A stretch of DNA of 64,000 nt from Streptomyces misionensis (lineage in GTDB: Bacteria > Actinomycetota > Actinomycetes > Streptomycetales > Streptomycetaceae), in the NCBI RefSeq assembly GCF_900104815.1, contig NZ_FNTD01000004.1:3054501-3118500 (forward strand), read 5' to 3'. Position 1 is the first letter of the stretch. Each line of letters begins with the position of its first letter. Positions 1 to 64,000 of the stretch are shown here, one piece after another. The notes below the pieces were generated by a model. The model ran no database searches. It was given only the letters and a program-made list of their open reading frames with translations, and had not been told where the DNA came from. The position numbers and the translations under genes are program-made.

Positions 1-3000
1 GAGAGCAAGGGCCTCAGCCTGGACGAGGTGAGCCAGTCCGCGCTGTACGGGATGGCGTTCGGCGGCGCCTTCGGAGGTGGCGGCGCGGTCGCCAAGGCCG
101 CGGGCGAGGCGGGTGGATTCCGGGCCCTGTTCGAGGGCATCTCCGTCCCTGGCGCACGCGTGTTGCCCAGTGAACTCAACGGCTTGGGTGCAGGCTTGCG
201 CAGCGGCGAACAGGCCGCGGCGGGGGACGCGCGCAGCGTCACACGCCAGGCCGCGGGCAAGGATCCGGAGGGCACGGCAGAGAATCCGAAGAACAAGGTC
301 GCGGATGACAACACCGACCCGATCGACCTGGTCACCGGCAAAATGTATCTGCCCCAGACCGATGTGTCCCTGCCGGGTGCGCTTCCCCTGACCTTCACCC
401 GCCGCGTCGAGTCCGGCTACGGGCTGGGCCGCTGGTTCGGCCCGTCCTGGTCCTCCACCGTGGACCAGCACCTGGCCATCGATGCCGAGGGCGTTGTCTT
501 CGTCACCGAGGACGGTCTGCTCCTCACCTACCCTCACCCCCAGCCCGACGCCCCGACCCTGCCGGACCACGGCAGTTGCCGCTGGCCACTGGCCCGGGTG
601 GACGGCGGCTACACGGTCACGGATCCCCGCTCGGGCCAGGTCCGGCACTTCGCCGACCAGTCGGCGGACCGAGCGGTGCTGGAACAGATCGACGACCGCA
701 ACGGCAACTGGCTGACCTTCGCATACGACACCGACGGCGCTCCTGTCGCGATCGCCTCCTCCGCCGGCTACCGCATCCGGATAACCACGACCGGCAACCG
801 GATCACCGCCCTGCACCTCATGGGTGCCGCCCCCGATGGCACCGACCAGGAACTCAAACGCTATGGCTACTCCGAAGGCAACCTGACGGAAGTCATCAAC
901 TCCTCGGGCGTCCCCCTGCGCTTCAGCTACGACGAGCGTGGGCGAGTGACCTCCTGGACGGACTCGAACAACCGCAGCTACACCTACCATTACGACGACC
1001 GCGACCGCTGCATCGCCGAGGGCGGCGCGGCCGGGCACATGTCTCTGCGCCTCTCCTACGACGAGACGGATACGGCGTCCGGCCACCGCGTCACCACGAC
1101 GGTGACGGGCGAGGGCCACACTCGCCGTTACTTCATCAACTCCTCCGGCCAAGTTGTCGCGGAGATCGACCCGTTGGGATCAGCCACCCACTTCACTCGC
1201 GACCGCTACAACCGACTGCTGTCCACGACGGACCCGCTCGGCCACACGACGTCGTTCCGCTACGACGAGACGGGCAACCTCACGTCGGTCATCCGCCCGG
1301 ACGGCCGCGAGTCGCGAGCCGAGTACAACGACCTGGGCCTGCCGGTGAAGCTGGTCGGGCCGGACGGCGCGATCGTCCGGCAGACCTTCGACGCACGGGG
1401 CAACCGCACGTCGGTGACGGACCCGGCGGGCCGGACGACACACTTCACGTACCACGAGTCCGGCCATCTGACCTCGGTGACCGACCCGCTGGGCAACACG
1501 ACGACGGTCGAGTGCGACCGGGCGGGCCTCCCCCTGACGGTGACGGATCCCCTGGGCGCGGTCACCCGTTATGCGCGAGACGCCTTCGGCCGCCCGACCG
1601 CGATCACCGACCCGGCCGGCGCGACGACGCTGCTGGAGTGGTCGGTCGAGGGTCACCTGCTGCGCCGCACGGCTCCCGACGGCACGACGGAGACATGGAC
1701 GTACGACGGTGAGGGCAACTGCACGAGCCACACGGACCCACTGGGCGGTGTCTCGCACTTCTCGTACACCCACTTCGACCTCCTGTCCTCCCGCACGGGT
1801 CCGGACGGGGTGCGATACGAGTTCGAGCACGACGCGGAACTGCGCCTGACGAAGGTCACCAACCCGCAGGGCCTCACGTGGGAGTACGAGTACGACGCAG
1901 CGGGCCATCTCCGAGCGGAGAAGGACTTCGACGGCAGACGACGGACGTACGAATACGACTCCGCAGGCCGCCTGGTGTCACGTAGTGACACTCTGGGTCA
2001 ACGGATCGCCTTCGAACGCGACGCCCTGGGCCGGATCACCAGGAAACACGCGGCAGGCGCCCTCACCACGTACGCCTACGATTTCACCGACCAACTGGCG
2101 GAGGCGACGGGCCCTGACGGCACCACGCTCACGTTGTTGCGCGACCGCCACGGCCGCCTGCGCTCGGAGACGGTGAACGGCCGGACCCTGACGTACACGT
2201 ACGACGAGCTGGGCCGCCGCACGGGCCGCACGACCCCCACCGGCGCCGTCTCCACCTGGTCGTACGACGCGGCGGGCCGCCGCACGAACATGGTGGCATC
2301 GGGCCGCCCCATCGACTTCACCTACGACGAGACCGGCCGCGAACTGACCCGCCACATCGGCGGAACGGTAACCCTCGCCCACACCTTCGACCCACTGGGC
2401 CGCCTGACGACCCAGTCGGTGACCGGCGCCGCGGGCACCCTGGTCCAGCACCGGTCCTACACCTACCGCGCCGACGGCAACCTGACCGGCATCGACGACC
2501 ACCTCTCGGGCCCCCGCCGCTTCGACATCGACGCGACCGGCCGGGTCACCGCGGTCCACGCGGCCGGCTGGACCGAGCGCTACGCCTACGACGAGGCGGG
2601 CAACCAGACCGAAGCAACCTGGCCCTCCGCCCACCCCGGCGCGGAGGCGACCGGCCCCCGCGCCTACCAGGGAACCCGCATCCTGCGCGCCGGCAACGTC
2701 CGCTACGAACACGACGCCCTGGGCCGCATCACCCTCCGCCAGAAGACCCGCCTCTCCCGCAAACCGGACACCTGGCGCTACGAATGGGACACCGAAGACC
2801 GCCTGGTCTCGGTGACCACCCCGGACGGCACCCGCTGGCGCTACACCTACGACCCCCTGGGCCGCCGCACCGCCAAACTCCGCCTGGCCGACGACGGCGA
2901 AACCGCCCTGGAAGAAGTGACCTTCACCTGGGACGGCACCACCCTCTGCGAACAGACCACCACCGCCCCGTCACTCCCCCACCCCGTCACCCTCACCTGG

Positions 3001-3768
3001 GACCACCAAGGCCTACGCCCCCTGTCCCAAACCGAACGCATCACCTCGGCCGACACCCCCCAGGAGGAAATCGACTCCCGCTTCTTCGCCATCGTCACCG
3101 ACCTCGTCGGCACCCCGAACGAACTCATCGACGAACAAGGCCACATCGCCTGGCGCACCCGAAGCACCCTGTGGGGAACAACCGCATGGTCAACAAACAG
3201 CACGACCTACACACCCCTACGCTTCCCCGGCCAGTACTACGACCCGGAAACCGGGCTGCACTACAACTACTTCAGGCACTACGACCCCGAGACTGGGCGA
3301 TATTTCACACTCGATCCGCTCGGGATCGCACCAGCCCCCAATCCGGCAACCTACGTGAGAAACCCCTATACCTGGGCAGACCCTCTGGGACTAGCTCCTG
3401 ACGTATGCCCGAAAGTGGGCCCCTTCGGTCGGGACCTGGCTGGAGCAAAGGCAAAGGCATTGAGCGATGCAGGAATTCCGGAAGGAGCAGCCCCACTCGA
3501 AGTAAACGAGTTCGTCCCTGCAACCACTCCGGAATGGCAAGGTTCTAAACAGCTAATGGGCGACGACCACAAGCCCATTTACTACACCGAGGAAGTGTAT
3601 GAGCATCCCAACGGACGTGACTTGGTAGTCTTCCAGGACCACTGGTTCGGCCATCAGAAGCCAGGGGAACCTGGTTATCAGCCGTCACACGTTCATGTGA
3701 GACCATTCGAAGACACACGAAACGGCCAGATTCCGGGGTGCGAGGAGCACTACTACTATGACCGCTAG
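1..3768 (+). CDS. RHS/YD-repeat polymorphic toxin protein, 5' end outside window
   Basis: The frame is open from base 1, so the true start probably lies upstream; 1255 residues are visible. An N-terminal DUF6531-like segment (DPIDLVTGKM, about nt 310-350) is followed by many YD repeats (YDERGRVTSW, YDAAGHLRAE and similar) that should form the RHS beta-cage. The core ends with the classic RHS junction (YNYFRHYDPETGRYF, then DPLGLAP near nt 3378-3398). The last roughly 120 residues are a variable tip rich in His and acidic residues (QDHWFGHQ, SHVHVRP, EEHYYYDR), resembling HNH/endonuclease VII-fold toxins with an E-H-H-H pattern; that class is an inference. By hand count the tip DNA is 57-60% GC at nt 3421-3540, against 72% at nt 2701-2760, which suggests tip exchange. 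It overlaps the first immunity gene by 11 nt. Confidence 0.9.
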   Translation, partial: ESKGLSLDEVSQSALYGMAFGGAFGGGGAVAKAAGEAGGFRALFEGISVPGARVLPSELNGLGAGLRSGEQAAAGDARSVTRQAAGKDPEGTAENPKNKVADDNTDPIDLVTGKMYLPQTDVSLPGALPLTFTRRVESGYGLGRWFGPSWSSTVDQHLAIDAEGVVFVTEDGLLLTYPHPQPDAPTLPDHGSCRWPLARVDGGYTVTDPRSGQVRHFADQSADRAVLEQIDDRNGNWLTFAYDTDGAPVAIASSAGYRIRITTTGNRITALHLMGAAPDGTDQELKRYGYSEGNLTEVINSSGVPLRFSYDERGRVTSWTDSNNRSYTYHYDDRDRCIAEGGAAGHMSLRLSYDETDTASGHRVTTTVTGEGHTRRYFINSSGQVVAEIDPLGSATHFTRDRYNRLLSTTDPLGHTTSFRYDETGNLTSVIRPDGRESRAEYNDLGLPVKLVGPDGAIVRQTFDARGNRTSVTDPAGRTTHFTYHESGHLTSVTDPLGNTTTVECDRAGLPLTVTDPLGAVTRYARDAFGRPTAITDPAGATTLLEWSVEGHLLRRTAPDGTTETWTYDGEGNCTSHTDPLGGVSHFSYTHFDLLSSRTGPDGVRYEFEHDAELRLTKVTNPQGLTWEYEYDAAGHLRAEKDFDGRRRTYEYDSAGRLVSRSDTLGQRIAFERDALGRITRKHAAGALTTYAYDFTDQLAEATGPDGTTLTLLRDRHGRLRSETVNGRTLTYTYDELGRRTGRTTPTGAVSTWSYDAAGRRTNMVASGRPIDFTYDETGRELTRHIGGTVTLAHTFDPLGRLTTQSVTGAAGTLVQHRSYTYRADGNLTGIDDHLSGPRRFDIDATGRVTAVHAAGWTERYAYDEAGNQTEATWPSAHPGAEATGPRAYQGTRILRAGNVRYEHDALGRITLRQKTRLSRKPDTWRYEWDTEDRLVSVTTPDGTRWRYTYDPLGRRTAKLRLADDGETALEEVTFTWDGTTLCEQTTTAPSLPHPVTLTWDHQGLRPLSQTERITSADTPQEEIDSRFFAIVTDLVGTPNELIDEQGHIAWRTRSTLWGTTAWSTNSTTYTPLRFPGQYYDPETGLHYNYFRHYDPETGRYFTLDPLGIAPAPNPATYVRNPYTWADPLGLAPDVCPKVGPFGRDLAGAKAKALSDAGIPEGAAPLEVNEFVPATTPEWQGSKQLMGDDHKPIYYTEEVYEHPNGRDLVVFQDHWFGHQKPGEPGYQPSHVHVRPFEDTRNGQIPGCEEHYYYDR

Positions 3769-4264
3769 CTTCTCTGTGCGGAACATGGAGGTCATGGCTC
3801 CCCTTTACGGAGCGGAACTCCCTCCGCTGGACTCGGTCCGGCTGCGTTCCGTCCATCTCGACTGGCGTGGGCCGCAGGTCGCCCTACGGCTCGATCTGCC
3901 CGCGCCGGCCGCTTCCCTGCCGGACGACTGGACGGCGTCCGGAGTCGACACCGTCCAGTGCCATCTCCGGTTCCTGGCGGTGGCCGACCTGGTGCTGTCC
4001 GCCTGGGAGCCGCCCGTCACGGCCCGGATTTCGACGGCGCCCCTGCCGGGCGGTGAGCACCGGATCCGGGTGACGGCCTCCGCGGACGGCGGTGCTTTCC
4101 TGGACTTCACGGCCAGTGCGGATGTGCTCGCCGGTCACCTGAGCGGCTTCCGGCTCGAGCCGGACGGCTCGGACGACGGTCCGCACCACTTCCTCGGCAA
4201 GGTGGACGCGAGACGGTATTCGACGATCCCGGACCCCTGCGAGAAGACCTTCTATGAACGCTGA
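3758..4264 (+). CDS. Imm50-like immunity protein, first copy
   Basis: A 168-residue cytoplasmic protein whose ATG lies inside the end of the toxin gene, so translation is probably coupled. It shows the layout I associate with Imm50: an RLRSVHLDWRGP-type beta strand, then VQCHLRFLAVADLVLSAWEPP, then a GGEHRIRV...ADVLAGHLSGFR C-terminal half. The family is known from polymorphic toxin loci, where it neutralises the toxin encoded just upstream; the pairing here is inferred from overlap and order. It in turn overlaps the next gene by 11 nt. Confidence 0.75.
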   Translation: MTASFSVRNMEVMAPLYGAELPPLDSVRLRSVHLDWRGPQVALRLDLPAPAASLPDDWTASGVDTVQCHLRFLAVADLVLSAWEPPVTARISTAPLPGGEHRIRVTASADGGAFLDFTASADVLAGHLSGFRLEPDGSDDGPHHFLGKVDARRYSTIPDPCEKTFYER

Positions 4265-4589
4265 ACTCGCCGCGCTGACGACGCCTTCCGCGCTGAGCGG
4301 CCACGACCTGTTCTACGTGCACCTCGATGAGCGGCAGTGCTCCGCCACCCTCGGGTTCACCGGCCAGGAGGGTCATGATGGCTTCGAGTTCTTCCTCGCC
4401 TTCACCGACGTGCGCAATGTGTCGGTGCGCGGTTGGGGCCCGCCGGGGCGCAAGGACGTACGGCTCGAAAGGACGGAGAACGGCATCACGGTGTCCGTCG
4501 CGACCCAGGGCTCGTCACTGAACTTCGAGGCGGCGGACATGACCACGCCCCGCACCCGTTCCTTCCAGACGGCTCCGGGGAGTTCATGA
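4254..4589 (+). CDS. Imm50-like immunity protein, second copy
   Basis: A 111-residue protein overlapping the previous gene by 11 nt. It keeps the Imm50-like core in shorter form: FLAFTDVRNVSVRGWGPPG matches the FLAVADLVLSAWEPP stretch of its neighbour, followed by a GITVSVATQGSSLNFEA strand pair. It may be a divergent duplicate protecting against a second toxin tip, or a partner of the first copy. It ends 24 nt before the stop of the convergent membrane-protein gene. Confidence 0.65.
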   Translation: MNAELAALTTPSALSGHDLFYVHLDERQCSATLGFTGQEGHDGFEFFLAFTDVRNVSVRGWGPPGRKDVRLERTENGITVSVATQGSSLNFEAADMTTPRTRSFQTAPGSS

Positions 4590-4612
4590 GCCGGCTCCGT
4601 GGTGACGTCGTG

Positions 4613-5065
4613 TCAGATCGCCGCGTCGACGAGGCAGAGCAACGCCCCGATGCCGAGCAGCACGAGGCCGGTACCTCCGACGAGCAGGACGACCGGGCGC
4701 TCCTTGTCGAAGTCGAGGTCCTTGCGGACGCCCGTCTTGGCGCGCCGGGGCTTCCTGCTGTCGTACACGACCGGCACGACGGTGCCCTCGGGGCCGGGCA
4801 GTTCCCGCATGTGCTCGTGGAACCGCGCAGGCGGCGCCCCCTCCGGCAGGCAGACGTCGAAGAAGACCCGGTGCGACCCGGTCGCGTACTCGTGGAACGC
4901 GTAGACCGCCTGCCCCTCGACGCCATGGTGCTTCAAACCGCGCATGAGACGGTAGATCACGAAATTCCCCGACTGCGCCAAGAGGGCGAAGCAACCGAAA
5001 GGCATGAGGACAAGGCCATCAGGAACGACACGACGCCCACCCCTCCCACCCGTGCGGCACCTCAC
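4613..5065 (-). CDS. DUF3592-like small membrane protein
   Basis: A 150-residue protein, convergent with the immunity genes. A first hydrophobic segment (LVLMPFGCFALLAQ, about residues 18-32) leads into RLMRGLKHHGVEGQAV, then a soluble beta-rich part with AYAFHEYATGSHRVFF, and a C-terminal transmembrane segment (VVLLVGGTGLVLLGIGALLC). This two-helix arrangement around a small extracytoplasmic domain fits DUF3592. The GTG start at 5065 is the longest reading; initiation nearer the first membrane segment is possible. No function can be assigned. Confidence 0.6.
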   Translation of the reverse strand: MRCRTGGRGGRRVVPDGLVLMPFGCFALLAQSGNFVIYRLMRGLKHHGVEGQAVYAFHEYATGSHRVFFDVCLPEGAPPARFHEHMRELPGPEGTVVPVVYDSRKPRRAKTGVRKDLDFDKERPVVLLVGGTGLVLLGIGALLCLVDAAI

Positions 5066-5111
5066 CGTAGTCCACCGGGCGGAGCCGCCGCCCGGGTCGC
5101 GACCGACGTTC

Positions 5112-6797
5112 TCAGCCCAGGTGCGTCGGCGCGAACATCCGCAGGACCGCCGGGAGGACCACCACCGAGGGGCCCGGGGTGGACAGGGCGTTCGTCAGGT
5201 CCTGTTGCAGGGTCTGCGGTGTCGTGCGCACGCCCGGGACGCCGAAGGACTCGGCGAGGGCCACGTAGTCCGGGCGGTGGAGTTCCGTCGCGGTCGGTTC
5301 GCCGAAGGCGTCCGTCATGTACTCGCGCAGGATGCCGTAGCCGCCGTCGTCGACGATCAGCCAGGTGACGGGGAGGTCGTACTGGCGGGCCGTGGCCAGT
5401 TCGGCGATCGAGTAGAGGGCGCCGCCGTCGCCGGAGACCGCGAGGACCGGGTGGGCCGGGTCGGCCGCCGCCGCGCCCAGTGCCGCCGGGAAGGCGTAGC
5501 CGAGACCGCCCGCGCCCTGGGCCGAGTGCATCGTGTTGGCGCCCCGGGGGTCGAAGGCCGACCACGCCCAGTAGGCCAGGATCGTCATGTCCCAGAAGGA
5601 GGGGGCGCCGGCGGGCAGGGCACGGCGGACGGCAGCCAGGACGTCCTGTTCCAGGGTGAGTCGCTGGGCGTCGATGCGGGCCGCGACGCGGGACAGCAGG
5701 GCGCGTACCCGCGCCGGGGCCTCCGGGTCCGTGCGGGCGTCCACCGTCTCCAGCAGGGCCTGGAGCGCCAGGCGCGCGTCCGCGTGGATGCCGAGGGCCG
5801 GGTGGTTGGCCTCCAGCTTGCCCAGGTCCGCCTCGATCTGGACGATTCGCCCGCGCGGCCGGAACGTGTGGTAGTTCGAGGAGAGTTCGCCCAGGCCCGA
5901 GCCGACGACCAGGAGGACGTCCGCGTCCTCCAGGAAGTCCGTCGTGTACCGGTCCTCCAGCCAGGACTGGAGCGACAGCGGGTGCTCCCAGGGGAACGCC
6001 CCCTTGCCGCCGAAGGTCGTCACCACGGGGGCCTGGAGCCGCTCCGCGAGCGCCAGCAGCTTGCCCGAGGCGTCCGACCGTACGACCCCGCCGCCCGCGA
6101 TGATCGCCGGGCGGGAGGCGCGGGACAGCAGGTCGGCCGCGATCGCCGTCAGTTCGGGGCGCGGCGGCAGCTCCTCCGGGGTCGCGTCCGGCGCCGTCAC
6201 CACCGGCAGCGAGGCCGGCGCGAGCAGGACGTCCTGCGGGATCTCCACCCACACCGGGCCGTGCGGGGCCGACAGGGCGGATTTCCAGGCGGCGGCGATG
6301 GCGGAGGGGATCTGGGACTGGGCGCGGACCGTGTGGACGGACTTGACCACGCCCCGGAACGAGGCCGCCTGGTCGGGGAGTTCATGGAGGTAGCCGTGGC
6401 GGCCGCCGCCCAGGCCCGCCGTCGGGACCTGGCTGCTGATCGCGAGGACCGGGGCGGAGGCCGAGGCCGCCTCCTGGAGGGCCGCCAGGGAGGTGAGCGC
6501 GCCCGGGCCCGTCGACAGGAACAGCGGAGCCGCCTCCCCCGTCACGCGGCCGTACGCGTCCGCCGCGAAGCCCGCGTTGTTCTCCACCCGCAGGCCCACA
6601 TAGCGCAGGGACGAGCGGCGCAGTGCGTCGAACATGCCGAGCGCGTGCTGGCCGGGCAGCCCGAAGACGGTCGTCGCGCCCAGCCCGGCCAGCGTCTCCA
6701 CGACCAGGTCTCCGCCGTTGCGGCCGGGGGGCGGGTTCAGTGCGGCCTCCAGCTGGGCGGTGGTCGGCCGGAGTACCAGGTCGTGGTCGTGCGTCAC
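5112..6797 (-). CDS. Thiamine pyrophosphate-dependent enzyme, acetolactate synthase-like
   Basis: A 561-residue enzyme starting at GTG 6797, five nt after the agmatinase stop, so the two are probably co-translated. The N-terminal Pyr domain contains FGLPGQHALGMFDAL and the activating glutamate in RVENNAGFAADAYGR; a central transhydrogenase-like domain carries VVGSGLGELSS; the C-terminal PP domain has GDGGALYSIAELATARQ. The second half of the TPP/Mg motif reads VDDGGYG, with Asp where acetolactate synthases usually have Asn. It may be a decarboxylase or synthase acting on a keto acid produced from the guanidino compound handled by its neighbours; the substrate is unknown. Confidence 0.85.
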   Translation of the reverse strand: MTHDHDLVLRPTTAQLEAALNPPPGRNGGDLVVETLAGLGATTVFGLPGQHALGMFDALRRSSLRYVGLRVENNAGFAADAYGRVTGEAAPLFLSTGPGALTSLAALQEAASASAPVLAISSQVPTAGLGGGRHGYLHELPDQAASFRGVVKSVHTVRAQSQIPSAIAAAWKSALSAPHGPVWVEIPQDVLLAPASLPVVTAPDATPEELPPRPELTAIAADLLSRASRPAIIAGGGVVRSDASGKLLALAERLQAPVVTTFGGKGAFPWEHPLSLQSWLEDRYTTDFLEDADVLLVVGSGLGELSSNYHTFRPRGRIVQIEADLGKLEANHPALGIHADARLALQALLETVDARTDPEAPARVRALLSRVAARIDAQRLTLEQDVLAAVRRALPAGAPSFWDMTILAYWAWSAFDPRGANTMHSAQGAGGLGYAFPAALGAAAADPAHPVLAVSGDGGALYSIAELATARQYDLPVTWLIVDDGGYGILREYMTDAFGEPTATELHRPDYVALAESFGVPGVRTTPQTLQQDLTNALSTPGPSVVVLPAVLRMFAPTHLG

Positions 6798-6802
6798 GTC
6801 GC

Positions 6803-7774
6803 TTACGCGTCCTTCCGGGCCGCCGCGATCTGGCGGGACATGAGGGTGGTCAGTTCGTAGGCCGTGTGGGAGGCGGCCACGGACGTGATCTCCGCGTGGT
6901 CGTACGCCGGGGCGACCTCGACGACGTCCGCGGAGACCAGGTTGCAGCCGGCCAGCCCGCGCAGGATCTCCAGCAGCTCGCGGGAGGTCATGCCGCCCGC
7001 CTCGGGGGTGCCGGTGCCGGGCGCGTGCGCCGGGTCGAGGCAGTCGATGTCGATGGAGATGTACAGCGGGCGGTCGCCGATGCGCTGGCGCAGCTGGTCG
7101 GCGACCTCGTCGGCGCCCCGGCGGTAGACGTCCGCGGAGGTGACGATGCCGAAGCCCATCTTCTCGTCGTCGGTCAGGTCCTGCTTGCCGTACAGCGGGC
7201 CGCGGGTGCCCACGTGGGAGAGGGCGGAGGTGTCGAGGATGCCCTCCTCGACCGCGCGGCGGAACGGGGTGCCGTGGGTGTACTCGGCGCCGAAGTAGGT
7301 GTCCCAGGTGTCCAGGTGGGCGTCGAAGTGGAGCAGGGCGACCGGGCCGTGCTTCTTCGCCACCGAGCGCAGCAGCGGGAGGGCGATGGTGTGGTCGCCG
7401 CCCAGGGTCATCAGCCGGGCGCCGGTGCCGAGCAGGTCGTCGGCCGCCGCCTCGATCGTCTCGACCGCCTCGTTGATGTTGAACGGGTTCACCGCGATGT
7501 CGCCGCCGTCCGCCACCTGCGCCAGCGCGAACGGCGACGCGTCCTGCGCGGGGTTGTACGGGCGCAGCAGCCGGGACGCCTCGCGGATGGCGTTGCCGCC
7601 GAAGCGGGCGCCGGGCCGGTACGAGACGCCGGAGTCGAACGGCACGCCCACCACGGCGACGTCGGCGGCGTGGACCTCGTCCAGGCGGGGCAGCCGGGCG
7701 AAGGTGGCGGGACCGGCGTACCGCGGGACGCGGGAGGAGTCGACGGGACCGCGGGGCGTCTCGTTGCCGCTCAT
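6803..7774 (-). CDS. speB: Agmatinase-family ureohydrolase
   Basis: A 323-residue manganese ureohydrolase that would split a guanidino compound into urea and an amine (agmatine to putrescine, or guanidinobutyrate to GABA). All metal-binding motifs are present: [21 protein letters not shown] and [19 protein letters not shown]. The size is typical of agmatinase or guanidinobutyrase. Its neighbours, a sodium/solute symporter upstream and a TPP enzyme downstream, point to uptake and catabolism rather than polyamine biosynthesis. The gene symbol reflects the family; the exact substrate cannot be read from sequence. Confidence 0.9.
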
Positions 7775-7828
7775 GTGACATGCCTTCTTTCCTGCGCTTC
7801 GCGGCGCATGTACTGCTTTCTGATGACT

Positions 7829-9301
7829 CTACTGGTGAGCCGTGACCGGTTCGGAAGGGAGTTCGGGGGCCCGTCCGGCCAGCCGGTCGCGCCAGGCGGC
7901 GAGGACGGTTTCGTCGGTCGGCCTGGTGGCCAGGGAGACGACGACGTAGGCGGCCAGGGAGGCCAGCAGGCCGTAGTACACCGGCTCGTTGGCGAGGATG
8001 CCGTACCCGGCCATCAGCCCGATGACGGCCAGACCGCCGGTGATCACGGAGGCCAGCGCGCCCTGCACGGTGCCGCGCTTCCACAGCAGGCCGCCGAGGA
8101 TCGACACCAGCAGACCGCCCACGAGGAGGTCGTACGCCACCGTCAGCGCCTCCACCACGTCGTTGAGCGCGATCGCCGTACCGATCACCGCGAGGCCCAT
8201 GACCAGGATGAAGGCGCGGTTGCCCGAGACCTCGTCGTGCGCCCCGGGACCGGGGTCGGCGCCCCGGCGGACGGCTCCGCGCAGCCGCGACCAGATGTCG
8301 TTGTTGGCGACGGTGGCGCAGGCGATCAGCGCGCCGGAGGAGGTGGACATCACCGCGGCCAGGGCGGCGGCCAGCACCAGTCCGCGCACACCGACGGGGA
8401 GTTCGGCCTTGACGATGGTGGCGAAGGCGTCGTCGGGGCTGGCCAGCTCGGGGTAGAGCACCTTGGCGGCCGTGCCGATCACCGCGCCGGCCACGGCGTA
8501 GGCCAGACAGTACGTTCCGGCCACCGTGCCGCCCCAGCGGGCGGTGCGGTCGCTGCGGGCGGTGAACACGCGCTGCCAGATGTCCTGGCCGATCAGCATG
8601 CCGAAGGTGTAGATCAGCACGTAGGTGAAGATGGTCTCGCCGCCGATGCCCAGCGGATCGAAGTACGTGGTCGGCAGCTTGGCCTTCATCTCACCGAAGC
8701 CGCCCGCCCGGATCACCGCGATCGGCAGCAGCAGGAGCAGCACGCCGATCGTCTTGACGACGAACTGCACCATGTCGGTGAGCGTGATGGACCACATGCC
8801 GCCGAGGGTCGAGTACGCCACGACGATCGAGCCGCCGATGACGATCGCCAGCGTGCGGTTCATGTCGAAGAGGACGTCGAAGATCGTGGCGTAGGCGATG
8901 GTGGAGGTCACCGCGAGCATCAGGGTGTACGCCCACATGACCACGCCGGAGATCACGCCCGCCCGGCCGCCGTAGCGCAGGTCCAGCATCTCGGAGACCG
9001 TGTAGACCTTCAGGCGGGCGATGCGCGCGGAGAAGAACACGGAGAGTGCCAGCAGGCCGAGGCCGATGGTGAAGACCATCCAGGCGCCGGAAAGACCGTA
9101 CTGGTAGCCGAGGCCGACGCCGCCGATGGTGGAGGCGCCGCCGAGAACAATCGCGGCCATGGTGCCCGAGTACATCGCGGGCCCGAGGCGCCGGCCCGCC
9201 ACCAGGAAGTCGCTCTTCGACTTGGCGCGGCGCATGCCCCACCAGCCCATGGCCAGCATCCCGGCGAGATACAGGACGATCACCGTGTAGTCGACGGCCA
9301 T
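7829..9301 (-). CDS. Sodium:solute symporter (SSS family)
   Basis: A 490-residue multi-span membrane transporter. The ATG at 9301 is chosen over an in-frame upstream start because a strong GGAGGG lies just before it. Early features of the SSS family are visible (YLAGMLAMGWWGMRRAKSKSDFLVAGRRLG, read in two parts at residues 10-40, and IVLGGASTIGGVGLGY), followed by about a dozen hydrophobic helices. It probably imports the substrate of the ureohydrolase whose gene starts 54 nt downstream, driven by sodium. It is divergent from the PucR regulator. Confidence 0.9.
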   Translation of the reverse strand: MAVDYTVIVLYLAGMLAMGWWGMRRAKSKSDFLVAGRRLGPAMYSGTMAAIVLGGASTIGGVGLGYQYGLSGAWMVFTIGLGLLALSVFFSARIARLKVYTVSEMLDLRYGGRAGVISGVVMWAYTLMLAVTSTIAYATIFDVLFDMNRTLAIVIGGSIVVAYSTLGGMWSITLTDMVQFVVKTIGVLLLLLPIAVIRAGGFGEMKAKLPTTYFDPLGIGGETIFTYVLIYTFGMLIGQDIWQRVFTARSDRTARWGGTVAGTYCLAYAVAGAVIGTAAKVLYPELASPDDAFATIVKAELPVGVRGLVLAAALAAVMSTSSGALIACATVANNDIWSRLRGAVRRGADPGPGAHDEVSGNRAFILVMGLAVIGTAIALNDVVEALTVAYDLLVGGLLVSILGGLLWKRGTVQGALASVITGGLAVIGLMAGYGILANEPVYYGLLASLAAYVVVSLATRPTDETVLAAWRDRLAGRAPELPSEPVTAHQ

Positions 9302-9495
9302 GTGGGGCCCTCCTTCGCGCACTTTCCGGTGGCGTGTCGTGCAGATGCGGTGGGGTCACGCCGACGGCGGATCGCGGGGACATCCGCCCGTACCCGCGGC
9401 CGTCGGCTCCGGACCGACATTAGGTGGCCGGAAAGCGACTGCGAAGTGTACGTTTCCTCCACCACAGGGGTACGGCAGTGGAGGGATCGCACACC

Positions 9496-11001
9496 ATGGT
9501 GGACAGCGCCGCGCCGGTCCCGCCCACCCCGCCGGTCCCCCTGTCCGCCCTCCTGGCCCGTGACGACCTCGCCCTGCGCCGGATCGCCGGTCCCGGCGGC
9601 GCGGACGTCGTCATCCACTGGGCGCACACCTCGGAGATGGCCGACCCCTACCCGTATCTGCTGGGCGGCGAGCTGCTGCTGACGGCGGGCGTGCAGATCC
9701 CCGACGTGTCGGCGCCGGACGCCTTCTTCGACGCGTACGTCGCCCGGATCGTCGCGGCGGGCGGCGCGGCCCTCGGCTTCGGGCTGGCGCCGGTGCACGA
9801 GAGGGTTCCGCGCGCTCTGGTGGCCGCCTGCGACGCCCACGGGCTGCCCCTGCTGGAGGTCCCGCCGCAGACCACCTTCTCGGCCGTGGCGCGCGCCGTG
9901 TGGCAGCTGATGGCGCAGGCCAGGCTGGCCGAGCTGCGCCGGGTCACCGAGGCCCAGCTGAGTCTCGCCGCCGCGGCCGCCCGTCCCGACCCGGTGCCGT
10001 CCGTGCTGCGCCGGCTGGCCCAGCGGCTCGGCGGGCAGGCGGTGCTCCACGGGCCGGACGGCACGCCGATCGCGGCGGCGGGCCGCGAACCGGCGCCGGG
10101 GGTACGGGAGGCGCTGGCGGAACTGGCGCGGGTGGTCCGGCCGGCGGGCCCGGCGGCCCCCTCCTCGGCCACCGACACCGTCGGCGGCGCCCATCTGTCC
10201 GCGTACGCGCTCGGGTCCGGGGCGGGCTTCGTGCTCGGGGTGGCGGCCGGGCGGCGGGAGGCGGGGGACCACACCATCGCCTCGGTGGGCGTGGTGCTGC
10301 TGTCGCTGCTGACCGGGGAGCACCAGAGCGCGGCGGGGGCGGCGCGGTCGTCCGCGCTGGTACGGCTGCTGCTCGGGGCCGCGCCGGAGACCGTCGCGCC
10401 CCTGCTCGGGGACGGCGACTGGTTCGTCGTACACGCCTCGCCACAGCCGCCGGAGCCGTCCGCCGCGCACCGCTCGCCACAGCCGGAGAAGCCCGGCGCC
10501 CTGGCCGCCTCCGCGCTCGGGGCCGCTCTGGGGTCCCCGCTGGTCGACGTCGCCGAGGAGGTGGTGCGGGTCCTCGCGCCCGCCGACCGGGAGCCCGCCC
10601 CGGTGCCCGGCTGGACGCTCGGGGTCAGCGCGCCCGCGGCGCCGCACGAGTGGCCGGCCGCCGACGCCCAGGCGGCGCGCGCCCTGGCCCGCGCCCGCGC
10701 CGCCCGCGCCCCGCTGGTCCGGCACGACCCCCGCCCCGGACTGTCGCGGCTGGTGCCCGAGGCGGAGGCGCGGGCCCACGCGCGCACCCTGCTCGCGCCG
10801 CTCGCCCCCCGGCCCGCGCTGCTCGACACCCTGCGCACCTGGCTTTCGCTGCACGGCAGTTGGGACCGCACCGCGGTCGCCCTGGGGGTGCACCGCAACA
10901 CCGTGCGGCAACGCATCGCCCGCTGCGCCCTGCTGCTGGACACCGACCTGGACGACGCGGACGTGCGCATGGAGTTGTGGTTCGCGCTGCGGCACCACTG
11001 A
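9496..11001 (+). CDS. PucR-family transcriptional regulator
   Basis: A 501-residue regulator beginning at MVDSAAP, preceded by GGAGGG. The N-terminal PucR domain includes HWAHTSEMADPYPYLLGGELLLTAG, read across residues 38-62, with a GGAALGFGLAPVH strand later. The C-terminal PucR-type helix-turn-helix is seen in LRTWLSLHGSWDRTAVALG followed by VHRNTVRQRIARC. These regulators respond to nitrogen-containing metabolites. It is divergent from the symporter-ureohydrolase-TPP operon across about 190 nt and is its likely regulator. Confidence 0.85.
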   Translation: MVDSAAPVPPTPPVPLSALLARDDLALRRIAGPGGADVVIHWAHTSEMADPYPYLLGGELLLTAGVQIPDVSAPDAFFDAYVARIVAAGGAALGFGLAPVHERVPRALVAACDAHGLPLLEVPPQTTFSAVARAVWQLMAQARLAELRRVTEAQLSLAAAAARPDPVPSVLRRLAQRLGGQAVLHGPDGTPIAAAGREPAPGVREALAELARVVRPAGPAAPSSATDTVGGAHLSAYALGSGAGFVLGVAAGRREAGDHTIASVGVVLLSLLTGEHQSAAGAARSSALVRLLLGAAPETVAPLLGDGDWFVVHASPQPPEPSAAHRSPQPEKPGALAASALGAALGSPLVDVAEEVVRVLAPADREPAPVPGWTLGVSAPAAPHEWPAADAQAARALARARAARAPLVRHDPRPGLSRLVPEAEARAHARTLLAPLAPRPALLDTLRTWLSLHGSWDRTAVALGVHRNTVRQRIARCALLLDTDLDDADVRMELWFALRHH

Positions 11002-11076
11002 CGGCCGGGCGTGACCCCCGTCCCAGCGGACGTAACCCCGGGGCCGCCCGCGCCGGGCTGCCCCACAATGGGAGGC

Positions 11077-11868
11077 ATGCCGATACCCGGGACACCCAGC
11101 CGCGCCCAGCTCGTCGACCACCTGGTGAGAACCCGTATCGCGGGGGACGTCGCCACGCCCCGCGAGAACAACCTCTCCCACTACCGCCTCCTGGCCAACG
11201 GCGACCGCAACTTCTGGCTCGGCCTGGAGCTGGGCGACCGCTGGGCGGACGAGCAGGACGTGCTCGCGGTGATGGCCGAGCGGGTGGGCGTCAACGACGA
11301 CCCCGAGTACCGGTACGGCCAGGACACCATCGACCCGGAGCTGACCGTGGACGCGCTGGACCGGCTGGCGGCGCGGCTGCGCAAGGCGGCCGAGGGGCGC
11401 CAGCGGGTGCTGTTCGCCACCGGGCACCCGGGCGGGCTGCTGGACGTGCACCGGGCCACGGCCGCCGCGCTGCGCGCCGCCGGCTGCGAGATCGTCGTCA
11501 TCCCGGACGGCTTGCGGACCGACGAGGGCTACGTCATGCAGTTCGCGGACGTGGCCGTCCTGGAGCACGGGGCCACGCTGTGGCACACCCACTCCGGGGA
11601 GCCGATGCGGGCCGTTCTCACGGGACTTGAGCGGGCGGGCCGGCCGCTGCCCGACCTGGTGGTCGCCGATCACGGCTGGGCCGGGTACGCCGCTCAGCAC
11701 GGCCTGGACTCGGTCGGCTACGCGGACTGCAACGACCCGGCGCTCTTCCTCGCCGAGTCGGAGGGCACCCTCCAGGTCGCGGTGCCGCTGGACGACCATG
11801 TGACCAGCCCGCGCCACTACGACCCGATGACCGCGTACCTGCTCACCGCGGCCGGTCTGGACCAGTAG
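11077..11868 (+). CDS. Conserved phosphatase-like protein
   Basis: A 263-residue soluble protein starting at ATG 11077 behind GGGAGG. It is a highly conserved actinomycete family usually named phosphatase. Visible blocks are TRIAGDVATPRENNLSHYRLL, split over residues 16-36, LFATGHPGGLLDVHRATAAAL, EIVVIPDGLRTDEGYVMQFA, and ATLWHTHSGEPM with VVADHGWAGYAA and VGYADCNDPALF. The His-rich loops and alternating beta/alpha pattern suggest a metal- or phosphate-binding enzyme. I see no signal peptide. The substrate is unknown and the phosphatase name rests on family annotation. Confidence 0.75.
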   Translation: MPIPGTPSRAQLVDHLVRTRIAGDVATPRENNLSHYRLLANGDRNFWLGLELGDRWADEQDVLAVMAERVGVNDDPEYRYGQDTIDPELTVDALDRLAARLRKAAEGRQRVLFATGHPGGLLDVHRATAAALRAAGCEIVVIPDGLRTDEGYVMQFADVAVLEHGATLWHTHSGEPMRAVLTGLERAGRPLPDLVVADHGWAGYAAQHGLDSVGYADCNDPALFLAESEGTLQVAVPLDDHVTSPRHYDPMTAYLLTAAGLDQ

Positions 11869-11898
11869 CGCCGGCCCGGCAGTCGCTGGTCACAAGGA

Positions 11899-11926
11899 TG
11901 TGCGGCCCCGCGAGCGGGACCGCACA
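11899..11926. terminator. Bidirectional terminator hairpin
   Basis: A 13-nt inverted repeat (TGTGCGGCCCCGC and GCGGGACCGCACA) with one C/A mismatch lies between the convergent phosphatase-like and Gly-rich genes. There is no U-tract. Confidence 0.6.
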
Positions 11927-11949
11927 CCGCATTCCGTCATGAGGGGGGC

Positions 11950-12447
11950 TCAGCGACCGCCGCCACCGTGACCGCCACCGCCGTGGCCGCCACCACCGTG
12001 GCCACCGCCGCCGTGACCGCCACCACCGTGGCCTCCGCCACCGTGACCGCCGCCACGTCCGCCGTGGTCACCACCGCGTCCGCCATGGTCGCCACCGCGT
12101 CCGCCGTGGTCACCACCGCGTCCACCGTGATCGCCACCGCGTCCGCCGTCGTCGTAGCCGCCGCGTCCGCCGTGGTCGTAGCCACCGCGTCCGCCGTCGT
12201 CGTAGCCGCCGCGTCCGCCGTCGTCGTATCCACCACGTCCGCCGCGGTCACCGCCGCGTCCGCCATGGTCGCCGCCGCGTCCGCCGTGGCCGCCGCCACC
12301 GTTGTCGTCGACCCTGCTGATCGAGCTGGTGGAGTGGTCGAACGTCGTCGCCGAGGCAGTGCTCGCTGCGCTGAGTGCGGCTCCACCGGCCAGCATGACA
12401 CCGGCCGCGGACAGGGCGAAGAGACGCCTCGTGCGTTGTGCTCGCAT
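11950..12447 (-). CDS. Secreted glycine/histidine/arginine-rich repeat protein
   Basis: A 165-residue protein whose ATG at 12447 follows GGAAGG. Residues 1-33 are a Sec signal peptide (RAQRTRR, hydrophobic core, then STASA). After a short linker (SSISRVDDN) the rest, residues 50-165, is low-complexity repeat: first GGRGGDH and GGRGGYDD units, then about six GGGGH units. No catalytic domain is visible. His and Asp in such repeats could bind metal ions or make the protein sticky in the cell wall; this is inference only. Confidence 0.75.
   Translation of the reverse strand: MRAQRTRRLFALSAAGVMLAGGAALSAASTASATTFDHSTSSISRVDDNGGGGHGGRGGDHGGRGGDRGGRGGYDDGGRGGYDDGGRGGYDHGGRGGYDDGGRGGDHGGRGGDHGGRGGDHGGRGGDHGGRGGGHGGGGHGGGGHGGGGHGGGGHGGGGHGGGGR
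11953..12300 (-). repeat. Minisatellite-like tandem repeat inside the Gly-rich gene
   Basis: At DNA level this is a run of 21-nt units (GGDHGGR or GGYDDGGR codons) followed by 15-nt units (GGGGH codons). Unit number is likely to vary between strains by slippage. Confidence 0.8.
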
Positions 12448-12759
12448 AGGAGATACCTTCCGTTCCATCGTCTCTCACGGCTCCGTTTCGGGAACGCGCG
12501 AGGTGGATGGCCGCCGCCGCACACAGAACGTGCGGCACGGTCTTCGGATGTCACCGCTGGATCATGTGCGGCACGTCGATACGGCCGACGCCTGCGGTCC
12601 GCCCGGACGCTGTCGCGCCATCGGGTACCGCGGCTGAGGATCGAGGTGTCCCCCTGACCTCGCCGACCGCGCATGCCGAGCACGTGCGGCTTTTCACTGA
12701 TTGAGCCTAGTACCCCACCCGCCGCTTGGCACCTCAGGAGAACCAACACCCGGTCGGCG
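12448..12759. other. Intergenic region upstream of the Gly-rich gene
   Basis: A 312-nt stretch between the start of the Gly-rich gene and the stop of the thioesterase gene. It must hold the promoter of the Gly-rich gene. Three similar GTGCGGC words occur near 12530, 12567 and 12684. I see no convincing gene or hairpin. Confidence 0.5.
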
Positions 12760-13626
12760 TCAGCGCGGGACGCGGACCACGCCCTCCTGGATCACCGTGA
12801 TGGCGAGCCGGCCGTCCTGGGTGTGGATGCGCGCCTGGCCGAGGCCGCGGCCACCGTGCGCGGACGGCGATTCCTGGTCGTAGAGCAGCCATTCGTCGGC
12901 GCGGAAGGGGCGGTGGAACCACATCGCGTGGTCCAGGGAGGCGCCGACCACGTCGCCGACCGCCCAGCCGCCGCGACCGTGCGCGAGCAGCACCGAGTCG
13001 AGCAGCGTCATGTCGGAGACATAGGTGGCGAGGACGACGTGCAGCAGGGGGTCGTCGTTCAGCTTGCCGTTGGTGCGGAACCACACCTGGCTGTGCGGCT
13101 CGCGGGGCTCGCCGAACTTCCCGTACGGCGGCTCGTCCACGTACCTGAGGTCGACCGCCTCGCGCGCCTCCAGGAAGCGCTCCACCACGTCGGGCGCGAG
13201 ATGGCCGTAGCCGCGCAGCCGCTCCTGGGAGGTCGGCAGGGTCGCCGGGTCCGGCGCGGACGGCATCGGCGCCTGGTGGTCGAGGCCCTCCTCGTACGTC
13301 TGGAAGGACGCGGAGAGGTGGAAGATCGGCTTGCCGTGCTGGACCGCGACCACGCGGCGGGTCGTGAACGACCGGCCGTCGCGGATGCGGTCGACGGTGT
13401 ACACGATGGGCGCGCCGGGGTCGCCGGGGCGCAGGAAGTAGGCGTGCAGGGAGTGGGCGGGCCGGTCCGCGGGGACCGTCCGCCCGGCGGCGACCAGCGC
13501 CTGCGCCGCGACCTGCCCGCCGAAGACGCGGGGCACGACGGCGGAGCGCGACCGGCCGCGGAAGATGTCCTCCTCGATCCGCTCCAGGTCGAGCAGATCG
13601 AGGAGGTCTTCGAGTGCCTGGCTCAT
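12760..13626 (-). CDS. tesB: Acyl-CoA thioesterase II
   Basis: A 288-residue double hot-dog thioesterase that hydrolyses acyl-CoA to free acid and CoA in the cytoplasm. Visible features: VFGGQVAAQALVAAGRTV in the first half, LHAYFLRPGDP, and in the second half YVSDMTLLDSVLLAHGRGG and LDHAMWFHRPFRADEWLLY, which bear the conserved Asp and Gln/Thr region of TesB. It starts 35 nt after the acyl-CoA dehydrogenase stop and probably shares its transcript, acting in acyl-CoA turnover. Confidence 0.92.
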   Translation of the reverse strand: MSQALEDLLDLLDLERIEEDIFRGRSRSAVVPRVFGGQVAAQALVAAGRTVPADRPAHSLHAYFLRPGDPGAPIVYTVDRIRDGRSFTTRRVVAVQHGKPIFHLSASFQTYEEGLDHQAPMPSAPDPATLPTSQERLRGYGHLAPDVVERFLEAREAVDLRYVDEPPYGKFGEPREPHSQVWFRTNGKLNDDPLLHVVLATYVSDMTLLDSVLLAHGRGGWAVGDVVGASLDHAMWFHRPFRADEWLLYDQESPSAHGGRGLGQARIHTQDGRLAITVIQEGVVRVPR

Positions 13627-13661
13627 GGTGTCTGGTGTACCGGCCGGTCCTTGCGCCGGGC

Positions 13662-14861
13662 TTACAGGCCCATGTCCTTGGCGATGATCGTCTTCATGAT
13701 CTCGCTGGTGCCGCCGTAGATGCGGTTGACGCGGTTGTCCGCGTAGAGGCGGGCGATCGGGTACTCGTTCATGTAGCCGTAGCCGCCGTGCAGCTGGAGG
13801 CAGCGGTCGATGACCCGGTGCGCCACCTCGGTGCAGAACAGCTTGGCGGAGGCGGCCTCGGCGGGGGTCAGCTCGCCCGCGTCCAGGGCCTCGGTGGCGC
13901 GGTCGGCGACGGCCTCGGCGGCGTCCACCTCGGCCTGGCAGGCGGCCAGCTCGAACTTGGTGTTCTGGAAGTGCGCGACCGGCTTGCCGAAGACGGTGCG
14001 CTCCTGGACGTACTGCTTGGCGAACCGGACGGCGGCCTTGGCCTGCGCGTAGGCGCCGAAGGCGATGCCCCAGCGCTCGGAGGCCAGGTTGTGGCCGAGG
14101 TAGTAGAAGCCCTTGTTCTCCTCGCCGAGCAGGTCCTCGACCGGGACCTTGACGTCCACGAAGGCCAGCTCGGCGGTGTCGGAGGTCTTCAGGCCCAGCT
14201 TGTCCAGCTTGCGGCCGACGGAGTAGCCCTCGGACTTGGTGTCCACGGCGAACAGCGAGATGCCGTGGCGGCGGTCCTCGGCGGTGGGCGCGGAAGTGCG
14301 GGCGCACACGATCACGCGATCGGCGTGCACGCCACCGGTGATGAAGGTCTTGGCACCGTTGAGGACGTAGTGCGTGCCGTCCTCGCTCAGCTTGGCGGTG
14401 GACTTCATGCCCGCGAGGTCGGAACCGGTGCCCGGCTCCGTCATCGCGATGGCCCACATCTCCTCGCCGGTGACGAACTTCGGCAGGTAGCGCTTCTTCT
14501 GGTCCTCGGTGGCGAGCATCTTGATGTACGGCAGGGCGAGCAGCACGTGCACGCCGGAGCCGCCGAACTGGACGCCCGCGCGGGCGGTCTCCTCGTAGAG
14601 GACGGCCTCGAACTTGTGGCTGTCCAGGCCCGCGCCGCCGAACTCCTCGGGGACGTTGATGCCGAAGATGCCCAGCTCTCCGAGCTTGTAGTAGAAGTCG
14701 CGCGGCGCCTGGCCGGCCGCGAACCACTCGTCGTACACCGGTACGACCTCGGCCTCGATGAAGGCGCGCAGGGTCTCCCGGAACGCCTCGTGATCCTCGT
14801 TGAACACCGTACGGCGCACGCCGCCCACCTCCACGTACCTCGGCATGCCGGAATGGGGCAT
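13662..14861 (-). CDS. Acyl-CoA dehydrogenase
   Basis: A 399-residue FAD-dependent acyl-CoA dehydrogenase. Visible motifs are FNEDHEAFRETLRAFIEAE at the N-terminus, AMTEPGTGSDLAGMKSTA for flavin binding, NGAKTFITGGVHADR, and LHGGYGYMNEYPIARLYAD with IYGGTSEIMKTIIAKDMGL at the C-terminus. The start is uncertain: ATG 14861 is used, but an in-frame GTG at 14879 would add six residues including a rare TTA codon, and ATG 14846 is also possible. No good ribosome-binding site precedes any of them. It lies upstream of tesB on the same strand. Confidence 0.9.
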   Translation of the reverse strand: MPHSGMPRYVEVGGVRRTVFNEDHEAFRETLRAFIEAEVVPVYDEWFAAGQAPRDFYYKLGELGIFGINVPEEFGGAGLDSHKFEAVLYEETARAGVQFGGSGVHVLLALPYIKMLATEDQKKRYLPKFVTGEEMWAIAMTEPGTGSDLAGMKSTAKLSEDGTHYVLNGAKTFITGGVHADRVIVCARTSAPTAEDRRHGISLFAVDTKSEGYSVGRKLDKLGLKTSDTAELAFVDVKVPVEDLLGEENKGFYYLGHNLASERWGIAFGAYAQAKAAVRFAKQYVQERTVFGKPVAHFQNTKFELAACQAEVDAAEAVADRATEALDAGELTPAEAASAKLFCTEVAHRVIDRCLQLHGGYGYMNEYPIARLYADNRVNRIYGGTSEIMKTIIAKDMGL

Positions 14862-14863
14862 GT

Positions 14864-14877
14864 CTAAGCGCTTGCTC
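14864..14877. promoter_or_regulatory. Candidate operator in front of the acyl-CoA dehydrogenase gene
   Basis: CTAAGCGCTTGCTC contains the perfect palindrome AAGCGCTT, immediately upstream of the chosen ATG. Similar centres are used by TetR-type regulators of acyl-CoA metabolism. Its position argues that this stretch is not coding. Confidence 0.45.
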
Positions 14878-14962
14878 ACTGGATCGTACCGGCGGGTAGG
14901 TGGCCCGTCCAGGGGTGGCCGGCCGTAACGCTCGTCACGCCGGGGAGGAACGCGGCGGGCGG

Positions 14963-15562
14963 CTACGCGGCGCCGGCGGCCGCGAACGCCCCGCGCGCCA
15001 TCCGGTGCAGCAGCGCCGCCGTGGCACCGCGGCCCGGGAGGGTGCCCGCGCGGCCCAGGTGGGGGGTGGAGTTGAGCAGCCCGAAGACCGAGTGGACGGC
15101 CGAGCGGGCGGTGGGCTCGGTCAGCGCCGGGTAGACCTCGCGGACCACCTCCACCCACAGCTCGACGTACTGCCGCTGGAGCTGGCGCACCAGCTTGCGG
15201 TCGCTGTCGCGCAGCCGGTCCAGCTCGCGGTCGTGCAGGGTGATCAGCGGCCGGTCGTCCAGCGCGAAGTCGATGTGGCCCTCGATCAGGGAGTCCAGCA
15301 CCGCGGGGGCGCCCAGGTCGCCGTCGGCCTCCGCGAGCCGCCGCCGGGCGCCGGTCAGCAGCTGCCCGCTGATGCCCACCAGCAGCTCGGCGAGCATCGC
15401 GTCCTTGCCCGGGAAGTGCCGGTACAGGCCGGGGCCGCTGATGCCGACCGCCGCCCCTATCTCGTCCACGCCGACGCCGTGGAAGCCGCGCTCGGCGAAC
15501 AGCCGCGCGGCTTCCTTCAGGATCTGCTCGCGCCGGGTCGGGGCGTCGGTTCTGGGAGCCAT
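14963..15562 (-). CDS. TetR-family transcriptional regulator
   Basis: A 199-residue repressor with an N-terminal TetR helix-turn-helix (RREQILKEAARLFAERGF, then GVGVDEIGAAVGISGPGLYRHFPGKDAML at residues 28-56) and a helical ligand-binding domain. It is divergent from the carboxylase operon across 97 nt holding two GGTTAA-type inverted repeats, which are its probable operators. An acyl-CoA intermediate of the pathway is a plausible inducer. It lies upstream of the acyl-CoA dehydrogenase and tesB on the same strand. Confidence 0.9.
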   Translation of the reverse strand: MAPRTDAPTRREQILKEAARLFAERGFHGVGVDEIGAAVGISGPGLYRHFPGKDAMLAELLVGISGQLLTGARRRLAEADGDLGAPAVLDSLIEGHIDFALDDRPLITLHDRELDRLRDSDRKLVRQLQRQYVELWVEVVREVYPALTEPTARSAVHSVFGLLNSTPHLGRAGTLPGRGATAALLHRMARGAFAAAGAA

Positions 15563-15582
15563 GAAGACAATTCTAGACAGCG

Positions 15583-15602
15583 AGGTTAGCGGTCGTTAAC
15601 CT
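15583..15602. promoter_or_regulatory. Candidate TetR operator 1
   Basis: AGGTTAGCGGTCGTTAACCT is a 20-nt inverted repeat between the divergent tetR and carboxylase genes, 20 nt from the tetR start. It is similar to the repeat at 15611-15630. Confidence 0.65.
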
Positions 15603-15610
15603 GAAGGAAA

Positions 15611-15630
15611 TGGTTAACGCTCATTAACCG
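15611..15630. promoter_or_regulatory. Candidate TetR operator 2
   Basis: TGGTTAACGCTCATTAACCG is an inverted repeat whose centre lies 28 nt from that of operator 1, placing both on nearly the same helix face allowing for about 10.5 nt per turn. It lies 30 nt upstream of the carboxylase start. Confidence 0.65.
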
Positions 15631-15659
15631 GTCCGAGCACCGGGTGAGGGGACCGCAGA

Positions 15660-17276
15660 ATGCAGGAGGCACCGGAGCTCCGGAGCGCGGCAGACCCCGC
15701 GTCGGAGGCCTGGCGGGCCAATGAAGAGGCCCATCTCGCACTGGTCGAGGAGTTGCGCGGCAAGCTGGCCGCGGCGGCGCTCGGCGGCGGTGAGCGGGCG
15801 CGGGCGCGGCACACCGCGCGCGGCAAGCTGCTGCCCAGGGACAGGGTCGACACACTGCTCGACCCGGGCTCGCCCTTCCTGGAGCTGGCACCGCTGGCGG
15901 CCGAGGGGATGTACGACGGCCAGGCGCCGGCCGCCGGGGTGATCGCCGGGATCGGGCGGGTCAGCGGGCGCGAGTGCGTGATCGTCGCCAACGACGCCAC
16001 CGTCAAGGGCGGCACGTACTACCCGATGACGGTGAAGAAGCACCTGCGCGCCCAGGAGGTGGCCCTCGACAACCGGCTGCCCTGCGTCTACCTGGTCGAC
16101 TCCGGCGGCGCCTTCCTGCCGATGCAGGACGAGGTCTTCCCGGACCGCGAGCACTTCGGGCGGATCTTCTACAACCAGGCCCGGATGTCCGGCGCGGGCA
16201 TCCCGCAGATCGCGGCCGTGCTCGGCTCCTGCACCGCGGGCGGCGCGTACGTCCCGGCGATGAGCGACGAGGCGGTCATCGTCCGGGGCCAGGGCACCAT
16301 CTTCCTGGGCGGCCCCCCGCTGGTGAAGGCGGCCACCGGCGAGGTGGTCACGGCGGAGGAGCTGGGCGGCGGCGAGGTCCACTCCCGGATCTCCGGCGTC
16401 ACCGACCACCTCGCGGAGGACGACGCGCACGCCCTGCGGATCGTCCGCACCATCGTCTCCACCCTCCCGGCCCGGCGGTCGCTGCCCTGGGAGGTCACCC
16501 CGGCCGTCGAGCCGAAGGTGGACCCGGCCGGGCTGTACGGCGCGGTCCCGGTCGACTCCCGCACCCCCTACGACGTCCGCGAGATCATCGCCCGCGTGGT
16601 CGACGGCTCCCGGTTCGCCGAGTTCAAGAGCGAGTACGGCCAGACGCTGGTCACCGGTTTCGCCCGCATCCACGGCCACCCGGTGGGGATCGTCGCCAAC
16701 AACGGCATCCTCTTCTCCGAGTCCGCCCAGAAGGGCGCCCACTTCATCGAGCTGTGCGACCAGCGCGGCATCCCGCTGGTGTTCCTCCAGAACATCTCCG
16801 GCTTCATGGTCGGCAAGGACTACGAGGCGGGCGGCATCGCCAAGCACGGCGCCAAGATGGTGACGGCGGTGGCCTGCACCCGCGTGCCCAAGCTGACCGT
16901 GGTCGTCGGCGGCTCCTACGGCGCGGGCAACTACTCGATGTGCGGCCGGGCCTACTCCCCCCGCTTCCTGTGGATGTGGCCCAACGCCAAGATCTCCGTG
17001 ATGGGCGGCGAGCAGGCCGCCAGCGTCCTCGCCACGGTCAAGCGCGACCAGCTGGAGGGCCGCGGCGAGTCCTGGTCCGCCGAGGACGAGGAGACCTTCA
17101 AGGCGCCGATCCGCGCCCAGTACGAGACCCAGGGCAACGCGTACTACGCCACCGCCCGCCTGTGGGACGACGGCGTGATCGACCCGATGGAGACCCGTCA
17201 GGTGCTCGGACTCGCCCTGACGGCCTGCGCCAACGCGCCACTGGGAGATCCCCAGTTCGGCGTCTTCCGGATGTGA
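15660..17276 (+). CDS. Methylcrotonyl-CoA carboxylase beta subunit (acyl-CoA carboxyltransferase)
   Basis: A 538-residue carboxyltransferase that moves the carboxyl group from biotin to the acyl-CoA substrate. It has both crotonase-like halves. [16 protein letters not shown] is characteristic of methylcrotonyl-CoA rather than propionyl-CoA carboxylases; [16 protein letters not shown] and [21 protein letters not shown] are conserved, as is [23 protein letters not shown] sequence precedes ATG 15660. The biotin-carrying subunit follows after 11 nt. With HMG-CoA lyase and an acyl-CoA dehydrogenase in the same operon, leucine catabolism is the best reading. Confidence 0.92.
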
Positions 17277-17287
17277 GGAGGGGAACC

Positions 17288-19201
17288 GTGTTCGACACAG
17301 TGCTGGTCGCCAACCGGGGCGAGATCGCGGTACGGGTCATCCGTACGCTCCGCTCGCTGGGCGTGCGCTCGGTGGCGGTCTTCTCCGACGCCGACGCGGA
17401 CGCGCGGCACGTCCGGGAGGCCGACACGGCGGTACGGATCGGCCCGGCCCCGGCGGCGGAGAGCTATCTGTCGGTGGAGCGGCTGCTGGAGGCCGCCGCC
17501 CGCACCGGCGCGCAGGCCGTCCACCCCGGCTACGGATTCCTCGCCGAGAACGCCGCCTTCGCGCGGGCCTGCGAGGAGGCGGGCCTGGTCTTCATCGGCC
17601 CGCCGGCGGACGCCATCGCGCTGATGGGCGACAAGATCCGCGCCAAGGAGACGGTGAAGGCCGCCGGGGTGCCGGTGGTCCCCGGCGGACGCGACCCCGA
17701 ACTGGCCGACGCGGCCCGTGAGTTGGGCGCACCCGTGCTGCTGAAGCCGTCGGCCGGCGGGGGCGGCAAGGGCATGCGCCTGGTGCGGGACCTGTCGGTG
17801 CTGGACGAGGAGATCGCCGCCGCCCGCCGCGAGGCCCGCGCCTCCTTCGGCGACGACACCCTGCTGGTGGAGCGGTGGATCGACCGGCCCCGGCACATCG
17901 AGATCCAGGTGCTGGCCGACGGCCACGGCCACGTGGTCCACCTCGGCGAGCGCGAGTGCTCGCTCCAGCGGCGGCACCAGAAGATCATCGAGGAGGCGCC
18001 GAGCGTCCTGCTCGACGAGGCGACGCGGGCGGCGATGGGCGAGGCGGCCGTGCAGGCGGCGCGCTCGTGCGGGTACCGGGGCGCGGGCACGGTGGAGTTC
18101 ATCGTGCCGGGCAACGACCCGTCGTCGTACTACTTCATGGAGATGAACACCCGGCTCCAGGTGGAGCACCCGGTCACCGAGCTGGTGACCGGCCTCGACC
18201 TGGTCGAGTGGCAGCTGCGGGTGGCGGCCGGCGAGCCGCTGGGCTTCGCGCAGGAGGACGTCCGGCTGACCGGGCACGCGGTGGAGGCCCGCATCTGCGC
18301 CGAGGACCCCGCCCGCGGCTTCCTCCCCTCCGGCGGCACGGTCCTGCTGCTAAACGAGCCGCAGGGCGACGGCGTCCGCACCGACTCCGGCCTCAGCGAG
18401 GGCACCGAGGTCGGCAGTCTGTACGACCCGATGCTCTCCAAGGTGATCGCGTACGGCCCCGACCGCGAGACGGCGCTGCGCCGGCTCCGGGCGGCGCTCG
18501 CGGAGACGGTCACGCTGGGCGTCCCGACCAACGCGGGCTTCCTGCGCCGGCTGCTGGGCCATCCGGCCGTGGTGGCGGGCGAGCTGGACACCGGCCTGGT
18601 GGAGCGGGTCGTGGACGAACTGGTCACCACCCGGGTGCCGGAGGAGGTCTACGAGGCGGCGGCGGCCGTACGCCTCCAGGCGCTGAAGCCGCGCGGCGCC
18701 GGCTGGACCGACCCCTTCTCCGTGCCCGACGGCTGGCGCCTGGGCGGCACCCCCAAGCCCCCCGCCTTCCCCCTGCGGGTGCAGGAGCCGGTGACGTACA
18801 CCCCGCGCGGCACCGCCGAGGTCACGGACACCGCGGTGACCGTCACCCTCGACGGCGTCCGGCACGGCTTCCACCGCGCCGGCGACTGGCTGGGCCGCGA
18901 CGGCGACGCCTGGCAGGTGCGCGACCACGACCCGGTGGCCGCCTCCCTGTCCCAGGCCGCGCACGCGGGCGCCGACTCGCTGACCGCCCCGATGCCCGGC
19001 ACGGTGACCGTCGTCAAGGTCGCCGTCGGCGACGAGGTGGCCGCCGGCCAGAGCCTGCTGGTGGTGGAGGCGATGAAGATGGAGCACGTCATCTCCGCCC
19101 CGCACGCGGGCACGGTCGCCGAGCTGGACGTGACGCCGGGCACCACGGTCGCCATGGACCAGGTGCTGGCCGTCATCGCACCGAAGGAGGAGGCGGAGTG
19201 A
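17288..19201 (+). CDS. Methylcrotonyl-CoA carboxylase alpha subunit (biotin carboxylase with carrier domain)
   Basis: A 637-residue protein with an ATP-grasp biotin carboxylase region ([18 protein letters not shown] at the start, [61 protein letters not shown]) and a C-terminal biotinyl domain with the lysine in [11 protein letters not shown]. The GTG start at 17288 follows GAGGAGGGG. It carboxylates biotin and passes the group to the beta subunit. Its stop overlaps the GTG of the HMG-CoA lyase gene (GTGA), so the two are translationally coupled. Confidence 0.93.
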
Positions 19202-20142
19202 GCACCGAGCAACTGCCCATGGTCGTACCGGCCCCGGGCCTGCCCGCCCGGGTGCGGATCCACGAGGTCGGGGCGCGCGACGGGCTCCAGAACGAGAAGA
19301 TCGCCGTACCGACCGAGGTGAAGGCCGAGTTCATCCGCCGGCTGGCCGACGCGGGTCTGACGACCGTGGAGGCGACGAGCTTCGTGCACCCCAAGTGGGT
19401 GCCCCAGCTCGCCGACGCGGAGCAGCTGTACCCGCAGGTGCGGGACCTGGCCGGGGTCGCACTGCCCGTACTTGTCCCCAACCAGCGCGGCCTGGAGCGG
19501 GCGTTGGGGCTGGGCGCCGACCGGATCGCGGTCTTCGCCAGCGCCACCGAGTCCTTCGCCAAGGCCAACCTCAACCGCACGGTGGACGAGTCCCTCGCGG
19601 TGTTCGAGCCGGTGGTGCGCCAGGCCAAGGACGCGGGCGCGCACGTGCGCGGCTACGTCTCCATGTGCTTCGGCGACCCCTGGGAGGGCGCGGTGCCGCT
19701 GCACCAGGTGGCCCGCGTCTGCACCGCCCTGCGGGACATGGGCTGCGACGAGCTGAGCCTCGGCGACACCATCGGGGTGGCCACCCCCGGCCATGTGCAG
19801 GAACTCCTCAATCTGCTCAACGAGGAGGGCGTGCCGACCGACGAGATCGGCGTGCACTTCCACGACACCTACGGACAGGCCCTCGCCAACACCTACGCGG
19901 CGCTGGAACACGGCGTGACCACGGTCGACGCGTCGGCCGGCGGGCTCGGCGGCTGCCCGTACGCCAAGTCCGCCACCGGCAACCTCGCCACCGAGGACCT
20001 GGTCTGGATGCTGCACGGGCTCGGTATCGAGACCGGCGTCGACCTCGCCCGGCTGACCGCCACCAGCGTGTGGATGGCCGCCCACCTCGACCGGCCCAGC
20101 CCCTCCCGTACCGTCCGCGCTCTCTCCCACAAGGAACAGTGA
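19198..20142 (+). CDS. hmgL: Hydroxymethylglutaryl-CoA lyase
   Basis: A 314-residue TIM-barrel lyase that cleaves HMG-CoA to acetoacetate and acetyl-CoA, the last leucine-specific step. Conserved sites are [11 protein letters not shown], the metal-binding [20 protein letters not shown], and the active-site loop [15 protein letters not shown] with its cysteine. It overlaps the preceding gene by 4 nt and is followed after 5 nt by an acyl-CoA dehydrogenase. Confidence 0.93.
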
Positions 20143-20147
20143 TCAGC

Positions 20148-21308
20148 ATGGACCACCGCCTCAGCCCCGAGCTGGAGGAACTCCGCCGCACGGTCGAGGA
20201 GTTCGCGCACGACGTCGTCGCGCCGAAGATCGGCGACTTCTACGAGCGGCACGAGTTCCCGTACGAGATCGTCCGCGAGATGGGCCGCATGGGCCTGTTC
20301 GGGCTGCCGTTCCCGGAGGAGTACGGCGGCATGGGCGGCGACTACCTGGCGCTCGGCATCGCCCTGGAGGAGCTGGCCCGGGTGGACTCCTCGGTGGCCA
20401 TCACCCTGGAGGCCGGCGTCTCGCTCGGCGCCATGCCGATCCACCTCTTCGGCACCGAGGAGCAGAAGCGCGAGTGGCTGCCCCGGCTGTGCTCGGGCGA
20501 GATGCTGGGCGGCTTCGGCCTGACCGAGCCGGACGGCGGCAGCGACGCGGGCGGGACCCGTACGACGGCCCGGCTGGACCCGGACACCGGCGAATGGGTC
20601 ATCAACGGCTCCAAGTGCTTCATCACCAACTCGGGCACGGACATCACCGGGCTGGTGACGGTCACCGCGGTCACCGGCCGCAAGCCGGACGGCAGGCCGC
20701 TGATCTCCTCGATCATCGTCCCGTCCGGCACCCCGGGCTTCACGGTGGCCGCGCCCTACTCCAAGGTCGGCTGGAACGCCTCGGACACCCGCGAACTCTC
20801 CTTCGTGGACGTCCGGGTGCCCGCCGCCAACCTGCTCGGCCAGGAGGGCCGCGGCTACGCCCAGTTCCTGCGCATCCTGGACGAGGGCCGCGTCGCCATC
20901 GCCGCCCTCGCCACGGGCCTGGCCCAGGGCTGCGTGGACGAGTCGGTGAAGTACGCCAAGGAGCGGCACGCCTTCGGCCGGCCCATCGGCGCCAACCAGG
21001 CCATCCAGTTCAAGATCGCCGACATGGAGATGAAGGCCCACACGGCCCGCCTCGCCTGGCGCGACGCCGCCTCCCGGCTGGTCTGCGGCGAGCCCTTCAA
21101 GAAGGAGGCGGCCCTGGCCAAGCTCTACTCCTCCACCATCGCCGTCGACAACGCCCGCGACGCCACCCAGATCCACGGCGGCTACGGCTTCATGAACGAG
21201 TACCCGGTCGCCCGGATGTGGCGCGACTCCAAGATCCTGGAGATCGGCGAGGGCACGAGCGAGGTCCAGCGGATGCTGATCGCACGGGAGTTGGGGCTGG
21301 TGAGCTGA
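20148..21308 (+). CDS. acdH: Short/branched-chain acyl-CoA dehydrogenase
   Basis: A 386-residue flavoenzyme, probably oxidising isovaleryl-CoA or a related branched acyl-CoA. It shows GGFGLTEPDGGSDAGGTRTT, WVINGSKCFITNSGTDITG, and a C-terminal IHGGYGFMNEYPVARMWRD with IGEGTSEVQRMLIAREL carrying the usual glutamate. It is the last gene of the carboxylase operon and ends just before a strong hairpin. The acdH symbol follows the Streptomyces gene at this position; substrate range is not provable here. Confidence 0.88.
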   Translation: MDHRLSPELEELRRTVEEFAHDVVAPKIGDFYERHEFPYEIVREMGRMGLFGLPFPEEYGGMGGDYLALGIALEELARVDSSVAITLEAGVSLGAMPIHLFGTEEQKREWLPRLCSGEMLGGFGLTEPDGGSDAGGTRTTARLDPDTGEWVINGSKCFITNSGTDITGLVTVTAVTGRKPDGRPLISSIIVPSGTPGFTVAAPYSKVGWNASDTRELSFVDVRVPAANLLGQEGRGYAQFLRILDEGRVAIAALATGLAQGCVDESVKYAKERHAFGRPIGANQAIQFKIADMEMKAHTARLAWRDAASRLVCGEPFKKEAALAKLYSSTIAVDNARDATQIHGGYGFMNEYPVARMWRDSKILEIGEGTSEVQRMLIARELGLVS

Positions 21309-21332
21309 CGGGCTCCGGCACCCGAGGAGGAC

Positions 21333-21384
21333 GGGCCGCGCGGCCCGGGTGAGCGACCTGACCGCCACCCGGGCCGCGCGGCCC
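21333..21384. terminator. Bidirectional terminator hairpin
   Basis: Perfect 19-bp inverted repeat (GGGCCGCGCGGCCCGGGTG and its complement) with a 14-nt loop, between the convergent acdH and DUF1737 genes. Confidence 0.85.
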
Positions 21385-21404
21385 TGTGCACATGTCACCT
21401 CATG

Positions 21405-21587
21405 TCAGCGCGACGGCCACAGCAACGCCTGGGCGACGACGACGCGTTCGCCGTCGAAGGTGACGGAGGGCCCCTCGTGCAGTTCATAGCCGAGGGCGAG
21501 GGCCTCGCTCACCCGGTGGCAGAAGGCGGCGTCGTCCGGGCCGGTCAGTACGCGGTAGACGGGCAGGCCGTCGGGAGGTGTGCTCAT
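21405..21587 (-). CDS. Small DUF1737 protein
   Basis: A 60-residue protein beginning MSTPPDGLPVYRVLTGPDD and continuing with FCHRVSEALALGYELHEGPS and VVVAQALLWP. The pattern is typical of DUF1737, a small actinobacterial family of unknown function. It is a single gene between the acdH terminator and the desE promoter. Confidence 0.75.
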   Translation of the reverse strand: MSTPPDGLPVYRVLTGPDDAAFCHRVSEALALGYELHEGPSVTFDGERVVVAQALLWPSR

Positions 21588-21677
21588 GGGGGACAGGGTG
21601 CCAGGCGGGCCCGCCGTCCCGGCCCGCGGGTACGGGCGGCCCTGAAGCCGGTCGGCACACCCGCCCTGGACAGCAAG

Positions 21678-21696
21678 GAAGGTTAGGCTAACCTAC
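21678..21696. promoter_or_regulatory. Iron box upstream of desE
   Basis: The stretch centred on AGGTTAGGCTAACCTA matches the DmdR/IdeR operator, with imperfect outer bases. It lies about 50 nt before the desE ATG and should repress desE and desF when iron is plentiful. Confidence 0.85.
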
Positions 21697-21747
21697 CTTT
21701 GCACCTGTCCGGCGGGCGCTGCGCCCCGTTCGAAAGCGGTCATACCC

Positions 21748-22788
21748 ATGCCCCATGCCCGTGTCACCCACCTCACTCGCCGCGGCCTGCTCGCCGCGGG
21801 CGGCGCCATCGGACTCGGCGCCGCCCTCGCGGCCTGCGGGGACGACAAGGGCAAAGGCAGCGGCGGGCCGGCGGCCACCGGGAAGTCGGGCCCCTGGTCC
21901 TTCAAGGACGACCGCGGCACGACCGTGAAGCTGGACAGGACCCCCGCGAACATCGTCGCCTTCACCGGCGTCGGCGCCGCGCTCCACGACTACGGCGTCC
22001 AGGTCAAGGGCGTCTTCGGCCCCACGACGACCAAGGACGGCAAGCCTGACGTGCAGGCCGGCGACATGGACGTCAGCAAGGTGACCGTCCTCGGCAACGC
22101 CTGGGGGCAGTTCAACATCGAGAAGTACGCCGCCCTCGCCCCGGACGTGCTGATCAGCACCATGTTCGACGACGCCGGCACCCTCTGGTACGTCCCGGAG
22201 GAGTCCGCGAAGAAGATCGGCGCGCTCGCCCCGAGCGTCGGCGTCTCCGTCTACGACCGCCCCCTCACCGAGCCCCTCCAGCGGATGTGGGACCTCGCGG
22301 CGTCGCTCGGCGCCGACATGAAGGCACCGAAGGTCACCGCCGCGAAGAAGCGGTTCGAGGAGGCCGCGGCCCGGCTGCGCGCCGCGGCCAAGGCCAGGCC
22401 CGACATCAAGGTGATGGCGGGCAGCGCGAGCGACCAGCTCTTCTACGTCTCCGGCACCAACCTCTCCATCGACCTGGAGTACTTCAAGGCGCTCGGGGTG
22501 AACTTCGTGGAGCCGCCGGAGAGCGCGAAGAAGCAGGGCGGCGGCTGGTACGAGTCGCTGAGCTGGGAGAACGTCGACAAGTACCAGGCCGACATCATCA
22601 TGATGGACGACCGGACCTCGGCCATCCAGCCCGCGGACATCACCAAGCCGACCTGGAAGAAGCTGCCCGCGGTGAAGGCGGGTCAGGTGATCCCCCGGTC
22701 CCCCGAGCCGATCCTGTCGTACGACAAGTGCGTGCCGCTGTTGACGAACCTGGCCGAGGCGCTGGAGAAGGCGAAGAAGGTCGGCTGA
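21748..22788 (+). CDS. desE: Ferrioxamine-binding lipoprotein
   Basis: A 346-residue substrate-binding protein of an iron-siderophore ABC importer. A TRRGLLAAGG twin-arginine-like start leads to the lipobox ALAAC, so it is anchored to the outer face of the membrane. The mature part carries the two-lobed siderophore-binding fold (DRTPANIVAFTGVGAAL, EKYAALAPDVLISTMF, YDKCVPLL near the C-terminus). It binds ferrioxamines; its permease is not in the window. It is controlled by the iron box just upstream and adjoins the ferric reductase gene. Confidence 0.9.
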   Translation: MPHARVTHLTRRGLLAAGGAIGLGAALAACGDDKGKGSGGPAATGKSGPWSFKDDRGTTVKLDRTPANIVAFTGVGAALHDYGVQVKGVFGPTTTKDGKPDVQAGDMDVSKVTVLGNAWGQFNIEKYAALAPDVLISTMFDDAGTLWYVPEESAKKIGALAPSVGVSVYDRPLTEPLQRMWDLAASLGADMKAPKVTAAKKRFEEAAARLRAAAKARPDIKVMAGSASDQLFYVSGTNLSIDLEYFKALGVNFVEPPESAKKQGGGWYESLSWENVDKYQADIIMMDDRTSAIQPADITKPTWKKLPAVKAGQVIPRSPEPILSYDKCVPLLTNLAEALEKAKKVG

Positions 22789-22842
22789 ACCGGCGCACGG
22801 AGCACACCCCAGCCCTGACCCCACCCCTTCGGGAGCCCGCTC

Positions 22843-23688
22843 ATGACGACAGCCGTCGCCTCCCCCTTCCGGTTCTTCCCCCTCCAGGTCGCGCGGACGC
22901 GGCGGCTCGGGCCGACGCTCGTCCGGGTCACCTTCACCGGCGCCGCCCTGCACGCCTTCCACTCCGACGGCCGCGACCAGTCCCTCTCCCTGTTCCTGCC
23001 GCGCCCCGGGCAGACCGAGCCCGTCGTCCCGCTCGACCTGGACGACGACTGGTCCCGGCGGTGGCGGGAGTTGCCGCAGGACGTGCGGGCCGTGATGCGG
23101 TCGTACACCCTGCGGGCCCTGCGCCGGGACCCGGACGAGGTCGACATCGACTTCGCGCTGCACGGCACGGAGCCGGGTGCCCCGGCGCCCGCGGGGCCCG
23201 CCTCCCGGTGGGCCGCGCGGGCCGTGCCCGGCGACCGGGTGCTGCTACTCGGACCGGTGGTCGCCGACAACCGGTCGATCCGGTTCCGGCCGCCCGAGGA
23301 CACCGACCTGGTGGTGATGTGGGGCGACGAGACCGCCGTACCGGCCGCGACCGCCATCCTCGAATCCCTTCCCCCCGGCACCCCCGTGCGCGCCTGGCTC
23401 CAGGTCCCCCACGCCGGCGACGTCCAGGACGTGCGCACGGACGCCGACGCGCGGATCACCTGGCTGGTACGCGAAACAGGCTCCCCCGACCCGCTCACCG
23501 CCCTCCGGGAGACCTTTCTGGACGACGCCGCGCGACCCTACGTGTGGCTCGCCGGAGAGTCGGGCCAAGTGAAGGCACTGCGCCGCCACTTCGTCGGCGA
23601 ACGCGGCGTGGACCGGCGCCGGGTGACGTTCGTGGGGTACTGGCGACGGGGCCTGACGGAGGAAGAGCTGCGGGCGGCGGGAGAGTAG
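22843..23688 (+). CDS. desF: Siderophore-interacting ferric reductase
   Basis: A 281-residue SIP-family flavoprotein that would reduce ferric siderophore and release iron in the cytoplasm. Visible are the N-terminal FAD-binding barrel with MRSYTLRALRRDPDEVDIDF, a GDRVLLLGPVV strand, and the NAD(P)H domain with WGDETAVPAATAILESL and VWLAGESGQVKALRRHF. It follows desE after 54 nt and precedes the desABCD promoter. Confidence 0.88.
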   Translation: MTTAVASPFRFFPLQVARTRRLGPTLVRVTFTGAALHAFHSDGRDQSLSLFLPRPGQTEPVVPLDLDDDWSRRWRELPQDVRAVMRSYTLRALRRDPDEVDIDFALHGTEPGAPAPAGPASRWAARAVPGDRVLLLGPVVADNRSIRFRPPEDTDLVVMWGDETAVPAATAILESLPPGTPVRAWLQVPHAGDVQDVRTDADARITWLVRETGSPDPLTALRETFLDDAARPYVWLAGESGQVKALRRHFVGERGVDRRRVTFVGYWRRGLTEEELRAAGE

Positions 23689-23746
23689 CCCGACCCCGGG
23701 GGGCATGACCCTCGTCCGCGCAGACGTGCGCCCCGATTCGGCAAAC

Positions 23747-23765
23747 TTAGGTTAGGCTAACCTAA
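23747..23765. promoter_or_regulatory. Perfect iron box upstream of desA
   Basis: TTAGGTTAGGCTAACCTAA, a perfect 19-nt DmdR/IdeR palindrome, 30 nt before the desA ATG. It should control the whole desABCD operon. Confidence 0.93.
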
Positions 23766-23795
23766 GTTGAATCCACCTCACCGGAGGACACCCCC

Positions 23796-25238
23796 ATGCG
23801 CTCCCACCTGCTCAACGGCCTCACCGCGGAGCACTACCGCCGCTCCGTGACCGAAGGAGTCGAGCGGGTGGCGGAGAAACTCGCCGGCACCGAGCGGCCG
23901 TTCAGCGGTGTCACGCCGGACGCGCTCGCGCCCCGGGTCGACGCCATCGACCTGGACCGGCCGCTCGGCGACACCGCGGCCGCGCTGGACGAGTTGGAGG
24001 ACGTCTATCTGAAGGACGCGGTCTACTTCCACCACCCCCGCTATCTCGCCCACCTCAACTGCCCGGTCGTCATCCCGGCGGTGCTCGGCGAGGCGGTGCT
24101 CTCCGCGGTCAACTCCTCGCTGGACACCTGGGACCAGTCGGCCGGCGGCACCCTCATCGAGCGCAAGCTGATCGACTGGACGGCCGGGCGGATCGGGCTC
24201 GGGCCCGCCGCGGACGGGGTCTTCACGTCCGGCGGCTCGCAGTCCAACCTCCAGGCGCTGCTGCTGGCCCGGGAGGAGGCCAAGTGCCACGACCCGGCGA
24301 AGCTGCGGATCCTCGCCTCCGAGATCGGCCACTTCAGCGTGCAGAAGTCGGCGAAACTGCTGGGGCTCGGCGAGGACGCGGTCGTCACCGTGCCCGTCGA
24401 CCGCGACAAGCGGATGCGGACCGTCGCCCTCGCCGGCGAACTGGAGCGCTGCCGCCGTGCGGGCCTGGTGCCGATGGCGGTCGTCGCCACCGCCGGTACC
24501 ACCGACTTCGGCTCCATCGACCCGCTGCCCCGGATCGCCGAGCTGTGCGACCGGTACGGGGTGTGGCTGCACGTGGACGCCGCCTACGGCTGCGGGCTGC
24601 TCGCCTCCCGGAAGTACCGGCACCGCATCGACGGCATCGAGCGCGCCGACTCGGTCACCGTCGACTACCACAAGTCCTTCTTCCAGCCGGTGAGTTCGTC
24701 CGCCGTGCTGGTCCGCGACGGCGCCACCCTGCGGCACGCCACCTACCACGCCGACTACCTCAACCCGCTCACGACGGTGCGCGAGCGCATCCCCAACCAG
24801 GTCGACAAGTCCCTCCAGACCACCCGCCGGTTCGACGCCCTCAAACTGTGGCTGACCCTGCGCACCATGGGCGCCGACGGCATCGGCGAACTCTTCGACG
24901 AGGTCTGCGACCTGGCCGTGGCGGGGTGGCGGCTGCTGGCCGCCGACCCGCGGTTCGAGGTGGTGGTCGAGCCGTCCCTGTCCACCCTGGTCTTCCGCTG
25001 GGTCCCGGCCGCCGTCACCGACCCGGCCGAGACCGACCGCGCCAACCTCCATGCCCGCAAGGCCCTGTTCGCCTCCGGCGAGGCCGTGGTCGCGGGCACC
25101 AAGGTCGGCGGCCGCCACTACCTGAAGTTCACCCTCCTCAACCCCGAGACGACCCCGGCCGACATCGCCGCCGTCCTCGATCTGATCGCCGGCCACGCCG
25201 AGCAGTACCTGGGAGAATCCCTTGACCGCGCTTCCTGA
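23796..25238 (+). CDS. desA: Lysine decarboxylase of desferrioxamine synthesis
   Basis: A 480-residue PLP enzyme of the group II amino acid decarboxylases that converts lysine to cadaverine. Seen are [30 protein letters not shown] and the PLP lysine at residue 293 in [10 protein letters not shown]. It is first in an operon with desB, whose start overlaps its end by 17 nt. Expression should follow iron limitation through the box at 23747. Confidence 0.93.
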
Positions 25239-26511
25239 AGCCAGCCGCGTCCACGACCTCGTGGGGATCGGCCTCGGCCCCTTCAACCTCGGTCTCGCCT
25301 GCCTCACCGAGCCGATCGACGCGCTGGACGCCGTCTTCCTGGAGTCCAAGCCCGGCTTCGAGTGGCACGCCGGGATGTTCCTGGACGGCGCCCACCTCCA
25401 GACCCCGTTCATGTCGGACCTGGTCACCCTGGCCGACCCGACCTCGCCGTACTCCTTCCTCAACTACCTGAAGCAGAAGGGCAGGCTGTACTCCTTCTAC
25501 ATCCGGGAGAACTTCTATCCGCTGCGGGTGGAGTACGACGACTACTGCCGCTGGGCCGCGGGCCGGCTGAGCAGCGTCCGGTTCGGCACCACGGTCACCG
25601 AGGTGTCGTACGACGAGGAGGGCGAGCTGTACCTCGTGCGCACCGCCGCCGGGGAGACGTACCGCGCCCGGCACCTCGTCCTCGGCACGGGCACGGTGCC
25701 GTACCTCCCCGAAGCCTGCCGCGGCCTCGGCGGGGACCTGCTGCACACCTCCGCGTACATGCACCGCAAGGCGGAGCTGCGCGAGAAGAGGTCCATCACG
25801 GTCGTCGGCAGCGGGCAGAGCGCGGCGGAGATCTACCACGAGCTGCTGTCCGAGATCGACGTCCACGGCTACCAGCTCAACTGGGTCACCCGCTCCCCGC
25901 GGTTCTTCCCGCTGGAGTACACCAAGCTGACGCTGGAGATGACCTCTCCGGACTACATCGACTACTTCCGCGCGCTGCCCGAGGAGACCCGCTACCGGCT
26001 GGAGAAGCAGCAGAAGGGCCTGTTCAAGGGCATCAACTCGGAGCTGATCGACGCGATCTTCGACCTGCTGTACCAGAAGGACGTGTCGCGCGGGGACCGG
26101 CCGCTGCCGACCCGGCTGCTCACCAACTCCTCACTGGTGAGCGCCCGTTACGACGACGGGAGCTACACCCTCGGCTTCCGCCAGGACGAGCAGGGCAAGG
26201 ACTTCGAGATCCGCAGCGAGGGCCTGGTGCTGGCCACCGGCTACCACTACGAGCCGCCGGCCTTCCTCGCCCCGCTCCGCGACCGGCTGCGCTTCGACGG
26301 CCACGGCCGCTTCGACGTCGCCCGCAACTACAGCATCGACGTCACCGGCCGCGGCGTCTTCCTCCAGAACGCCGGCGTCCACACCCACAGCATCACCAGC
26401 CCCGACCTCGGCATGGGCCCGTACCGCAACGCGACCATCATCCGCGAGCTGCTCGGCAGTGAGCACTACCCGGTCGAGAAGTCCATCGCCTTCCAGGAGT
26501 TCGCCGTATGA
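25222..26511 (+). CDS. desB: Cadaverine N-hydroxylase
   Basis: A 429-residue flavin N-monooxygenase of the lysine/ornithine hydroxylase family. It has an N-terminal FAD site ([15 protein letters not shown]), an NADPH site ([16 protein letters not shown]) and the C-terminal [13 protein letters not shown]. It makes N-hydroxycadaverine. It overlaps desA by 17 nt and desC by 4 nt (ATGA), consistent with coupled translation. Confidence 0.93.
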
Positions 26512-27041
26512 CCGACACCGACTTCGGCTTCCGTCCCGTCGATCCGCGCGCGGACGCCGCACTGCTGCACTCCTGGATCACCCACCCCAAGGCCGCCTTC
26601 TGGATGATGCAGGACGCCCGGCAAGCGGACATCGAGCGCGTGTACACGGAGACAGCCGCCGACGAGCACCAGGAGGCCCTCCTCGGGCTGCGCGGCGAGC
26701 GGCCCGTCTTCCTCATGGAGACGTACGACCCGGCGCACCGGGAACTGGTCGGCCTCTACGAGGCGCGCCCCGGTGACATCGGGATGCACTTCCTGACCCC
26801 GGCGACCGACACGCCCGAGCACGGCTTCACCCGGGCCGTCCTCACCGCCGTCATGGCCCGCCTGTTCGAGGATCCGGCGGTGCGGCGCGTCGTCGTCGAG
26901 CCGGACGTGCGCAACACGGCGGTGCACGCGCTGAACGCGGCCGTCGGCTTCGTGGCCGAGCGGGAGATCCGCAAGCCGGAGAAGCGGGCCCTGCTGAGCT
27001 TCTGCACCCGCGAGCAGTTCACCCAGGCGGTGGCCCGATGA
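26508..27041 (+). CDS. desC: Hydroxycadaverine acyltransferase
   Basis: A 177-residue GNAT-fold acyltransferase of the IucB/RhbD type that adds succinyl or acetyl from CoA to N-hydroxycadaverine. [19 protein letters not shown] begins the domain; GDIGMHFL and [20 protein letters not shown] form the CoA-binding core. It overlaps both neighbours by 4 nt. Confidence 0.92.
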
Positions 27042-28807
27042 CCCCCGCACAGGCCGTGGCCCATCTGTCCCCCGAGCGCTGGGCGACCGCCAACCGGCTG
27101 CTGATCCGCAAGGCGCTCGCCGAGTTCGCGCACGAGCGCCTGATCAGCCCCGAGGAGGACGGCGAGGGGTACGTCGTGCGCGGCGACGACGGGCTCACCG
27201 CGTACCGGTTCACCGCCGTGCGCCGCGCCCTGGACCACTGGCAGGTCGACGCCGGCTCGATCACCCGCCACCGCGACGGCCGCGAACTCCCGCTCGCCGC
27301 ACTGGACTTCTTCATCGAACTGAAGGAGTCCCTGGGGCTGAGCGACGAGATACTGCCGGTCTACCTGGAGGAGATCTCCTCCACCCTGGCCGGCACCTGC
27401 TACAAGCTCACCAAGCCCCGTGTCACGGCGGCCGAGCTGGCCGCGAGCGGCTTCCAGGCGATCGAGACGGGGATGACCGAGGGCCACCCCTGCTTCGTCG
27501 CCAACAACGGACGGCTCGGGTTCGGCGTCGACGAGTACCTGTCGTACGCCCCGGAGACCGCGCACCCGATCCGCCTGGTGTGGCTGGCCGCGCACCGCTC
27601 GCGGGCCGCGTTCACGGCGGGGGCCGGGATCGAGTACGAGGGCTTCGTCCGGGGTGAGCTGGGCGCGGCGACCGTCGAGCGGTTCCACCGGACGCTGACC
27701 GCGCAGGGGCTTGACCCCGCCGACTACCTCTTCCTGCCGGTCCACCCCTGGCAGTGGTGGAACAAGCTGTCGGTCACCTTCGCCGCGGAGATCGCCCGGC
27801 GCCACCTCGTCTGCCTCGGCGAGGGCGACGACGAGTACCTCGCCCAGCAGTCCATCCGGACCTTCTTCAACACCAGCGACCCGCACAAGCACTATGTGAA
27901 GACGGCCCTGTCCGTGCTCAACATGGGCTTCATGCGCGGGCTCTCCGCCGCCTACATGGAGGCCACCCCGGCCATCAACGACTGGCTCGCCCGGCTGATC
28001 GAGGACGACCCGGTGCTGAAGGGCACCGGCCTGACGATCATCCGGGAGCGGGCCGCCGTCGGCTACCGGCACCTGGAGTACGAGCGGGCCACCGACCGCC
28101 ACTCCCCCTACCGCAAGATGCTGGCCGCGCTGTGGCGGGAGAGCCCGGTGCCCTCCCTCGACGACGGCGAGTCGCTCGCCACGATGGCCTCCCTGCTGCA
28201 CGTGGACCACGAGGGCGCCTCCTTCGCGGGCGCGCTGATCGAGCGGTCCGGGCTGGCACCGGCCGACTGGCTGGCGACGTACCTGCGGGCGTACTACGTG
28301 CCGCTGCTGCACAGCTTCTACGCCTACGGCCTGGCGTTCATGCCGCACGGCGAGAACACCATCCTGGTGCTGCGGGACGGGGTCGTGCGGCGGGCGGTGT
28401 ACAAGGACATCGCCGAGGAGATCGTGGTGATGGACCCGGACACGCCGCTGCCGCCGGAGGTGGCGCGGATCCGGGCCGACGTCCCCGAGGACGAGCGGCT
28501 GCTGTCGGTCTTCACCGATGTCTTCGACTGCTTCTTCCGCTTCCTCGCCGCCCTCCTCGCCGCCGAGGGCGTCCTCACGGAGGACGAGTTCTGGCGGACG
28601 GTCGCGCGGACCACCCGCGCCTACCAGGAGGCGAATCCCGGACTGGCCGACCGGTTCCGCCGGTACGACGTGTTCGCGCCCGAGTTCGCGCTGTCCTGCC
28701 TCAACCGGCTCCAGCTGCGCGACAACCGGCAGATGGTGGACCTCGCCGACCCGTCGGGGGCGCTCCAGCTGGTGGGCACCCTGAGGAACCCCATCGCCGG
28801 GTTCTGA
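27038..28807 (+). CDS. desD: Desferrioxamine synthetase (NIS synthetase)
   Basis: A 589-residue IucA/IucC-type NRPS-independent siderophore synthetase that uses ATP to oligomerise and cyclise the hydroxamate units. Conserved pieces include GHPCFVANNGRLGFGVDEYL, LFLPVHPWQWWNKL, TFFNTSDPHKHYVKTALSV, and a C-terminal FhuF-like part with LLHSFYAYGLAFMPHGENT. It is last in the operon and is followed by a hairpin. Confidence 0.94.
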   Translation: MTPAQAVAHLSPERWATANRLLIRKALAEFAHERLISPEEDGEGYVVRGDDGLTAYRFTAVRRALDHWQVDAGSITRHRDGRELPLAALDFFIELKESLGLSDEILPVYLEEISSTLAGTCYKLTKPRVTAAELAASGFQAIETGMTEGHPCFVANNGRLGFGVDEYLSYAPETAHPIRLVWLAAHRSRAAFTAGAGIEYEGFVRGELGAATVERFHRTLTAQGLDPADYLFLPVHPWQWWNKLSVTFAAEIARRHLVCLGEGDDEYLAQQSIRTFFNTSDPHKHYVKTALSVLNMGFMRGLSAAYMEATPAINDWLARLIEDDPVLKGTGLTIIRERAAVGYRHLEYERATDRHSPYRKMLAALWRESPVPSLDDGESLATMASLLHVDHEGASFAGALIERSGLAPADWLATYLRAYYVPLLHSFYAYGLAFMPHGENTILVLRDGVVRRAVYKDIAEEIVVMDPDTPLPPEVARIRADVPEDERLLSVFTDVFDCFFRFLAALLAAEGVLTEDEFWRTVARTTRAYQEANPGLADRFRRYDVFAPEFALSCLNRLQLRDNRQMVDLADPSGALQLVGTLRNPIAGF

Positions 28808-28839
28808 GGCCCGGGGCCGCGAGGGCCCCAGGGACGGGC

Positions 28840-28872
28840 GGGCGCCCCGGAGTACGGTCCTCCGGGGCGCCC
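28840..28872. terminator. Terminator hairpin between desD and the hexosaminidase gene
   Basis: Perfect 12-bp stem GGGCGCCCCGGA / TCCGGGGCGCCC with a loop of about 9 nt between convergent genes. Confidence 0.8.
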
Positions 28873-28885
28873 GTCCACCTCCGTC

Positions 28886-30517
28886 TCAGCTCGTGGGCCA
28901 GGTCACCTGCGGCGACTTGTAGTAGCGGATGCCGAGGGCGTCCCAGCGCGGAGCCTGGGCGGCCAGGCGCACCTTGTAGGTGTCCCAGTCGTGGGTGGCC
29001 GCCGGCGACCAGCCCAGCTCGGCCGCGCCCGGCAGCCGCGGGAAGGCCATGTACTCGATGTCGGCGGACGTCTTCAGGGTCTCCGACCACAGGGGCGCCT
29101 CCACGCCCCTGACCGCCGACGCCGGCGCGCCCGGCAGATAGGCGCCGGGGTCCCAGTCGTACGACCTGCGCACCTCGACCAGGCCCGCCCAGGTGAGGCC
29201 GAGCTTGGTGTCCTTGGTGTACTTCATGTCCAGGTAGACCCGGTCGGCCGGGGACAGGATCAGCCCGGTGCCGTTGCGGGCGGCCCGTGCGACCTGGTCC
29301 TTCTCGGCCGCGCCGGTGCCGTCCAGGCCCCAGTACTGGGCGAGGGCGCCCTTGGCGGGGTGGGCGCCGGTGAGCTGGTGCCAGCCGATGACCGTCTTGC
29401 CGTACTTGGCGACGACCGGCTGCACCCGGTCCATGAACGTCACGTAGTCGGCGTGGCTGGTGGAGTGCGCCTCGTCGCCGCCGATGTGCAGGTAGCGGCC
29501 CGGGGTGAGCGCGGCCAGCTCCCGCACCACGTCGTCGACGAAGGTGTAGGTGACGTCCTTGGAGACGCACAGCGAGCTGAAGCCGACGCTGGTGCCGGTG
29601 TAGCGCGGGGGTGCCACGCCGTCGCAGTTGAGCTCGGCGTACGAGGCGAGGGCCGCGTTGGTGTGGCCGGGCATGTCGATCTCCGGGACGACCTCCACAT
29701 AGCGGGAGGCTGCGTAGGAGACGATCTGCCGGTACTGCGCCTTGGTGTAGTAGCCGCCCTTGCCGCCGCCGACCTCGGTGGCGCCGCCGTAGGCCGAAAG
29801 GCGCGGCCAGGAGTCGACGGCGATGCGCCAGCCCTGGTCGTCGCTGAGGTGCAGATGCAGCTCGTTGACCTTGTACAGGGCGAGTTCGTCGATGTACCGC
29901 TTCACCTGGTCGACGCCGAAGAAGTGCCGGGAGACGTCCAGCATGGCGCCGCGGTAGGCGTAGCGGGGGCGGTCCTCGATGGTGCCGCCGGCGATCCGCC
30001 AGCTTTGCCGGCTCACTGTCTTCCTCTCCACGGCGGCGGGCAGCAGCTGACGCAGCGTCTGCACACCGTGGAAGAGACCGGCCGGGGTGTCCGCGGTGAG
30101 GGTGACGCCGTCGGGGCCGCTGTGCAGCCGGTAGCCTTCGGCGCCCAGGCCGCTCTTGGCCAGGTGGAGCCGGATGCCGCCGCCGCCGTGGTCGGTGAGC
30201 GGCAGCGGATAGCCGGTGGAGGGCCGCAGGATGCCGGTGAGATAGGCGCCGACGCGGCGGACCTCGGCCGAGTCGTCGACCCGGACGGCGGTACCCCGGG
30301 TGATGCGGTACGGCGCTCCGCCGGGGGTGACGGAGGCGGGGGCGGGGACGACCCGGTCCAGGGGGACGGGGGCCTGGGCGCGGGCGCCCGCGGCGGCGGC
30401 GCGCGCCTCGGGCGCGGTGGGGGCGGCGCCGAGGGCGAAGGCGCCGGCCGCCGCGACGAGCAGCAGCGAACCGAGAACGCGGCCGGTTCGGGGAGTCGAG
30501 CTGTGGTTCCGTCTCAC
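28886..30517 (-). CDS. Secreted beta-N-acetylhexosaminidase (GH20)
   Basis: A 543-residue exoenzyme releasing N-acetylglucosamine from chitin oligomers or related glycans. GTG start at 30517 with GGGAG upstream. Residues 1-40 form a signal peptide (RVLGSLLLVAAAGAFALG, Ala-rich cleavage region). A GH20b-like domain is followed by the catalytic barrel: AMLDVSRHFFGVDQVKRYID, LHLHLSDDQGWRIAV, and the acid/base pair in HIGGDEAHST; a C-terminal Trp stretch (LTWAGLVEVRRSYDWDPGAY) shapes the sugar pocket. A DasR-type site lies 18 nt upstream. Confidence 0.92.
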   Translation of the reverse strand: MRRNHSSTPRTGRVLGSLLLVAAAGAFALGAAPTAPEARAAAAGARAQAPVPLDRVVPAPASVTPGGAPYRITRGTAVRVDDSAEVRRVGAYLTGILRPSTGYPLPLTDHGGGGIRLHLAKSGLGAEGYRLHSGPDGVTLTADTPAGLFHGVQTLRQLLPAAVERKTVSRQSWRIAGGTIEDRPRYAYRGAMLDVSRHFFGVDQVKRYIDELALYKVNELHLHLSDDQGWRIAVDSWPRLSAYGGATEVGGGKGGYYTKAQYRQIVSYAASRYVEVVPEIDMPGHTNAALASYAELNCDGVAPPRYTGTSVGFSSLCVSKDVTYTFVDDVVRELAALTPGRYLHIGGDEAHSTSHADYVTFMDRVQPVVAKYGKTVIGWHQLTGAHPAKGALAQYWGLDGTGAAEKDQVARAARNGTGLILSPADRVYLDMKYTKDTKLGLTWAGLVEVRRSYDWDPGAYLPGAPASAVRGVEAPLWSETLKTSADIEYMAFPRLPGAAELGWSPAATHDWDTYKVRLAAQAPRWDALGIRYYKSPQVTWPTS

Positions 30518-30535
30518 ATGCGCTCCCTTCGTATC

Positions 30536-30547
30536 TGGTCGAGACCA
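30536..30547. promoter_or_regulatory. DasR-type operator (dre)
   Basis: TGGTCGAGACCA, a palindrome close to the DasR consensus TGGTCTAGACCA, in the 62-nt gap between the divergent hexosaminidase and DUF4429 genes. It suggests induction of the hexosaminidase by aminosugar phosphates. Confidence 0.8.
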
Positions 30548-30579
30548 CTCTCCCGCAGATCCGGTGAAACAATCCCGCT

Positions 30580-31491
30580 ATGGCGGAAATCATCCAGAAG
30601 GACGGCACCTGGGTCTTCGACGGCGACGCCCTGCGGCTCACTCCGGGCCGGGACAAGTCGGTCGGGCCGCTGCGCCGGGAACTCGGCGAACTCGTGGTTC
30701 CGCTCGGCGCGTTGGCCTCCGTCTCCGTCGAGCAGGGCAGGAAGTCGGGGTGGCTGAGGCTGCGGCTGCGCGAGGGCGCCGACCCCCTGCTCCAGGCGAC
30801 CGGCGGCCGGCTCGGCGAGGCCGACGACCCCTACCGGCTGACCGTGCGGCCCGACCGGTACGGCGTCGCCGAGTACTTCGCGGACGAGGTGCGCAACGCC
30901 CTGCTGCTGGAGGGGGTTTCACCCGAGCCGGTCTCCGGCTATCTGCTGCCGGGACCGCCGCTGCCGGTGTCCGCGTCCGCCGGGGACGGCAGCGCGTACT
31001 TCGACGGGGAGCGGGTGCGGCTGGAGTGGAACTGGAAGACCGAGGACGTCAAAGCCGAGACCGGTACCCGGACCCTCCCGCTCGCCGAGATCCTCGGCGT
31101 GGAGTGGCGGCCGGCGTCCGGGCTGGAGAACGGGCACCTGCGGTTCGCGGTGCGGGGCGCCCCGGTCACCCAACGGGCCAAGTACGACCCGAACGCCGTG
31201 GAGCTGTGGGGCTTCCGCAAGGACCCGCTGATGGCGCTGGTGGCCGCCGCCGTACAGGCACGGCTGCCGCACCCCTCGGCGCCGGGGTCCGCCGGCCACC
31301 GCGAGGAGCTGCCCGCGCCGCGGTCGGCGCCGCCGCCGGAGCAGGGGCCCGCACCGGAGCAGGGGGCCGCCGAGGACACCCACGACGCGCTGCTGCGCCG
31401 GCTGCGGGAGCTGGGCGAGCTGCGCCGTGACGGGGTGCTGACCGAGGAGGAGTTCACGCTGGCCAAGCGGGCGGTGCTCGACAAGATGTGA
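30580..31491 (+). CDS. DUF4429 protein with C-terminal SHOCT motif
   Basis: A 303-residue cytoplasmic protein. Two similar halves are visible: GTWVFDGDALRLTPGRD with LGALASVSVEQGRKSG, and SAYFDGERVRLEWNWKTEDV with LAEILGVEWRPASG, the DUF4429 duplication. A Pro/Glu/Ala-rich linker leads to LLRRLRELGELRRDGVLTEE, a SHOCT oligomerisation motif. Function unknown. It is divergent from the hexosaminidase, with the DasR-type site 32 nt upstream, so shared control is possible. Confidence 0.8.
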   Translation: MAEIIQKDGTWVFDGDALRLTPGRDKSVGPLRRELGELVVPLGALASVSVEQGRKSGWLRLRLREGADPLLQATGGRLGEADDPYRLTVRPDRYGVAEYFADEVRNALLLEGVSPEPVSGYLLPGPPLPVSASAGDGSAYFDGERVRLEWNWKTEDVKAETGTRTLPLAEILGVEWRPASGLENGHLRFAVRGAPVTQRAKYDPNAVELWGFRKDPLMALVAAAVQARLPHPSAPGSAGHREELPAPRSAPPPEQGPAPEQGAAEDTHDALLRRLRELGELRRDGVLTEEEFTLAKRAVLDKM

Positions 31492-31600
31492 GGTGAGCCA
31501 CAGGGCATGGGCGGGACTCCCCAGCCCCGCCCGGCCGTTGGCTGCCCGATATCGGGCAGGATTCTTGCGAAACCGTCTCCGGTACCCGAGGATCTACCGG

Positions 31601-31858
31601 GTGCACGACGAACTCGTAGATCATCTGATGCGATCCACGCCCCTGGCCAGGGGCGAGGCGCTGCGGGTGATCCAGGACGTGCTCGCCTACTTCGACGAGT
31701 CGACGGAGGACTTCGTCCGTCGCCGCCACCGCGAGCTCCAGGCCCAGGGCCTGGTGAACGCGGAGATCTTCGAACGGATCGGGGCGGACCTCAGATATCG
31801 AGCGGTGGCACCGCCCGAGCTGACGCTCAGGCAGCTGCGCCGCATCGTCTACGGCTAG
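31601..31858 (+). CDS. Small conserved actinobacterial protein
   Basis: An 85-residue protein. GTG 31601 is preferred because the conserved part begins VHDELVDHLMRSTPLARGEA; an open frame extends further upstream, but its sequence looks non-coding. It is helical and charged (RRRHRELQAQGLVNAEIFER) and ends TLRQLRRIVYG. No known domain. It sits 12 nt before the glmS-type gene and may be co-expressed with it. Confidence 0.7.
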   Translation: MHDELVDHLMRSTPLARGEALRVIQDVLAYFDESTEDFVRRRHRELQAQGLVNAEIFERIGADLRYRAVAPPELTLRQLRRIVYG

Positions 31859-31870
31859 GAATACCTGTCT

Positions 31871-33688
31871 ATGTGCGGAATTGTCGGTTACATCGGGAAG
31901 CGTGACGTCGCCCCCCTCCTCCTGGAGGGCCTCCAGCGGCTGGAGTACCGCGGGTACGACTCCGCGGGCGTCGTCGTCACCTCCCCGAAGACGCCCGGCC
32001 TGAAGATGGTCAAGGCCAAGGGCCGGGTGCGCGACCTGGAGGCGAAGATCCCGGCGCGCTTCAAGGGCACCACCGGCATCGCCCACACCCGCTGGGCCAC
32101 CCACGGCGCCCCCTCCGATGTGAACGCCCACCCGCACATGTCGGCCGACAACAAGGTCGCCGTCGTCCACAACGGCATCATCGACAACGCCGCCGACCTG
32201 CGCCGCAAGCTGGAGGCGGACGGCGTCGAGTTCCTCTCCGAGACCGACACCGAGGTGCTCACCCACCTCATCGCCCGCTCGACCGCCGAGAAGCTCGAGG
32301 ACAAGGTCCGCCAGGCGGTCCGGCTGATCGAGGGCACGTACGGCATCGCCGTGCTGCACGCCGACTTCCCCGACCGGATCGTGGTGGCCCGCAACGGCTC
32401 CCCGGTCGTCCTCGGCATCGGCGAGAAGGAGATGTTCGTCGCCTCCGACATCGCCGCCCTGGTCATGCACACCCGCCAGATAGTGACCCTGGACGACGGC
32501 GAGATGGCCACCCTCAAGGCCGACGACTTCCGCACCTACACCACCGAGGGCACCCGCACCACGAGCGAGCCCACCACGGTGGAGTGGGAGGCCGAGTCGT
32601 ACGACATGGGCGGCCACGACACCTACATGCACAAGGAGATCTTCGAGCAGGCCGACGCGGTCGACCGCGTGCTGCGCGGCCGGATCGACGACCGGTTCTC
32701 CACCGTGCACCTCGGCGGCCTCAACCTGGGCGCCCGCGAGGCCCGGCAGATCCGCCGGGTGAAGATCCTCGGCTGCGGCACCTCGTACCACGCGGGCATG
32801 ATCGGCGCCCAGATGATCGAGGAGCTGGCCCGCATCCCCGCCGACGCCGAGCCGGCCTCCGAGTTCCGCTACCGCAACGCGGTCGTGGACCCCGACACCC
32901 TGTACGTCGCCGTCTCCCAGTCCGGTGAGACGTACGACGTCCTCGCCGCCGTGCAGGAGCTCAAGCGCAAGGGCGCGCGGGTCTTCGGCGTCGTCAACGT
33001 GGTCGGTTCGGCGATCGCGCGCGAGGCGGACGCCGGCATCTACGTGCACGCGGGCCCCGAGGTCTGCGTCGTGTCGACCAAGTGCTTCACCAACACCACG
33101 GTCGCCTTCGCCCTGCTCGCCCTGCACCTGGGCCGCACCCGCGACCTCTCGGTGCGCGACGGCAAGCGGATCATCGAGGGCCTGCGCAAGCTGCCCGGGC
33201 AGATCACCGAGATCCTCAAGCAGGAGGAGCAGATCAGGGAGCTGGCCGAGCTGTACGCCGACGCCCGCTCGATGCTCTTCATCGGCCGGGTCCGCGGCTA
33301 CCCGGTCGCCCGTGAGGCCTCCCTCAAGCTGAAGGAGGTCTCCTACATCCACGCCGAGGCCTACCCGGCCTCCGAGCTGAAGCACGGCCCGCTGGCGCTG
33401 ATCGAGCCGGCCCTGCCGACGGTCGCGATCGTCCCCGACGACGACCTGCTGGAGAAGAACCGCGCCGCGCTGGAGGAGATCAAGGCCCGCGAGGGCAAGA
33501 TCCTCGCGGTGGCCCACCAGCACCAGGAGAAGGCCGACCAGACCATCGTCGTCCCCAAGAACGAGGACGAGCTCGACCCGATCCTGATGGGCATCCCGCT
33601 CCAGCTCCTCGCCTACCACACGGCGAAGGCGCTCGGCCGGGACATCGACAAGCCGAGGAACCTGGCGAAGTCGGTGACGGTCGAGTAA
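31871..33688 (+). CDS. glmS: Glutamine-fructose-6-phosphate aminotransferase
   Basis: A 605-residue enzyme making glucosamine-6-phosphate from fructose-6-phosphate and glutamine. Cys2 is the amidotransferase nucleophile in MCGIVGYIGKRDVAP. RLEYRGYDSAG and HTRWATHG follow, then two SIS domains (GCGTSYHAGMIGA, VSQSGETYDV, VSTKCFTNT, LKEVSYIHAEAYPASELKHG) and the conserved end LAKSVTVE. Its position beside a DasR-linked hexosaminidase and adpA fits the second glmS copy of Streptomyces. The ribosome-binding site is weak. Confidence 0.93.
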   Translation: MCGIVGYIGKRDVAPLLLEGLQRLEYRGYDSAGVVVTSPKTPGLKMVKAKGRVRDLEAKIPARFKGTTGIAHTRWATHGAPSDVNAHPHMSADNKVAVVHNGIIDNAADLRRKLEADGVEFLSETDTEVLTHLIARSTAEKLEDKVRQAVRLIEGTYGIAVLHADFPDRIVVARNGSPVVLGIGEKEMFVASDIAALVMHTRQIVTLDDGEMATLKADDFRTYTTEGTRTTSEPTTVEWEAESYDMGGHDTYMHKEIFEQADAVDRVLRGRIDDRFSTVHLGGLNLGAREARQIRRVKILGCGTSYHAGMIGAQMIEELARIPADAEPASEFRYRNAVVDPDTLYVAVSQSGETYDVLAAVQELKRKGARVFGVVNVVGSAIAREADAGIYVHAGPEVCVVSTKCFTNTTVAFALLALHLGRTRDLSVRDGKRIIEGLRKLPGQITEILKQEEQIRELAELYADARSMLFIGRVRGYPVAREASLKLKEVSYIHAEAYPASELKHGPLALIEPALPTVAIVPDDDLLEKNRAALEEIKAREGKILAVAHQHQEKADQTIVVPKNEDELDPILMGIPLQLLAYHTAKALGRDIDKPRNLAKSVTVE

Positions 33689-33700
33689 GCGGACCAAAAG

Positions 33701-33729
33701 GGACCCCCGTGCGCGGCGCACGGGGGTCC
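33701..33729. terminator. Terminator hairpin after glmS
   Basis: Perfect 13-bp stem GGACCCCCGTGCG / CGCACGGGGGTCC with a 3-nt loop and a TTC after it. It lies between convergent genes. Confidence 0.88.
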
Positions 33730-33737
33730 TTCGCGTG

Positions 33738-34265
33738 TCAGGGGATGACGATCACCGGCCGCCGCGCCCGGCGGGCGAGCCGCCCCGCGACGGAGCCGAA
33801 GATCCGGCCCACGATGCCCTGGGTGGAGCCGACGACGATCGCGTCCGCCTCGTACTCCCGCCCCACCTCTTCGAGTTCGTGGCAGATGTCCCCGCCGCGC
33901 TCGACCAGGATCCACGGCACCTCGGAGAGGTAGTCCGCGCAGGCCAGTTCGAGACCGAGGACCTCCGTGCGGTGGTCCGGTACGTCCACGAAGACCGGGG
34001 GCTCGCAGCCCGCCCACACGGTGGTCGGCAGCCGGTTGGCGACGTGCACGATGATCAGGCCGGAGTGGGAGCGGTGGGCCATGCCTATCGCATAGGCGAG
34101 GGCGCGCTCGCTGGAGGTGGAGCCGTCGAAGCCGACGACGACCCCGTGCCGGAAGGCTGGATCGCAGGATTGGCGTGACTCGTCCGCCGCCAGGGGATCG
34201 GCCGCCGTGGGATCGGCGACCGGCCGCTTGCGGTCCGCGGGTTCGAAGAATTCGTGACCGGCCAT
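33738..34265 (-). CDS. Universal stress protein
   Basis: A 175-residue single-domain UspA-type protein starting at MAGHEFFEP. GVVVGFDGSTSSERALAYAI holds the first strand and Asp, and the nucleotide-binding motif is seen in IVVGSTQGIVGRIFGSVAGR followed by PVIVIP. A 40-residue N-terminal extension has no recognised domain. Likely ATP-binding stress factor; partner unknown. Confidence 0.85.
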   Translation of the reverse strand: MAGHEFFEPADRKRPVADPTAADPLAADESRQSCDPAFRHGVVVGFDGSTSSERALAYAIGMAHRSHSGLIIVHVANRLPTTVWAGCEPPVFVDVPDHRTEVLGLELACADYLSEVPWILVERGGDICHELEEVGREYEADAIVVGSTQGIVGRIFGSVAGRLARRARRPVIVIP

Positions 34266-34595
34266 GGCTGTCTCGGCGTTGTGATCCTTTATGGGATGGA
34301 CGACAGTGTGCAGCGGAGCTGTCCGGGAAACATCTTCCCCACCCCATACCCCCAAGGGTACGGCGGCACGCCTCCCGAGCCCAGATCCCTTGCACGCTCC
34401 GTAAGCGGTCCCCGACGTCCGTAGGGGTTCACCGGAGCATGCACGAGCCGCGCCCGTAACGCAATGCTCGCTGCCCCGTACAGGCGGTTTGCACGGGATT
34501 CACAGCCGCACGGCCGGTGACCGACCGGTCGGACGGGCGTTGAAGGGGGTGAGCCACCGCCACAGCGAGCCACGAGGCGCCACAGGGAGTACGAG
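34266..34595. other. Intergenic region between usp-like and membrane-protein genes
   Basis: A 330-nt divergent promoter region. I see a near-palindrome CCGACCGGTCGG near 34517, but no convincing gene, hairpin with U-tract or known operator. Confidence 0.5.
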
Positions 34596-35012
34596 ATGCC
34601 CGGTCCCCGGACCGACGAGGAGCCCGCCGCGCCGGACAGCGCGAGCGAACTGATCCGCTGGGCCGCCTTCAGCTGCGTCCTCGTCCCCGTGGTCCTGGTC
34701 TGGTACGGCACCTCGCTGGCCGGTGCCACGGGCACCGCGCTGGGCCTGGCCGCCGTCACCGCCGTCTGCCGGCTGCTGCTGCGCCGCTCGGAGCGAGGTG
34801 CGCGAGGTGCGCGCGGCACCCGGGGCGCACGGGCGGGCCGGGGTGTGCGAGGGGGCCGGCGGGCGCGGGGAGCGCGCGGCGCACGGCGGGGGGCCGACGG
34901 CGCGGGCGGGGGCCACGGGCGCGGTGCCCGGCACGGGGGCGCACGCGGGGCGGACCGTTCCGGCGTGCAAAGAGGCGGACGTCACACGCGGGAGCGGACA
35001 CCGGTCGACTGA
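34596..35012 (+). CDS. Small membrane protein with Arg/Gly-rich tail
   Basis: A 138-residue hypothetical protein. Two hydrophobic segments (IRWAAFSCVLVPVVLVWYG at about residues 19-37, then ATGTALGLAAVTAVCRLLL) are followed by a strongly basic low-complexity tail of RGARGTRG-type repeats with Gly and Arg. The tail could lie against the membrane or bind nucleic acid, but may simply reflect GC-rich drift. It is upstream of adpA on the same strand with a long gap between, so it is probably a separate unit. Confidence 0.6.
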   Translation: MPGPRTDEEPAAPDSASELIRWAAFSCVLVPVVLVWYGTSLAGATGTALGLAAVTAVCRLLLRRSERGARGARGTRGARAGRGVRGGRRARGARGARRGADGAGGGHGRGARHGGARGADRSGVQRGGRHTRERTPVD

Positions 35013-35390
35013 CCGGTTTCCACGCTTACAAGCGCTTCTTTTCAGCCAACTTCTGGTTCTCGCCCAAAGGTGCTCCTGACCACCCCTCAACCCCCGTTCC
35101 ACCTGCACGGAAAGGGTCTGTGGGGCGCTGCGCACCCTACGCGCTTTGGCCACTGCCACGAGGCGCACTTCCCTGCACGGCTCGCGAGTGCAACCCTTCG
35201 TGATCGAATGCTTCACGCCAAGTTGTCATGTCGACAATGTGCCGCATTTGGAACTGGTCACCGTGTGTTCGCGGGACCCAGTAGATTCGATCTTGACTGT
35301 CTTACGGCGGGGGACTCGTGCAGGACCGAGGGGAAACGTGCAGGAGCGACACAACCGAGGAGCCGCGACCACCGAGGGGGGCTTAGCAGT
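35013..35390. promoter_or_regulatory. Long adpA upstream region
   Basis: A 378-nt stretch of clearly lower GC than the genes around it. It contains an inverted repeat TTGTC-N5-GACAA at 35223-35237 and a TTGACT hexamer near 35291. adpA genes are known for long leaders with several regulator sites; the exact promoter cannot be fixed here. Confidence 0.55.
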
Positions 35391-36620
35391 ATGAGCCACG
35401 ACTCCACTGCCGCGCCGGAAGCCGCCGTCCGGAAGCTGTCCGGGCGTCGCCGCAAGGAGATCGTCGCGGTGCTGCTGTTCAGCGGCGGCCCCATCTTCGA
35501 GAGTTCCATACCGCTGTCGGTGTTCGGGATCGACCGCCAGGACGCCGGGGTGCCGCGCTATCGGCTGCTGGTGTGCGGCGGTGAGGAAGGACCCCTGCGG
35601 ACCACGGGGGGCCTCGAACTCACCGCGCCGCACGGGCTGGAGGCGATCTCCCGCGCCGGCACCGTCGTGGTACCGGCCTGGCGCTCGATCACCGCGCCGC
35701 CGCCGGAGGAGGCGCTCGACGCACTGCGCCGGGCGCACGAGGAAGGCGCCCGCATCGTGGGGCTGTGCACCGGCGCGTTCGTGCTGGCGGCGGCCGGACT
35801 GCTGGACGGCCGCCCGGCGACCACCCACTGGATGTACGCGCCGACGCTGGCCAAGCGCTATCCGTCGGTGCACGTCGATCCGCGGGAGCTGTTCGTCGAC
35901 GACGGCGACGTGCTCACCAGCGCGGGTACGGCGGCCGGAATCGATCTCTGTCTTCATATCGTGCGCACGGACCACGGCAACGAGGCGGCCGGTGCGCTCG
36001 CCCGGCGCCTGGTGGTCCCGCCGCGCCGGTCCGGCGGTCAGGAGCGCTATCTCGACCGGTCTTTACCGGAGGAGATCGGCGCCGACCCGCTCGCCGAGGT
36101 CGTCGCCTGGGCGCTGGAGCACCTCCACGAGCAGTTCGACGTGGAGACGCTGGCGGCCCGCGCGTACATGAGCCGCCGTACGTTCGACCGCCGGTTCCGC
36201 TCGCTCACCGGCAGCGCGCCGTTGCAGTGGCTGATCACCCAGCGGGTGCTCCAGGCGCAGCGGCTGCTGGAGACGTCGGACTACTCGGTGGACGAGGTGG
36301 CCGGCCGCTGCGGGTTCCGCTCGCCGGTCGCGCTGCGCGGGCACTTCCGCCGCCAGCTGGGCTCCTCGCCCGCCGCGTACCGGGCCGCCTACCGGGCCCG
36401 CCGGCCCCAGGGCGACAAGCCGGGTGAACCGGAGGCGGTCGGCGCACAGCCGCCGTCCGGTCAGCCGATGCCGTCCCCGGGCCTGCCGGGTCCCGGCCCG
36501 ATGGGCTCGGTGCCCTCGGTGCTGCACCCGGAGCGGGACAGCGGGGTGCCGATCCAGAGCCGGCGCACCGCGGCGGCCGGGGCGGTGACGCTGCTCCCCG
36601 GGCCGCGCGCCGGAAGCTGA
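35391..36620 (+). CDS. adpA: AdpA, central developmental regulator (AraC family)
   Basis: A 409-residue regulator of morphological development and antibiotic production. The N-terminal DJ-1/PfpI-like dimerisation domain spans about residues 22-185 (VAVLLFSGGPIFESSIPLSV, GLCTGAFVLAAAGLLDGRPA). Two AraC helix-turn-helix motifs lie at about 230-330 (FDVETLAARAYMSRRTFDRR, YSVDEVAGRCGFRSPVALRG). A Pro/Gly-rich tail follows. Codon 225 at nt 36063-36065 is TTA, between the two domains, the classic bldA-dependent position. The ATG lies after a long leader and no strong ribosome-binding site is obvious. Confidence 0.95.
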   Translation: MSHDSTAAPEAAVRKLSGRRRKEIVAVLLFSGGPIFESSIPLSVFGIDRQDAGVPRYRLLVCGGEEGPLRTTGGLELTAPHGLEAISRAGTVVVPAWRSITAPPPEEALDALRRAHEEGARIVGLCTGAFVLAAAGLLDGRPATTHWMYAPTLAKRYPSVHVDPRELFVDDGDVLTSAGTAAGIDLCLHIVRTDHGNEAAGALARRLVVPPRRSGGQERYLDRSLPEEIGADPLAEVVAWALEHLHEQFDVETLAARAYMSRRTFDRRFRSLTGSAPLQWLITQRVLQAQRLLETSDYSVDEVAGRCGFRSPVALRGHFRRQLGSSPAAYRAAYRARRPQGDKPGEPEAVGAQPPSGQPMPSPGLPGPGPMGSVPSVLHPERDSGVPIQSRRTAAAGAVTLLPGPRAGS

Positions 36621-36636
36621 CGGGTCCCGACGGTCG

Positions 36637-36676
36637 GGGAGCGGGGGCGGAGTCTTCGGGCTCCGCCCCCGCTCCC
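36637..36676. terminator. Terminator hairpin after adpA
   Basis: Perfect 16-bp stem GGGAGCGGGGGCGGAG / CTCCGCCCCCGCTCCC with an 8-nt loop, followed by TTCC. Confidence 0.9.
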
Positions 36677-36802
36677 TTCCCCCCGGCTCCCCCGCGATCG
36701 CACACGGCTCCCCCGCGGTTCTGCCCCGCGGCCGTCCTCTCGACCGCGGCCGGTACCGACGCGGGGCATCCCAAACGCTCAGGTCCGCCTTAGGGTGGTC
36801 GC

Positions 36803-37405
36803 ATGAACGATCGCATGGTGTGGATCGACTGCGAGATGACCGGCCTCTCGCTGTCCGACGACGCTCTCATCGAGGTGGCCGCCCTCGTCACCGACTCCGA
36901 GCTGAACGTACTCGGCGAGGGGGTGGACATCGTCATCCGCCCGCCGGAGCGGGCGCTGGAGACGATGCCGGAGGTGGTGCGTCAGATGCACACCGCGTCC
37001 GGGCTGCTCGCCGAGCTCCCGAACGGCACGACGCTCCAGGACGCCGAGGAGCAGGTCCTCGCGTACATCAAGGAGCACGTGAAGGAGCCGGGCAAGGCTC
37101 CGCTGTGCGGCAACTCGGTCGGCACCGACCGCGGCTTCCTGCTGCGGGACATGCCGACGCTGGAGGACTGGCTGCACTACCGGATCGTGGACGTCTCCTC
37201 GATCAAGGAGCTGGCCCGCCGCTGGTACCCGCGGGCGTACTTCAACAGCCCGGAGAAGAACGGCAACCACCGGGCCCTCGCCGACATCCGCGAGTCGATC
37301 GCCGAGCTGCGCTACTACCGCGAGGCCATCTTCGTGCCGCAGCCCGGGCCCGACTCGGACACGGCGCGGACGATCGCGGCCAAGCACGTGGTGCCGGCGA
37401 AGTAG
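36803..37405 (+). CDS. orn: Oligoribonuclease
   Basis: A 200-residue DEDDh 3'-5' exonuclease that degrades nanoRNAs and pGpG. The acidic residues are in VWIDCEMTGLSL, GNSVGTDRGFLLRDMP and NHRALADIRESI. The usual length of the family is about 180-200. In Streptomyces orn follows adpA, as here. Confidence 0.95.
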   Translation: MNDRMVWIDCEMTGLSLSDDALIEVAALVTDSELNVLGEGVDIVIRPPERALETMPEVVRQMHTASGLLAELPNGTTLQDAEEQVLAYIKEHVKEPGKAPLCGNSVGTDRGFLLRDMPTLEDWLHYRIVDVSSIKELARRWYPRAYFNSPEKNGNHRALADIRESIAELRYYREAIFVPQPGPDSDTARTIAAKHVVPAK

Positions 37406-37520
37406 TACGTCCGGGGGCCGTGGGGGGTGCGGCGCGAAAACCTGTGCGCGAGCACCCCTTCGGACCCTGTAGACTTCTTCTCGGCCGGTCGGGGAAACGA
37501 CAAGTTCCCACACCGGTCGT

Positions 37521-37594
37521 GGTGGGTGTAGCTCAGCTGGTAGAGCACCTGGTTGTGGTCCAGGATGTCGCGGGTTCGAGTCCCGTCACTCACC
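37521..37594 (+). tRNA. tRNA-His (anticodon GTG)
   Basis: Cloverleaf with acceptor GTGGGTG (37522-37528) pairing to CACTCAC (37587-37593), the extra G-1 of tRNA-His at 37521 opposite C73, anticodon stem CCTGG/CCAGG with anticodon GTG at 37555-37557, and T-loop TTCGAGT. CCA is not encoded. Confidence 0.96.
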
Positions 37595-37604
37595 CTGAAC
37601 GATC

Positions 37605-37640
37605 AGCCGGTGATTCCGTCGCACGACGGGATCACCGGCT
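37605..37640. terminator. Terminator hairpin after tRNA-His
   Basis: 16-bp stem AGCCGGTGATTCCGTC / GACGGGATCACCGGCT with one G-T pair and a 4-nt loop, followed by GTTTC. Confidence 0.85.
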
Positions 37641-37873
37641 GTTTCGCGTCCGGCCCCCGCGTTCCGCCGGACGACGGCGCGACGGCCGCGACCCGCTCGA
37701 CGACGATCACCCAGGGGTCGAGGCTCTCGTGCACCGCGTCCACGGCGCGGAGAGCCGTCGGATCGCCGCGGACCCGTCCCGCATCGCCTGCCGGCAGCCC
37801 GCGAGCACGTCCCCGCGACCCGGCCGCTCACGCCCGCACGGGCCGGACCGCCCGAGGCGCCCGAGGCGCCCGC

Positions 37874-38914
37874 TCAGGACGACGCCCGCGGCACCAGTTC
37901 CGTCGGCAGCACCGTGTGCCGCTGCCGCGGGCCGGTGCCGCCGGCCACCTCGGCCTGGAGCAGACTGATCATGGTCCGGCCCATCTGCTCGATGGGCTGG
38001 CGGACGCTGGTGAGGGGCGGGTCCATGTGGCGGGCGATGGCGGAGTCGTCGTAGCCGACCAGGGCGACGTCGTCGGGGATGCGGCGGCCCGCCTCGCGCA
38101 GCACCTGGCGGGCGCCGGCCGCCGTCACGTCCGAGCCGGCGAAGACCGCGTCCAGATCGGGGCGGCGCGACAGCAGGGCGGACATGGCCCGGCGGCCGCC
38201 CTCCTCGGTGAAGTCACCGGGTTCGACGAGGAGTTCGTCCGGCTCCTGGCCGGCCGCGCGCAGGGCGTCGCGGTAGCCGTCGACGCGGCGCTGGGCGCCG
38301 TACACGTCCGGGCGGCCGGTGATGTGGGCGATCCGGGTACGCCCCCGGGACAGCAGGTGCTCCACGGCCGCGCGGGCGCCGCCGTAGTTGTCCGAGTCCA
38401 CCGAGGTGAGCGTCTCCGCGGCCGAGCGCGGGCCGCTGATCACCGCCGGGATCTCCAGCTGGGCCAGCAGATCGGGCAGCGGGTCGTCGGCGTGCACCGA
38501 GACCAGCAGGACGCCGTCCACCCGGTGGGCCGCCAGGTACTGGGCCAGCCGCCGCCGTTCCCGGTCGTTGCCCGCGAAGATCAGCAGCAACTGCGTCTCG
38601 GTCTCGGCCAGTTCGGCCCCCACCCCGTGCAGCATGTCGGAGAAGTACGGCTCGGCGAAGAACCGGGTCTCCGGCTCGGGCACCACCAGGGCGATGGCGT
38701 CGGTGCGGTTGGCGGCCAGGGCGCGGGCCGCGGTGTTGGGGACGTAACCGAGTTCGGCGACCGCCGCCTCCACCGCGGCGCGGGTCGCGTCGCTGACCCG
38801 GGGCGAGCCGTTGATCACGCGCGAGACCGTGCCGCGGCCGACTCCGGCCCGCGCGGCGACCTCCTCCAGGGTCGGCCGCCGGCCGCCCCGGCCCCGTCCA
38901 CCGTTGACCGCCAT
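37874..38914 (-). CDS. LacI-family regulator, CebR-like paralogue
   Basis: A 346-residue repressor. The N-terminal LacI helix-turn-helix and hinge read TLEEVAARAGVGRGTVSRVI and NGSPRVSDATRAAVEAAVAE; a periplasmic-binding-type sensor domain follows (ALVVPEPETRFFAEPYFSDM, DAVFAGSDVTAAGARQVL). The recognition segment is the same as in the LacI protein at 44938, so both probably bind TGGGAGCGCTCCCA-like sites. It lies downstream of the first beta-glucosidase, separated by a terminator, so it is probably expressed on its own. Confidence 0.9.
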   Translation of the reverse strand: MAVNGGRGRGGRRPTLEEVAARAGVGRGTVSRVINGSPRVSDATRAAVEAAVAELGYVPNTAARALAANRTDAIALVVPEPETRFFAEPYFSDMLHGVGAELAETETQLLLIFAGNDRERRRLAQYLAAHRVDGVLLVSVHADDPLPDLLAQLEIPAVISGPRSAAETLTSVDSDNYGGARAAVEHLLSRGRTRIAHITGRPDVYGAQRRVDGYRDALRAAGQEPDELLVEPGDFTEEGGRRAMSALLSRRPDLDAVFAGSDVTAAGARQVLREAGRRIPDDVALVGYDDSAIARHMDPPLTSVRQPIEQMGRTMISLLQAEVAGGTGPRQRHTVLPTELVPRASS

Positions 38915-39033
38915 GGTCGCGCCTCCCGTTCGCCGCCCTCAGGCCAGGAATGTAACAGCAGGGGCCGAACCGCCCCCGCGCCCATCGTCCCTCGCCGGGC
39001 CGGCTCCGTTGCCCCCCGCCCCCGGGAACGCGC

Positions 39034-39065
39034 AGGGGCGCGGCCGGGATCACGGCCGCGCCCCT
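39034..39065. terminator. Terminator after the first beta-glucosidase gene
   Basis: Perfect 13-bp stem AGGGGCGCGGCCG / CGGCCGCGCCCCT with a 6-nt loop, placed at the end of the ceb operon on the minus strand. Confidence 0.85.
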
Positions 39066-39097
39066 CGGGCCCGTGGCCGGTCAGGCCCCCGCCTCGC

Positions 39098-40546
39098 TCA
39101 CCGGCCGGCCGGCAGCGCGTTGTCGCGGATCACGCCGGCGTACCAGTGGGCGCTCGCCTTGGGGATGCGGCGCTGGGTGGGGTAGTCGACGTAGACGGCA
39201 CCGAAGCGCTTCGAATAGCCGTAGGACCACTCGAAGTTGTCCAGCAGGGACCACAGGAAGTAGCCGCGGACGTCCGCCCCGTCGGCGATGGCCCGGTGCA
39301 CCGCCTCCAGGTGGCCGTGCAGATAGGCGATGCGCTGCGGGTCCTCGACCCGGCCCTCGGGGGAGGCGTAGTCGTCGAAGGCGGCCCCGTTCTCGGTGAC
39401 CATCAGCGGCAGCTGCGGGTGCGAGGCCGCGAGCCCGGTCAGCAGGGTGTGCAGCCCGTCGGCGTCGATGGCCCAGTTCATCGCGGTGAGCTGGTCGTTG
39501 GCGAGGTGGAAGGCGACGTCGTCGCAGCCGGTCCACGGGGAGTGCTCGCTGGCGCCGTGGCCGTCGTTCTTGGTGGTGCCGGCGCCCTCGGTGGCCAGGG
39601 AGACCACGGTGGGCGAGTAGTAGTTGACGCCGAGCACGTCGATCGGCCGGGAGATCTCCGCCAGGTCGCCGTCGTGCACCAGCTCGGACCAGTCGACGAG
39701 GTGCGCGGTGTCGGCGAGCAGGTCCTCGGGGTAGGCGCCGTCCAGGACCGGGCCGGTGAAGATCCGGTTGCCGACCGCGTCGATGCGGCGCGCGGCCTCG
39801 ACGTCGGCCGCGCTGTCGGTCAGCGGGCGCACCTGGTGCAGGTTGAGGGTGAGGGAGACCTGCGCGGACGACGGCAGGACCGAGCGCAGTGCCCCGACGG
39901 CCTTGCCGTGCGCGAGGTTGAGGTGGTGCGCGGCGCGCAGGGTGGCGGCCGGGTCGGTGCGGCCGGGCGCGTGCACGCCGGAGCCGTAGCCGAGGAAGGC
40001 GCTGCACCACGGTTCGTTGAGGGTGGTCCACACGCCGACCCGGTCGCCGAGGGCGCGGGCCATGATCTCGGCGTACTCGGCGAACCGGTGCGCGGTGTCC
40101 CGGTGCGGCCAGCCGCCGACGTCCTCCAGCTCCTGCGGCAGGTCCCAGTGGTACAGGGTGGCGACCGGGGTGATGCCCGCTTCGAGCAGCTCGTCGGTGA
40201 GCCTGCGGTAGAAGTCCAGGCCGCGCTCGACGGCGGGGCCGCGGCCGGTGGGCTGGACCCGCGACCAGGAGACGGAGAACCGGTACGCCTTGAGGCCGAG
40301 GTCCTTCATCAGCGCGACGTCGTCGCGGTAGCGGTGGTAGTGGTCGGCGGCGATGTCACCGGTGTCGCCGTTGCGGACCTTGCCGGGGGTGTGGCTGAAG
40401 GTGTCCCAGATGGAGGGGGTGCGGCCGTCCTCGGCGGCGGCCCCCTCCACCTGGTAGGCGGCGGTGGCGGCACCCCAGACGAAGCCCGGCGGGAACGAGG
40501 TGCTCGACGCCTGCTGGGCACTGGTCTCGGGTCGTACGGCGGTCAT
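39098..40546 (-). CDS. bglC: Beta-glucosidase (GH1), probably BglC
   Basis: A 482-residue cytoplasmic enzyme that hydrolyses imported cellobiose and cello-oligosaccharides to glucose. [20 protein letters not shown] starts the barrel; the acid/base glutamate is in [14 protein letters not shown] and the nucleophile in [26 protein letters not shown] closes the aglycone region. It lies 241 nt downstream of cebG on the same strand. A CebR-type box overlaps its ribosome-binding region, so it may be controlled separately from the transporter. Confidence 0.93.
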
Positions 40547-40548
40547 GG

Positions 40549-40562
40549 TGAGAGCGCTCCCA
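40549..40562. promoter_or_regulatory. CebR-type box at the bglC start
   Basis: Read on the minus strand, TGGGAGCGCTCTCA, one change from the perfect palindrome. It ends 2 nt before the ATG and contains the likely Shine-Dalgarno GGGAG. Confidence 0.8.
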
Positions 40563-40787
40563 AAGGTGGCGTGAGGAAGGGTACGGACGGTGGTCCGGCG
40601 GTGCGGGACCTGTGGTGGACGGGGGTCGGGGGAGGGAAAGGGCCGGGGCGTTGGTGAACGCCCGTCCGGTACGGCCCGCGCGCGGGGCGGGCCGGACAGT
40701 GTGCGGGTCGTACCGGACGGGCCGCAGGGGGCGGACGGCGGGACGTGCGGGGCGGGCCCGGCCGCGCGGGGCGCGGGCCCGCGGACC

Positions 40788-41696
40788 TCAGCCCTTGACG
40801 GCGCCCGCCATGATGCCGCCGACGATCTGCTTGCCGAAGACGATGAAGACGACCAGCAGCGGCAGCGTGCTGATCAGGGCTCCGGCCATGACGATGCTCT
40901 GGTCGGGGGTGTAGGAGGCGCTGAGCTGGCCGAGCGCCACCTGGATGGTCGGGTTCTCCTGGTTCAGCGCGAGGAAGGGCCAGAAGAAGTCGTTCCACGC
41001 CTGTACGAAGGTGAGCATGCCGAGCACCATCATCGCGGGCCGGGCCGCGGGCAGGACCACGTTCCAGACGATGCGGATGTTGTTCGCCCCGTCCACCTTG
41101 GCCGCCTCGATCAGCTCGTAGGGCAGGGCCTCCAGCAGGTACTGGCGCATGAAGAAGACACCGAAGGCGCCGACCAGGGTCGGGAAGATCACCGACTCCA
41201 GCTTGCCGCCCCACCCGATGTCGGACATCAGCATGAACAGCGGGACCACGCTGAGCTGCGGCGGGATGGTCAGGGTGGCGATGACCGCGGTCATCAGCAC
41301 GCCACGGCCGCGGAAGCGCATCTTGGCGAAGGCGTACCCGGCGAGGGTGCAGAAGAACAGGGTCGCGACGGTGATGCAGCCGGCCACGATCACGCTGTTG
41401 ACGATGGCCTTGCCCAGGTTTGCCTGCTCCCAGGCGGCCTGGAGGTTGCTCCACAGCCTGCCGCCCGGTATCAGCGGGGGCGGGGTGTCCAGGACCCGCT
41501 GCTGGTCGTGCGAGGCGGCCACCAGCGTCCAGTACAGCGGGAGGATCGAGCCCAGGCCGACGACGACGAGCGCGATGTAGGTGAACGGGCCGCCCTTGAG
41601 CTGCTGGCCGGCGCCGATCTTGAAGCGCCGGCGGCCCTTGCCCTCGTGGGCGAGGATGTCCGGCGCGGCGGTGTTGGTGGGACTGATCGTGGTCAT
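40788..41696 (-). CDS. cebG: Cello-oligosaccharide ABC transporter permease
   Basis: A 302-residue inner-membrane permease of the CUT1 family (MalG type). An N-terminal cytoplasmic stretch is followed by six predicted helices ([20 protein letters not shown] first); the ATPase-contacting EAA loop is seen in [20 protein letters not shown]. It pairs with the permease whose gene ends 14 nt upstream. The ATPase is not encoded here; in Streptomyces a shared MsiK usually serves such importers. Confidence 0.92.
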
Positions 41697-41710
41697 CGAT
41701 ATCGCTCCCG

Positions 41711-42703
41711 TCAGGCCGCGCTCTTGCGCACGAACCGGCCGACGATCCAGTTGATCAAGGCGATGAGCAGCAGCAGGACGAGCATCGCCCAGGCCACGGC
41801 GGCAGCCGGGCCCAGGTGCCCGAGCTTCCAGCCGTAGTTGTAGAGGTAGATGCTGAGCGTCTCGTACTGGTGCTCGCTGCCGCCGACGGAGCCGAGCGTG
41901 CCGCCCTGCAGCAGCAGCGGCTCACCGAACAGCTGCATGGAGCCGATCGTCGAGATGACGATGGTGAACAGGATCGTGGGCCGCAGCGCGGGGATCGTCA
42001 CCTTGCGGAACTGCTGCCAGCGCGTCGCTCCGTCGATCGAGGCGGCCTCGTACAGGTCGCTGGGCACCGCCTGCATGGCGGCGAGGTAGATCAGCGCGTT
42101 GTAGCCGGTCCAGCGCCAGATCACGATGACCGAGATGGCTATCTTCGAGGTCCACTCCCCGTTGCCCCAGTCGGTGTTGCCCGCGCCGAAGAAGTGCAGC
42201 ACCCAGTTGAGGACACCGCCGTCGGCCCGGAAGACCAGGGCGAAGACCAGCGCCGCGGTGGCCACCGAGGTGGCGTACGGGGTGAGGATGACCGTCCGCC
42301 AGAACGTGCTGGCGCGCAGCTTGTAGTTGAGCAGGTGGGCCAGCCCGAGCGCCACGAGGAGCTGCGGGACGGTGGAGAGGACGCCGATGATGAAGGTGTT
42401 GGCGACCGCCGTCCAGAACTCCGAGTCCTGGAGGATCTTGGAGAAGTTGTCGAAGCCGACCCACTGGGACTGGCTCAGGCTCGTCATCTCCACCCGGTGC
42501 AGGGCGATCCAGCCGGTGTAGAGGAGGGGGTAGAGCCCGAAGGCGCCGAAGACGAGGAAGAAGGGGGCGATGTAGGCGTACGGCGAGGCGAGGTCGTCGA
42601 AGCGCCACAGCCGGCTGCGCCACCCGCCGCGGCCGTTCGGCGCGGCGCCGGAGCCGCCGGGGGGCGGGGTGCTGGTACCCCGTACGGGGGTTGTCGTTGC
42701 CAC
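41711..42703 (-). CDS. cebF: Cello-oligosaccharide ABC transporter permease
   Basis: A 330-residue CUT1 permease (MalF type). GTG start at 42703 behind AAGGA. Six or more helices (YIAPFFLVFGAFGLYPLLYT, TVPQLLVALGLAHLLNY) and the EAA loop in EAASIDGATRWQQFRKVTIP. It forms the channel with CebG. It is separated from the binding-protein gene by 426 nt that contain hairpins. Confidence 0.92.
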   Translation of the reverse strand: MATTTPVRGTSTPPPGGSGAAPNGRGGWRSRLWRFDDLASPYAYIAPFFLVFGAFGLYPLLYTGWIALHRVEMTSLSQSQWVGFDNFSKILQDSEFWTAVANTFIIGVLSTVPQLLVALGLAHLLNYKLRASTFWRTVILTPYATSVATAALVFALVFRADGGVLNWVLHFFGAGNTDWGNGEWTSKIAISVIVIWRWTGYNALIYLAAMQAVPSDLYEAASIDGATRWQQFRKVTIPALRPTILFTIVISTIGSMQLFGEPLLLQGGTLGSVGGSEHQYETLSIYLYNYGWKLGHLGPAAAVAWAMLVLLLLIALINWIVGRFVRKSAA

Positions 42704-43129
42704 GAGGGAGTCCTTCCCTGAAGGTCTGGGCCGGGTACGGGGCGAGAGACGCGTTCGGGAACCGGGCGCCCGTCCGGCCGCTCCTTGTGCGGATGGACTG
42801 CAGTGCCGAGCGGCCCGCGCCGCGGCCTGACGTGCGTGCGGGGCCGGCCCCGGCGGGACCGGACGCCGGGTCCGGTCCCGCCGGGCACCGGCCTGGGGCC
42901 TGGTGCCTGCCCGGCCGGCGCTTCCCCGCCGGACGTGGCGGTCCGGCGGGAAGCGGCGGTCAGGGAGTGGTCCTGCCGAGCGTGGTGGTGCCGGTCCGGG
43001 TCCCGCTGTCCATGGCCCGGTGCCCGGCCCGCCCCGCTCGGCGGCCCCGCGCCCGCGACGGCGGCCGGCACACGGCTCCGCGCGGGCGGGGTGCGGGCGG
43101 CCGGTGGGGCCGCCCGCACCCGGCGGTCG
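42704..43129 (-). other. Long spacer between cebE and cebF with hairpins
   Basis: A 426-nt GC-rich gap inside what should be one operon. No reading frame looks like a gene. Besides the strong hairpin at 43091-43119, a bulged stem (CTTCCCCGCCGGA / TCCGGCGGGAAG) lies at 42921-42953. The spacer probably attenuates transcription or stabilises the cebE message. Confidence 0.6.
43091..43119 (-). terminator. Hairpin just after cebE
   Basis: Perfect 12-bp stem GTGCGGGCGGCC / GGCCGCCCGCAC with a 5-nt loop, 10 nt after the cebE stop. It may be a partial terminator or a 3' stabiliser. Confidence 0.75.
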
Positions 43130-44446
43130 TCAGCCGATCGCCTTGTCGATGGTGTCGGTGGCGTCCTTCCAGGCCTTGTCCGGCTTGGTGCCGCGCTGCT
43201 CCATGTTGTTGATCTGGGTGGAGATGGTGTCCTTGATCACGCCGTCCTTCTGACCGAGCACGGCCTCCGGGATGGAGTTGGCCTCGTCGGCGTAGATCTG
43301 CCCGATCGGGGCGTCGCTGAAGTACGGGAGCTTGGCGTTCTTCACGCTGGCCAGCTGGTACGCGCCCTTGTTGGACGGGAAGACGCCGACGGCCTTGAAG
43401 ACGGCGGCCTGCTGCTCGGGGGCGGTCAGCCACTTGACCAGCTCGATGGCCTCCTTGACGTGCTTGCCGCCCTTGGGCACGGCGAGGAAGGAGCCGCCCC
43501 AGTTGGCCGCGGTGGTGCCGGGGGCCCGGGAGATGTCCCACTTGCCCTTGTAGGCGTCACCGGAGTAGGTCGAGATCTGCGCGGCCATCCAGGCGGGGCA
43601 CACCACGGTGGCCACGGTGCCCTTGCGCAGCGCCGCCTGCCACGGGTCCTGGAACTGGGCCAGGCCGGCGCTGAGCTTCTTCGAGGCGGCCTCGGCGGCC
43701 AGGTTCCAGCCCTGCTTGACGGACGCGCTGTCCTTGTAGACCGGCTTGCCGGAGTTGTCGTAGTACTGCTGCGACGAGGAGCTGACGACCGCGTTGTACA
43801 TGGCGCTCGCGGAGTCCATGAACTTGGTGCCGGCGGGCGCCTTCTTCTGGTACTGCTCGCCCAGCTTGAGGTAGTCCTCCCAGCCGCCCGAGACCGCCTT
43901 CGCCACGGCCTCGCGGTCGGTGGGCAGGCCCGCCTTCTCGAACAGGTCCTTGCGGTAGCACAGGGACATCGGGCCGATGTCGGTGCCGGCGCCGATCACC
44001 GAGCCGTCCTGCGCGGTCGCCTGCTTCTCCTTCCAGGAGACCCAGTCGCTCACGTTGATCGACTTGCTGAGGTCCGCGAACTTGCCCGCCTGGGTGTCCA
44101 CGACCTCCTTGATGCGGCCGACCTCGATGCCCGTGACGTCGCCGAGACCGCTGCCCGAGTTCAACTGCTGAAGCAGCTTCGGGTAGTAGTCCTGCTCGTT
44201 GGCGGTGGTCTCCTCCTTGACGGTGATGTTCGGGTGGAGCTTGTGGTACTGCTCCAGCAGGCCGGCTTCCTTGTAGCCGAACTGGCCGAAGTCCGCCAGC
44301 TTGAGGGTGATGTTCCCGTTGGAGTCCGAGGCGTTCGAGTCGCCGTCGCTGCTGCAGCCGGTCAGCAGCACGGCGGAGGCCGCCAGGACCGCCGTGGCCA
44401 CGGCCGCCGCTCTGCGGCCGTGGCCGCCGGTACGGGTGATGCGCAT
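43130..44446 (-). CDS. cebE: Cello-oligosaccharide-binding lipoprotein
   Basis: A 438-residue extracellular solute-binding protein, family 1. The signal peptide ends in the lipobox LLTGC at about residue 31, so it is membrane-anchored outside. The mature part has LADFGQFGYKEAGLLEQY, YYPKLLQQLNSGSGLGDVTG and several surface-facing Trp residues fit for sugar stacking. AAGGAG precedes the ATG. It should deliver cellobiose and cellotriose to CebFG, under CebR control through the box at 44656. Confidence 0.92.
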   Translation of the reverse strand: MRITRTGGHGRRAAAVATAVLAASAVLLTGCSSDGDSNASDSNGNITLKLADFGQFGYKEAGLLEQYHKLHPNITVKEETTANEQDYYPKLLQQLNSGSGLGDVTGIEVGRIKEVVDTQAGKFADLSKSINVSDWVSWKEKQATAQDGSVIGAGTDIGPMSLCYRKDLFEKAGLPTDREAVAKAVSGGWEDYLKLGEQYQKKAPAGTKFMDSASAMYNAVVSSSSQQYYDNSGKPVYKDSASVKQGWNLAAEAASKKLSAGLAQFQDPWQAALRKGTVATVVCPAWMAAQISTYSGDAYKGKWDISRAPGTTAANWGGSFLAVPKGGKHVKEAIELVKWLTAPEQQAAVFKAVGVFPSNKGAYQLASVKNAKLPYFSDAPIGQIYADEANSIPEAVLGQKDGVIKDTISTQINNMEQRGTKPDKAWKDATDTIDKAIG

Positions 44447-44937
44447 TCCACTACTCCTTGTTCCAGTGGGGAACGGACCTCAGGAATCCGACCGCCGGCG
44501 TGCGACGGCCCGGACCTGCCCTCTCGGTTCGAGCAGCGGCCAGCCCACAGCGCTCGGCGTGCGATGAAGGTGCTGGTCAACGGCGTGTCAATGGGTGCAG
44601 AGGGAAGGACCTTTGGTGGTTTCAAGCCACGGGGGAACGAGCCCCGGTCACCCCGTGGGACCGCTCCCACGCGGCATGCCGGAAGACTCGTTGCTGCCGG
44701 GCCACGTGTCAAGACTTGAAAACGGCGTTGTTGCGCAAGCGTGTTCAGCACGTCACGTTTACGTTTCACCTGAGGGAACGTCAGATGCGCCGGGCGCCCG
44801 CCGCCGCCGCTCCGTTCGCCCAGGTCAGGGCGGTACCGGTCAGGGGAACGGTGGCGTCCGGCGAGGCGCCGGGCCGGTGGCCGGACTTTTCTGGGCCAGA
44901 ATGAGGCCACCCCCCACCAAGCACCGGAAGGTGAACG
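44447..44937. promoter_or_regulatory. Divergent cebE/cebR promoter region
   Basis: A 491-nt gap without a convincing gene. It holds one CebR-type box at 44656-44669 and, on the minus strand, TTGACA hexamers near 44585 and 44706 that may be -35 elements. The cebR side carries the repeated word ACGTTTAC/ACGTTTCA near 44756. Confidence 0.6.
44656..44669. promoter_or_regulatory. CebR-type box upstream of cebE
   Basis: TGGGACCGCTCCCA, one change from TGGGAGCGCTCCCA, extended to CGTGGGAcCGCTCCCACG. About 210 nt before the cebE start. Confidence 0.82.
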
Positions 44938-45987
44938 ATGAGCACTGCCGAACTGCCGCAGCCGCACAGGATCGCGGACGTCCGGCGCCCGACTCTGAAC
45001 GCCGTCGCCGCCCGGGCCGGGGTCGGCCGCGGCACCGTCTCGCGGGTGATCAACGGCTCCCCCAAGGTCAGCGACCGGTCCCGCGCCGCCGTCGAGCAGG
45101 CGATCGCCGAACTGGGCTACGTCCCCAACCGTGCCGCCCGTTCCCTGGTCACCCGCCGCACCGACTCGGTGGCCCTGGTCGTCCCCGACGCCGAGAACCG
45201 GCTCTTCTCCGAGCCGTACTTCTCGGAGATCATCCGAGGCGTCTCCGCCGGACTCGCCGGTGCCGGGATGCAGCTGCTGCTGGTGCTGGCGCGGGACGAG
45301 TCCGAGTACGCGCGCCTCGCGGCCTACCTGTCCGCACAGCGGGTGGACGGGGTGCTGATGATGGCCGTGCACAACGACGACACCCTGCCCGACCGGCTGG
45401 ACGAACTGGCCGTGCCGACCGTGCTGGCCGGGCGGCGCAGCGACACCGAGCGGCTCGGGCACGTCCGCGCCGACAACCGGGGCGGCGCCCGGCTCGCGGT
45501 CGAGCACCTGCTGGCGGGCGGCCGCCGGAGCATCGCCACGATCACCGGTCCGATGGACATGGACGTGGCCCGCGAGCGCCTCGACGGCTACCGCGAGGCA
45601 CTGACCCGCGCGGGCCTCGCCGCCGACGAGGACCTGATCGCGTCCGGCGACTTCACGGAGGAGGGCGGGCGCGCCGCCATGCGCGCGCTCCTGCGCCGGC
45701 GCCCCGGCCTCGACGCCGTCTTCGCCGCCTCCGACGTGATGGCCTCGGGCGCGGTCCTGGAACTGCGCGCCGCGCACCGGCGGGTGCCGCAGGACGTGGC
45801 CGTCGTCGGCTTCGACGACTCGATCGTGGCCCGGCACATCGACCCCCCGCTGACCAGCGTCCGCCAGCCCCTGGAGGAGATGGGCCGCACCATGGCGAAC
45901 CTGCTGCTGGACGAGATCACCCACCGCGGCACCGGCCACCGGGCCGTGGTGCTGCCGACGGAACTGGTCGTGCGGGAGTCGGCCTAG
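44938..45987 (+). CDS. cebR: LacI-family repressor, CebR
   Basis: A 349-residue repressor divergent from cebE. The helix-turn-helix reads TLNAVAARAGVGRGTVSRVI with NGSPKVSDRSRAAVEQAIAE; the sensor domain has ALVVPDAENRLFSEPYFSEI and DAVFAASDVMASGAVLEL. Cellobiose-type sugars should release it from TGGGAGCGCTCCCA boxes. It is followed by a second GH1 gene with two boxes. It is very similar along its whole length to the regulator at 37874. Which of the two is the true CebR orthologue is not certain; position favours this one. Confidence 0.85.
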   Translation: MSTAELPQPHRIADVRRPTLNAVAARAGVGRGTVSRVINGSPKVSDRSRAAVEQAIAELGYVPNRAARSLVTRRTDSVALVVPDAENRLFSEPYFSEIIRGVSAGLAGAGMQLLLVLARDESEYARLAAYLSAQRVDGVLMMAVHNDDTLPDRLDELAVPTVLAGRRSDTERLGHVRADNRGGARLAVEHLLAGGRRSIATITGPMDMDVARERLDGYREALTRAGLAADEDLIASGDFTEEGGRAAMRALLRRRPGLDAVFAASDVMASGAVLELRAAHRRVPQDVAVVGFDDSIVARHIDPPLTSVRQPLEEMGRTMANLLLDEITHRGTGHRAVVLPTELVVRESA

Positions 45988-46041
45988 AACCGGCCCGGAA
46001 CCCCGTCCTTCGGATACCGCCAGTGGTCGGCCCATTCTCTA

Positions 46042-46055
46042 TGGGAGCGCTCCCA
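46042..46055. promoter_or_regulatory. Perfect CebR-type box upstream of the second GH1 gene
   Basis: TGGGAGCGCTCCCA, perfect palindrome. It sits just upstream of a CATAAT -10-like hexamer at 46058-46063, so binding would cover the promoter. Confidence 0.9.
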
Positions 46056-46079
46056 TGCATAATGGTCCCACTCGACTCG

Positions 46080-46093
46080 TGGGAGCGATTCCA
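46080..46093. promoter_or_regulatory. CebR-type box overlapping the second GH1 start
   Basis: TGGGAGCGATTCCA. Its last base is the A of the ATG, and its GGGAGCG half is also the Shine-Dalgarno sequence. Confidence 0.7.
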
Positions 46094-47517
46094 TGCCCGA
46101 ACCGATGACCGTGTCCTTCCCTCCCGCCTTCCTCTGGGGCGCGGCGACGTCCGCGTACCAGATCGAGGGCGCGGTAGGCGAGGGCGGCCGTACCCCCTCG
46201 ATCTGGGACACCTTCAGCCATACCCCCGGCAAGACGGCCGGCGGCGACACCGGCGACATCGCGGTCGACCACTACCACCGCTACCGCGACGACGTGGCCC
46301 TCATGGCCGAACTCGGCCTGAACGCCTACCGCTTCTCGGTGTCCTGGCCGCGGGTGCGGCCCACCGGCCGGGGCCCCGCCGCGCAGGCGGGCCTGGACTT
46401 CTACCGCCGGCTGGTCGACGAGCTGCTGTCCCACGGGATCAAGCCCGCCGTCACCCTCTACCACTGGGACCTGCCGCAGGAACTGGAGGACGCGGGCGGC
46501 TGGCCGGAGCGGGACACCGCGCTGCGCTTCGCGGAGTACGCGCAGCTCGTGGGCGAGGCGCTCGGTGACCGCGTGGAGCACTGGATCACCCTCAACGAGC
46601 CCTGGTGCAGCGCCTTCTTGGGCTACGCCTCCGGGGTGCACGCGCCGGGCCGGACCGAACCGGCCGCCGCCCTGCGCGCCGCCCACCACCTGAACCTGGC
46701 CCACGGGCTGGCCACGCAGGCACTGCGCTCGGTGCTGCCCGCGCACCGCTCGGTCGCGGTCAGCCTCAACTCCCAGGTGATCCGGCCGCTGACGCAGAGC
46801 CCGGCGGACCTGGCCGCGGCGCGGCGGATCGACGACCTCGCCAACGGCGTCTTCCACGGCCCGATCCTGCACGGCGCGTACCCGGCCACGCTGCTGGAGG
46901 CCACCTCGTCGGTCACCGACTGGTCGTACGTCCTCGACGGGGACCTGGCGGACATCCACCAGCCCCTGGACGCGCTGGGCCTCAACTACTACACACCGGC
47001 GCTGGTCTCCTCGCCCGGGTCCGCGCCGGACGGCCCGCGCGCGGACGGGCACGGGACGAGCACGCACTCGCCGTGGCCGGGCTCGGAGGACGTGGCGTTC
47101 CACCAGACGCCGGGCGAGCGCACCGCGATGGGCTGGACGGTCGAGCCGACGGGCCTGTACGACCTGATCACGCGCTACTCCCGCGAGGCCCCGGGGCTCC
47201 AGCTGTACGTGACGGAGAACGGCGCGGCTTACGACGACAAGCGCGGCGCCGACGGCCGGGTGCACGACCCCGAGCGCGTCGCCTATCTGCGCGCCCACCT
47301 CGCCGAGGTGAACCGCGCCATCGCCGACGGGGCCGACGTGCGCGGCTACTACCTGTGGTCCCTCATGGACAACTTCGAGTGGGCGTACGGCTACGACAAG
47401 CGGTTCGGCGCGGTCTACGTGGACTACGCGACCCAGGAGCGCACCCCCAAGTCGAGCGCCCTCTGGTACGCACGCGCGGCACGGGCCGGGGAACTGCCCC
47501 CGGTGGAGGACGTCTGA
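46093..47517 (+). CDS. Second beta-glucosidase (GH1)
   Basis: A 474-residue GH1 enzyme without signal peptide. [20 protein letters not shown] begins it; the acid/base is in [16 protein letters not shown] and the nucleophile in [34 protein letters not shown] is at the end. It is strongly similar to the bglC product, so the pair arose by duplication or transfer. Two CebR-type boxes precede it, indicating cellobiose-dependent expression. It may prefer different oligomer lengths or aryl glucosides. Confidence 0.92.
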
Positions 47518-47528
47518 CGGGCGCGTGC

Positions 47529-47572
47529 GGCCTCCCGCCGAAGTGGCCGAGCGGCCCGCTCGGCGGGAGGCC
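47529..47572. terminator. Bidirectional terminator hairpin 1
   Basis: Perfect 13-bp stem GGCCTCCCGCCGA / TCGGCGGGAGGCC; its loop contains a small GGCC hairpin. Between the convergent GH1 and chitinase genes. Confidence 0.82.
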
Positions 47573-47601
47573 GGCGGCGCGCCGATGAGCGCCGGGCCCC
47601 G

Positions 47602-47628
47602 GTCCCGCCGCCGGACCGGCGGCGGGAC
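47602..47628. terminator. Bidirectional terminator hairpin 2
   Basis: 11-bp perfect stem GTCCCGCCGCC / GGCGGCGGGAC with a 5-nt loop, 30 nt after the first hairpin. Confidence 0.7.
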
Positions 47629-47708
47629 GGCGGTGGCCCGCCCGGCGAAGGAGTCGGCCCCGGCCGAGGCGGGGGGCCCGGCCGGGGCCGGCTCGGTGGT
47701 GACGGCGG

Positions 47709-49151
47709 TCAGCCGAAGGCGGCGAACGCCTTGGCGAAGGCGTACTTGTCCTGGGTGATGGAGCTGCACGTCGGGTCGGCGGAGGGCTTGGGGCCGCCGG
47801 GGCACTGCTGGTCGCGGGCGGCCGACCACATGGACAGGCCGCCGAGGCCCTTCGACTTGGCGAAGTCCGCCAGCCGGGTGGCGTCGTCGACCTTGAAGAC
47901 CTCGGAGGAGACGTCGTTGACGCCGATCATCGGGGTGACCGCGACGGCCTTCCAGGCGGCCGCGTCGGAGAGTCCGAGCACGCTCTTGACCTGGGCCTGG
48001 GTGGCGGTGGCGGCCTGCTCGGCGTAGTCGCCCATGTCGCCGCTGTAGGAGGAGCCGTAGTCCATCGCCATGATGTTGACGGTGCCGGTCCGGACGCCGT
48101 TGGCCTTGGCGTTGGTCAGCAGGTTCACGCCGTCCTGGGTGAGGCCCTCGGGCATCACCGGGAGGGTGAAGGAGACGTCCAGGTCGGGGTGCTGGGCCTG
48201 GAGCTTGGCGATGGCCTGGGCGCGGCGGGTGTTCGCGGCCGTGTCGGGCAGCGCGCCGCCCTCGACGTCGAAGTCGACCTTGGTCAGCTTGAACGCGTCG
48301 ATCACCTTGCCGTACGCCGCCGCGAGCGCGTCCGCGGAGGAGCAGGTGGTGGCCAGCTCGGAGCCGGAGGCGCCGCCGAAGGAGACCCGGACGTCACCGC
48401 CCGCGGCCCGCAGCTTGCCGATCTGTGCGGCCACCGCGTCGTCGGCCGGATCGGTGACCCCGCCCCACTTGGGGGTGCAGCCGCCGCCGTCGGTGACGAA
48501 CGCCAGGTTGTAGTTCTTCACCCCGGTCGCGTTCGCGGCGCCGAGCAGGTCGTAGGCCGGGTAGAGGGAGGTGTCCACGTAGGGGGCGAAGCCGGCCGAG
48601 GCGGTGGTGCCCGTGCCGGTGGTCGGGGTGGGGGTGGGGGTCGACGTCTTGGTGGGCGTGGGGGTCGGGGTCGGCGCCGGGGACTGGCTCTGGGTCGGGC
48701 GGCCGCTCGGCTCGGGGGCCGGGCCGTCGTCGGCGGAGCAGGGGGCGTCGTCGATCCGGCAGCCCGTCGGGGCGCCGCTGCCCTCGACCACGAAGCCGAC
48801 GGTCACCGACGCGCCCGGGGCCAGGCCCTGGGTGTCCCAGCTCGCGGGACGCACGGTGACGTGCTGTCCGCTGACGCTCGACTCGCCGTTCCACAGCGAG
48901 GACAGCTTGGCCCCGGCCGGCAGGTCGAACTCCAGCGTCCAGGACTTCTCCCGCGCGGTGCTGTTGTTGGTGACGACGTACTGGCCGGTGTAGCCGGTCG
49001 ACCAGTCGCTGGTCCTGGTGTACGCGGCGTTCACCACCGCCGCGCTCGCCGTGCCCGTGAACAGGAGCGCGCCGCCGCCGACCACGGCCGCGGCGACCAG
49101 ACCGCCTATCGCCTTGTTCCTGCCACTGATCCTGCGCCGGTGCGTGCTCAT
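47709..49151 (-). CDS. Secreted chitinase (GH18) with family 2 carbohydrate-binding module
   Basis: A 480-residue exoenzyme starting at MSTHRRRISGRNK. Signal peptide: AVVGGGALLFTGTASA. Residues about 38-140 form a CBM2 (YTRTSDWSTGYTGQYVVTN, SSLWNGESSVSGQHVTV, GASVTVGFVVEGSG), then a Pro/Thr linker, then a GH18 barrel with the catalytic VDFDVEGGALP (DxDxE) and MAMDYGSSYSG. It degrades chitin outside the cell and would feed the hexosaminidase route elsewhere in the window. It lies 122 nt downstream of a two-component operon on the same strand. Confidence 0.93.
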   Translation of the reverse strand: MSTHRRRISGRNKAIGGLVAAAVVGGGALLFTGTASAAVVNAAYTRTSDWSTGYTGQYVVTNNSTAREKSWTLEFDLPAGAKLSSLWNGESSVSGQHVTVRPASWDTQGLAPGASVTVGFVVEGSGAPTGCRIDDAPCSADDGPAPEPSGRPTQSQSPAPTPTPTPTKTSTPTPTPTTGTGTTASAGFAPYVDTSLYPAYDLLGAANATGVKNYNLAFVTDGGGCTPKWGGVTDPADDAVAAQIGKLRAAGGDVRVSFGGASGSELATTCSSADALAAAYGKVIDAFKLTKVDFDVEGGALPDTAANTRRAQAIAKLQAQHPDLDVSFTLPVMPEGLTQDGVNLLTNAKANGVRTGTVNIMAMDYGSSYSGDMGDYAEQAATATQAQVKSVLGLSDAAAWKAVAVTPMIGVNDVSSEVFKVDDATRLADFAKSKGLGGLSMWSAARDQQCPGGPKPSADPTCSSITQDKYAFAKAFAAFG

Positions 49152-49250
49152 ACGCCTGCCTGCCTTCGTTCTCACGGGGTTTCGCACGGGGGGTGCGGTG
49201 CGGCAGCACGCTAGCGATCCGGAATCGGGCAAAGGGCCCGATGCGGACGG

Positions 49251-49279
49251 CGGTTCGCGATCTTAGGGTTCGCTTAAGG
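49251..49279 (-). promoter_or_regulatory. Candidate direct repeats upstream of the chitinase gene
   Basis: On the minus strand CTTAAGCGAACC is followed by CTAAGATCGCGAACC, two similar units overlapping the kinase stop codon, about 100 nt before the chitinase start. They could be response-regulator sites. Confidence 0.4.
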
Positions 49280-50677
49280 ATGGGATCGGGGCCGGTTAAA
49301 GGTGGAGACCAGGGTGCGTGCCCGACGCCTTCGCGCGGCCCCTCGGTGGCCCCGCCCGCGCGGTCCGCGCCCGTCGGACTGGAACCGGACCCGTATCTCG
49401 GTGCCGCCCAGGACCGAGCCGCCGATGCGGACGTCGCCGCCGGTGGACTCGGCGAGCCTGCGCACGATGTCGAGGCCGAGCCCGGTCGAGCCGGCGGTTC
49501 CGGAACCCCGGCCGCGGGCCATCGCCGCCTCGGGGTCGGGTATGCCGGGGCCCGCGTCGGAGACGAGCACGATCACCGCGTCCTCGCCGTGGTGCACGTC
49601 CACCGCGAAGGCGGTGCCCTCCGGGGTGTGCCGGAAGACGTTGCCGAGCAGGGCGTCGAGCGCGGCGGCCAGGTCGGCGCGGGCGACGGGTATCCGCACC
49701 GGGCGGTCCACACCGGCCACCCGCCAGGTGCGGCCCTCGTCCTCGGCGAGCGCGGACCAGAACTCCATGCGCTCGCGCACCACTTCGGCCGCGTCACAGC
49801 CGGCGCCGGGACCGGCGGGGACCGTCTGCGGCTTGGCCTCCCGGGCCGTGCGGATGATGGTGTCCACCTCGCGCTCCAGCTGGGCGACGGCGGTGCGGGT
49901 CTGCTCGGCGGCCGGTCCGGCCCCCAGGGAGGCCGCGTTGAGCCTGAGCACGGTGAGCGGGGTGCGCAGCCGGTGCGAGAGGTCGGCGGCCAGCTCCCGT
50001 TCGTTGGCCAGGAGTTGGACGACCTGGTCGGCCATGGAGTTGAAGGCGACCGCCGCGAGCCGCAGTTCGGTCGGTCCGTCCTCCGGCACCCGGGCGCCCA
50101 GCTTGCCCTCGCCCAGTTCGCGCGCGCCCTCGACCAGCCGGCGCGCGGGCCGCACCATGCGCACCCCGAGCCGGTCGGCGACGGCGACCGAGCCGACGAT
50201 CAGCGCGAGGCCGACGCCGGCCAGCACCGCCCAGGCCGTGCCGACGCCGTTGGTCACCTCCGACTCCGGTACGTACACCTCGACCACGGCGATCGAACCG
50301 GAGCCGAGCGCCACCGGCTGGAGCAGGGCGAAGCCGCCGGTGACGGTGGCCGTGGAGGCCCGGCCGAGCCTGCGCACCGCCTGGACGTCACGGTCGGCGG
50401 CGCGCCGCCCGCCGATGTCCAGCGGGCCGCGGGTGCCGTCGGCGGGCAGATGGACGGCCATCTTCGAACCGGCGCCCGCGGAGGCCACCACCCGCTCCAG
50501 CTTGTCCCGGTCGGTGGTGATGGACAGCGCGGGCGCGACCGCGGCGGCCTCCCGCTCGGCGCCCGCGAAGGCACGGTCGCGGGCCATCTCGCGGACCACC
50601 AGGCCGAGCGGCACCGCGAAGGCGACCACGACCATGGTGGTGACCGCGAGGCACACCTTGACCAGGGCCCATCTCAT
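49274..50677 (-). CDS. Sensor histidine kinase
   Basis: A 467-residue membrane kinase. TM1 is at about residues 5-27 (VKVCLAVTTMVVVAFAVPLG), an extracytoplasmic sensor of about 110 residues follows, TM2 is at about 140-165 (TAWAVLAGVGLALIVGSVAV), then HAMP, a HisKA box LAADLSHRLRTPLTVLRLN with the phospho-His, N box LDALLGNVFRHTPEG, and ATP motifs VSDAGPGIPD and GSTGLGLDIVRRLAE. An Arg-rich C-terminal tail has no domain. Its ATG overlaps the regulator stop (ATGA). Confidence 0.92.
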   Translation of the reverse strand: MRWALVKVCLAVTTMVVVAFAVPLGLVVREMARDRAFAGAEREAAAVAPALSITTDRDKLERVVASAGAGSKMAVHLPADGTRGPLDIGGRRAADRDVQAVRRLGRASTATVTGGFALLQPVALGSGSIAVVEVYVPESEVTNGVGTAWAVLAGVGLALIVGSVAVADRLGVRMVRPARRLVEGARELGEGKLGARVPEDGPTELRLAAVAFNSMADQVVQLLANERELAADLSHRLRTPLTVLRLNAASLGAGPAAEQTRTAVAQLEREVDTIIRTAREAKPQTVPAGPGAGCDAAEVVRERMEFWSALAEDEGRTWRVAGVDRPVRIPVARADLAAALDALLGNVFRHTPEGTAFAVDVHHGEDAVIVLVSDAGPGIPDPEAAMARGRGSGTAGSTGLGLDIVRRLAESTGGDVRIGGSVLGGTEIRVRFQSDGRGPRGRGHRGAARRRRARTLVSTFNRPRSHP

Positions 50678-51381
50678 CGCGGTGGCTCCGCGTCCAGGGG
50701 CGGCTCCAGCTTCACCCCGACGCCCCGCAGGGTGTGCAGATAGCGCGGCCGGGCCGCCGTCTCCCCCAGTTTCCGGCGCAGCCAGGACAGATGGACGTCG
50801 ATGGTCTGGTCGTCGCCGTACGACTGCTGCCAGACCTCGGCGAGGAGTTCCCTGCGGGGGACGACGACGCCGGGGCGGCCCGCGAGGAAGGCGAGCAGGT
50901 CGAACTCGCGGCGGGTGAGGTCGAGTCGGGTGCCGTCCAGCTCGGCCTGGCGGCGCAGCGGGTCCACGGTGAGGCCGCCGACGCGCAGGACGGCCGAGGG
51001 CGGGGCCTCGCCGCCGGCCGCACGGGCCCGGCGCAGCACCGCCGTTATCCGGGCGGAGAGGTGGTCGACCGAGAACGGCTTGGTGAGGTAGTCGTCCGCG
51101 CCCGCGTTGAGCAGGCGGACGATCTCCGCCTCGTCGTCCCGGGCGGTGGCGATGATGACCGGGACGTCGGTGATGCCGCGCAGCATCTTCAGGGCCTCGG
51201 AGCCGTCCAGATCGGGCAGTCCGAGGTCCAGGATCACCACGTCGAAACGGTGGTGCGCGACCTCGCGCAGCGCCTCCAGCGCGGTGCCGACGCTGCGCAC
51301 GGTGTGCGAGGCGTCGGTCAACTGCCGGATGAGCGCCGAGCGTACGAACTGGTCGTCCTCGACCACGAGCACACTTGCCAT
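50674..51381 (-). CDS. OmpR-family response regulator
   Basis: A 235-residue regulator. The receiver domain has the acidic pocket VVEDDQ, the phospho-acceptor in VVILDLGLPDLDG and the lysine in YLTKPFSVDHL. The winged-helix output domain shows LDLTRREFDLLAFLAGRPGV and TIDVHLSWLRRKLGE with YLHTLRGVGVKLE. It overlaps the kinase gene by 4 nt. Position suggests a role in expressing the chitinase downstream, not proven. Confidence 0.94.
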   Translation of the reverse strand: MASVLVVEDDQFVRSALIRQLTDASHTVRSVGTALEALREVAHHRFDVVILDLGLPDLDGSEALKMLRGITDVPVIIATARDDEAEIVRLLNAGADDYLTKPFSVDHLSARITAVLRRARAAGGEAPPSAVLRVGGLTVDPLRRQAELDGTRLDLTRREFDLLAFLAGRPGVVVPRRELLAEVWQQSYGDDQTIDVHLSWLRRKLGETAARPRYLHTLRGVGVKLEPPLDAEPPR

Positions 51382-51520
51382 GCGCCGCACCGTACGCCAT
51401 GGGCGAGGACCCGGTGCGGGCCTGTGGACAACTCCGCGGCTGTGGAAAAGCCGGGGCCGCGGGGCGCGGACGGGGGCGTGAGTGCGGGGTGCGAGCGCGG
51501 GGTGGGGCAGGATGGGCGCG

Positions 51521-52042
51521 ATGCGCAGAGGACTCGTACACGTACTGGCGTGGCTGCTCGCGACCGGCGCGGCGGTCACGTTGTCGTGGTGGGGCGTGCA
51601 CACGGTGATGGCCGGCACCGCGTACGACCCGCCGCGCGCCCTGCCGGTGGTGGGCGCGGGGTCCCCGACGACGATGGCGACGGCGGCCACCGCCCCGGGC
51701 ACGCGGACGGCCGACACCCCGCCGCCGTCCCGGTCACGGTCCGCTGCCCCGGCCCCCTCCCCCACCCGGACCGTCCACCGCTCCCCCGGTCCCACGCCCT
51801 CGGCCTCCGCGTCCGGCTCCGGCACGGTCAAGGCGTACGACACCGCGGGCGGCCGGGCCGTGTTCGAGCTGGGCGCGGCCGACGCCACGCTGGTCTCGGC
51901 GACGCCGGGGGCGGGCTGGTCGATGCAGGTGTGGAAGACGCCCTCGTGGATCCGGGTGGAGTTCAGCCGGGGCACGGACCGGGTGTCGGTGTTCTGCACG
52001 TGGCACGACGGACCGCCGCACGTGGAGATCGGCAGTTATTGA
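51521..52042 (+). CDS. Signal-anchored secreted protein of unknown function
   Basis: A 173-residue protein. ATG 51521 (MRRGLVHVLAWLLATGAAV) is used; an in-frame ATG lies 9 nt upstream. The hydrophobic N-terminus is a signal peptide or anchor. A Pro/Ser/Thr-rich linker (about residues 55-100) leads to a small C-terminal beta domain (AGGRAVFELGAADATLVSAT, WIRVEFSRGTDRVSVFCTWH). This layout is common in streptomycete cell-surface proteins. It is divergent from the two-component operon. No family recognised. Confidence 0.7.
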   Translation: MRRGLVHVLAWLLATGAAVTLSWWGVHTVMAGTAYDPPRALPVVGAGSPTTMATAATAPGTRTADTPPPSRSRSAAPAPSPTRTVHRSPGPTPSASASGSGTVKAYDTAGGRAVFELGAADATLVSATPGAGWSMQVWKTPSWIRVEFSRGTDRVSVFCTWHDGPPHVEIGSY

Positions 52043-52169
52043 TCGTTGGGTGGGTGATCGACGGTCGGCAATCCGCAGCCGACAGTCGACGGTCCACGGC
52101 CGCCAACCTGCGATCGCCGGCCGCCATGAGACGGTTGCCACAACCCGGCCGGCTCCCGGTCCGATCGCG

Positions 52170-53042
52170 TCAGCGGAAGACCGACGGCGGTGGGGCCGGC
52201 GAGTCCACGGCCGCCGCGTCCGTGACGGGGCGCGCCCCGCCGGTGAAGTCGGTGAGCCGTCTGCCGTGTTCGACCCGGGCGGTGTGCGGGTCGGAGGCGG
52301 CGCGGCGGGTCAGCTCGGCGATCGGCAGCGGCAGGTCGGAGGCGACCAGGATCGCGTTGGCGAAGCGCTTGCCGCGCAGCATGGCCGGGTCGGCGATCAG
52401 CGCGAGTTCGCCGAACCGGGCGGCGGCGGTGGCGATCTGGCCCCGCAGATGGGCGAGCGGGGGGCCGTCGGCGAGGTTGGCGGCGTAGACCCCGGACGGC
52501 TTCAGGGCGCGGCGGACCTCGTCCAGGAACTCGGTGGAGGTGAGGTGGGCGGGGGTGCGGGCGCCGCTGAAGACATCGGCGATGACCAGGTCGGCCCAGC
52601 CGTCGGGCACCTTGGCGAGTCCTTCGCGGGCGTCCGTCGAGCGCACCCGGATCCGCGCGTTGGGGTCCAGCGGCAGCTCGCGCCGCACCAGCCGGACCAG
52701 GCTCGCGTCCCGCTCCACGACCTGCTGGGTGGAGCGGGGCCGGGTCGCGGCGACGTACCGGGCCAGCGTGAGGGCGCCGCCGCCGAGGTGCACCGCGTGG
52801 ACGGGCTTGCCGGGCGGGACGGCGAGGTCGATGACGTGGCCGAGGCGGCGCTGGTACTCGAAGGAGAGGTACGCCGGGTCGTCCAGGTCGACGTGCGACT
52901 GCGGCGCCCCGTCGATCGTGAGGGTCCACGCCCGGCCGCGGTCGGGGTCCGGCACGAGCCGCGCCAGCCCGCCGTCGACCGTCTCCTCGACGACACCGAC
53001 GGCGACCGCCGCATCGCGCCGCGCGTTCCTCGACCTGCCCAT
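52170..53042 (-). CDS. Spermidine synthase-like protein
   Basis: A 290-residue protein starting MGRSRNARRD. A small N-terminal beta part (LTIDGAPQSHVDLDDPAYLS) precedes a Rossmann methyltransferase-type domain with VHLGGGALTLARYVA, VVERDASLVRLVRREL and LVIADVFSGARTPAHL. This is the polyamine synthase fold. Many actinobacterial members have lost the polyamine substrate residues, so the actual reaction is unclear. It begins 34 nt after the stop of the gene upstream on the same strand. Confidence 0.82.
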   Translation of the reverse strand: MGRSRNARRDAAVAVGVVEETVDGGLARLVPDPDRGRAWTLTIDGAPQSHVDLDDPAYLSFEYQRRLGHVIDLAVPPGKPVHAVHLGGGALTLARYVAATRPRSTQQVVERDASLVRLVRRELPLDPNARIRVRSTDAREGLAKVPDGWADLVIADVFSGARTPAHLTSTEFLDEVRRALKPSGVYAANLADGPPLAHLRGQIATAAARFGELALIADPAMLRGKRFANAILVASDLPLPIAELTRRAASDPHTARVEHGRRLTDFTGGARPVTDAAAVDSPAPPPSVFR

Positions 53043-53076
53043 CCCGTCATTTTCGCAGGCGCCCGCGGTAAACGTT

Positions 53077-53484
53077 TCAGCGGCAGTCGTCCGCGGCCCG
53101 GAGCAGCCGCGCCGCCTCGTCCAGGGCCTCGCGCAGCACCACCGGATCGGTCGCGAGATCGGCCTCCTCGCCCGGGGGCAGGAGCCAGTCGGCGCCCCGC
53201 ACCGGGGGCTCCGGGGCCAGGCGCAGCCCGCGGCCGTCGGTCTCGGTGCAGGTGCTGCCCGGCACGTCCCAGCAGGCGGCGGTGCCGGCGGGCACCAGGA
53301 AGCCGAGGGTGCCGCGGTCGTCGTCGTGCAGGACGGGCCCCACCGCGACGGCGGCACCGCGCCGCAGGATGTCGACCGCTTCCAGGCCCTGCCGGGCCGA
53401 TACGGTCACCAGGTCGCACGCCGTGCCGCCCGGCCCGGGCGACGACGGCGACGCGCACGGTTCGTTGCTCTGGCTGGTCTGCAT
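53077..53484 (-). CDS. Small conserved streptomycete protein, prim-pol N-terminal-like
   Basis: A 135-residue protein starting MQTSQSNEPCAS. It has ILRRGAAVAVGPVLHDDDRG, LGFLVPAGTAACWDVPGS and ADWLLPPGEEADLATDP. The layout (a GTA...W strand pair, then a WLLPPG strand and a C-terminal helix) resembles a family annotated as primase/polymerase-like in Streptomyces and, more loosely, the protein at 61710 in this window. No catalytic residues can be identified. Function unknown. Confidence 0.65.
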   Translation of the reverse strand: MQTSQSNEPCASPSSPGPGGTACDLVTVSARQGLEAVDILRRGAAVAVGPVLHDDDRGTLGFLVPAGTAACWDVPGSTCTETDGRGLRLAPEPPVRGADWLLPPGEEADLATDPVVLREALDEAARLLRAADDCR

Positions 53485-53749
53485 GCCCGCCTCCACCACA
53501 CGGCACTGTCGCGGTCCATGGGGTCCAACGCGCGGCCGTGTCAACGGCTACGGCACAAGTGCGCCGCAAAGGATGGCACTTCATGGCAGATCACGTATGA
53601 GATATCCGGTTTGTGGCCAAACCGAGCGTGGTGGCTCCGGCACAGCCGGTACGTTCTTGCTCGCCGGAATCGGGGCGTCCCTCGGGCGACACCTCCCGAG
53701 TCGCCCCGGGCCCGGCATGGTTCGACGGTTCGCACGAGAGGACCCGGCC

Positions 53750-55234
53750 ATGGCGTCGTCTACCGTGACCTCGTCACAGCCCGAGCGGCCACCCCGGCCG
53801 AACCTCGCCTTCCGGCGGCTGCGCGGCCGGCGCTCACCGGCCGAGTTCGCGGCGCTGGTGCGGCGGGCCGCGCGGGAGATCGGTGAGCGGGTGAGCTGTG
53901 ACGCGCGCTACGTCGGGCGGGTCGAGGCGGGTGAGATCCGCTGCCCCAACTACGCCTACGAACGCGTGTTCCTGCACATGTTCCCCGGCCGTACGCTCGC
54001 CGACCTCGGCTTCGCGCCCCGCTCGTCCGTCCGCGGCCGCGCGGCGCGCACGGCCCCGCGGGCGCTCGCCCCGGGCGGGACGGAGCAGGGTGCCGCCTCG
54101 GCGGGGTCCGAGCCGCAGGACCAGCAGGACGCGCAGGACCCGTATGACCCGCACGAGGGATGCGACCCGCAGGGGCCGTACCCGCACGACCATCCGAACC
54201 ACGAGGAGAGCGACGTGCTGCGTCGCGCATTCATGACCGGCGGAGGAGCCACGGTGGCCGCCGCCGCGCTGGGCCCGCTGGGGCTCGCCCCGGACGCCGT
54301 GGCCGCGGCCCTGCCCCCACGCCGGCCCGGGAGCGCCGAGGCGGCGGCCCTGGAGGAGGCCGTCCGCCGGATCCGGCTGCTGGACGACCGGCACGGCGCG
54401 GACGGGCTCTACCGGCGCGCGGCGGCTCCGCTGCGCGCCGCCTACGCGCTGCTGGACGCCGGTGCCACCCGGCAGACCACGGTCGACCGGCTGCACGCGG
54501 GCGCGGGTGAACTCGCCATCTCGGTGGGCTGGCTGGCGCATGACTCCGGCCGCTTCGACGACGCCCGCTCGCACTACGCGGAGGCGCTGGCCACGGCCCG
54601 GATGACCGGAGACGAGGGGCTGGAGGCGCACGCCTTCTGCAACACCGCCTTCCTGGCCCGGGACGCGGGGCGGCCCCGGGAGGCGGTGCGGGCCGCGCAG
54701 GCCGCGCAGCGTGCGGCCCGGGGCCTGGGCTCGGACCGGCTGATGTCCCTGCTGGCGCTGCGGGAGGCGGGCGGCTGGGCGGGGCTGGCCGACCGCACCG
54801 GCTGCGCGCGGGCGCTGGTGCGGGCGCAGGCCCTGTTCGCGCGGGGGCGCTCGGGCGCCGACCCGGAGTGGATGAGCTTCTACGGCGAGGCCGAGCTGGA
54901 GGGCCTGGAGGCGCAGTGCTGGTCCATGCTGGGCGACTGGCGGCGCGCGTCCCGGCACGCGCGGCGGGCGGCGGACCTCCAGGACCCCCACTTCGCGCGG
55001 AACCTCGCGCTGTACACGGCGGAACTGGCCGACGACCTCGCCCGCGAGGGCCGTCCCGACGAGGCGGCGGAGGCGGGGATGCGGGTGCTCTCCCTGCTGG
55101 ACCAGGTCCAGTCCTCCCGCATCCAGACGATGCTGGCGGGCACCGCGCGGGTGCTGCTGCCGCACCGGCGGGCCTCCGGGGTGTCGGACTTCCTGGACCG
55201 CCACAAGGCGCTGCCCCGGGTGGCGGGAGCCTGA
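53750..55234 (+). CDS. HTH/TPR regulator, NsdA-like
   Basis: A 494-residue protein. The N-terminal part (FRRLRGRRSPAEFAALVRRA, then YVGRVEAGEIRCPNYAYERV) is an XRE-like DNA-binding region. A Gln/Asp/Pro-rich linker with many DP repeats spans about residues 115-155. Then LRRAFMTGGGATVAAAALGP, a twin-Arg-like hydrophobic stretch typical of this family, and TPR-like helices to the end (HDSGRFDDARSHYAEALATA, LDRHKALPRV). It resembles NsdA, a negative regulator of Streptomyces differentiation. Targets are unknown. Confidence 0.75.
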   Translation: MASSTVTSSQPERPPRPNLAFRRLRGRRSPAEFAALVRRAAREIGERVSCDARYVGRVEAGEIRCPNYAYERVFLHMFPGRTLADLGFAPRSSVRGRAARTAPRALAPGGTEQGAASAGSEPQDQQDAQDPYDPHEGCDPQGPYPHDHPNHEESDVLRRAFMTGGGATVAAAALGPLGLAPDAVAAALPPRRPGSAEAAALEEAVRRIRLLDDRHGADGLYRRAAAPLRAAYALLDAGATRQTTVDRLHAGAGELAISVGWLAHDSGRFDDARSHYAEALATARMTGDEGLEAHAFCNTAFLARDAGRPREAVRAAQAAQRAARGLGSDRLMSLLALREAGGWAGLADRTGCARALVRAQALFARGRSGADPEWMSFYGEAELEGLEAQCWSMLGDWRRASRHARRAADLQDPHFARNLALYTAELADDLAREGRPDEAAEAGMRVLSLLDQVQSSRIQTMLAGTARVLLPHRRASGVSDFLDRHKALPRVAGA

Positions 55235-55286
55235 CGCGACGCGGACGAGGAAGCCCCCGCCGCCTCCGGTCGCGCGCCCGCCCCGT

Positions 55287-55883
55287 TCAGTCCGCCAGGT
55301 GGCCCACGTCGTTCCAGCTCTCCAGCGCCGGTTCGCCGTAGGCCCAGCCCAGGATCGACAGGGACGTCGGATTGAGGCGGATGCGGGCGCCGAAGTCCAG
55401 CGGGAAGCCCAGCCAGCGCGCGGCCAGGGAACGCAGGATGTGGCCGTGGGCGAACAGCAGGACGTCGCGGTCGGCCGAGCGGGCCCAGCCGATCACCTCG
55501 TCCACGCGGGCGGTGACCTCGGCGGTCGTCTCCCCCTCGGGGACGCCGTCGCGCCAGATCAGCCACCCGGGCCGCACCGCCTGGATCTGCGCCGGGGTCA
55601 TCCCCTCGTACGCGCCGTAGTCCCACTCCAGCAGCGCGTCCCAGGTCTCGGCCCGCTCCCCGAACCCGGCGAGTTCGCAGGTCTCGCGCGCCCGCGACAG
55701 CGGGCTGGTGCGCACCTCGACGCCCGGCAGCCCGTTCAGCGGCGCCCGGTGCAGCCGCTCGCCGAGCAGCTTCGCCCCGCGCCGGCCCTCTTCCAGGAGC
55801 GGCACATCGGTCCGGCCGGTGTGCTTGCCGGACAGCGACCAGGCGGTCTGTCCGTGCCGGGCCAGCAGGATGCGCGGTGCCAT
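55287..55883 (-). CDS. Histidine phosphatase family protein
   Basis: A 198-residue phosphatase of the phosphoglycerate mutase-like clan. The phospho-His is in [20 protein letters not shown]; the second His is in [17 protein letters not shown]; the acid is in [10 protein letters not shown]. No signal peptide. The substrate is probably a sugar phosphate or a small metabolite. It is convergent with the NsdA-like gene. Confidence 0.92.
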
Positions 55884-56120
55884 GGGGGACCTTTCCGGGA
55901 GGCGTACGCCACAGGGGCGTCACAGAAACAACGAGAGTCGGCCCTTTCATCATCGCTCACCCGCGGCTCGGGCAACCCGGCGGCCACCGGTGACGTCTTT
56001 GTGGGCCGGAGCACCCTCGCGGACCGGCTCCGGAGCACCCGCACGGGTGAGGAACGGACACCGTAAAGTGGCACGGTCGCCCACCGGGCGGCCGTACCGC
56101 AGAAGGGGGAGGACGATCGG

Positions 56121-57056
56121 ATGGCGCAGACCGAGATACCGGGCACCGGGACGGTGCCCCGCACCCGGCTGCGCTGGTGGACCGAACTGCCACTGCTCCT
56201 GCTGGTCTACGGCTGTTACTCGGCCGGCCGCCTCGTCGTGCGCGGTGACGTGGACGACGCCGTCGAGCACGGCCTGACCCTGCTGCGCGCCGAGAAGCTG
56301 CTCCACCTGAACGCCGAGCACCCCCTCAACCGCCTGTTCACCCGCGAGCCCTGGCTCGGGATACCCGCGGACTTCTGGTACGCCTCGCTGCACTACCTGG
56401 TCACGCCCGCGATCCTGGTGTGGCTGTTCCGGTACCGCGCCGAGTACTACCGGCGTGCCCGCACCTGGCTGATGACGTCCACGTTCATCGGCCTGATCGG
56501 CTTCACCCTGGTGCCGACCTGCCCGCCGCGGCTGCTCGCCGCCGGCGAGGGCTTCGTGGACACCATGGCCCACTACAGCGCGTACGGCTGGTGGGGCGGC
56601 GACGCCAGCGCGCCGCGGGGCCTGGGCGGCATGACCAACCAGTACGCGGCCATGCCGAGTCTGCACGTCGGCTGGGCGCTGTGGTGCGGGGTGATGCTGT
56701 GGCGGCACGGCGGCACCCGGCTCACCAAGGTCCTCGCCGTGGTGTACCCGCTGGGCACCGCGCTCGTCGTGATGGGCACCGCCAACCACTATCTGCTGGA
56801 CGCGCTCGCCGGCATCGCCGTGATGGGCGTCGGTCACCTGCTCGCGCCGTGGGTGACGCGGGCCGCCGACCTGGTGCGGGCCCGGCTGTTCCCGGGGTCC
56901 GCGCGGGGCGCGGGTTCCCCGATTGTCAGTGGCGGATGCAAGACTTCCGCGGGTGAGCGAATTCCACGGCAGCGCGAGTCGCGGCCCGGCGCCCCAGCCG
57001 AGCCGGACGCCTCCCCCACCGACGCGGGCGAAGGGGCTCCGGCACCGGCTCGCTGA
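56121..57056 (+). CDS. PAP2-family membrane phosphatase, Aur1-like
   Basis: A 311-residue membrane protein with about six helices. GGGGGAGGA precedes the ATG. The PAP2 motifs are VPTCPPRLL, NQYAAMPSLHVGWALWCG and GTANHYLLDALAG, the pattern of inositol-phosphorylceramide synthase-like members; it may act on a phospholipid or polyprenyl substrate. The last roughly 35 residues are Pro/Arg/Ala-rich and overlap the next gene by 104 nt in another frame, so the true C-terminus carries little family constraint. Confidence 0.88.
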   Translation: MAQTEIPGTGTVPRTRLRWWTELPLLLLVYGCYSAGRLVVRGDVDDAVEHGLTLLRAEKLLHLNAEHPLNRLFTREPWLGIPADFWYASLHYLVTPAILVWLFRYRAEYYRRARTWLMTSTFIGLIGFTLVPTCPPRLLAAGEGFVDTMAHYSAYGWWGGDASAPRGLGGMTNQYAAMPSLHVGWALWCGVMLWRHGGTRLTKVLAVVYPLGTALVVMGTANHYLLDALAGIAVMGVGHLLAPWVTRAADLVRARLFPGSARGAGSPIVSGGCKTSAGERIPRQRESRPGAPAEPDASPTDAGEGAPAPAR

Positions 57057-58179
57057 GCTGCGCGGCCCCGACGTACCGGCGAAGGCCCTGGACGCGCGCG
57101 CCCTCGCGGCGCTGGCCGCGAACCCCGGGTGCCGCAGACGGGCGATCCTGGACGGCGCCGGGGTGGACAAGGCCCGGCTGGCCGACGCGCTGGGCGCGCC
57201 CTCGGCCTTCGGGCAGTCCCAGTTCGCGCTGACCCGGGGCAACGCGTTCGAGGCGAAGGTGAAGGCGGACGGCGGCGCGGAGCTGCTGCGCCTCGCGCAC
57301 ACCCGGCTCGATCCGGGCGCCGAGGCACCCGAGTCGGCGGCGGTGCCCGATCTGACCGCGCCGGGCCCCGAGGGCCGTACGGCGCGCACGGCGCTGGCGC
57401 TGCGGGAGGCGACGCGCGCGGGCGGCTGGACGCTGCTCGACCACCCCATGCTGGCGCTGGACGTGGCGGGCTCGCTCGCGTTCCTGGAACCGGACGCGGT
57501 GGTGGTGCACCCCGACGGCAGCTGGTCGGTGGTGGAGATCAAGTCCTTCCCGATGCTGGACGGTTCGGCGGACCCGGCGAAGGTCGGCGCCGCGGCCCGG
57601 CAGGCGGCGGTGTACGTGCTGGCCCTGGAGGAGGTCGCCGCCCGGCTGGACCCGGCCCCGCGGGTGCGTCACCGGGTGCTGCTGGTGTGTCCCAAGGACT
57701 TCTCCAACCTGCCCGCCGGCAGCGCGGTCGACGTGCGCAAGCAGCGCGCGGTCACCGCGCGGCAGCTCACCCGGCTCACCCGGATCGAGGAGATCGCCGA
57801 CGCGCTGCCCGAGGGCACCTGTTTCGCGCCCGACCGCGGCACCGAGGAACTGACGGCGGCCGTGGCCGCGGTCCCGGCCGCCTACGCGCCCGAGTGCCTG
57901 TCCGCCTGTGAACTGGCCTTCCACTGCCGCGACCGTGCCCGCTCGGCCGGCTCCGTGACCCGGCTCGGCCGCCCGCTGCGCGCCGAACTGGGCGGCCTGA
58001 CCACGGTGGAGGAGGTCCTCGCGGCGGCGCACGGCGTGACCGGCGAAGCGGACGACCCGGCGGTGGCCGCCCTGCGCCGGGCGGCGGCCCTGCGCGCGGA
58101 GGCCCTCCGGGAGGCAGGGCTTCGGGAGACAGGACTTCCGGAGACAGGTCCCGGGGAGGTGGCGCCCGCATGTCGCTGA
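56953..58179 (+). CDS. RecB/Cas4-type nuclease with probable 4Fe-4S cluster
   Basis: A 408-residue protein. GTG 56953 (VSEFHGSAS) is chosen; an earlier in-frame start would add 10 residues. Nuclease motifs: RGNAFE with Glu100, EPDAVVV with Asp181, VEIK with Glu195 and Lys197, and RQAAVYVL matching the RecB QxxxY motif at 217-221. Cys60 before the nuclease core and C315-x3-C319-x5-C325 after it form the split four-cysteine pattern of Cas4, AddB and Dna2 iron-sulfur nucleases. It should cut single-stranded DNA ends. It overlaps the next gene by 10 nt and probably works with it and the helicase. Confidence 0.85.
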   Translation: MSEFHGSASRGPAPQPSRTPPPPTRAKGLRHRLAELRGPDVPAKALDARALAALAANPGCRRRAILDGAGVDKARLADALGAPSAFGQSQFALTRGNAFEAKVKADGGAELLRLAHTRLDPGAEAPESAAVPDLTAPGPEGRTARTALALREATRAGGWTLLDHPMLALDVAGSLAFLEPDAVVVHPDGSWSVVEIKSFPMLDGSADPAKVGAAARQAAVYVLALEEVAARLDPAPRVRHRVLLVCPKDFSNLPAGSAVDVRKQRAVTARQLTRLTRIEEIADALPEGTCFAPDRGTEELTAAVAAVPAAYAPECLSACELAFHCRDRARSAGSVTRLGRPLRAELGGLTTVEEVLAAAHGVTGEADDPAVAALRRAAALRAEALREAGLRETGLPETGPGEVAPACR

Positions 58180-59759
58180 TCGACACCCTGGCCCGGCTGG
58201 AGGCCGTCGGCACCGGCCGGGCCCAGCCCGCCGCCACCGTGCTGCACCGGCACGTCTCCGGGCATCCCCTGGTGTTCGTACCGCTGACCACCGCGGGCGA
58301 GACCGGCGCCCCGCTCGGCGCGCTGGTCGGCACCGACCGGGACGCGCCCCGGCTGCTGGTCGTGCCGCAGCCGCGCGACCGGGAGCTGCGCTTCGCGTTC
58401 CTCGCCGAACTGGCGGACGTGATCCTGCCGTACATCGACTCCTACGCCGGGTCCGTGGAGGCCGCCGAGCGCACCGAGACCGACCCGGAGACCGGCAAGC
58501 GGGTCAAGGTCGAGGTGGAGCTGTGCACGGACGCGCCGCAGCTGATCGTGCCGAGCCGCGCCGGCCTGGAGTTCGTGCGGCTGCTCGGCCGCTCCATGCG
58601 CTTTCGCCGTACGGCCGAGCAGGACCCGCAGGCGCCCTATCCGGCGCCGCCCCGGGTGCCGTTGCTCGGCCGCTGGCTCACCCACTACGGGGAGCGGTCC
58701 CGGGTCCCCGGCTCCGCGCTGCTGCTCGCCCTCACCGACGTGCTGTCCCGGCACTGGGCGACCGGCCAGTCCGGCCTGGAGGACCAGCACCTGGGGGCGC
58801 TGCTGGCGTGGATCGACCCCCCGGCGGGCGACAGCGGCGCCGACGCCGCGCACCGGGCCGAGCTGGCGCGGGACGCGGCCGGGCAGTTGCTGTGCCCGCC
58901 GGCCGGCCCGGCCACCGACCCGGCGTTCGACAACAAGCTGCTGGCCCCGGCGATCGAGCGGTACGACCGGGCGCGCACGGCCCTGGCCGCCGCCGAGGAC
59001 CCGCTGGAAGCCGACGACCGGCTGGCCGCGCTCACCCGGGCCGAGCGGGACGTGCGGGAACTGGTCGAGAGCCGGACCCGGCCCACCTGGGACGCGGTGT
59101 GGCGGGGCCTGGACCTGCTGCGGGCGCTGCCCGAGGGCGCGCATGTGGCGGAGCGCTGGCTGCGGGACCGCTGGTCGTTCACCGGCCACCGGGACCGGGT
59201 GCTGGCCGGGGAACCCCCGCAGCCGCGCCGGGACGACGCGGTGACCGCGGCGAACAAGCTGGCCACGCGCGAGCGCGAACAGGCCCGCCTGGAGGCGCAG
59301 GAGGCACTGGACGATCCGCTGGTGATGGCGGGGCGGCGGCTGGCCGGCGAGGCGTTCGCGGGCGAGGTCACCGAGGTCGTGATGGCGTACAGCGAGGGCA
59401 GACGGCCGAGCCCGCGCCCGCTGGTGACGGTCCGCACCGAGGACCTGCCGCACCTGGCGGAGCGTGCGAAGGTCTACCGCTCGCTGGACGGCCGCCCGCA
59501 GTCGGCGGAGTTCGTGGAGCGGGCCGCAGGGGACGCGGTGGTGCTGCGGATCCTGGACAAGATGGGCCGCGGCAGGGAGCCGGAGCCCGGCTCGGTGCCC
59601 GAGAAGGGGGACCGGGTCTGCTTCACCCTCTTCGAGCACGAGCAGCGCGGCGGGGCGAAGCTGCCCGACCCGGAGGAGACCCCGTGGACCCATGGCGGGC
59701 CGCCCGGCGAGGCGGTGCCGGAGGCCGCCGATCCGATCACCGAGGAGGACGTGCTGTGA
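58170..59759 (+). CDS. Unknown 529-residue partner protein of a nuclease-helicase operon
   Basis: A soluble 529-residue protein that I do not recognise. It begins MSLIDTLARLEAVGTG. The middle is helical and charged (LAALTRAERDVRELVESRTR, ATREREQARLEAQEALDD). The last 130 residues look beta-rich (RPLVTVRTEDLPHLAERAKV, AGDAVVLRILDKMGRG, KGDRVCFTLFEHE), as expected for the beta-barrel that sits before the helicase core in Dna2/Upf1-type enzymes; this is inference. It overlaps the nuclease gene by 10 nt and the helicase gene by 4 nt, so the three are made together. Confidence 0.8.
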   Translation: MSLIDTLARLEAVGTGRAQPAATVLHRHVSGHPLVFVPLTTAGETGAPLGALVGTDRDAPRLLVVPQPRDRELRFAFLAELADVILPYIDSYAGSVEAAERTETDPETGKRVKVEVELCTDAPQLIVPSRAGLEFVRLLGRSMRFRRTAEQDPQAPYPAPPRVPLLGRWLTHYGERSRVPGSALLLALTDVLSRHWATGQSGLEDQHLGALLAWIDPPAGDSGADAAHRAELARDAAGQLLCPPAGPATDPAFDNKLLAPAIERYDRARTALAAAEDPLEADDRLAALTRAERDVRELVESRTRPTWDAVWRGLDLLRALPEGAHVAERWLRDRWSFTGHRDRVLAGEPPQPRRDDAVTAANKLATREREQARLEAQEALDDPLVMAGRRLAGEAFAGEVTEVVMAYSEGRRPSPRPLVTVRTEDLPHLAERAKVYRSLDGRPQSAEFVERAAGDAVVLRILDKMGRGREPEPGSVPEKGDRVCFTLFEHEQRGGAKLPDPEETPWTHGGPPGEAVPEAADPITEEDVL

Positions 59760-61093
59760 CGACCGTCGACGCCGATCCCGGGGCCGCGGCCGCCCGCGCC
59801 ACCGACGCGATCCTCCACGACACGCTGCACGGCACCGAGCGGGGCGTGGTGGTCGACTCCCCGCCGGGTGCCGGGAAGTCCACCCTGGTGGTCCGGGCGG
59901 CGCTGGAACTCGCCGACGCGGGGCGCCCGTTGATGGTGGTGGCGCAGACCAACGCGCAGGTCGACGACCTCGTGCTGCGCCTCGCCGAGAAGAATCCCGA
60001 GCTGCCCGTGGGCCGACTGCACAGCAGCGACGCCGACGCCTACGACAAGGCGCTGGACGACCTGCCGGGCGTGCGCACCTCGGCGAAGGCGGCGGACCTC
60101 GCGGGGCTGCCGGTGGTGCTGTCCACCGCCGCGAAGTGGGCGCACGTGACGGTGGACGAGCCGTGGCGGCACGCGATCGTGGACGAGGCATACCAGATGC
60201 GCTCGGACTCCCTGCTCGCCGTGGCCGGGCTGTTCGAACGGGCGCTGTTCGTGGGCGACCCCGGCCAGCTGGACCCGTTCGCGATCGTCGGCAGCGAGCA
60301 GTGGGCGGGGCTGTCGTACGACCCGTCGGCCTCCGCCGTGACCACCCTGCTGGCGCACAACCCGGGCCTGCCGCAGCACCGGCTGCCGGTCTCCTGGCGG
60401 CTGCCGGCCTCCGCCGCGCCCCTGGTCTCGGACGCGTTCTACCCGTACACCCCCTTCCGCAGCGGCACCGGGCACGGCGACCGCAGGCTGGGCTTCGCCG
60501 TGCCGTCCGACGGTTCGGGCCCGGACCGGGTGATCGACGAGGCCGCCGCGTCCGGCTGGGGCCTGCTGGAGCTGCCCGCCCGGCACACCCAGCGCACCGA
60601 TCCGGAGGCGGTGCGCGCGGTGGCGCTGGTGGTACGGCGCCTGCTGGACCGGGGCGGCGCGGCCGTCTCCGAGCGCTCACCGGAACCGGCTCCCCTCACC
60701 GCCGCCCGGATCGCCGTCGGCACCGCCCACCGCGACCAGGCGGCCGCGGTCCGCTCCGCGCTGGCGGACCTGGGCGTCTTCGAGGTGACGGTCGACACCG
60801 CGAACCGGCTCCAGGGCCGCGAGTACGACGTCACGGTCGTCCTGCACCCGCTGTCCGGCCGCCCCGACGCCACCGCCTTCCACCTGGAGACCGGCCGCCT
60901 GTGCGTCCTGGCCTCCCGCCACCGGCACGCCTGCATCGTGGTCTGCCGCGCCGGCGTGAGCGACCTGCTCGACGACTACCCGTCCACGGAACCGGTCCAG
61001 CTCGGCACGCTGGTGAAGTTCCCGGACGGCTGGGAGGCGAACCACGCGGTCCTCTCCCACCTGGCCGAACACCGGGTGGAGTGGCGGCCGTGA
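59756..61093 (+). CDS. SF1 helicase, Dna2/Upf1-like
   Basis: A 445-residue ATPase starting at GTG 59756 in a GTGA overlap. Walker A is SPPGAGKSTLVV (Lys41); motif II is IVDEAYQM (143-146); motif III is VGDPGQLDPF (167-175); PVSWRLP at 211-217 is the motif IV region; motif V is ANRLQGREYDVTVV (349-362); motif VI is LASRHRHACIVV (385-396). This is a near-minimal SF1B core with no nuclease or Zn domain of its own, consistent with these being supplied by the two upstream genes. It probably translocates on single-stranded DNA or RNA. Confidence 0.88.
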   Translation: MTTVDADPGAAAARATDAILHDTLHGTERGVVVDSPPGAGKSTLVVRAALELADAGRPLMVVAQTNAQVDDLVLRLAEKNPELPVGRLHSSDADAYDKALDDLPGVRTSAKAADLAGLPVVLSTAAKWAHVTVDEPWRHAIVDEAYQMRSDSLLAVAGLFERALFVGDPGQLDPFAIVGSEQWAGLSYDPSASAVTTLLAHNPGLPQHRLPVSWRLPASAAPLVSDAFYPYTPFRSGTGHGDRRLGFAVPSDGSGPDRVIDEAAASGWGLLELPARHTQRTDPEAVRAVALVVRRLLDRGGAAVSERSPEPAPLTAARIAVGTAHRDQAAAVRSALADLGVFEVTVDTANRLQGREYDVTVVLHPLSGRPDATAFHLETGRLCVLASRHRHACIVVCRAGVSDLLDDYPSTEPVQLGTLVKFPDGWEANHAVLSHLAEHRVEWRP

Positions 61094-61199
61094 GCGACGG
61101 CTCGGGCCCCTTGCGTCCGCGCGGGACAATGGACGGTGGCCCACCACAGAGGTGGTGCCCAGCGAACCGTACGAAGGTCGTACGAGGAGGAGAGAAGAC

Positions 61200-61568
61200 A
61201 TGGCGGAGCCCACGCCGCGTCGGAACGAATCGCGGCTACGCCCCGCGCCCCTGATCTTCGAGCCCGCGGAGGCGGCCGCCGATCCCGAGCACTTCTTCGA
61301 CCTGGAGTCGATCGAGGATCCGCGGGCGCTGCTGGCCCGGGCGACGGAGCTGACCCAGGCGTTCCGCGCGGCCGCCGACCGGGCCGTGGAGTTCCAGGCC
61401 ATCGCCGCGGCCCAGCTCGCCGACCCGCGCCGGTTCGACCGGCTGACGGCCGCCGACATCGCCGATCGGGCCGAGTGGACCGAGGACTACGCGAAGAAGA
61501 TGGTCGAGTTCGGCCGGGACCTGATGCGCGGCAACAGCGAGGGACGGACCTCCGCCGACCCCGTGTGA
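61200..61568 (+). CDS. Small conserved streptomycete protein
   Basis: A 122-residue acidic protein starting MAEPTPRRNESR behind AGGAGGAG. It is mostly helical (ALLARATELTQAFRAAADRA, VEFQAIAAAQLADPRRFDRL, EDYAKKMVEFGRDLMRG). No recognised domain. It follows the helicase gene by 106 nt with its own ribosome-binding site, so whether it belongs to that operon is open. Confidence 0.7.
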   Translation: MAEPTPRRNESRLRPAPLIFEPAEAAADPEHFFDLESIEDPRALLARATELTQAFRAAADRAVEFQAIAAAQLADPRRFDRLTAADIADRAEWTEDYAKKMVEFGRDLMRGNSEGRTSADPV

Positions 61569-61709
61569 CCCCGCGGTGATTCCGTGCGCCCCGGGTGATC
61601 CCTCACCTGGCATATGCCAGGCGGGCAAGATACTCCCCGTCTCCTCCCCTGTCCCGGTTTTCCGCAACTCAGGAGAATCGGTTGCTCACGGCGGGTAGAT
61701 CTGGACGAC

Positions 61710-62255
61710 ATGAGCAGTACGCCGAACGTCACCCGCGTCACCCCCGACGGCGCCGCCTGGCTGGCCTCCGCCGGGACGTACCCGCCGTACACGTCCGCCC
61801 CGGCCGCCCTGCCCTGCGGCACCGTCTTCGACGTGGTGAGCGCCCCGGTCGTCTTCGGGCGCCGGATGCTGGACCGCCTGTGGGAGGAGGGCCCCGGTTC
61901 CGGCCCGGTCGCGATGTCCCGCGGCCGGATGCTGCTGTTCTGCGCCCCCGGCACCGCCCACCGGCTGCCCTCGCTGCTGGCCTGGGAGGAGTGGGGCTCG
62001 CACCGGGCGGCGGCGGTACCGCCCCTGCTGTGCCACGGCACGGGCGACGCGGTGACCGTCCCGTCGCCGGACGGCGGCGACACCTGCGGCGGGCCCCGCT
62101 GGGTGGTCGCCCCGGACGCGCGCCGGCCCTGGCTGCCGGGCCCGGAGGTGCTGCTGTGGGCGGCCGTGCGGGCGGCACGCACGGCGGTGCGGATATCGAT
62201 TTTTCCTCCCGCCGACGAGGATGCTAAGGTCTACGACGTCAGCAGGCGCCGCTAG
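61710..62255 (+). CDS. Conserved protein, prim-pol N-terminal-like, ending inside tRNA-Lys
   Basis: A 181-residue protein starting MSSTPNVTRV. Conserved stretches: LPCGTVFDVVSAPVVFGRRM, MLLFCAPGTAHRLPSLLAWE, and a C-terminal WLPGPEVLLWAAVRAART. The fold resembles the N-terminal part of streptomycete primase/polymerase-like proteins, but I see no catalytic motif. Its TAG stop at 62253-62255 lies within the first bases of the tRNA-Lys gene, an unusual 10-nt overlap. Confidence 0.65.
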   Translation: MSSTPNVTRVTPDGAAWLASAGTYPPYTSAPAALPCGTVFDVVSAPVVFGRRMLDRLWEEGPGSGPVAMSRGRMLLFCAPGTAHRLPSLLAWEEWGSHRAAAVPPLLCHGTGDAVTVPSPDGGDTCGGPRWVVAPDARRPWLPGPEVLLWAAVRAARTAVRISIFPPADEDAKVYDVSRRR

Positions 62256-62319
62256 CTCAGTTGGTTAGAGCAGCTGACTCTTAATCAGCGGGTCCGGGGT
62301 TCGAGTCCCTGGCGGCGCA
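62246..62319 (+). tRNA. tRNA-Lys (anticodon CTT)
   Basis: Acceptor GCGCCGC (62246-62252) pairs with GCGGCGC (62312-62318); anticodon stem GCTGA/TCAGC encloses CTCTTAA with anticodon CTT at 62280-62282; T-loop TTCGAGT at 62300-62306; discriminator A at 62319. CCA is not encoded. Confidence 0.96.
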
Positions 62320-62326
62320 CGCGACG

Positions 62327-62382
62327 GCGAGGGCGATTTACGACCGCAAAAAACGCGGCCGTAAATCGCCCTCGCTGTTTTT
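62327..62382 (+). terminator. Intrinsic terminator with U-tract after tRNA-Lys
   Basis: 16-bp stem GCGAGGGCGATTTACG / CGTAAATCGCCCTCGC, an inner CCGC/GCGG pair around AAAAAAC, then TGTTTTT. A true U-tract is uncommon in this genome. Confidence 0.92.
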
Positions 62383-62478
62383 GCGCGGCTTCGCCGGCGC
62401 GTCGTGGGGGCTCCGCCACCCACACCCCCGCCACGGTCGGCCCCGCCGCCTTCGGCCCGGTGACCGCCGGCCGAAAAG

Positions 62479-63738
62479 TCACCCCGTGATCCGCTGTGTG
62501 ATCTGCACGGTCCACGCCCCCGAGGCCGTCCGGTCCTCCGCCTCGATCTTCACGCCCGCGCCCGGGACGGTGAAACTCTCCCCCAGCGCGATCGGGGCGT
62601 CCGCGAGGGGCGGGTAGACCGAGTCGTCCGGGCAGGCCGCGGTGTGCGGGTGGGCGTCGACCACCTCGACGGGACCGCCGCCGGACTCGGCGCCGCTGCG
62701 CACCCGGTAGACAAGGATGCCCTCGCGGCAGGTGGTGCGGTCGTTGCCGGCGGCGGTGCGGGCCTCCACCGCGATGACGCTGTCCGGGCCGGTGCGCACC
62801 ACCGCCAGCTTCAGCCCGTCGCCGAGACCGAAGGCGGGCGCCCCGGCGGCCCCCTGCACGGGGATGCCGGGCCCCGCCGCGAGGGGCTCCAGGGTGAGCC
62901 GGGTCGGCCCGGCGCCGCGGACGCACATCACCTGGCGCGGATCCAGCCAGCCGAGCCGCCACTTGTGCCAGGCGAACATGTCGGGCGACAGGCCGAACTG
63001 GCTGCCCATCAGGTCCCAGTCGCCGACATAGGTGTCCCAGTCCCCCTTGCCGTCGGCCGGGCGGTGGTAGAGGTCGGGCAGGTCGAAGACGTGGCCGGTC
63101 TCATGGGCGAGGACCAGCCGGTCCGGCGGATGCTTCTCGAACACCGTGACGACCCGCCGTACGTCCGTGCCGTCCACGTGGACGGGCGTGTCCAGGTTGA
63201 CGACCTTGGTGGCGTCGGAGTCCACTCCGGGCGCGTCCGGGTCCGCGACGAGGTACACCACCTGGTAGCGGGAGAAGTCGACGGCTTTGTCGGCCACTTT
63301 GAAGGCGTCCCGCAGATACGCGGCCCGGTCCTCGGCGGCCCAGTCCCGCCGCACGGCGTACGCCGTGGACGGACGGGGCATACGCAACCAGTGGCCCAGC
63401 GGATGCGCGCGCAGGGTGAACCTGCCGTAGGAGGCCTGCTCGAAGTAGCGGCTGGTCTGCGGGAAGTGATCGGCGGTCAGCTCCGCCGGGGTGGTCTGCG
63501 GGACCGCGTCCGGGAACGACAGGAAGATCATGACGGCGTTCAGCGCCCTGGTGGGGCGGGCGTAGTCCGCGTCCCAGGTGTCCGCCCCCTCGGAGTGGCG
63601 GGCACCGGTGCGGTGCAGGGCGCACGGGGCCGTGGCGAAGGGCTCGGCGACCGACGGTCCGGCGATGATCGAGGTCGCGGCCAGCGCCGACAACGTGGTG
63701 CACACGGCGGCGGTGCTGCGCAGCAGGGGCACGGACAT
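62479..63738 (-). CDS. Secreted M6-family metalloprotease
   Basis: A 419-residue zinc protease starting MSVPLLRSTAAV. The signal peptide runs to about residue 32 (TLSALAATSIIAGPSVAEP). The pre-catalytic part has VMIFLSFPDAVPQ and SRYFEQASYGRFTLRAHPLG, the usual M6 lead. The zinc site is LAHETGHVFDLPDLYH, with DWDLMGSQFGLSPDMFAWHK after it. A C-terminal beta domain follows. The family includes immune inhibitor A. It is convergent with the tRNA-Lys terminator. Confidence 0.9.
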   Translation of the reverse strand: MSVPLLRSTAAVCTTLSALAATSIIAGPSVAEPFATAPCALHRTGARHSEGADTWDADYARPTRALNAVMIFLSFPDAVPQTTPAELTADHFPQTSRYFEQASYGRFTLRAHPLGHWLRMPRPSTAYAVRRDWAAEDRAAYLRDAFKVADKAVDFSRYQVVYLVADPDAPGVDSDATKVVNLDTPVHVDGTDVRRVVTVFEKHPPDRLVLAHETGHVFDLPDLYHRPADGKGDWDTYVGDWDLMGSQFGLSPDMFAWHKWRLGWLDPRQVMCVRGAGPTRLTLEPLAAGPGIPVQGAAGAPAFGLGDGLKLAVVRTGPDSVIAVEARTAAGNDRTTCREGILVYRVRSGAESGGGPVEVVDAHPHTAACPDDSVYPPLADAPIALGESFTVPGAGVKIEAEDRTASGAWTVQITQRITG

Positions 63739-64000
63739 GACCTCCGGACGCGGTTCGACGGACCCGCACCCAGATTGCTGTGTTTCGCCACTCCATGTCC
63801 TGTTTGTCTGCACCGGAAGAGTGAGCACTCCCCATTCGGGCGCCAGGCGCACGACGGCGCACGACATCACCGCATCACTCACGGAACGTCACAACTGGTC
63901 GACGGCCTCAATAACCCGTCCAGGTGCGGGCAGAAACGATCTGTCAGAAAGTCCCACCGGTCCGGGAGACTGGACGGTGGCTGGAAGGGCCCGGGGCCAG
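63739..64000. other. Right edge of window
   Basis: 262 nt upstream of the M6 protease gene, presumably its promoter region. I see no gene or clear hairpin here. Confidence 0.5.

Follow-up and report, generated by a model that had tools for sequence, protein, structure and literature searches.

The analysed window, a stretch of 64,000 nucleotides from contig NZ_FNTD01000004.1 of Streptomyces misionensis, contains three consecutive genes on the forward strand, here termed NUC, MID and HEL and collectively the trio (Table 1). The initial annotation described them as three coupled genes, and the coordinates of the open reading frames agree: NUC and MID overlap by 10 nt, and MID and HEL by 4 nt. 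No in-frame start codon of NUC is present between positions 56953 and 57163, and two candidate starts are located upstream, at 56923 and 56929; NUC also overlaps an upstream open reading frame (56121–57056). Promoter, terminator and Rfam scans yielded nothing except two tRNAs.

The small downstream gene DN4 was considered as a further member of the unit. It is kept in one Streptomyces genome without the trio (G851) and is separated from HEL by about 1.8 kb in another locus (L026); DN4 is probably outside the unit. The flanking Streptomyces genes were named from sequence reading alone as XRE-TPR, histidine phosphatase, PAP2 and M6 protease.

Table 1. Features of the locus; positions are numbered within the window.
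Feature	Positions	Strand	Basis or remark
NUC, predicted iron-staple (4Fe-4S) RecB/PD-(D/E)XK nuclease, 408 aa	56953..58179	+	start uncertain
Codon of NUC C60, first Cys of the predicted Fe-S staple	57130..57132	+	invariant in 70-row alignment; 120/120 homologues
Codon of NUC E100, predicted active-site residue	57250..57252	+	conservation among homologues
NUC D181 ... E195-I-K197, predicted PD-(D/E)XK active site	57493..57543	+	conservation among homologues
NUC C315-x3-C319-x5-C325, last three staple Cys	57895..57927	+	Cys columns 91/91
MID, orphan protein, 529 aa, predicted partner of HEL	58170..59759	+	ORF, profile searches
HEL, minimal SF1B helicase, 445 aa, 37 residues ahead of motif I GAGKS	59756..61093	+	
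HEL Walker A GAGKS	59867..59881	+	K41 in 120/120 closest homologues listed
HEL motif II VDEAY	60179..60193	+	D143 in 119/120 and E144 in 120/120 closest homologues listed
HEL motif VI SRHR, within family signature HP...GRLCV..SRH	60914..60925	+	
DN4, downstream small gene, 138 aa	61152..61568	+	near the trio in Streptomyces loci compared
tRNA-Lys(CTT), marker of the conserved Streptomyces locus	62246..62320	+	

The three proteins and their relatives

By its sequence signature, NUC is an iron-staple RecB-type nuclease. All predicted catalytic residues and cysteines listed in the initial annotation are present, the QxxxY motif being Q217xxxY221, and they are conserved: C60, E100, D181, E195, K197, Q217, Y221, C315, C319 and C325 are each found in 120/120 of the closest homologues listed. 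The invariant columns in an alignment of 70 homologues are the four cysteines and one glycine, and nothing else. E100 is conserved in 49 of 52 homologues and in 37/37 of another set (rows with a residue at that column). One cysteine precedes the nuclease core and three follow it. By column, the last three are retained in 91/91 homologues, with the spacing C-x3-C-x5-C in 90 and C-x2-C-x5-C in one.

The D, E-x-K, QxxxY core and the order of the four cysteines are common to NUC and Cas4 (PF01930; PMC3466216). In a profile comparison, NUC and the Cas4-type core aligned at D..EIK..QxxxY with an hhalign probability of 67.9, and eight controls scored at most 0.2. The claim that the cysteine pattern is identical to that of Cas4 has to be withdrawn: all 22 Cas4 sequences fetched have C-x2-C-x5-C, versus the x3-x5 spacing of NUC. 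The C-x2-C-x5-C spacing also occurs in AddB and Dna2.

Other matches of NUC are weak. PDDEXK_1, the commonest Pfam match of the family, was weakly detected in 11 of 52 members, and no nuclease was among the best PDB profile matches. The designed repeat proteins 4rv1 (E 5.9e-11) and 4hxt (1.8e-7) were discarded as repeat accumulation, because their nine and five repeat matches each had an E of 9 or worse. The window's NUC and MID have no match in Pfam, NCBIfam or PADLOC at E 1; likewise neither matched PADLOC-DB 2.0.0 at E 1 (window) or at 0.01 (loci L119 and L165). Some NUCs look altered or dead (L023, L080 and L090), and E195V was found in six rows, two of them also without D181; cutting is therefore not the whole function everywhere.

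Profile searches indicate that MID forms a separate family. The 529-residue protein, rightly regarded as unknown in the initial annotation, belongs to an orphan family with no Pfam, NCBIfam or PADLOC name. Its proposed role as a linker or a Dna2/Upf1 1B β-barrel was not borne out: the MID profile gave an hhalign probability of 0.1 against TM0106-type proteins, the one type compared, just scattered weak matches in Pfam, and no match among PDB sequences. A crude scan of secondary-structure propensity was uninformative about the putative β-rich end named in the initial annotation. MID relatives adjoin a HEL relative at loci where NUC was not found.

HEL, correctly recognized as a minimal SF1 helicase, is a bare SF1B motor of the Dna2/TM0106 class and carries the SF1B motifs in both profile and motif comparisons. 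It matches DNA2 (aligned to chain residues 645–981 of 5eaw), SMUBP-2, UPF1, SEN1 and the helicase part of TM0106-type proteins (hhalign probability 99.7). The best-scoring named relatives in NCBIfam and PADLOC are the helicase-like protein of the PLuB system (NF040671) and MkoA/MkoC of Mokosh; within PADLOC-DB 2.0.0, HEL matches only helicase models, from several systems. The PLuB and Mokosh proteins belong to the same superfamily, and HEL matches part of their profiles, which have 1112–1256 positions; they have no NUC or MID match. No paper on PLuB was found in the open-access PMC literature. Viral contigs contained one partial HEL, with neither NUC nor MID in its 10.5-kb locus, and a search of viral contigs with relatives of HEL found none; phage records contained no HEL at 1e-10.

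The matches to UPF1, SEN1 and SMUBP-2 could also mean that HEL is an Upf1/Sen1-like RNA or RNA:DNA helicase and that R-loops or phage RNA are the substrate of the trio. However, HEL is partnered with a Cas4-like nuclease signature, nucleases of this kind act on DNA, and so do many of the neighbours; we consider this reading highly improbable.

Gene order, co-occurrence and comparison with known systems

Across the class the trio is distributed patchily (70 of 394 genomes), MID and HEL being present in the same 70 genomes. In larger regions from eight phyla, all three genes are present in order in 25/25; these stretches represent 25 out of 28 genomes searched, were selected because they contain HEL, and partly recur among the pattern loci. 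The pattern loci numbered 85; 9 of them, of MoxR-VWA type, were excluded and 47 were left unjudged (less than 3.3 kb upstream); all three genes are present in 28 of the remaining 29, L181 being the exception. The signature scan required Met (RLCVM) in order to exclude the Streptomyces form, and its counts across phyla therefore give no prevalences. The locus comparison includes several places twice (e.g. L028 and L037), and the home-made gene caller overlooked some trio genes detected by the profile search. Upstream of NUC there is often a fourth gene.

Distance correlations for the trio reach 0.95–0.97 over 70 loci, with core Streptomyces rows left out except that of the window. In one of 40 Streptomyces genomes (G851), reading of the locus itself showed that all three genes are lost and the locus is otherwise intact. 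Gene order is conserved over eight phyla, and the genes are rarely separated; the exceptions are two genomes of one genus (G204 and G813) and a single locus in which 1,350 nt intervene between MID and HEL. Loss of the helicase in G204 and G813 was ruled out, since HEL persists at distances of 36 and 49 kb. Two of the observations that, according to the initial annotation, would speak against it, non-conserved residues and frequent separation of the genes, were looked for and not made.

Gene order, co-occurrence, joint loss, congruent distances and retention of the displaced HEL are the reasons for reading the trio as one unit. Alternatively, NUC, MID and HEL could be unrelated genes that have only an operon in common. 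In favour of that explanation, relatives of MID and HEL occur together with a MoxR-VWA pair in a plasmid module, and NUC, looked for in 13 such loci, was not found; hence not all parts are inseparable. Joint presence and loss, order kept over eight phyla and the retained HEL nevertheless bring it close to refuted, and we give it hardly any credence. Of the initial proposal of one complex for repair or defence, the single unit finds support and the barrel or linker role of MID does not.

The initial annotation further regarded the trio as an apparently split Dna2-like nuclease-helicase. No fused form was detected in the 79 and 86 loci checked, and in every locus checked nuclease and helicase have separate open reading frames. 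Since MID forms a separate family, whose relatives occur next to a HEL relative where no NUC was found, and no fused form was detected, the trio should not be taken for a broken-up Dna2 gene. These sequence comparisons largely support a single Dna2-like machine made of separate chains.

The nuclease of AddB is a domain of one large chain, whereas NUC is a separate 408-aa protein. AddAB is likewise, in excerpts of its description, a helicase with an iron-staple nuclease in a multi-chain machine. Cas4 works without MID or HEL. TM0106-type proteins (a TIGR03491 nuclease with an SF1 helicase) form one chain, with open frames of 1131–1176 aa in five of the six best loci, whereas the trio has three; HEL resembles their helicase part, the nuclease match is weak (hhalign probability 9.2, with Cys clusters in register in this weak alignment) and MID has no match. 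Of nine TM0106-type loci fetched, eight entered the alignment; the reading frame used for L261 was probably wrong. Excerpts of PMC7430649 describe Bad as a rare and sporadically distributed bacterial DNA2-like helicase-nuclease. The likeness to Dna2 and Bad lies in the iron-staple RecB nuclease combined with an SF1B helicase, in the trio as a sequence signature. Dna2 and Bad are one polypeptide, whereas the trio has separate chains and the additional orphan MID; the x3-x5 spacing and the 37 residues before motif I of HEL are further differences.

Genomic neighbourhoods and the Streptomyces locus

Defence-type neighbours are enriched in twenty loci outside Streptomyces, with 195 PADLOC families matched versus 47 in controls, one for each genome, that were positioned manually on the same contigs; these are counts of families matched, not proteins, and related helicase models inflate the trio and control sides alike. 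Among the matches listed are a DNA methylase, RES-Xre, GmrSD, a type III nuclease and an integrase. Second trio copies in Streptomyces adjoin Wadjet or SbcCD, and on two Streptomyces plasmids the Wadjet genes are directly 3′ of HEL. Wadjet is one gene further on from HEL in L083, and SbcD/SbcC adjoin the trio in five loci of one locus set and in L204. The trio appears to be a so far undescribed machine for DNA processing or defence; a search of the open-access PMC literature with few search terms found no description of it. Assignment of the defence role is guilt by association.

In Streptomyces itself, none of the core neighbours looked like a defence gene when their sequences were read without a family library. 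Of 40 genomes of the genus, 39 contain the trio; the core locus is beside tRNA-Lys in 8/8 loci compared, and six core rows form one clade in a quick tree that gave long-branch warnings (20 loci dropped, mostly partial or of the MoxR-VWA type; L122 cut to its last 440 residues). This constancy, together with the description of DNA2 as a replication and repair enzyme in excerpts of PMC7430649, would fit a trio devoted everywhere to chromosomal DNA repair, such as end resection or flap or stalled-fork processing as by Dna2 and AddAB, with hitch-hiking defence neighbours. Elsewhere, however, the distribution is patchy and includes plasmid copies, and restriction, Wadjet and toxin-antitoxin neighbours recur; within the genus, one genome lost the trio cleanly. 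The operon also lacks the LexA-like box GAAC-N4-GTTC, whose sole match in the window, at 53960, is within chance expectation. Purely chromosomal repair therefore seems to us unlikely, though it is the strongest of the rival explanations.

Proposed mechanism

We favour, with moderate confidence, the view that the trio is one DNA-processing machine built like Dna2 or Bad from separate chains, which would serve in defence in many bacteria and form a fixed locus in Streptomyces. HEL would be the ATP-driven motor, most likely a 5′-to-3′ ssDNA translocase as suggested by its SF1B class. MID would be the motor's partner and probably contributes the surfaces for DNA binding or guidance that are missing from the bare motor, and NUC, judging from its residues, would cut the ssDNA fed to it. 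The neighbours suggest that in many bacteria the trio may act on foreign or aberrant DNA ends within defence islands; in Streptomyces, where it is a fixed chromosomal locus, it may serve DNA-end repair or standing defence.

We also speculate, considering the idea evenly balanced, that MID and HEL constitute a widespread undescribed two-protein motor cassette with exchangeable effectors. The effector would be either the iron-staple nuclease (in eight phyla; frequently within defence islands and frequently preceded by the fourth gene) or the MoxR-VWA pair (on actinobacterial plasmids), and Streptomyces would have made the nuclease form a core chromosomal locus.

The trio would provide a three-chain counterpart of Bad, nearly constant in its own genus and complete in loci of eight phyla, in which NUC and MID carry no Pfam, NCBIfam or PADLOC name. 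Separate chains would allow the roles of nuclease, motor and partner to be studied apart, which is hard with a single chain. Should the island copies prove defensive, Streptomyces would exemplify the conversion of a defence machine into a fixed chromosomal component.

Conservation of the trio as one unit

The trio consists of a predicted iron-staple nuclease (NUC), an orphan protein (MID) and a minimal SF1B helicase (HEL). The overlaps of 10 nt (NUC/MID) and 4 nt (MID/HEL) proposed in the initial annotation are borne out by the ORF coordinates. The NUC start is uncertain, since the only candidate in-frame starts between 56923 and 57160 (56923, 56929 and 56953) all fall within the upstream ORF 56121-57056.

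Coordinates of the trio and of two associated genes (window positions unless a locus is named)
Feature	Position	Strand	Size	Remark
NUC	56953-58179	+		
MID	58170-59759	+		
HEL	59756-61093	+		
DN4	61152-61568		138 aa	downstream flanking gene
Fourth gene	L204:5395-6240		about 280 aa	directly before NUC; homologues elsewhere

MID was found in 70 of the 394 genomes of the class, including 39 of 40 Streptomyces genomes (S. misionensis counted). At E 1e-60, HEL was found in the same 70 genomes and in one more, G939, which belongs to the MoxR-VWA type described below. Of 74 rows of phylum loci, in which some places occur twice, 69 have NUC, MID and HEL in the same order on the same strand. Three of the five exceptional rows come from one genus (L021 and L055 of genome G204, L091 of G813), where HEL lies 35.9 kb (G204) or 48.7 kb (G813) from NUC-MID; in G813 a partial HEL interrupted by a stop is located between NUC-MID and the displaced HEL. 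The other two (L088, L096) are contig ends, and their genomes carry HEL on another contig. Individual loci have 1,350 nt between MID and HEL (L075), a broken MID (L094) or a split HEL (L072).

A HEL motif scan that excluded the Streptomyces form gave 85 genome loci, of which 29 were judgeable; all three genes are present in 28 of these. In the larger regions the genes stand in order on one strand in 25 of 25 cases, assigned by record names to Actinomycetota, Pseudomonadota, Myxococcota, Thermodesulfobacteriota, Acidobacteriota, Gemmatimonadota, Planctomycetota and Cyanobacteriota. Separation of the three genes, which had been named as an observation that would speak against a joint function, is thus rare. 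Across 70 loci, the pairwise distances for NUC, MID and HEL are correlated (0.95-0.97), a value reached by 0 of 999 permutations. No fused form was seen in the 79 and 86 loci checked.

All eight Streptomyces loci compared have the same flanks: XRE-TPR and histidine-phosphatase-like genes to one side of the trio, and DN4, tRNA-Lys(CTT) and a protease-like gene to the other side; a PAP2-like gene was found in four and DN5 in six (flanking-gene labels are our own). The six core HELs of the tree form a single clade with support 100. The only one of the 40 genomes without MID, G851, has no NUC match, and its HEL search gives only a generic helicase (E 2.9e-8). Its XRE-TPR, histidine phosphatase, PAP2, DN4, DN5, tRNA-Lys and protease genes have all kept their positions, and about 170 nt occupy the site expected for the trio. 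Joint loss with the surroundings intact argues strongly that the trio has one function, and shows this function to be dispensable in G851. The trio as a unit is therefore supported. DN4 itself is a small conserved protein without a Pfam family that stays where the trio is lost.

Nuclease and helicase signatures

The window NUC has no Pfam match; among 52 homologues the commonest weak match is PDDEXK_1 (11/52, best E 0.0025). The cysteines and nuclease residues pointed out in the initial annotation are conserved. C315, C319 and C325 occur in 52/52 homologues and C60 in 51/52 (the remaining one is X), along with D181 in 52/52, K197 in 50/52, and E100 and E195 in 49/52 each. A wider scan added 39 NUCs, with C315/C319/C325 and K197 in 39/39, C60 and E100 in all 37 sequences that have a residue at the position, D181 in 37/39 and E195 in 33/39. 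The invariant columns of a 70-row alignment, whose most divergent member is 23% identical to the window NUC, are C60, C315, C319, C325 and G339.

A profile of 70 NUCs matched our Cas4 alignment with probability 67.9 (E 4.8e-5) across D181, EIK and QxxxY; none of the controls (MID, HEL, a reversed NUC and five shuffled ones) exceeded 0.2. The last three cysteines are spaced x2-x5 in 22/22 Cas4 sequences, whereas NUC has x3-x5 in 90/91. Together, the residues and the profile match make NUC a predicted iron-staple nuclease by signature, with unusual cysteine spacing, and this signature is supported. The NUCs of L023, L080 and L090 have lost E100 and E195 and kept all four cysteines, which fits a structural staple; judged by sequence, they are apparently nuclease-dead versions. 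L023 and L090 are second copies in Streptomyces, and in all three loci NUC is kept beside MID and HEL. In six alphaproteobacterial NUCs (L119, L129, L135, L161, L168, L175) E195 is replaced by Val and Y221 is missing, and L135 and L161 lack D181 too. Glu occupies the Q217 position in five of the six; this may be a catalytic residue that has migrated, or else decay.

HEL carries SF1 motifs, with 37 residues ahead of GAGKS (motif I) and about 100 from GAGKS to VDEAY (motif II). Read against the generally known layout of the 1B and stalk domains, these short stretches seem to leave no room for either. The family signature HP-x15-RLCV-x2-SRH is invariant in 38 aligned rows. PDB profile matches include SMUBP-2, DNA2, UPF1 and SEN1, and the motor class is supported.

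MID and a second module without NUC

The window MID has no match in Pfam, NCBIfam, PADLOC or PDB, and Pfam gives scattered weak matches only for 50 homologues. Among 78 homologues P251 and D382 are invariant, and 16 more columns nearly so. In TM0106-type proteins the helicase part matches the HEL profile (probability 99.7); for MID there is no match (0.1).

A shorter family (390-448 aa) on actinobacterial plasmids is related to MID: comparing the two profiles gave probability 96.1 (E 3.2e-9) over 253 columns, and the Euzebya member was found by the MID profile alone (E 2.7e-8). The genes of this family stand ahead of a HEL relative. In 13 such loci, some incomplete, no NUC was found; MoxR lies upstream in six and VWA in seven, and neither was seen in the Euzebya locus. 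The MID-HEL pair thus appears constant and NUC exchangeable, from which we infer that MID is a helicase partner.

The second module has the order MoxR, VWA, a ~60-aa protein, MID relative, HEL relative, and occurs in L110, L202, L205, L325 (VWA annotated, MoxR not) and L326, and in L203 without MoxR-VWA. Its carriers are plasmids or contigs of Mycobacterium-like bacteria, Rhodococcus, Xylanimonas and Euzebya. The HEL query matched 44 plasmid-collection records, including 26 from Rhodococcus; at least those of Streptomyces and Nonomuraea are of the NUC type.

Neighbours outside the core locus and proposed function

Outside the Streptomyces core, the neighbourhoods of 20 loci were compared with 20 control stretches from the genomes that carry them. 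At 1e-10, the 117 called ORFs nearest to the loci matched 195 PADLOC families, and the 120 control ORFs matched 47. The 25 Pfam families listed for the locus neighbours include DNA methylase (6), UvrD (5, with PDDEXK_1 4), RES (4), Xre (4), integrase (3), GmrSD (2), type III endonuclease (2) and SbcC (2); the listing for the controls has transporters and metabolic enzymes. This defence-type enrichment is a property of the set; some loci have no defence neighbour. Wadjet genes directly follow the trio on two Streptomyces plasmids (L204, L324). In the second copy of G965 (L083, ~15 kb from a contig end) JetA-C follow after one intervening helicase gene. SbcD/SbcC adjoins the trio in L024, L081, L082, L083, L089 and L204. 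A 917-1007 aa protein recurs beside the trio in L271, L272, L273, L275 and L277; the L272 member, by Pfam, is a UvrD helicase with a C-terminal PDDEXK_1.

In 28 loci a fourth gene stands before NUC: 20 are actinobacterial, including five second copies in Streptomyces, and the other eight, from Alphaproteobacteria and others, have it at 31-40% identity. It has no Pfam match above cut-off and no PADLOC match. Of 13 genomes tested, two had it; the eight Streptomyces genomes among them did not, which places it outside the core Streptomyces set. L284-L287 share the order Xre antitoxin, RES toxin, DNA methylase, fourth gene, NUC, MID, HEL (Pfam names taken from L286).

Bad and DNA2, described as 5'-to-3' motors carrying an Fe-S nuclease domain (PMC7430649), are the closest single-chain analogues of the trio, which is made of separate chains. 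No description of the trio was found in the open-access literature searched, which is weak evidence of absence. Dna2-like work itself is known; what would be new is its performance by separate chains plus the orphan partner MID. By analogy with Bad and DNA2, we infer a complex and its polarity: starting at a DNA end or a flap, HEL together with MID would draw in ssDNA for NUC to cut. Phage or plasmid DNA would be the likely target of the copies in defence islands; the Streptomyces core copy may do likewise, or serve end repair.
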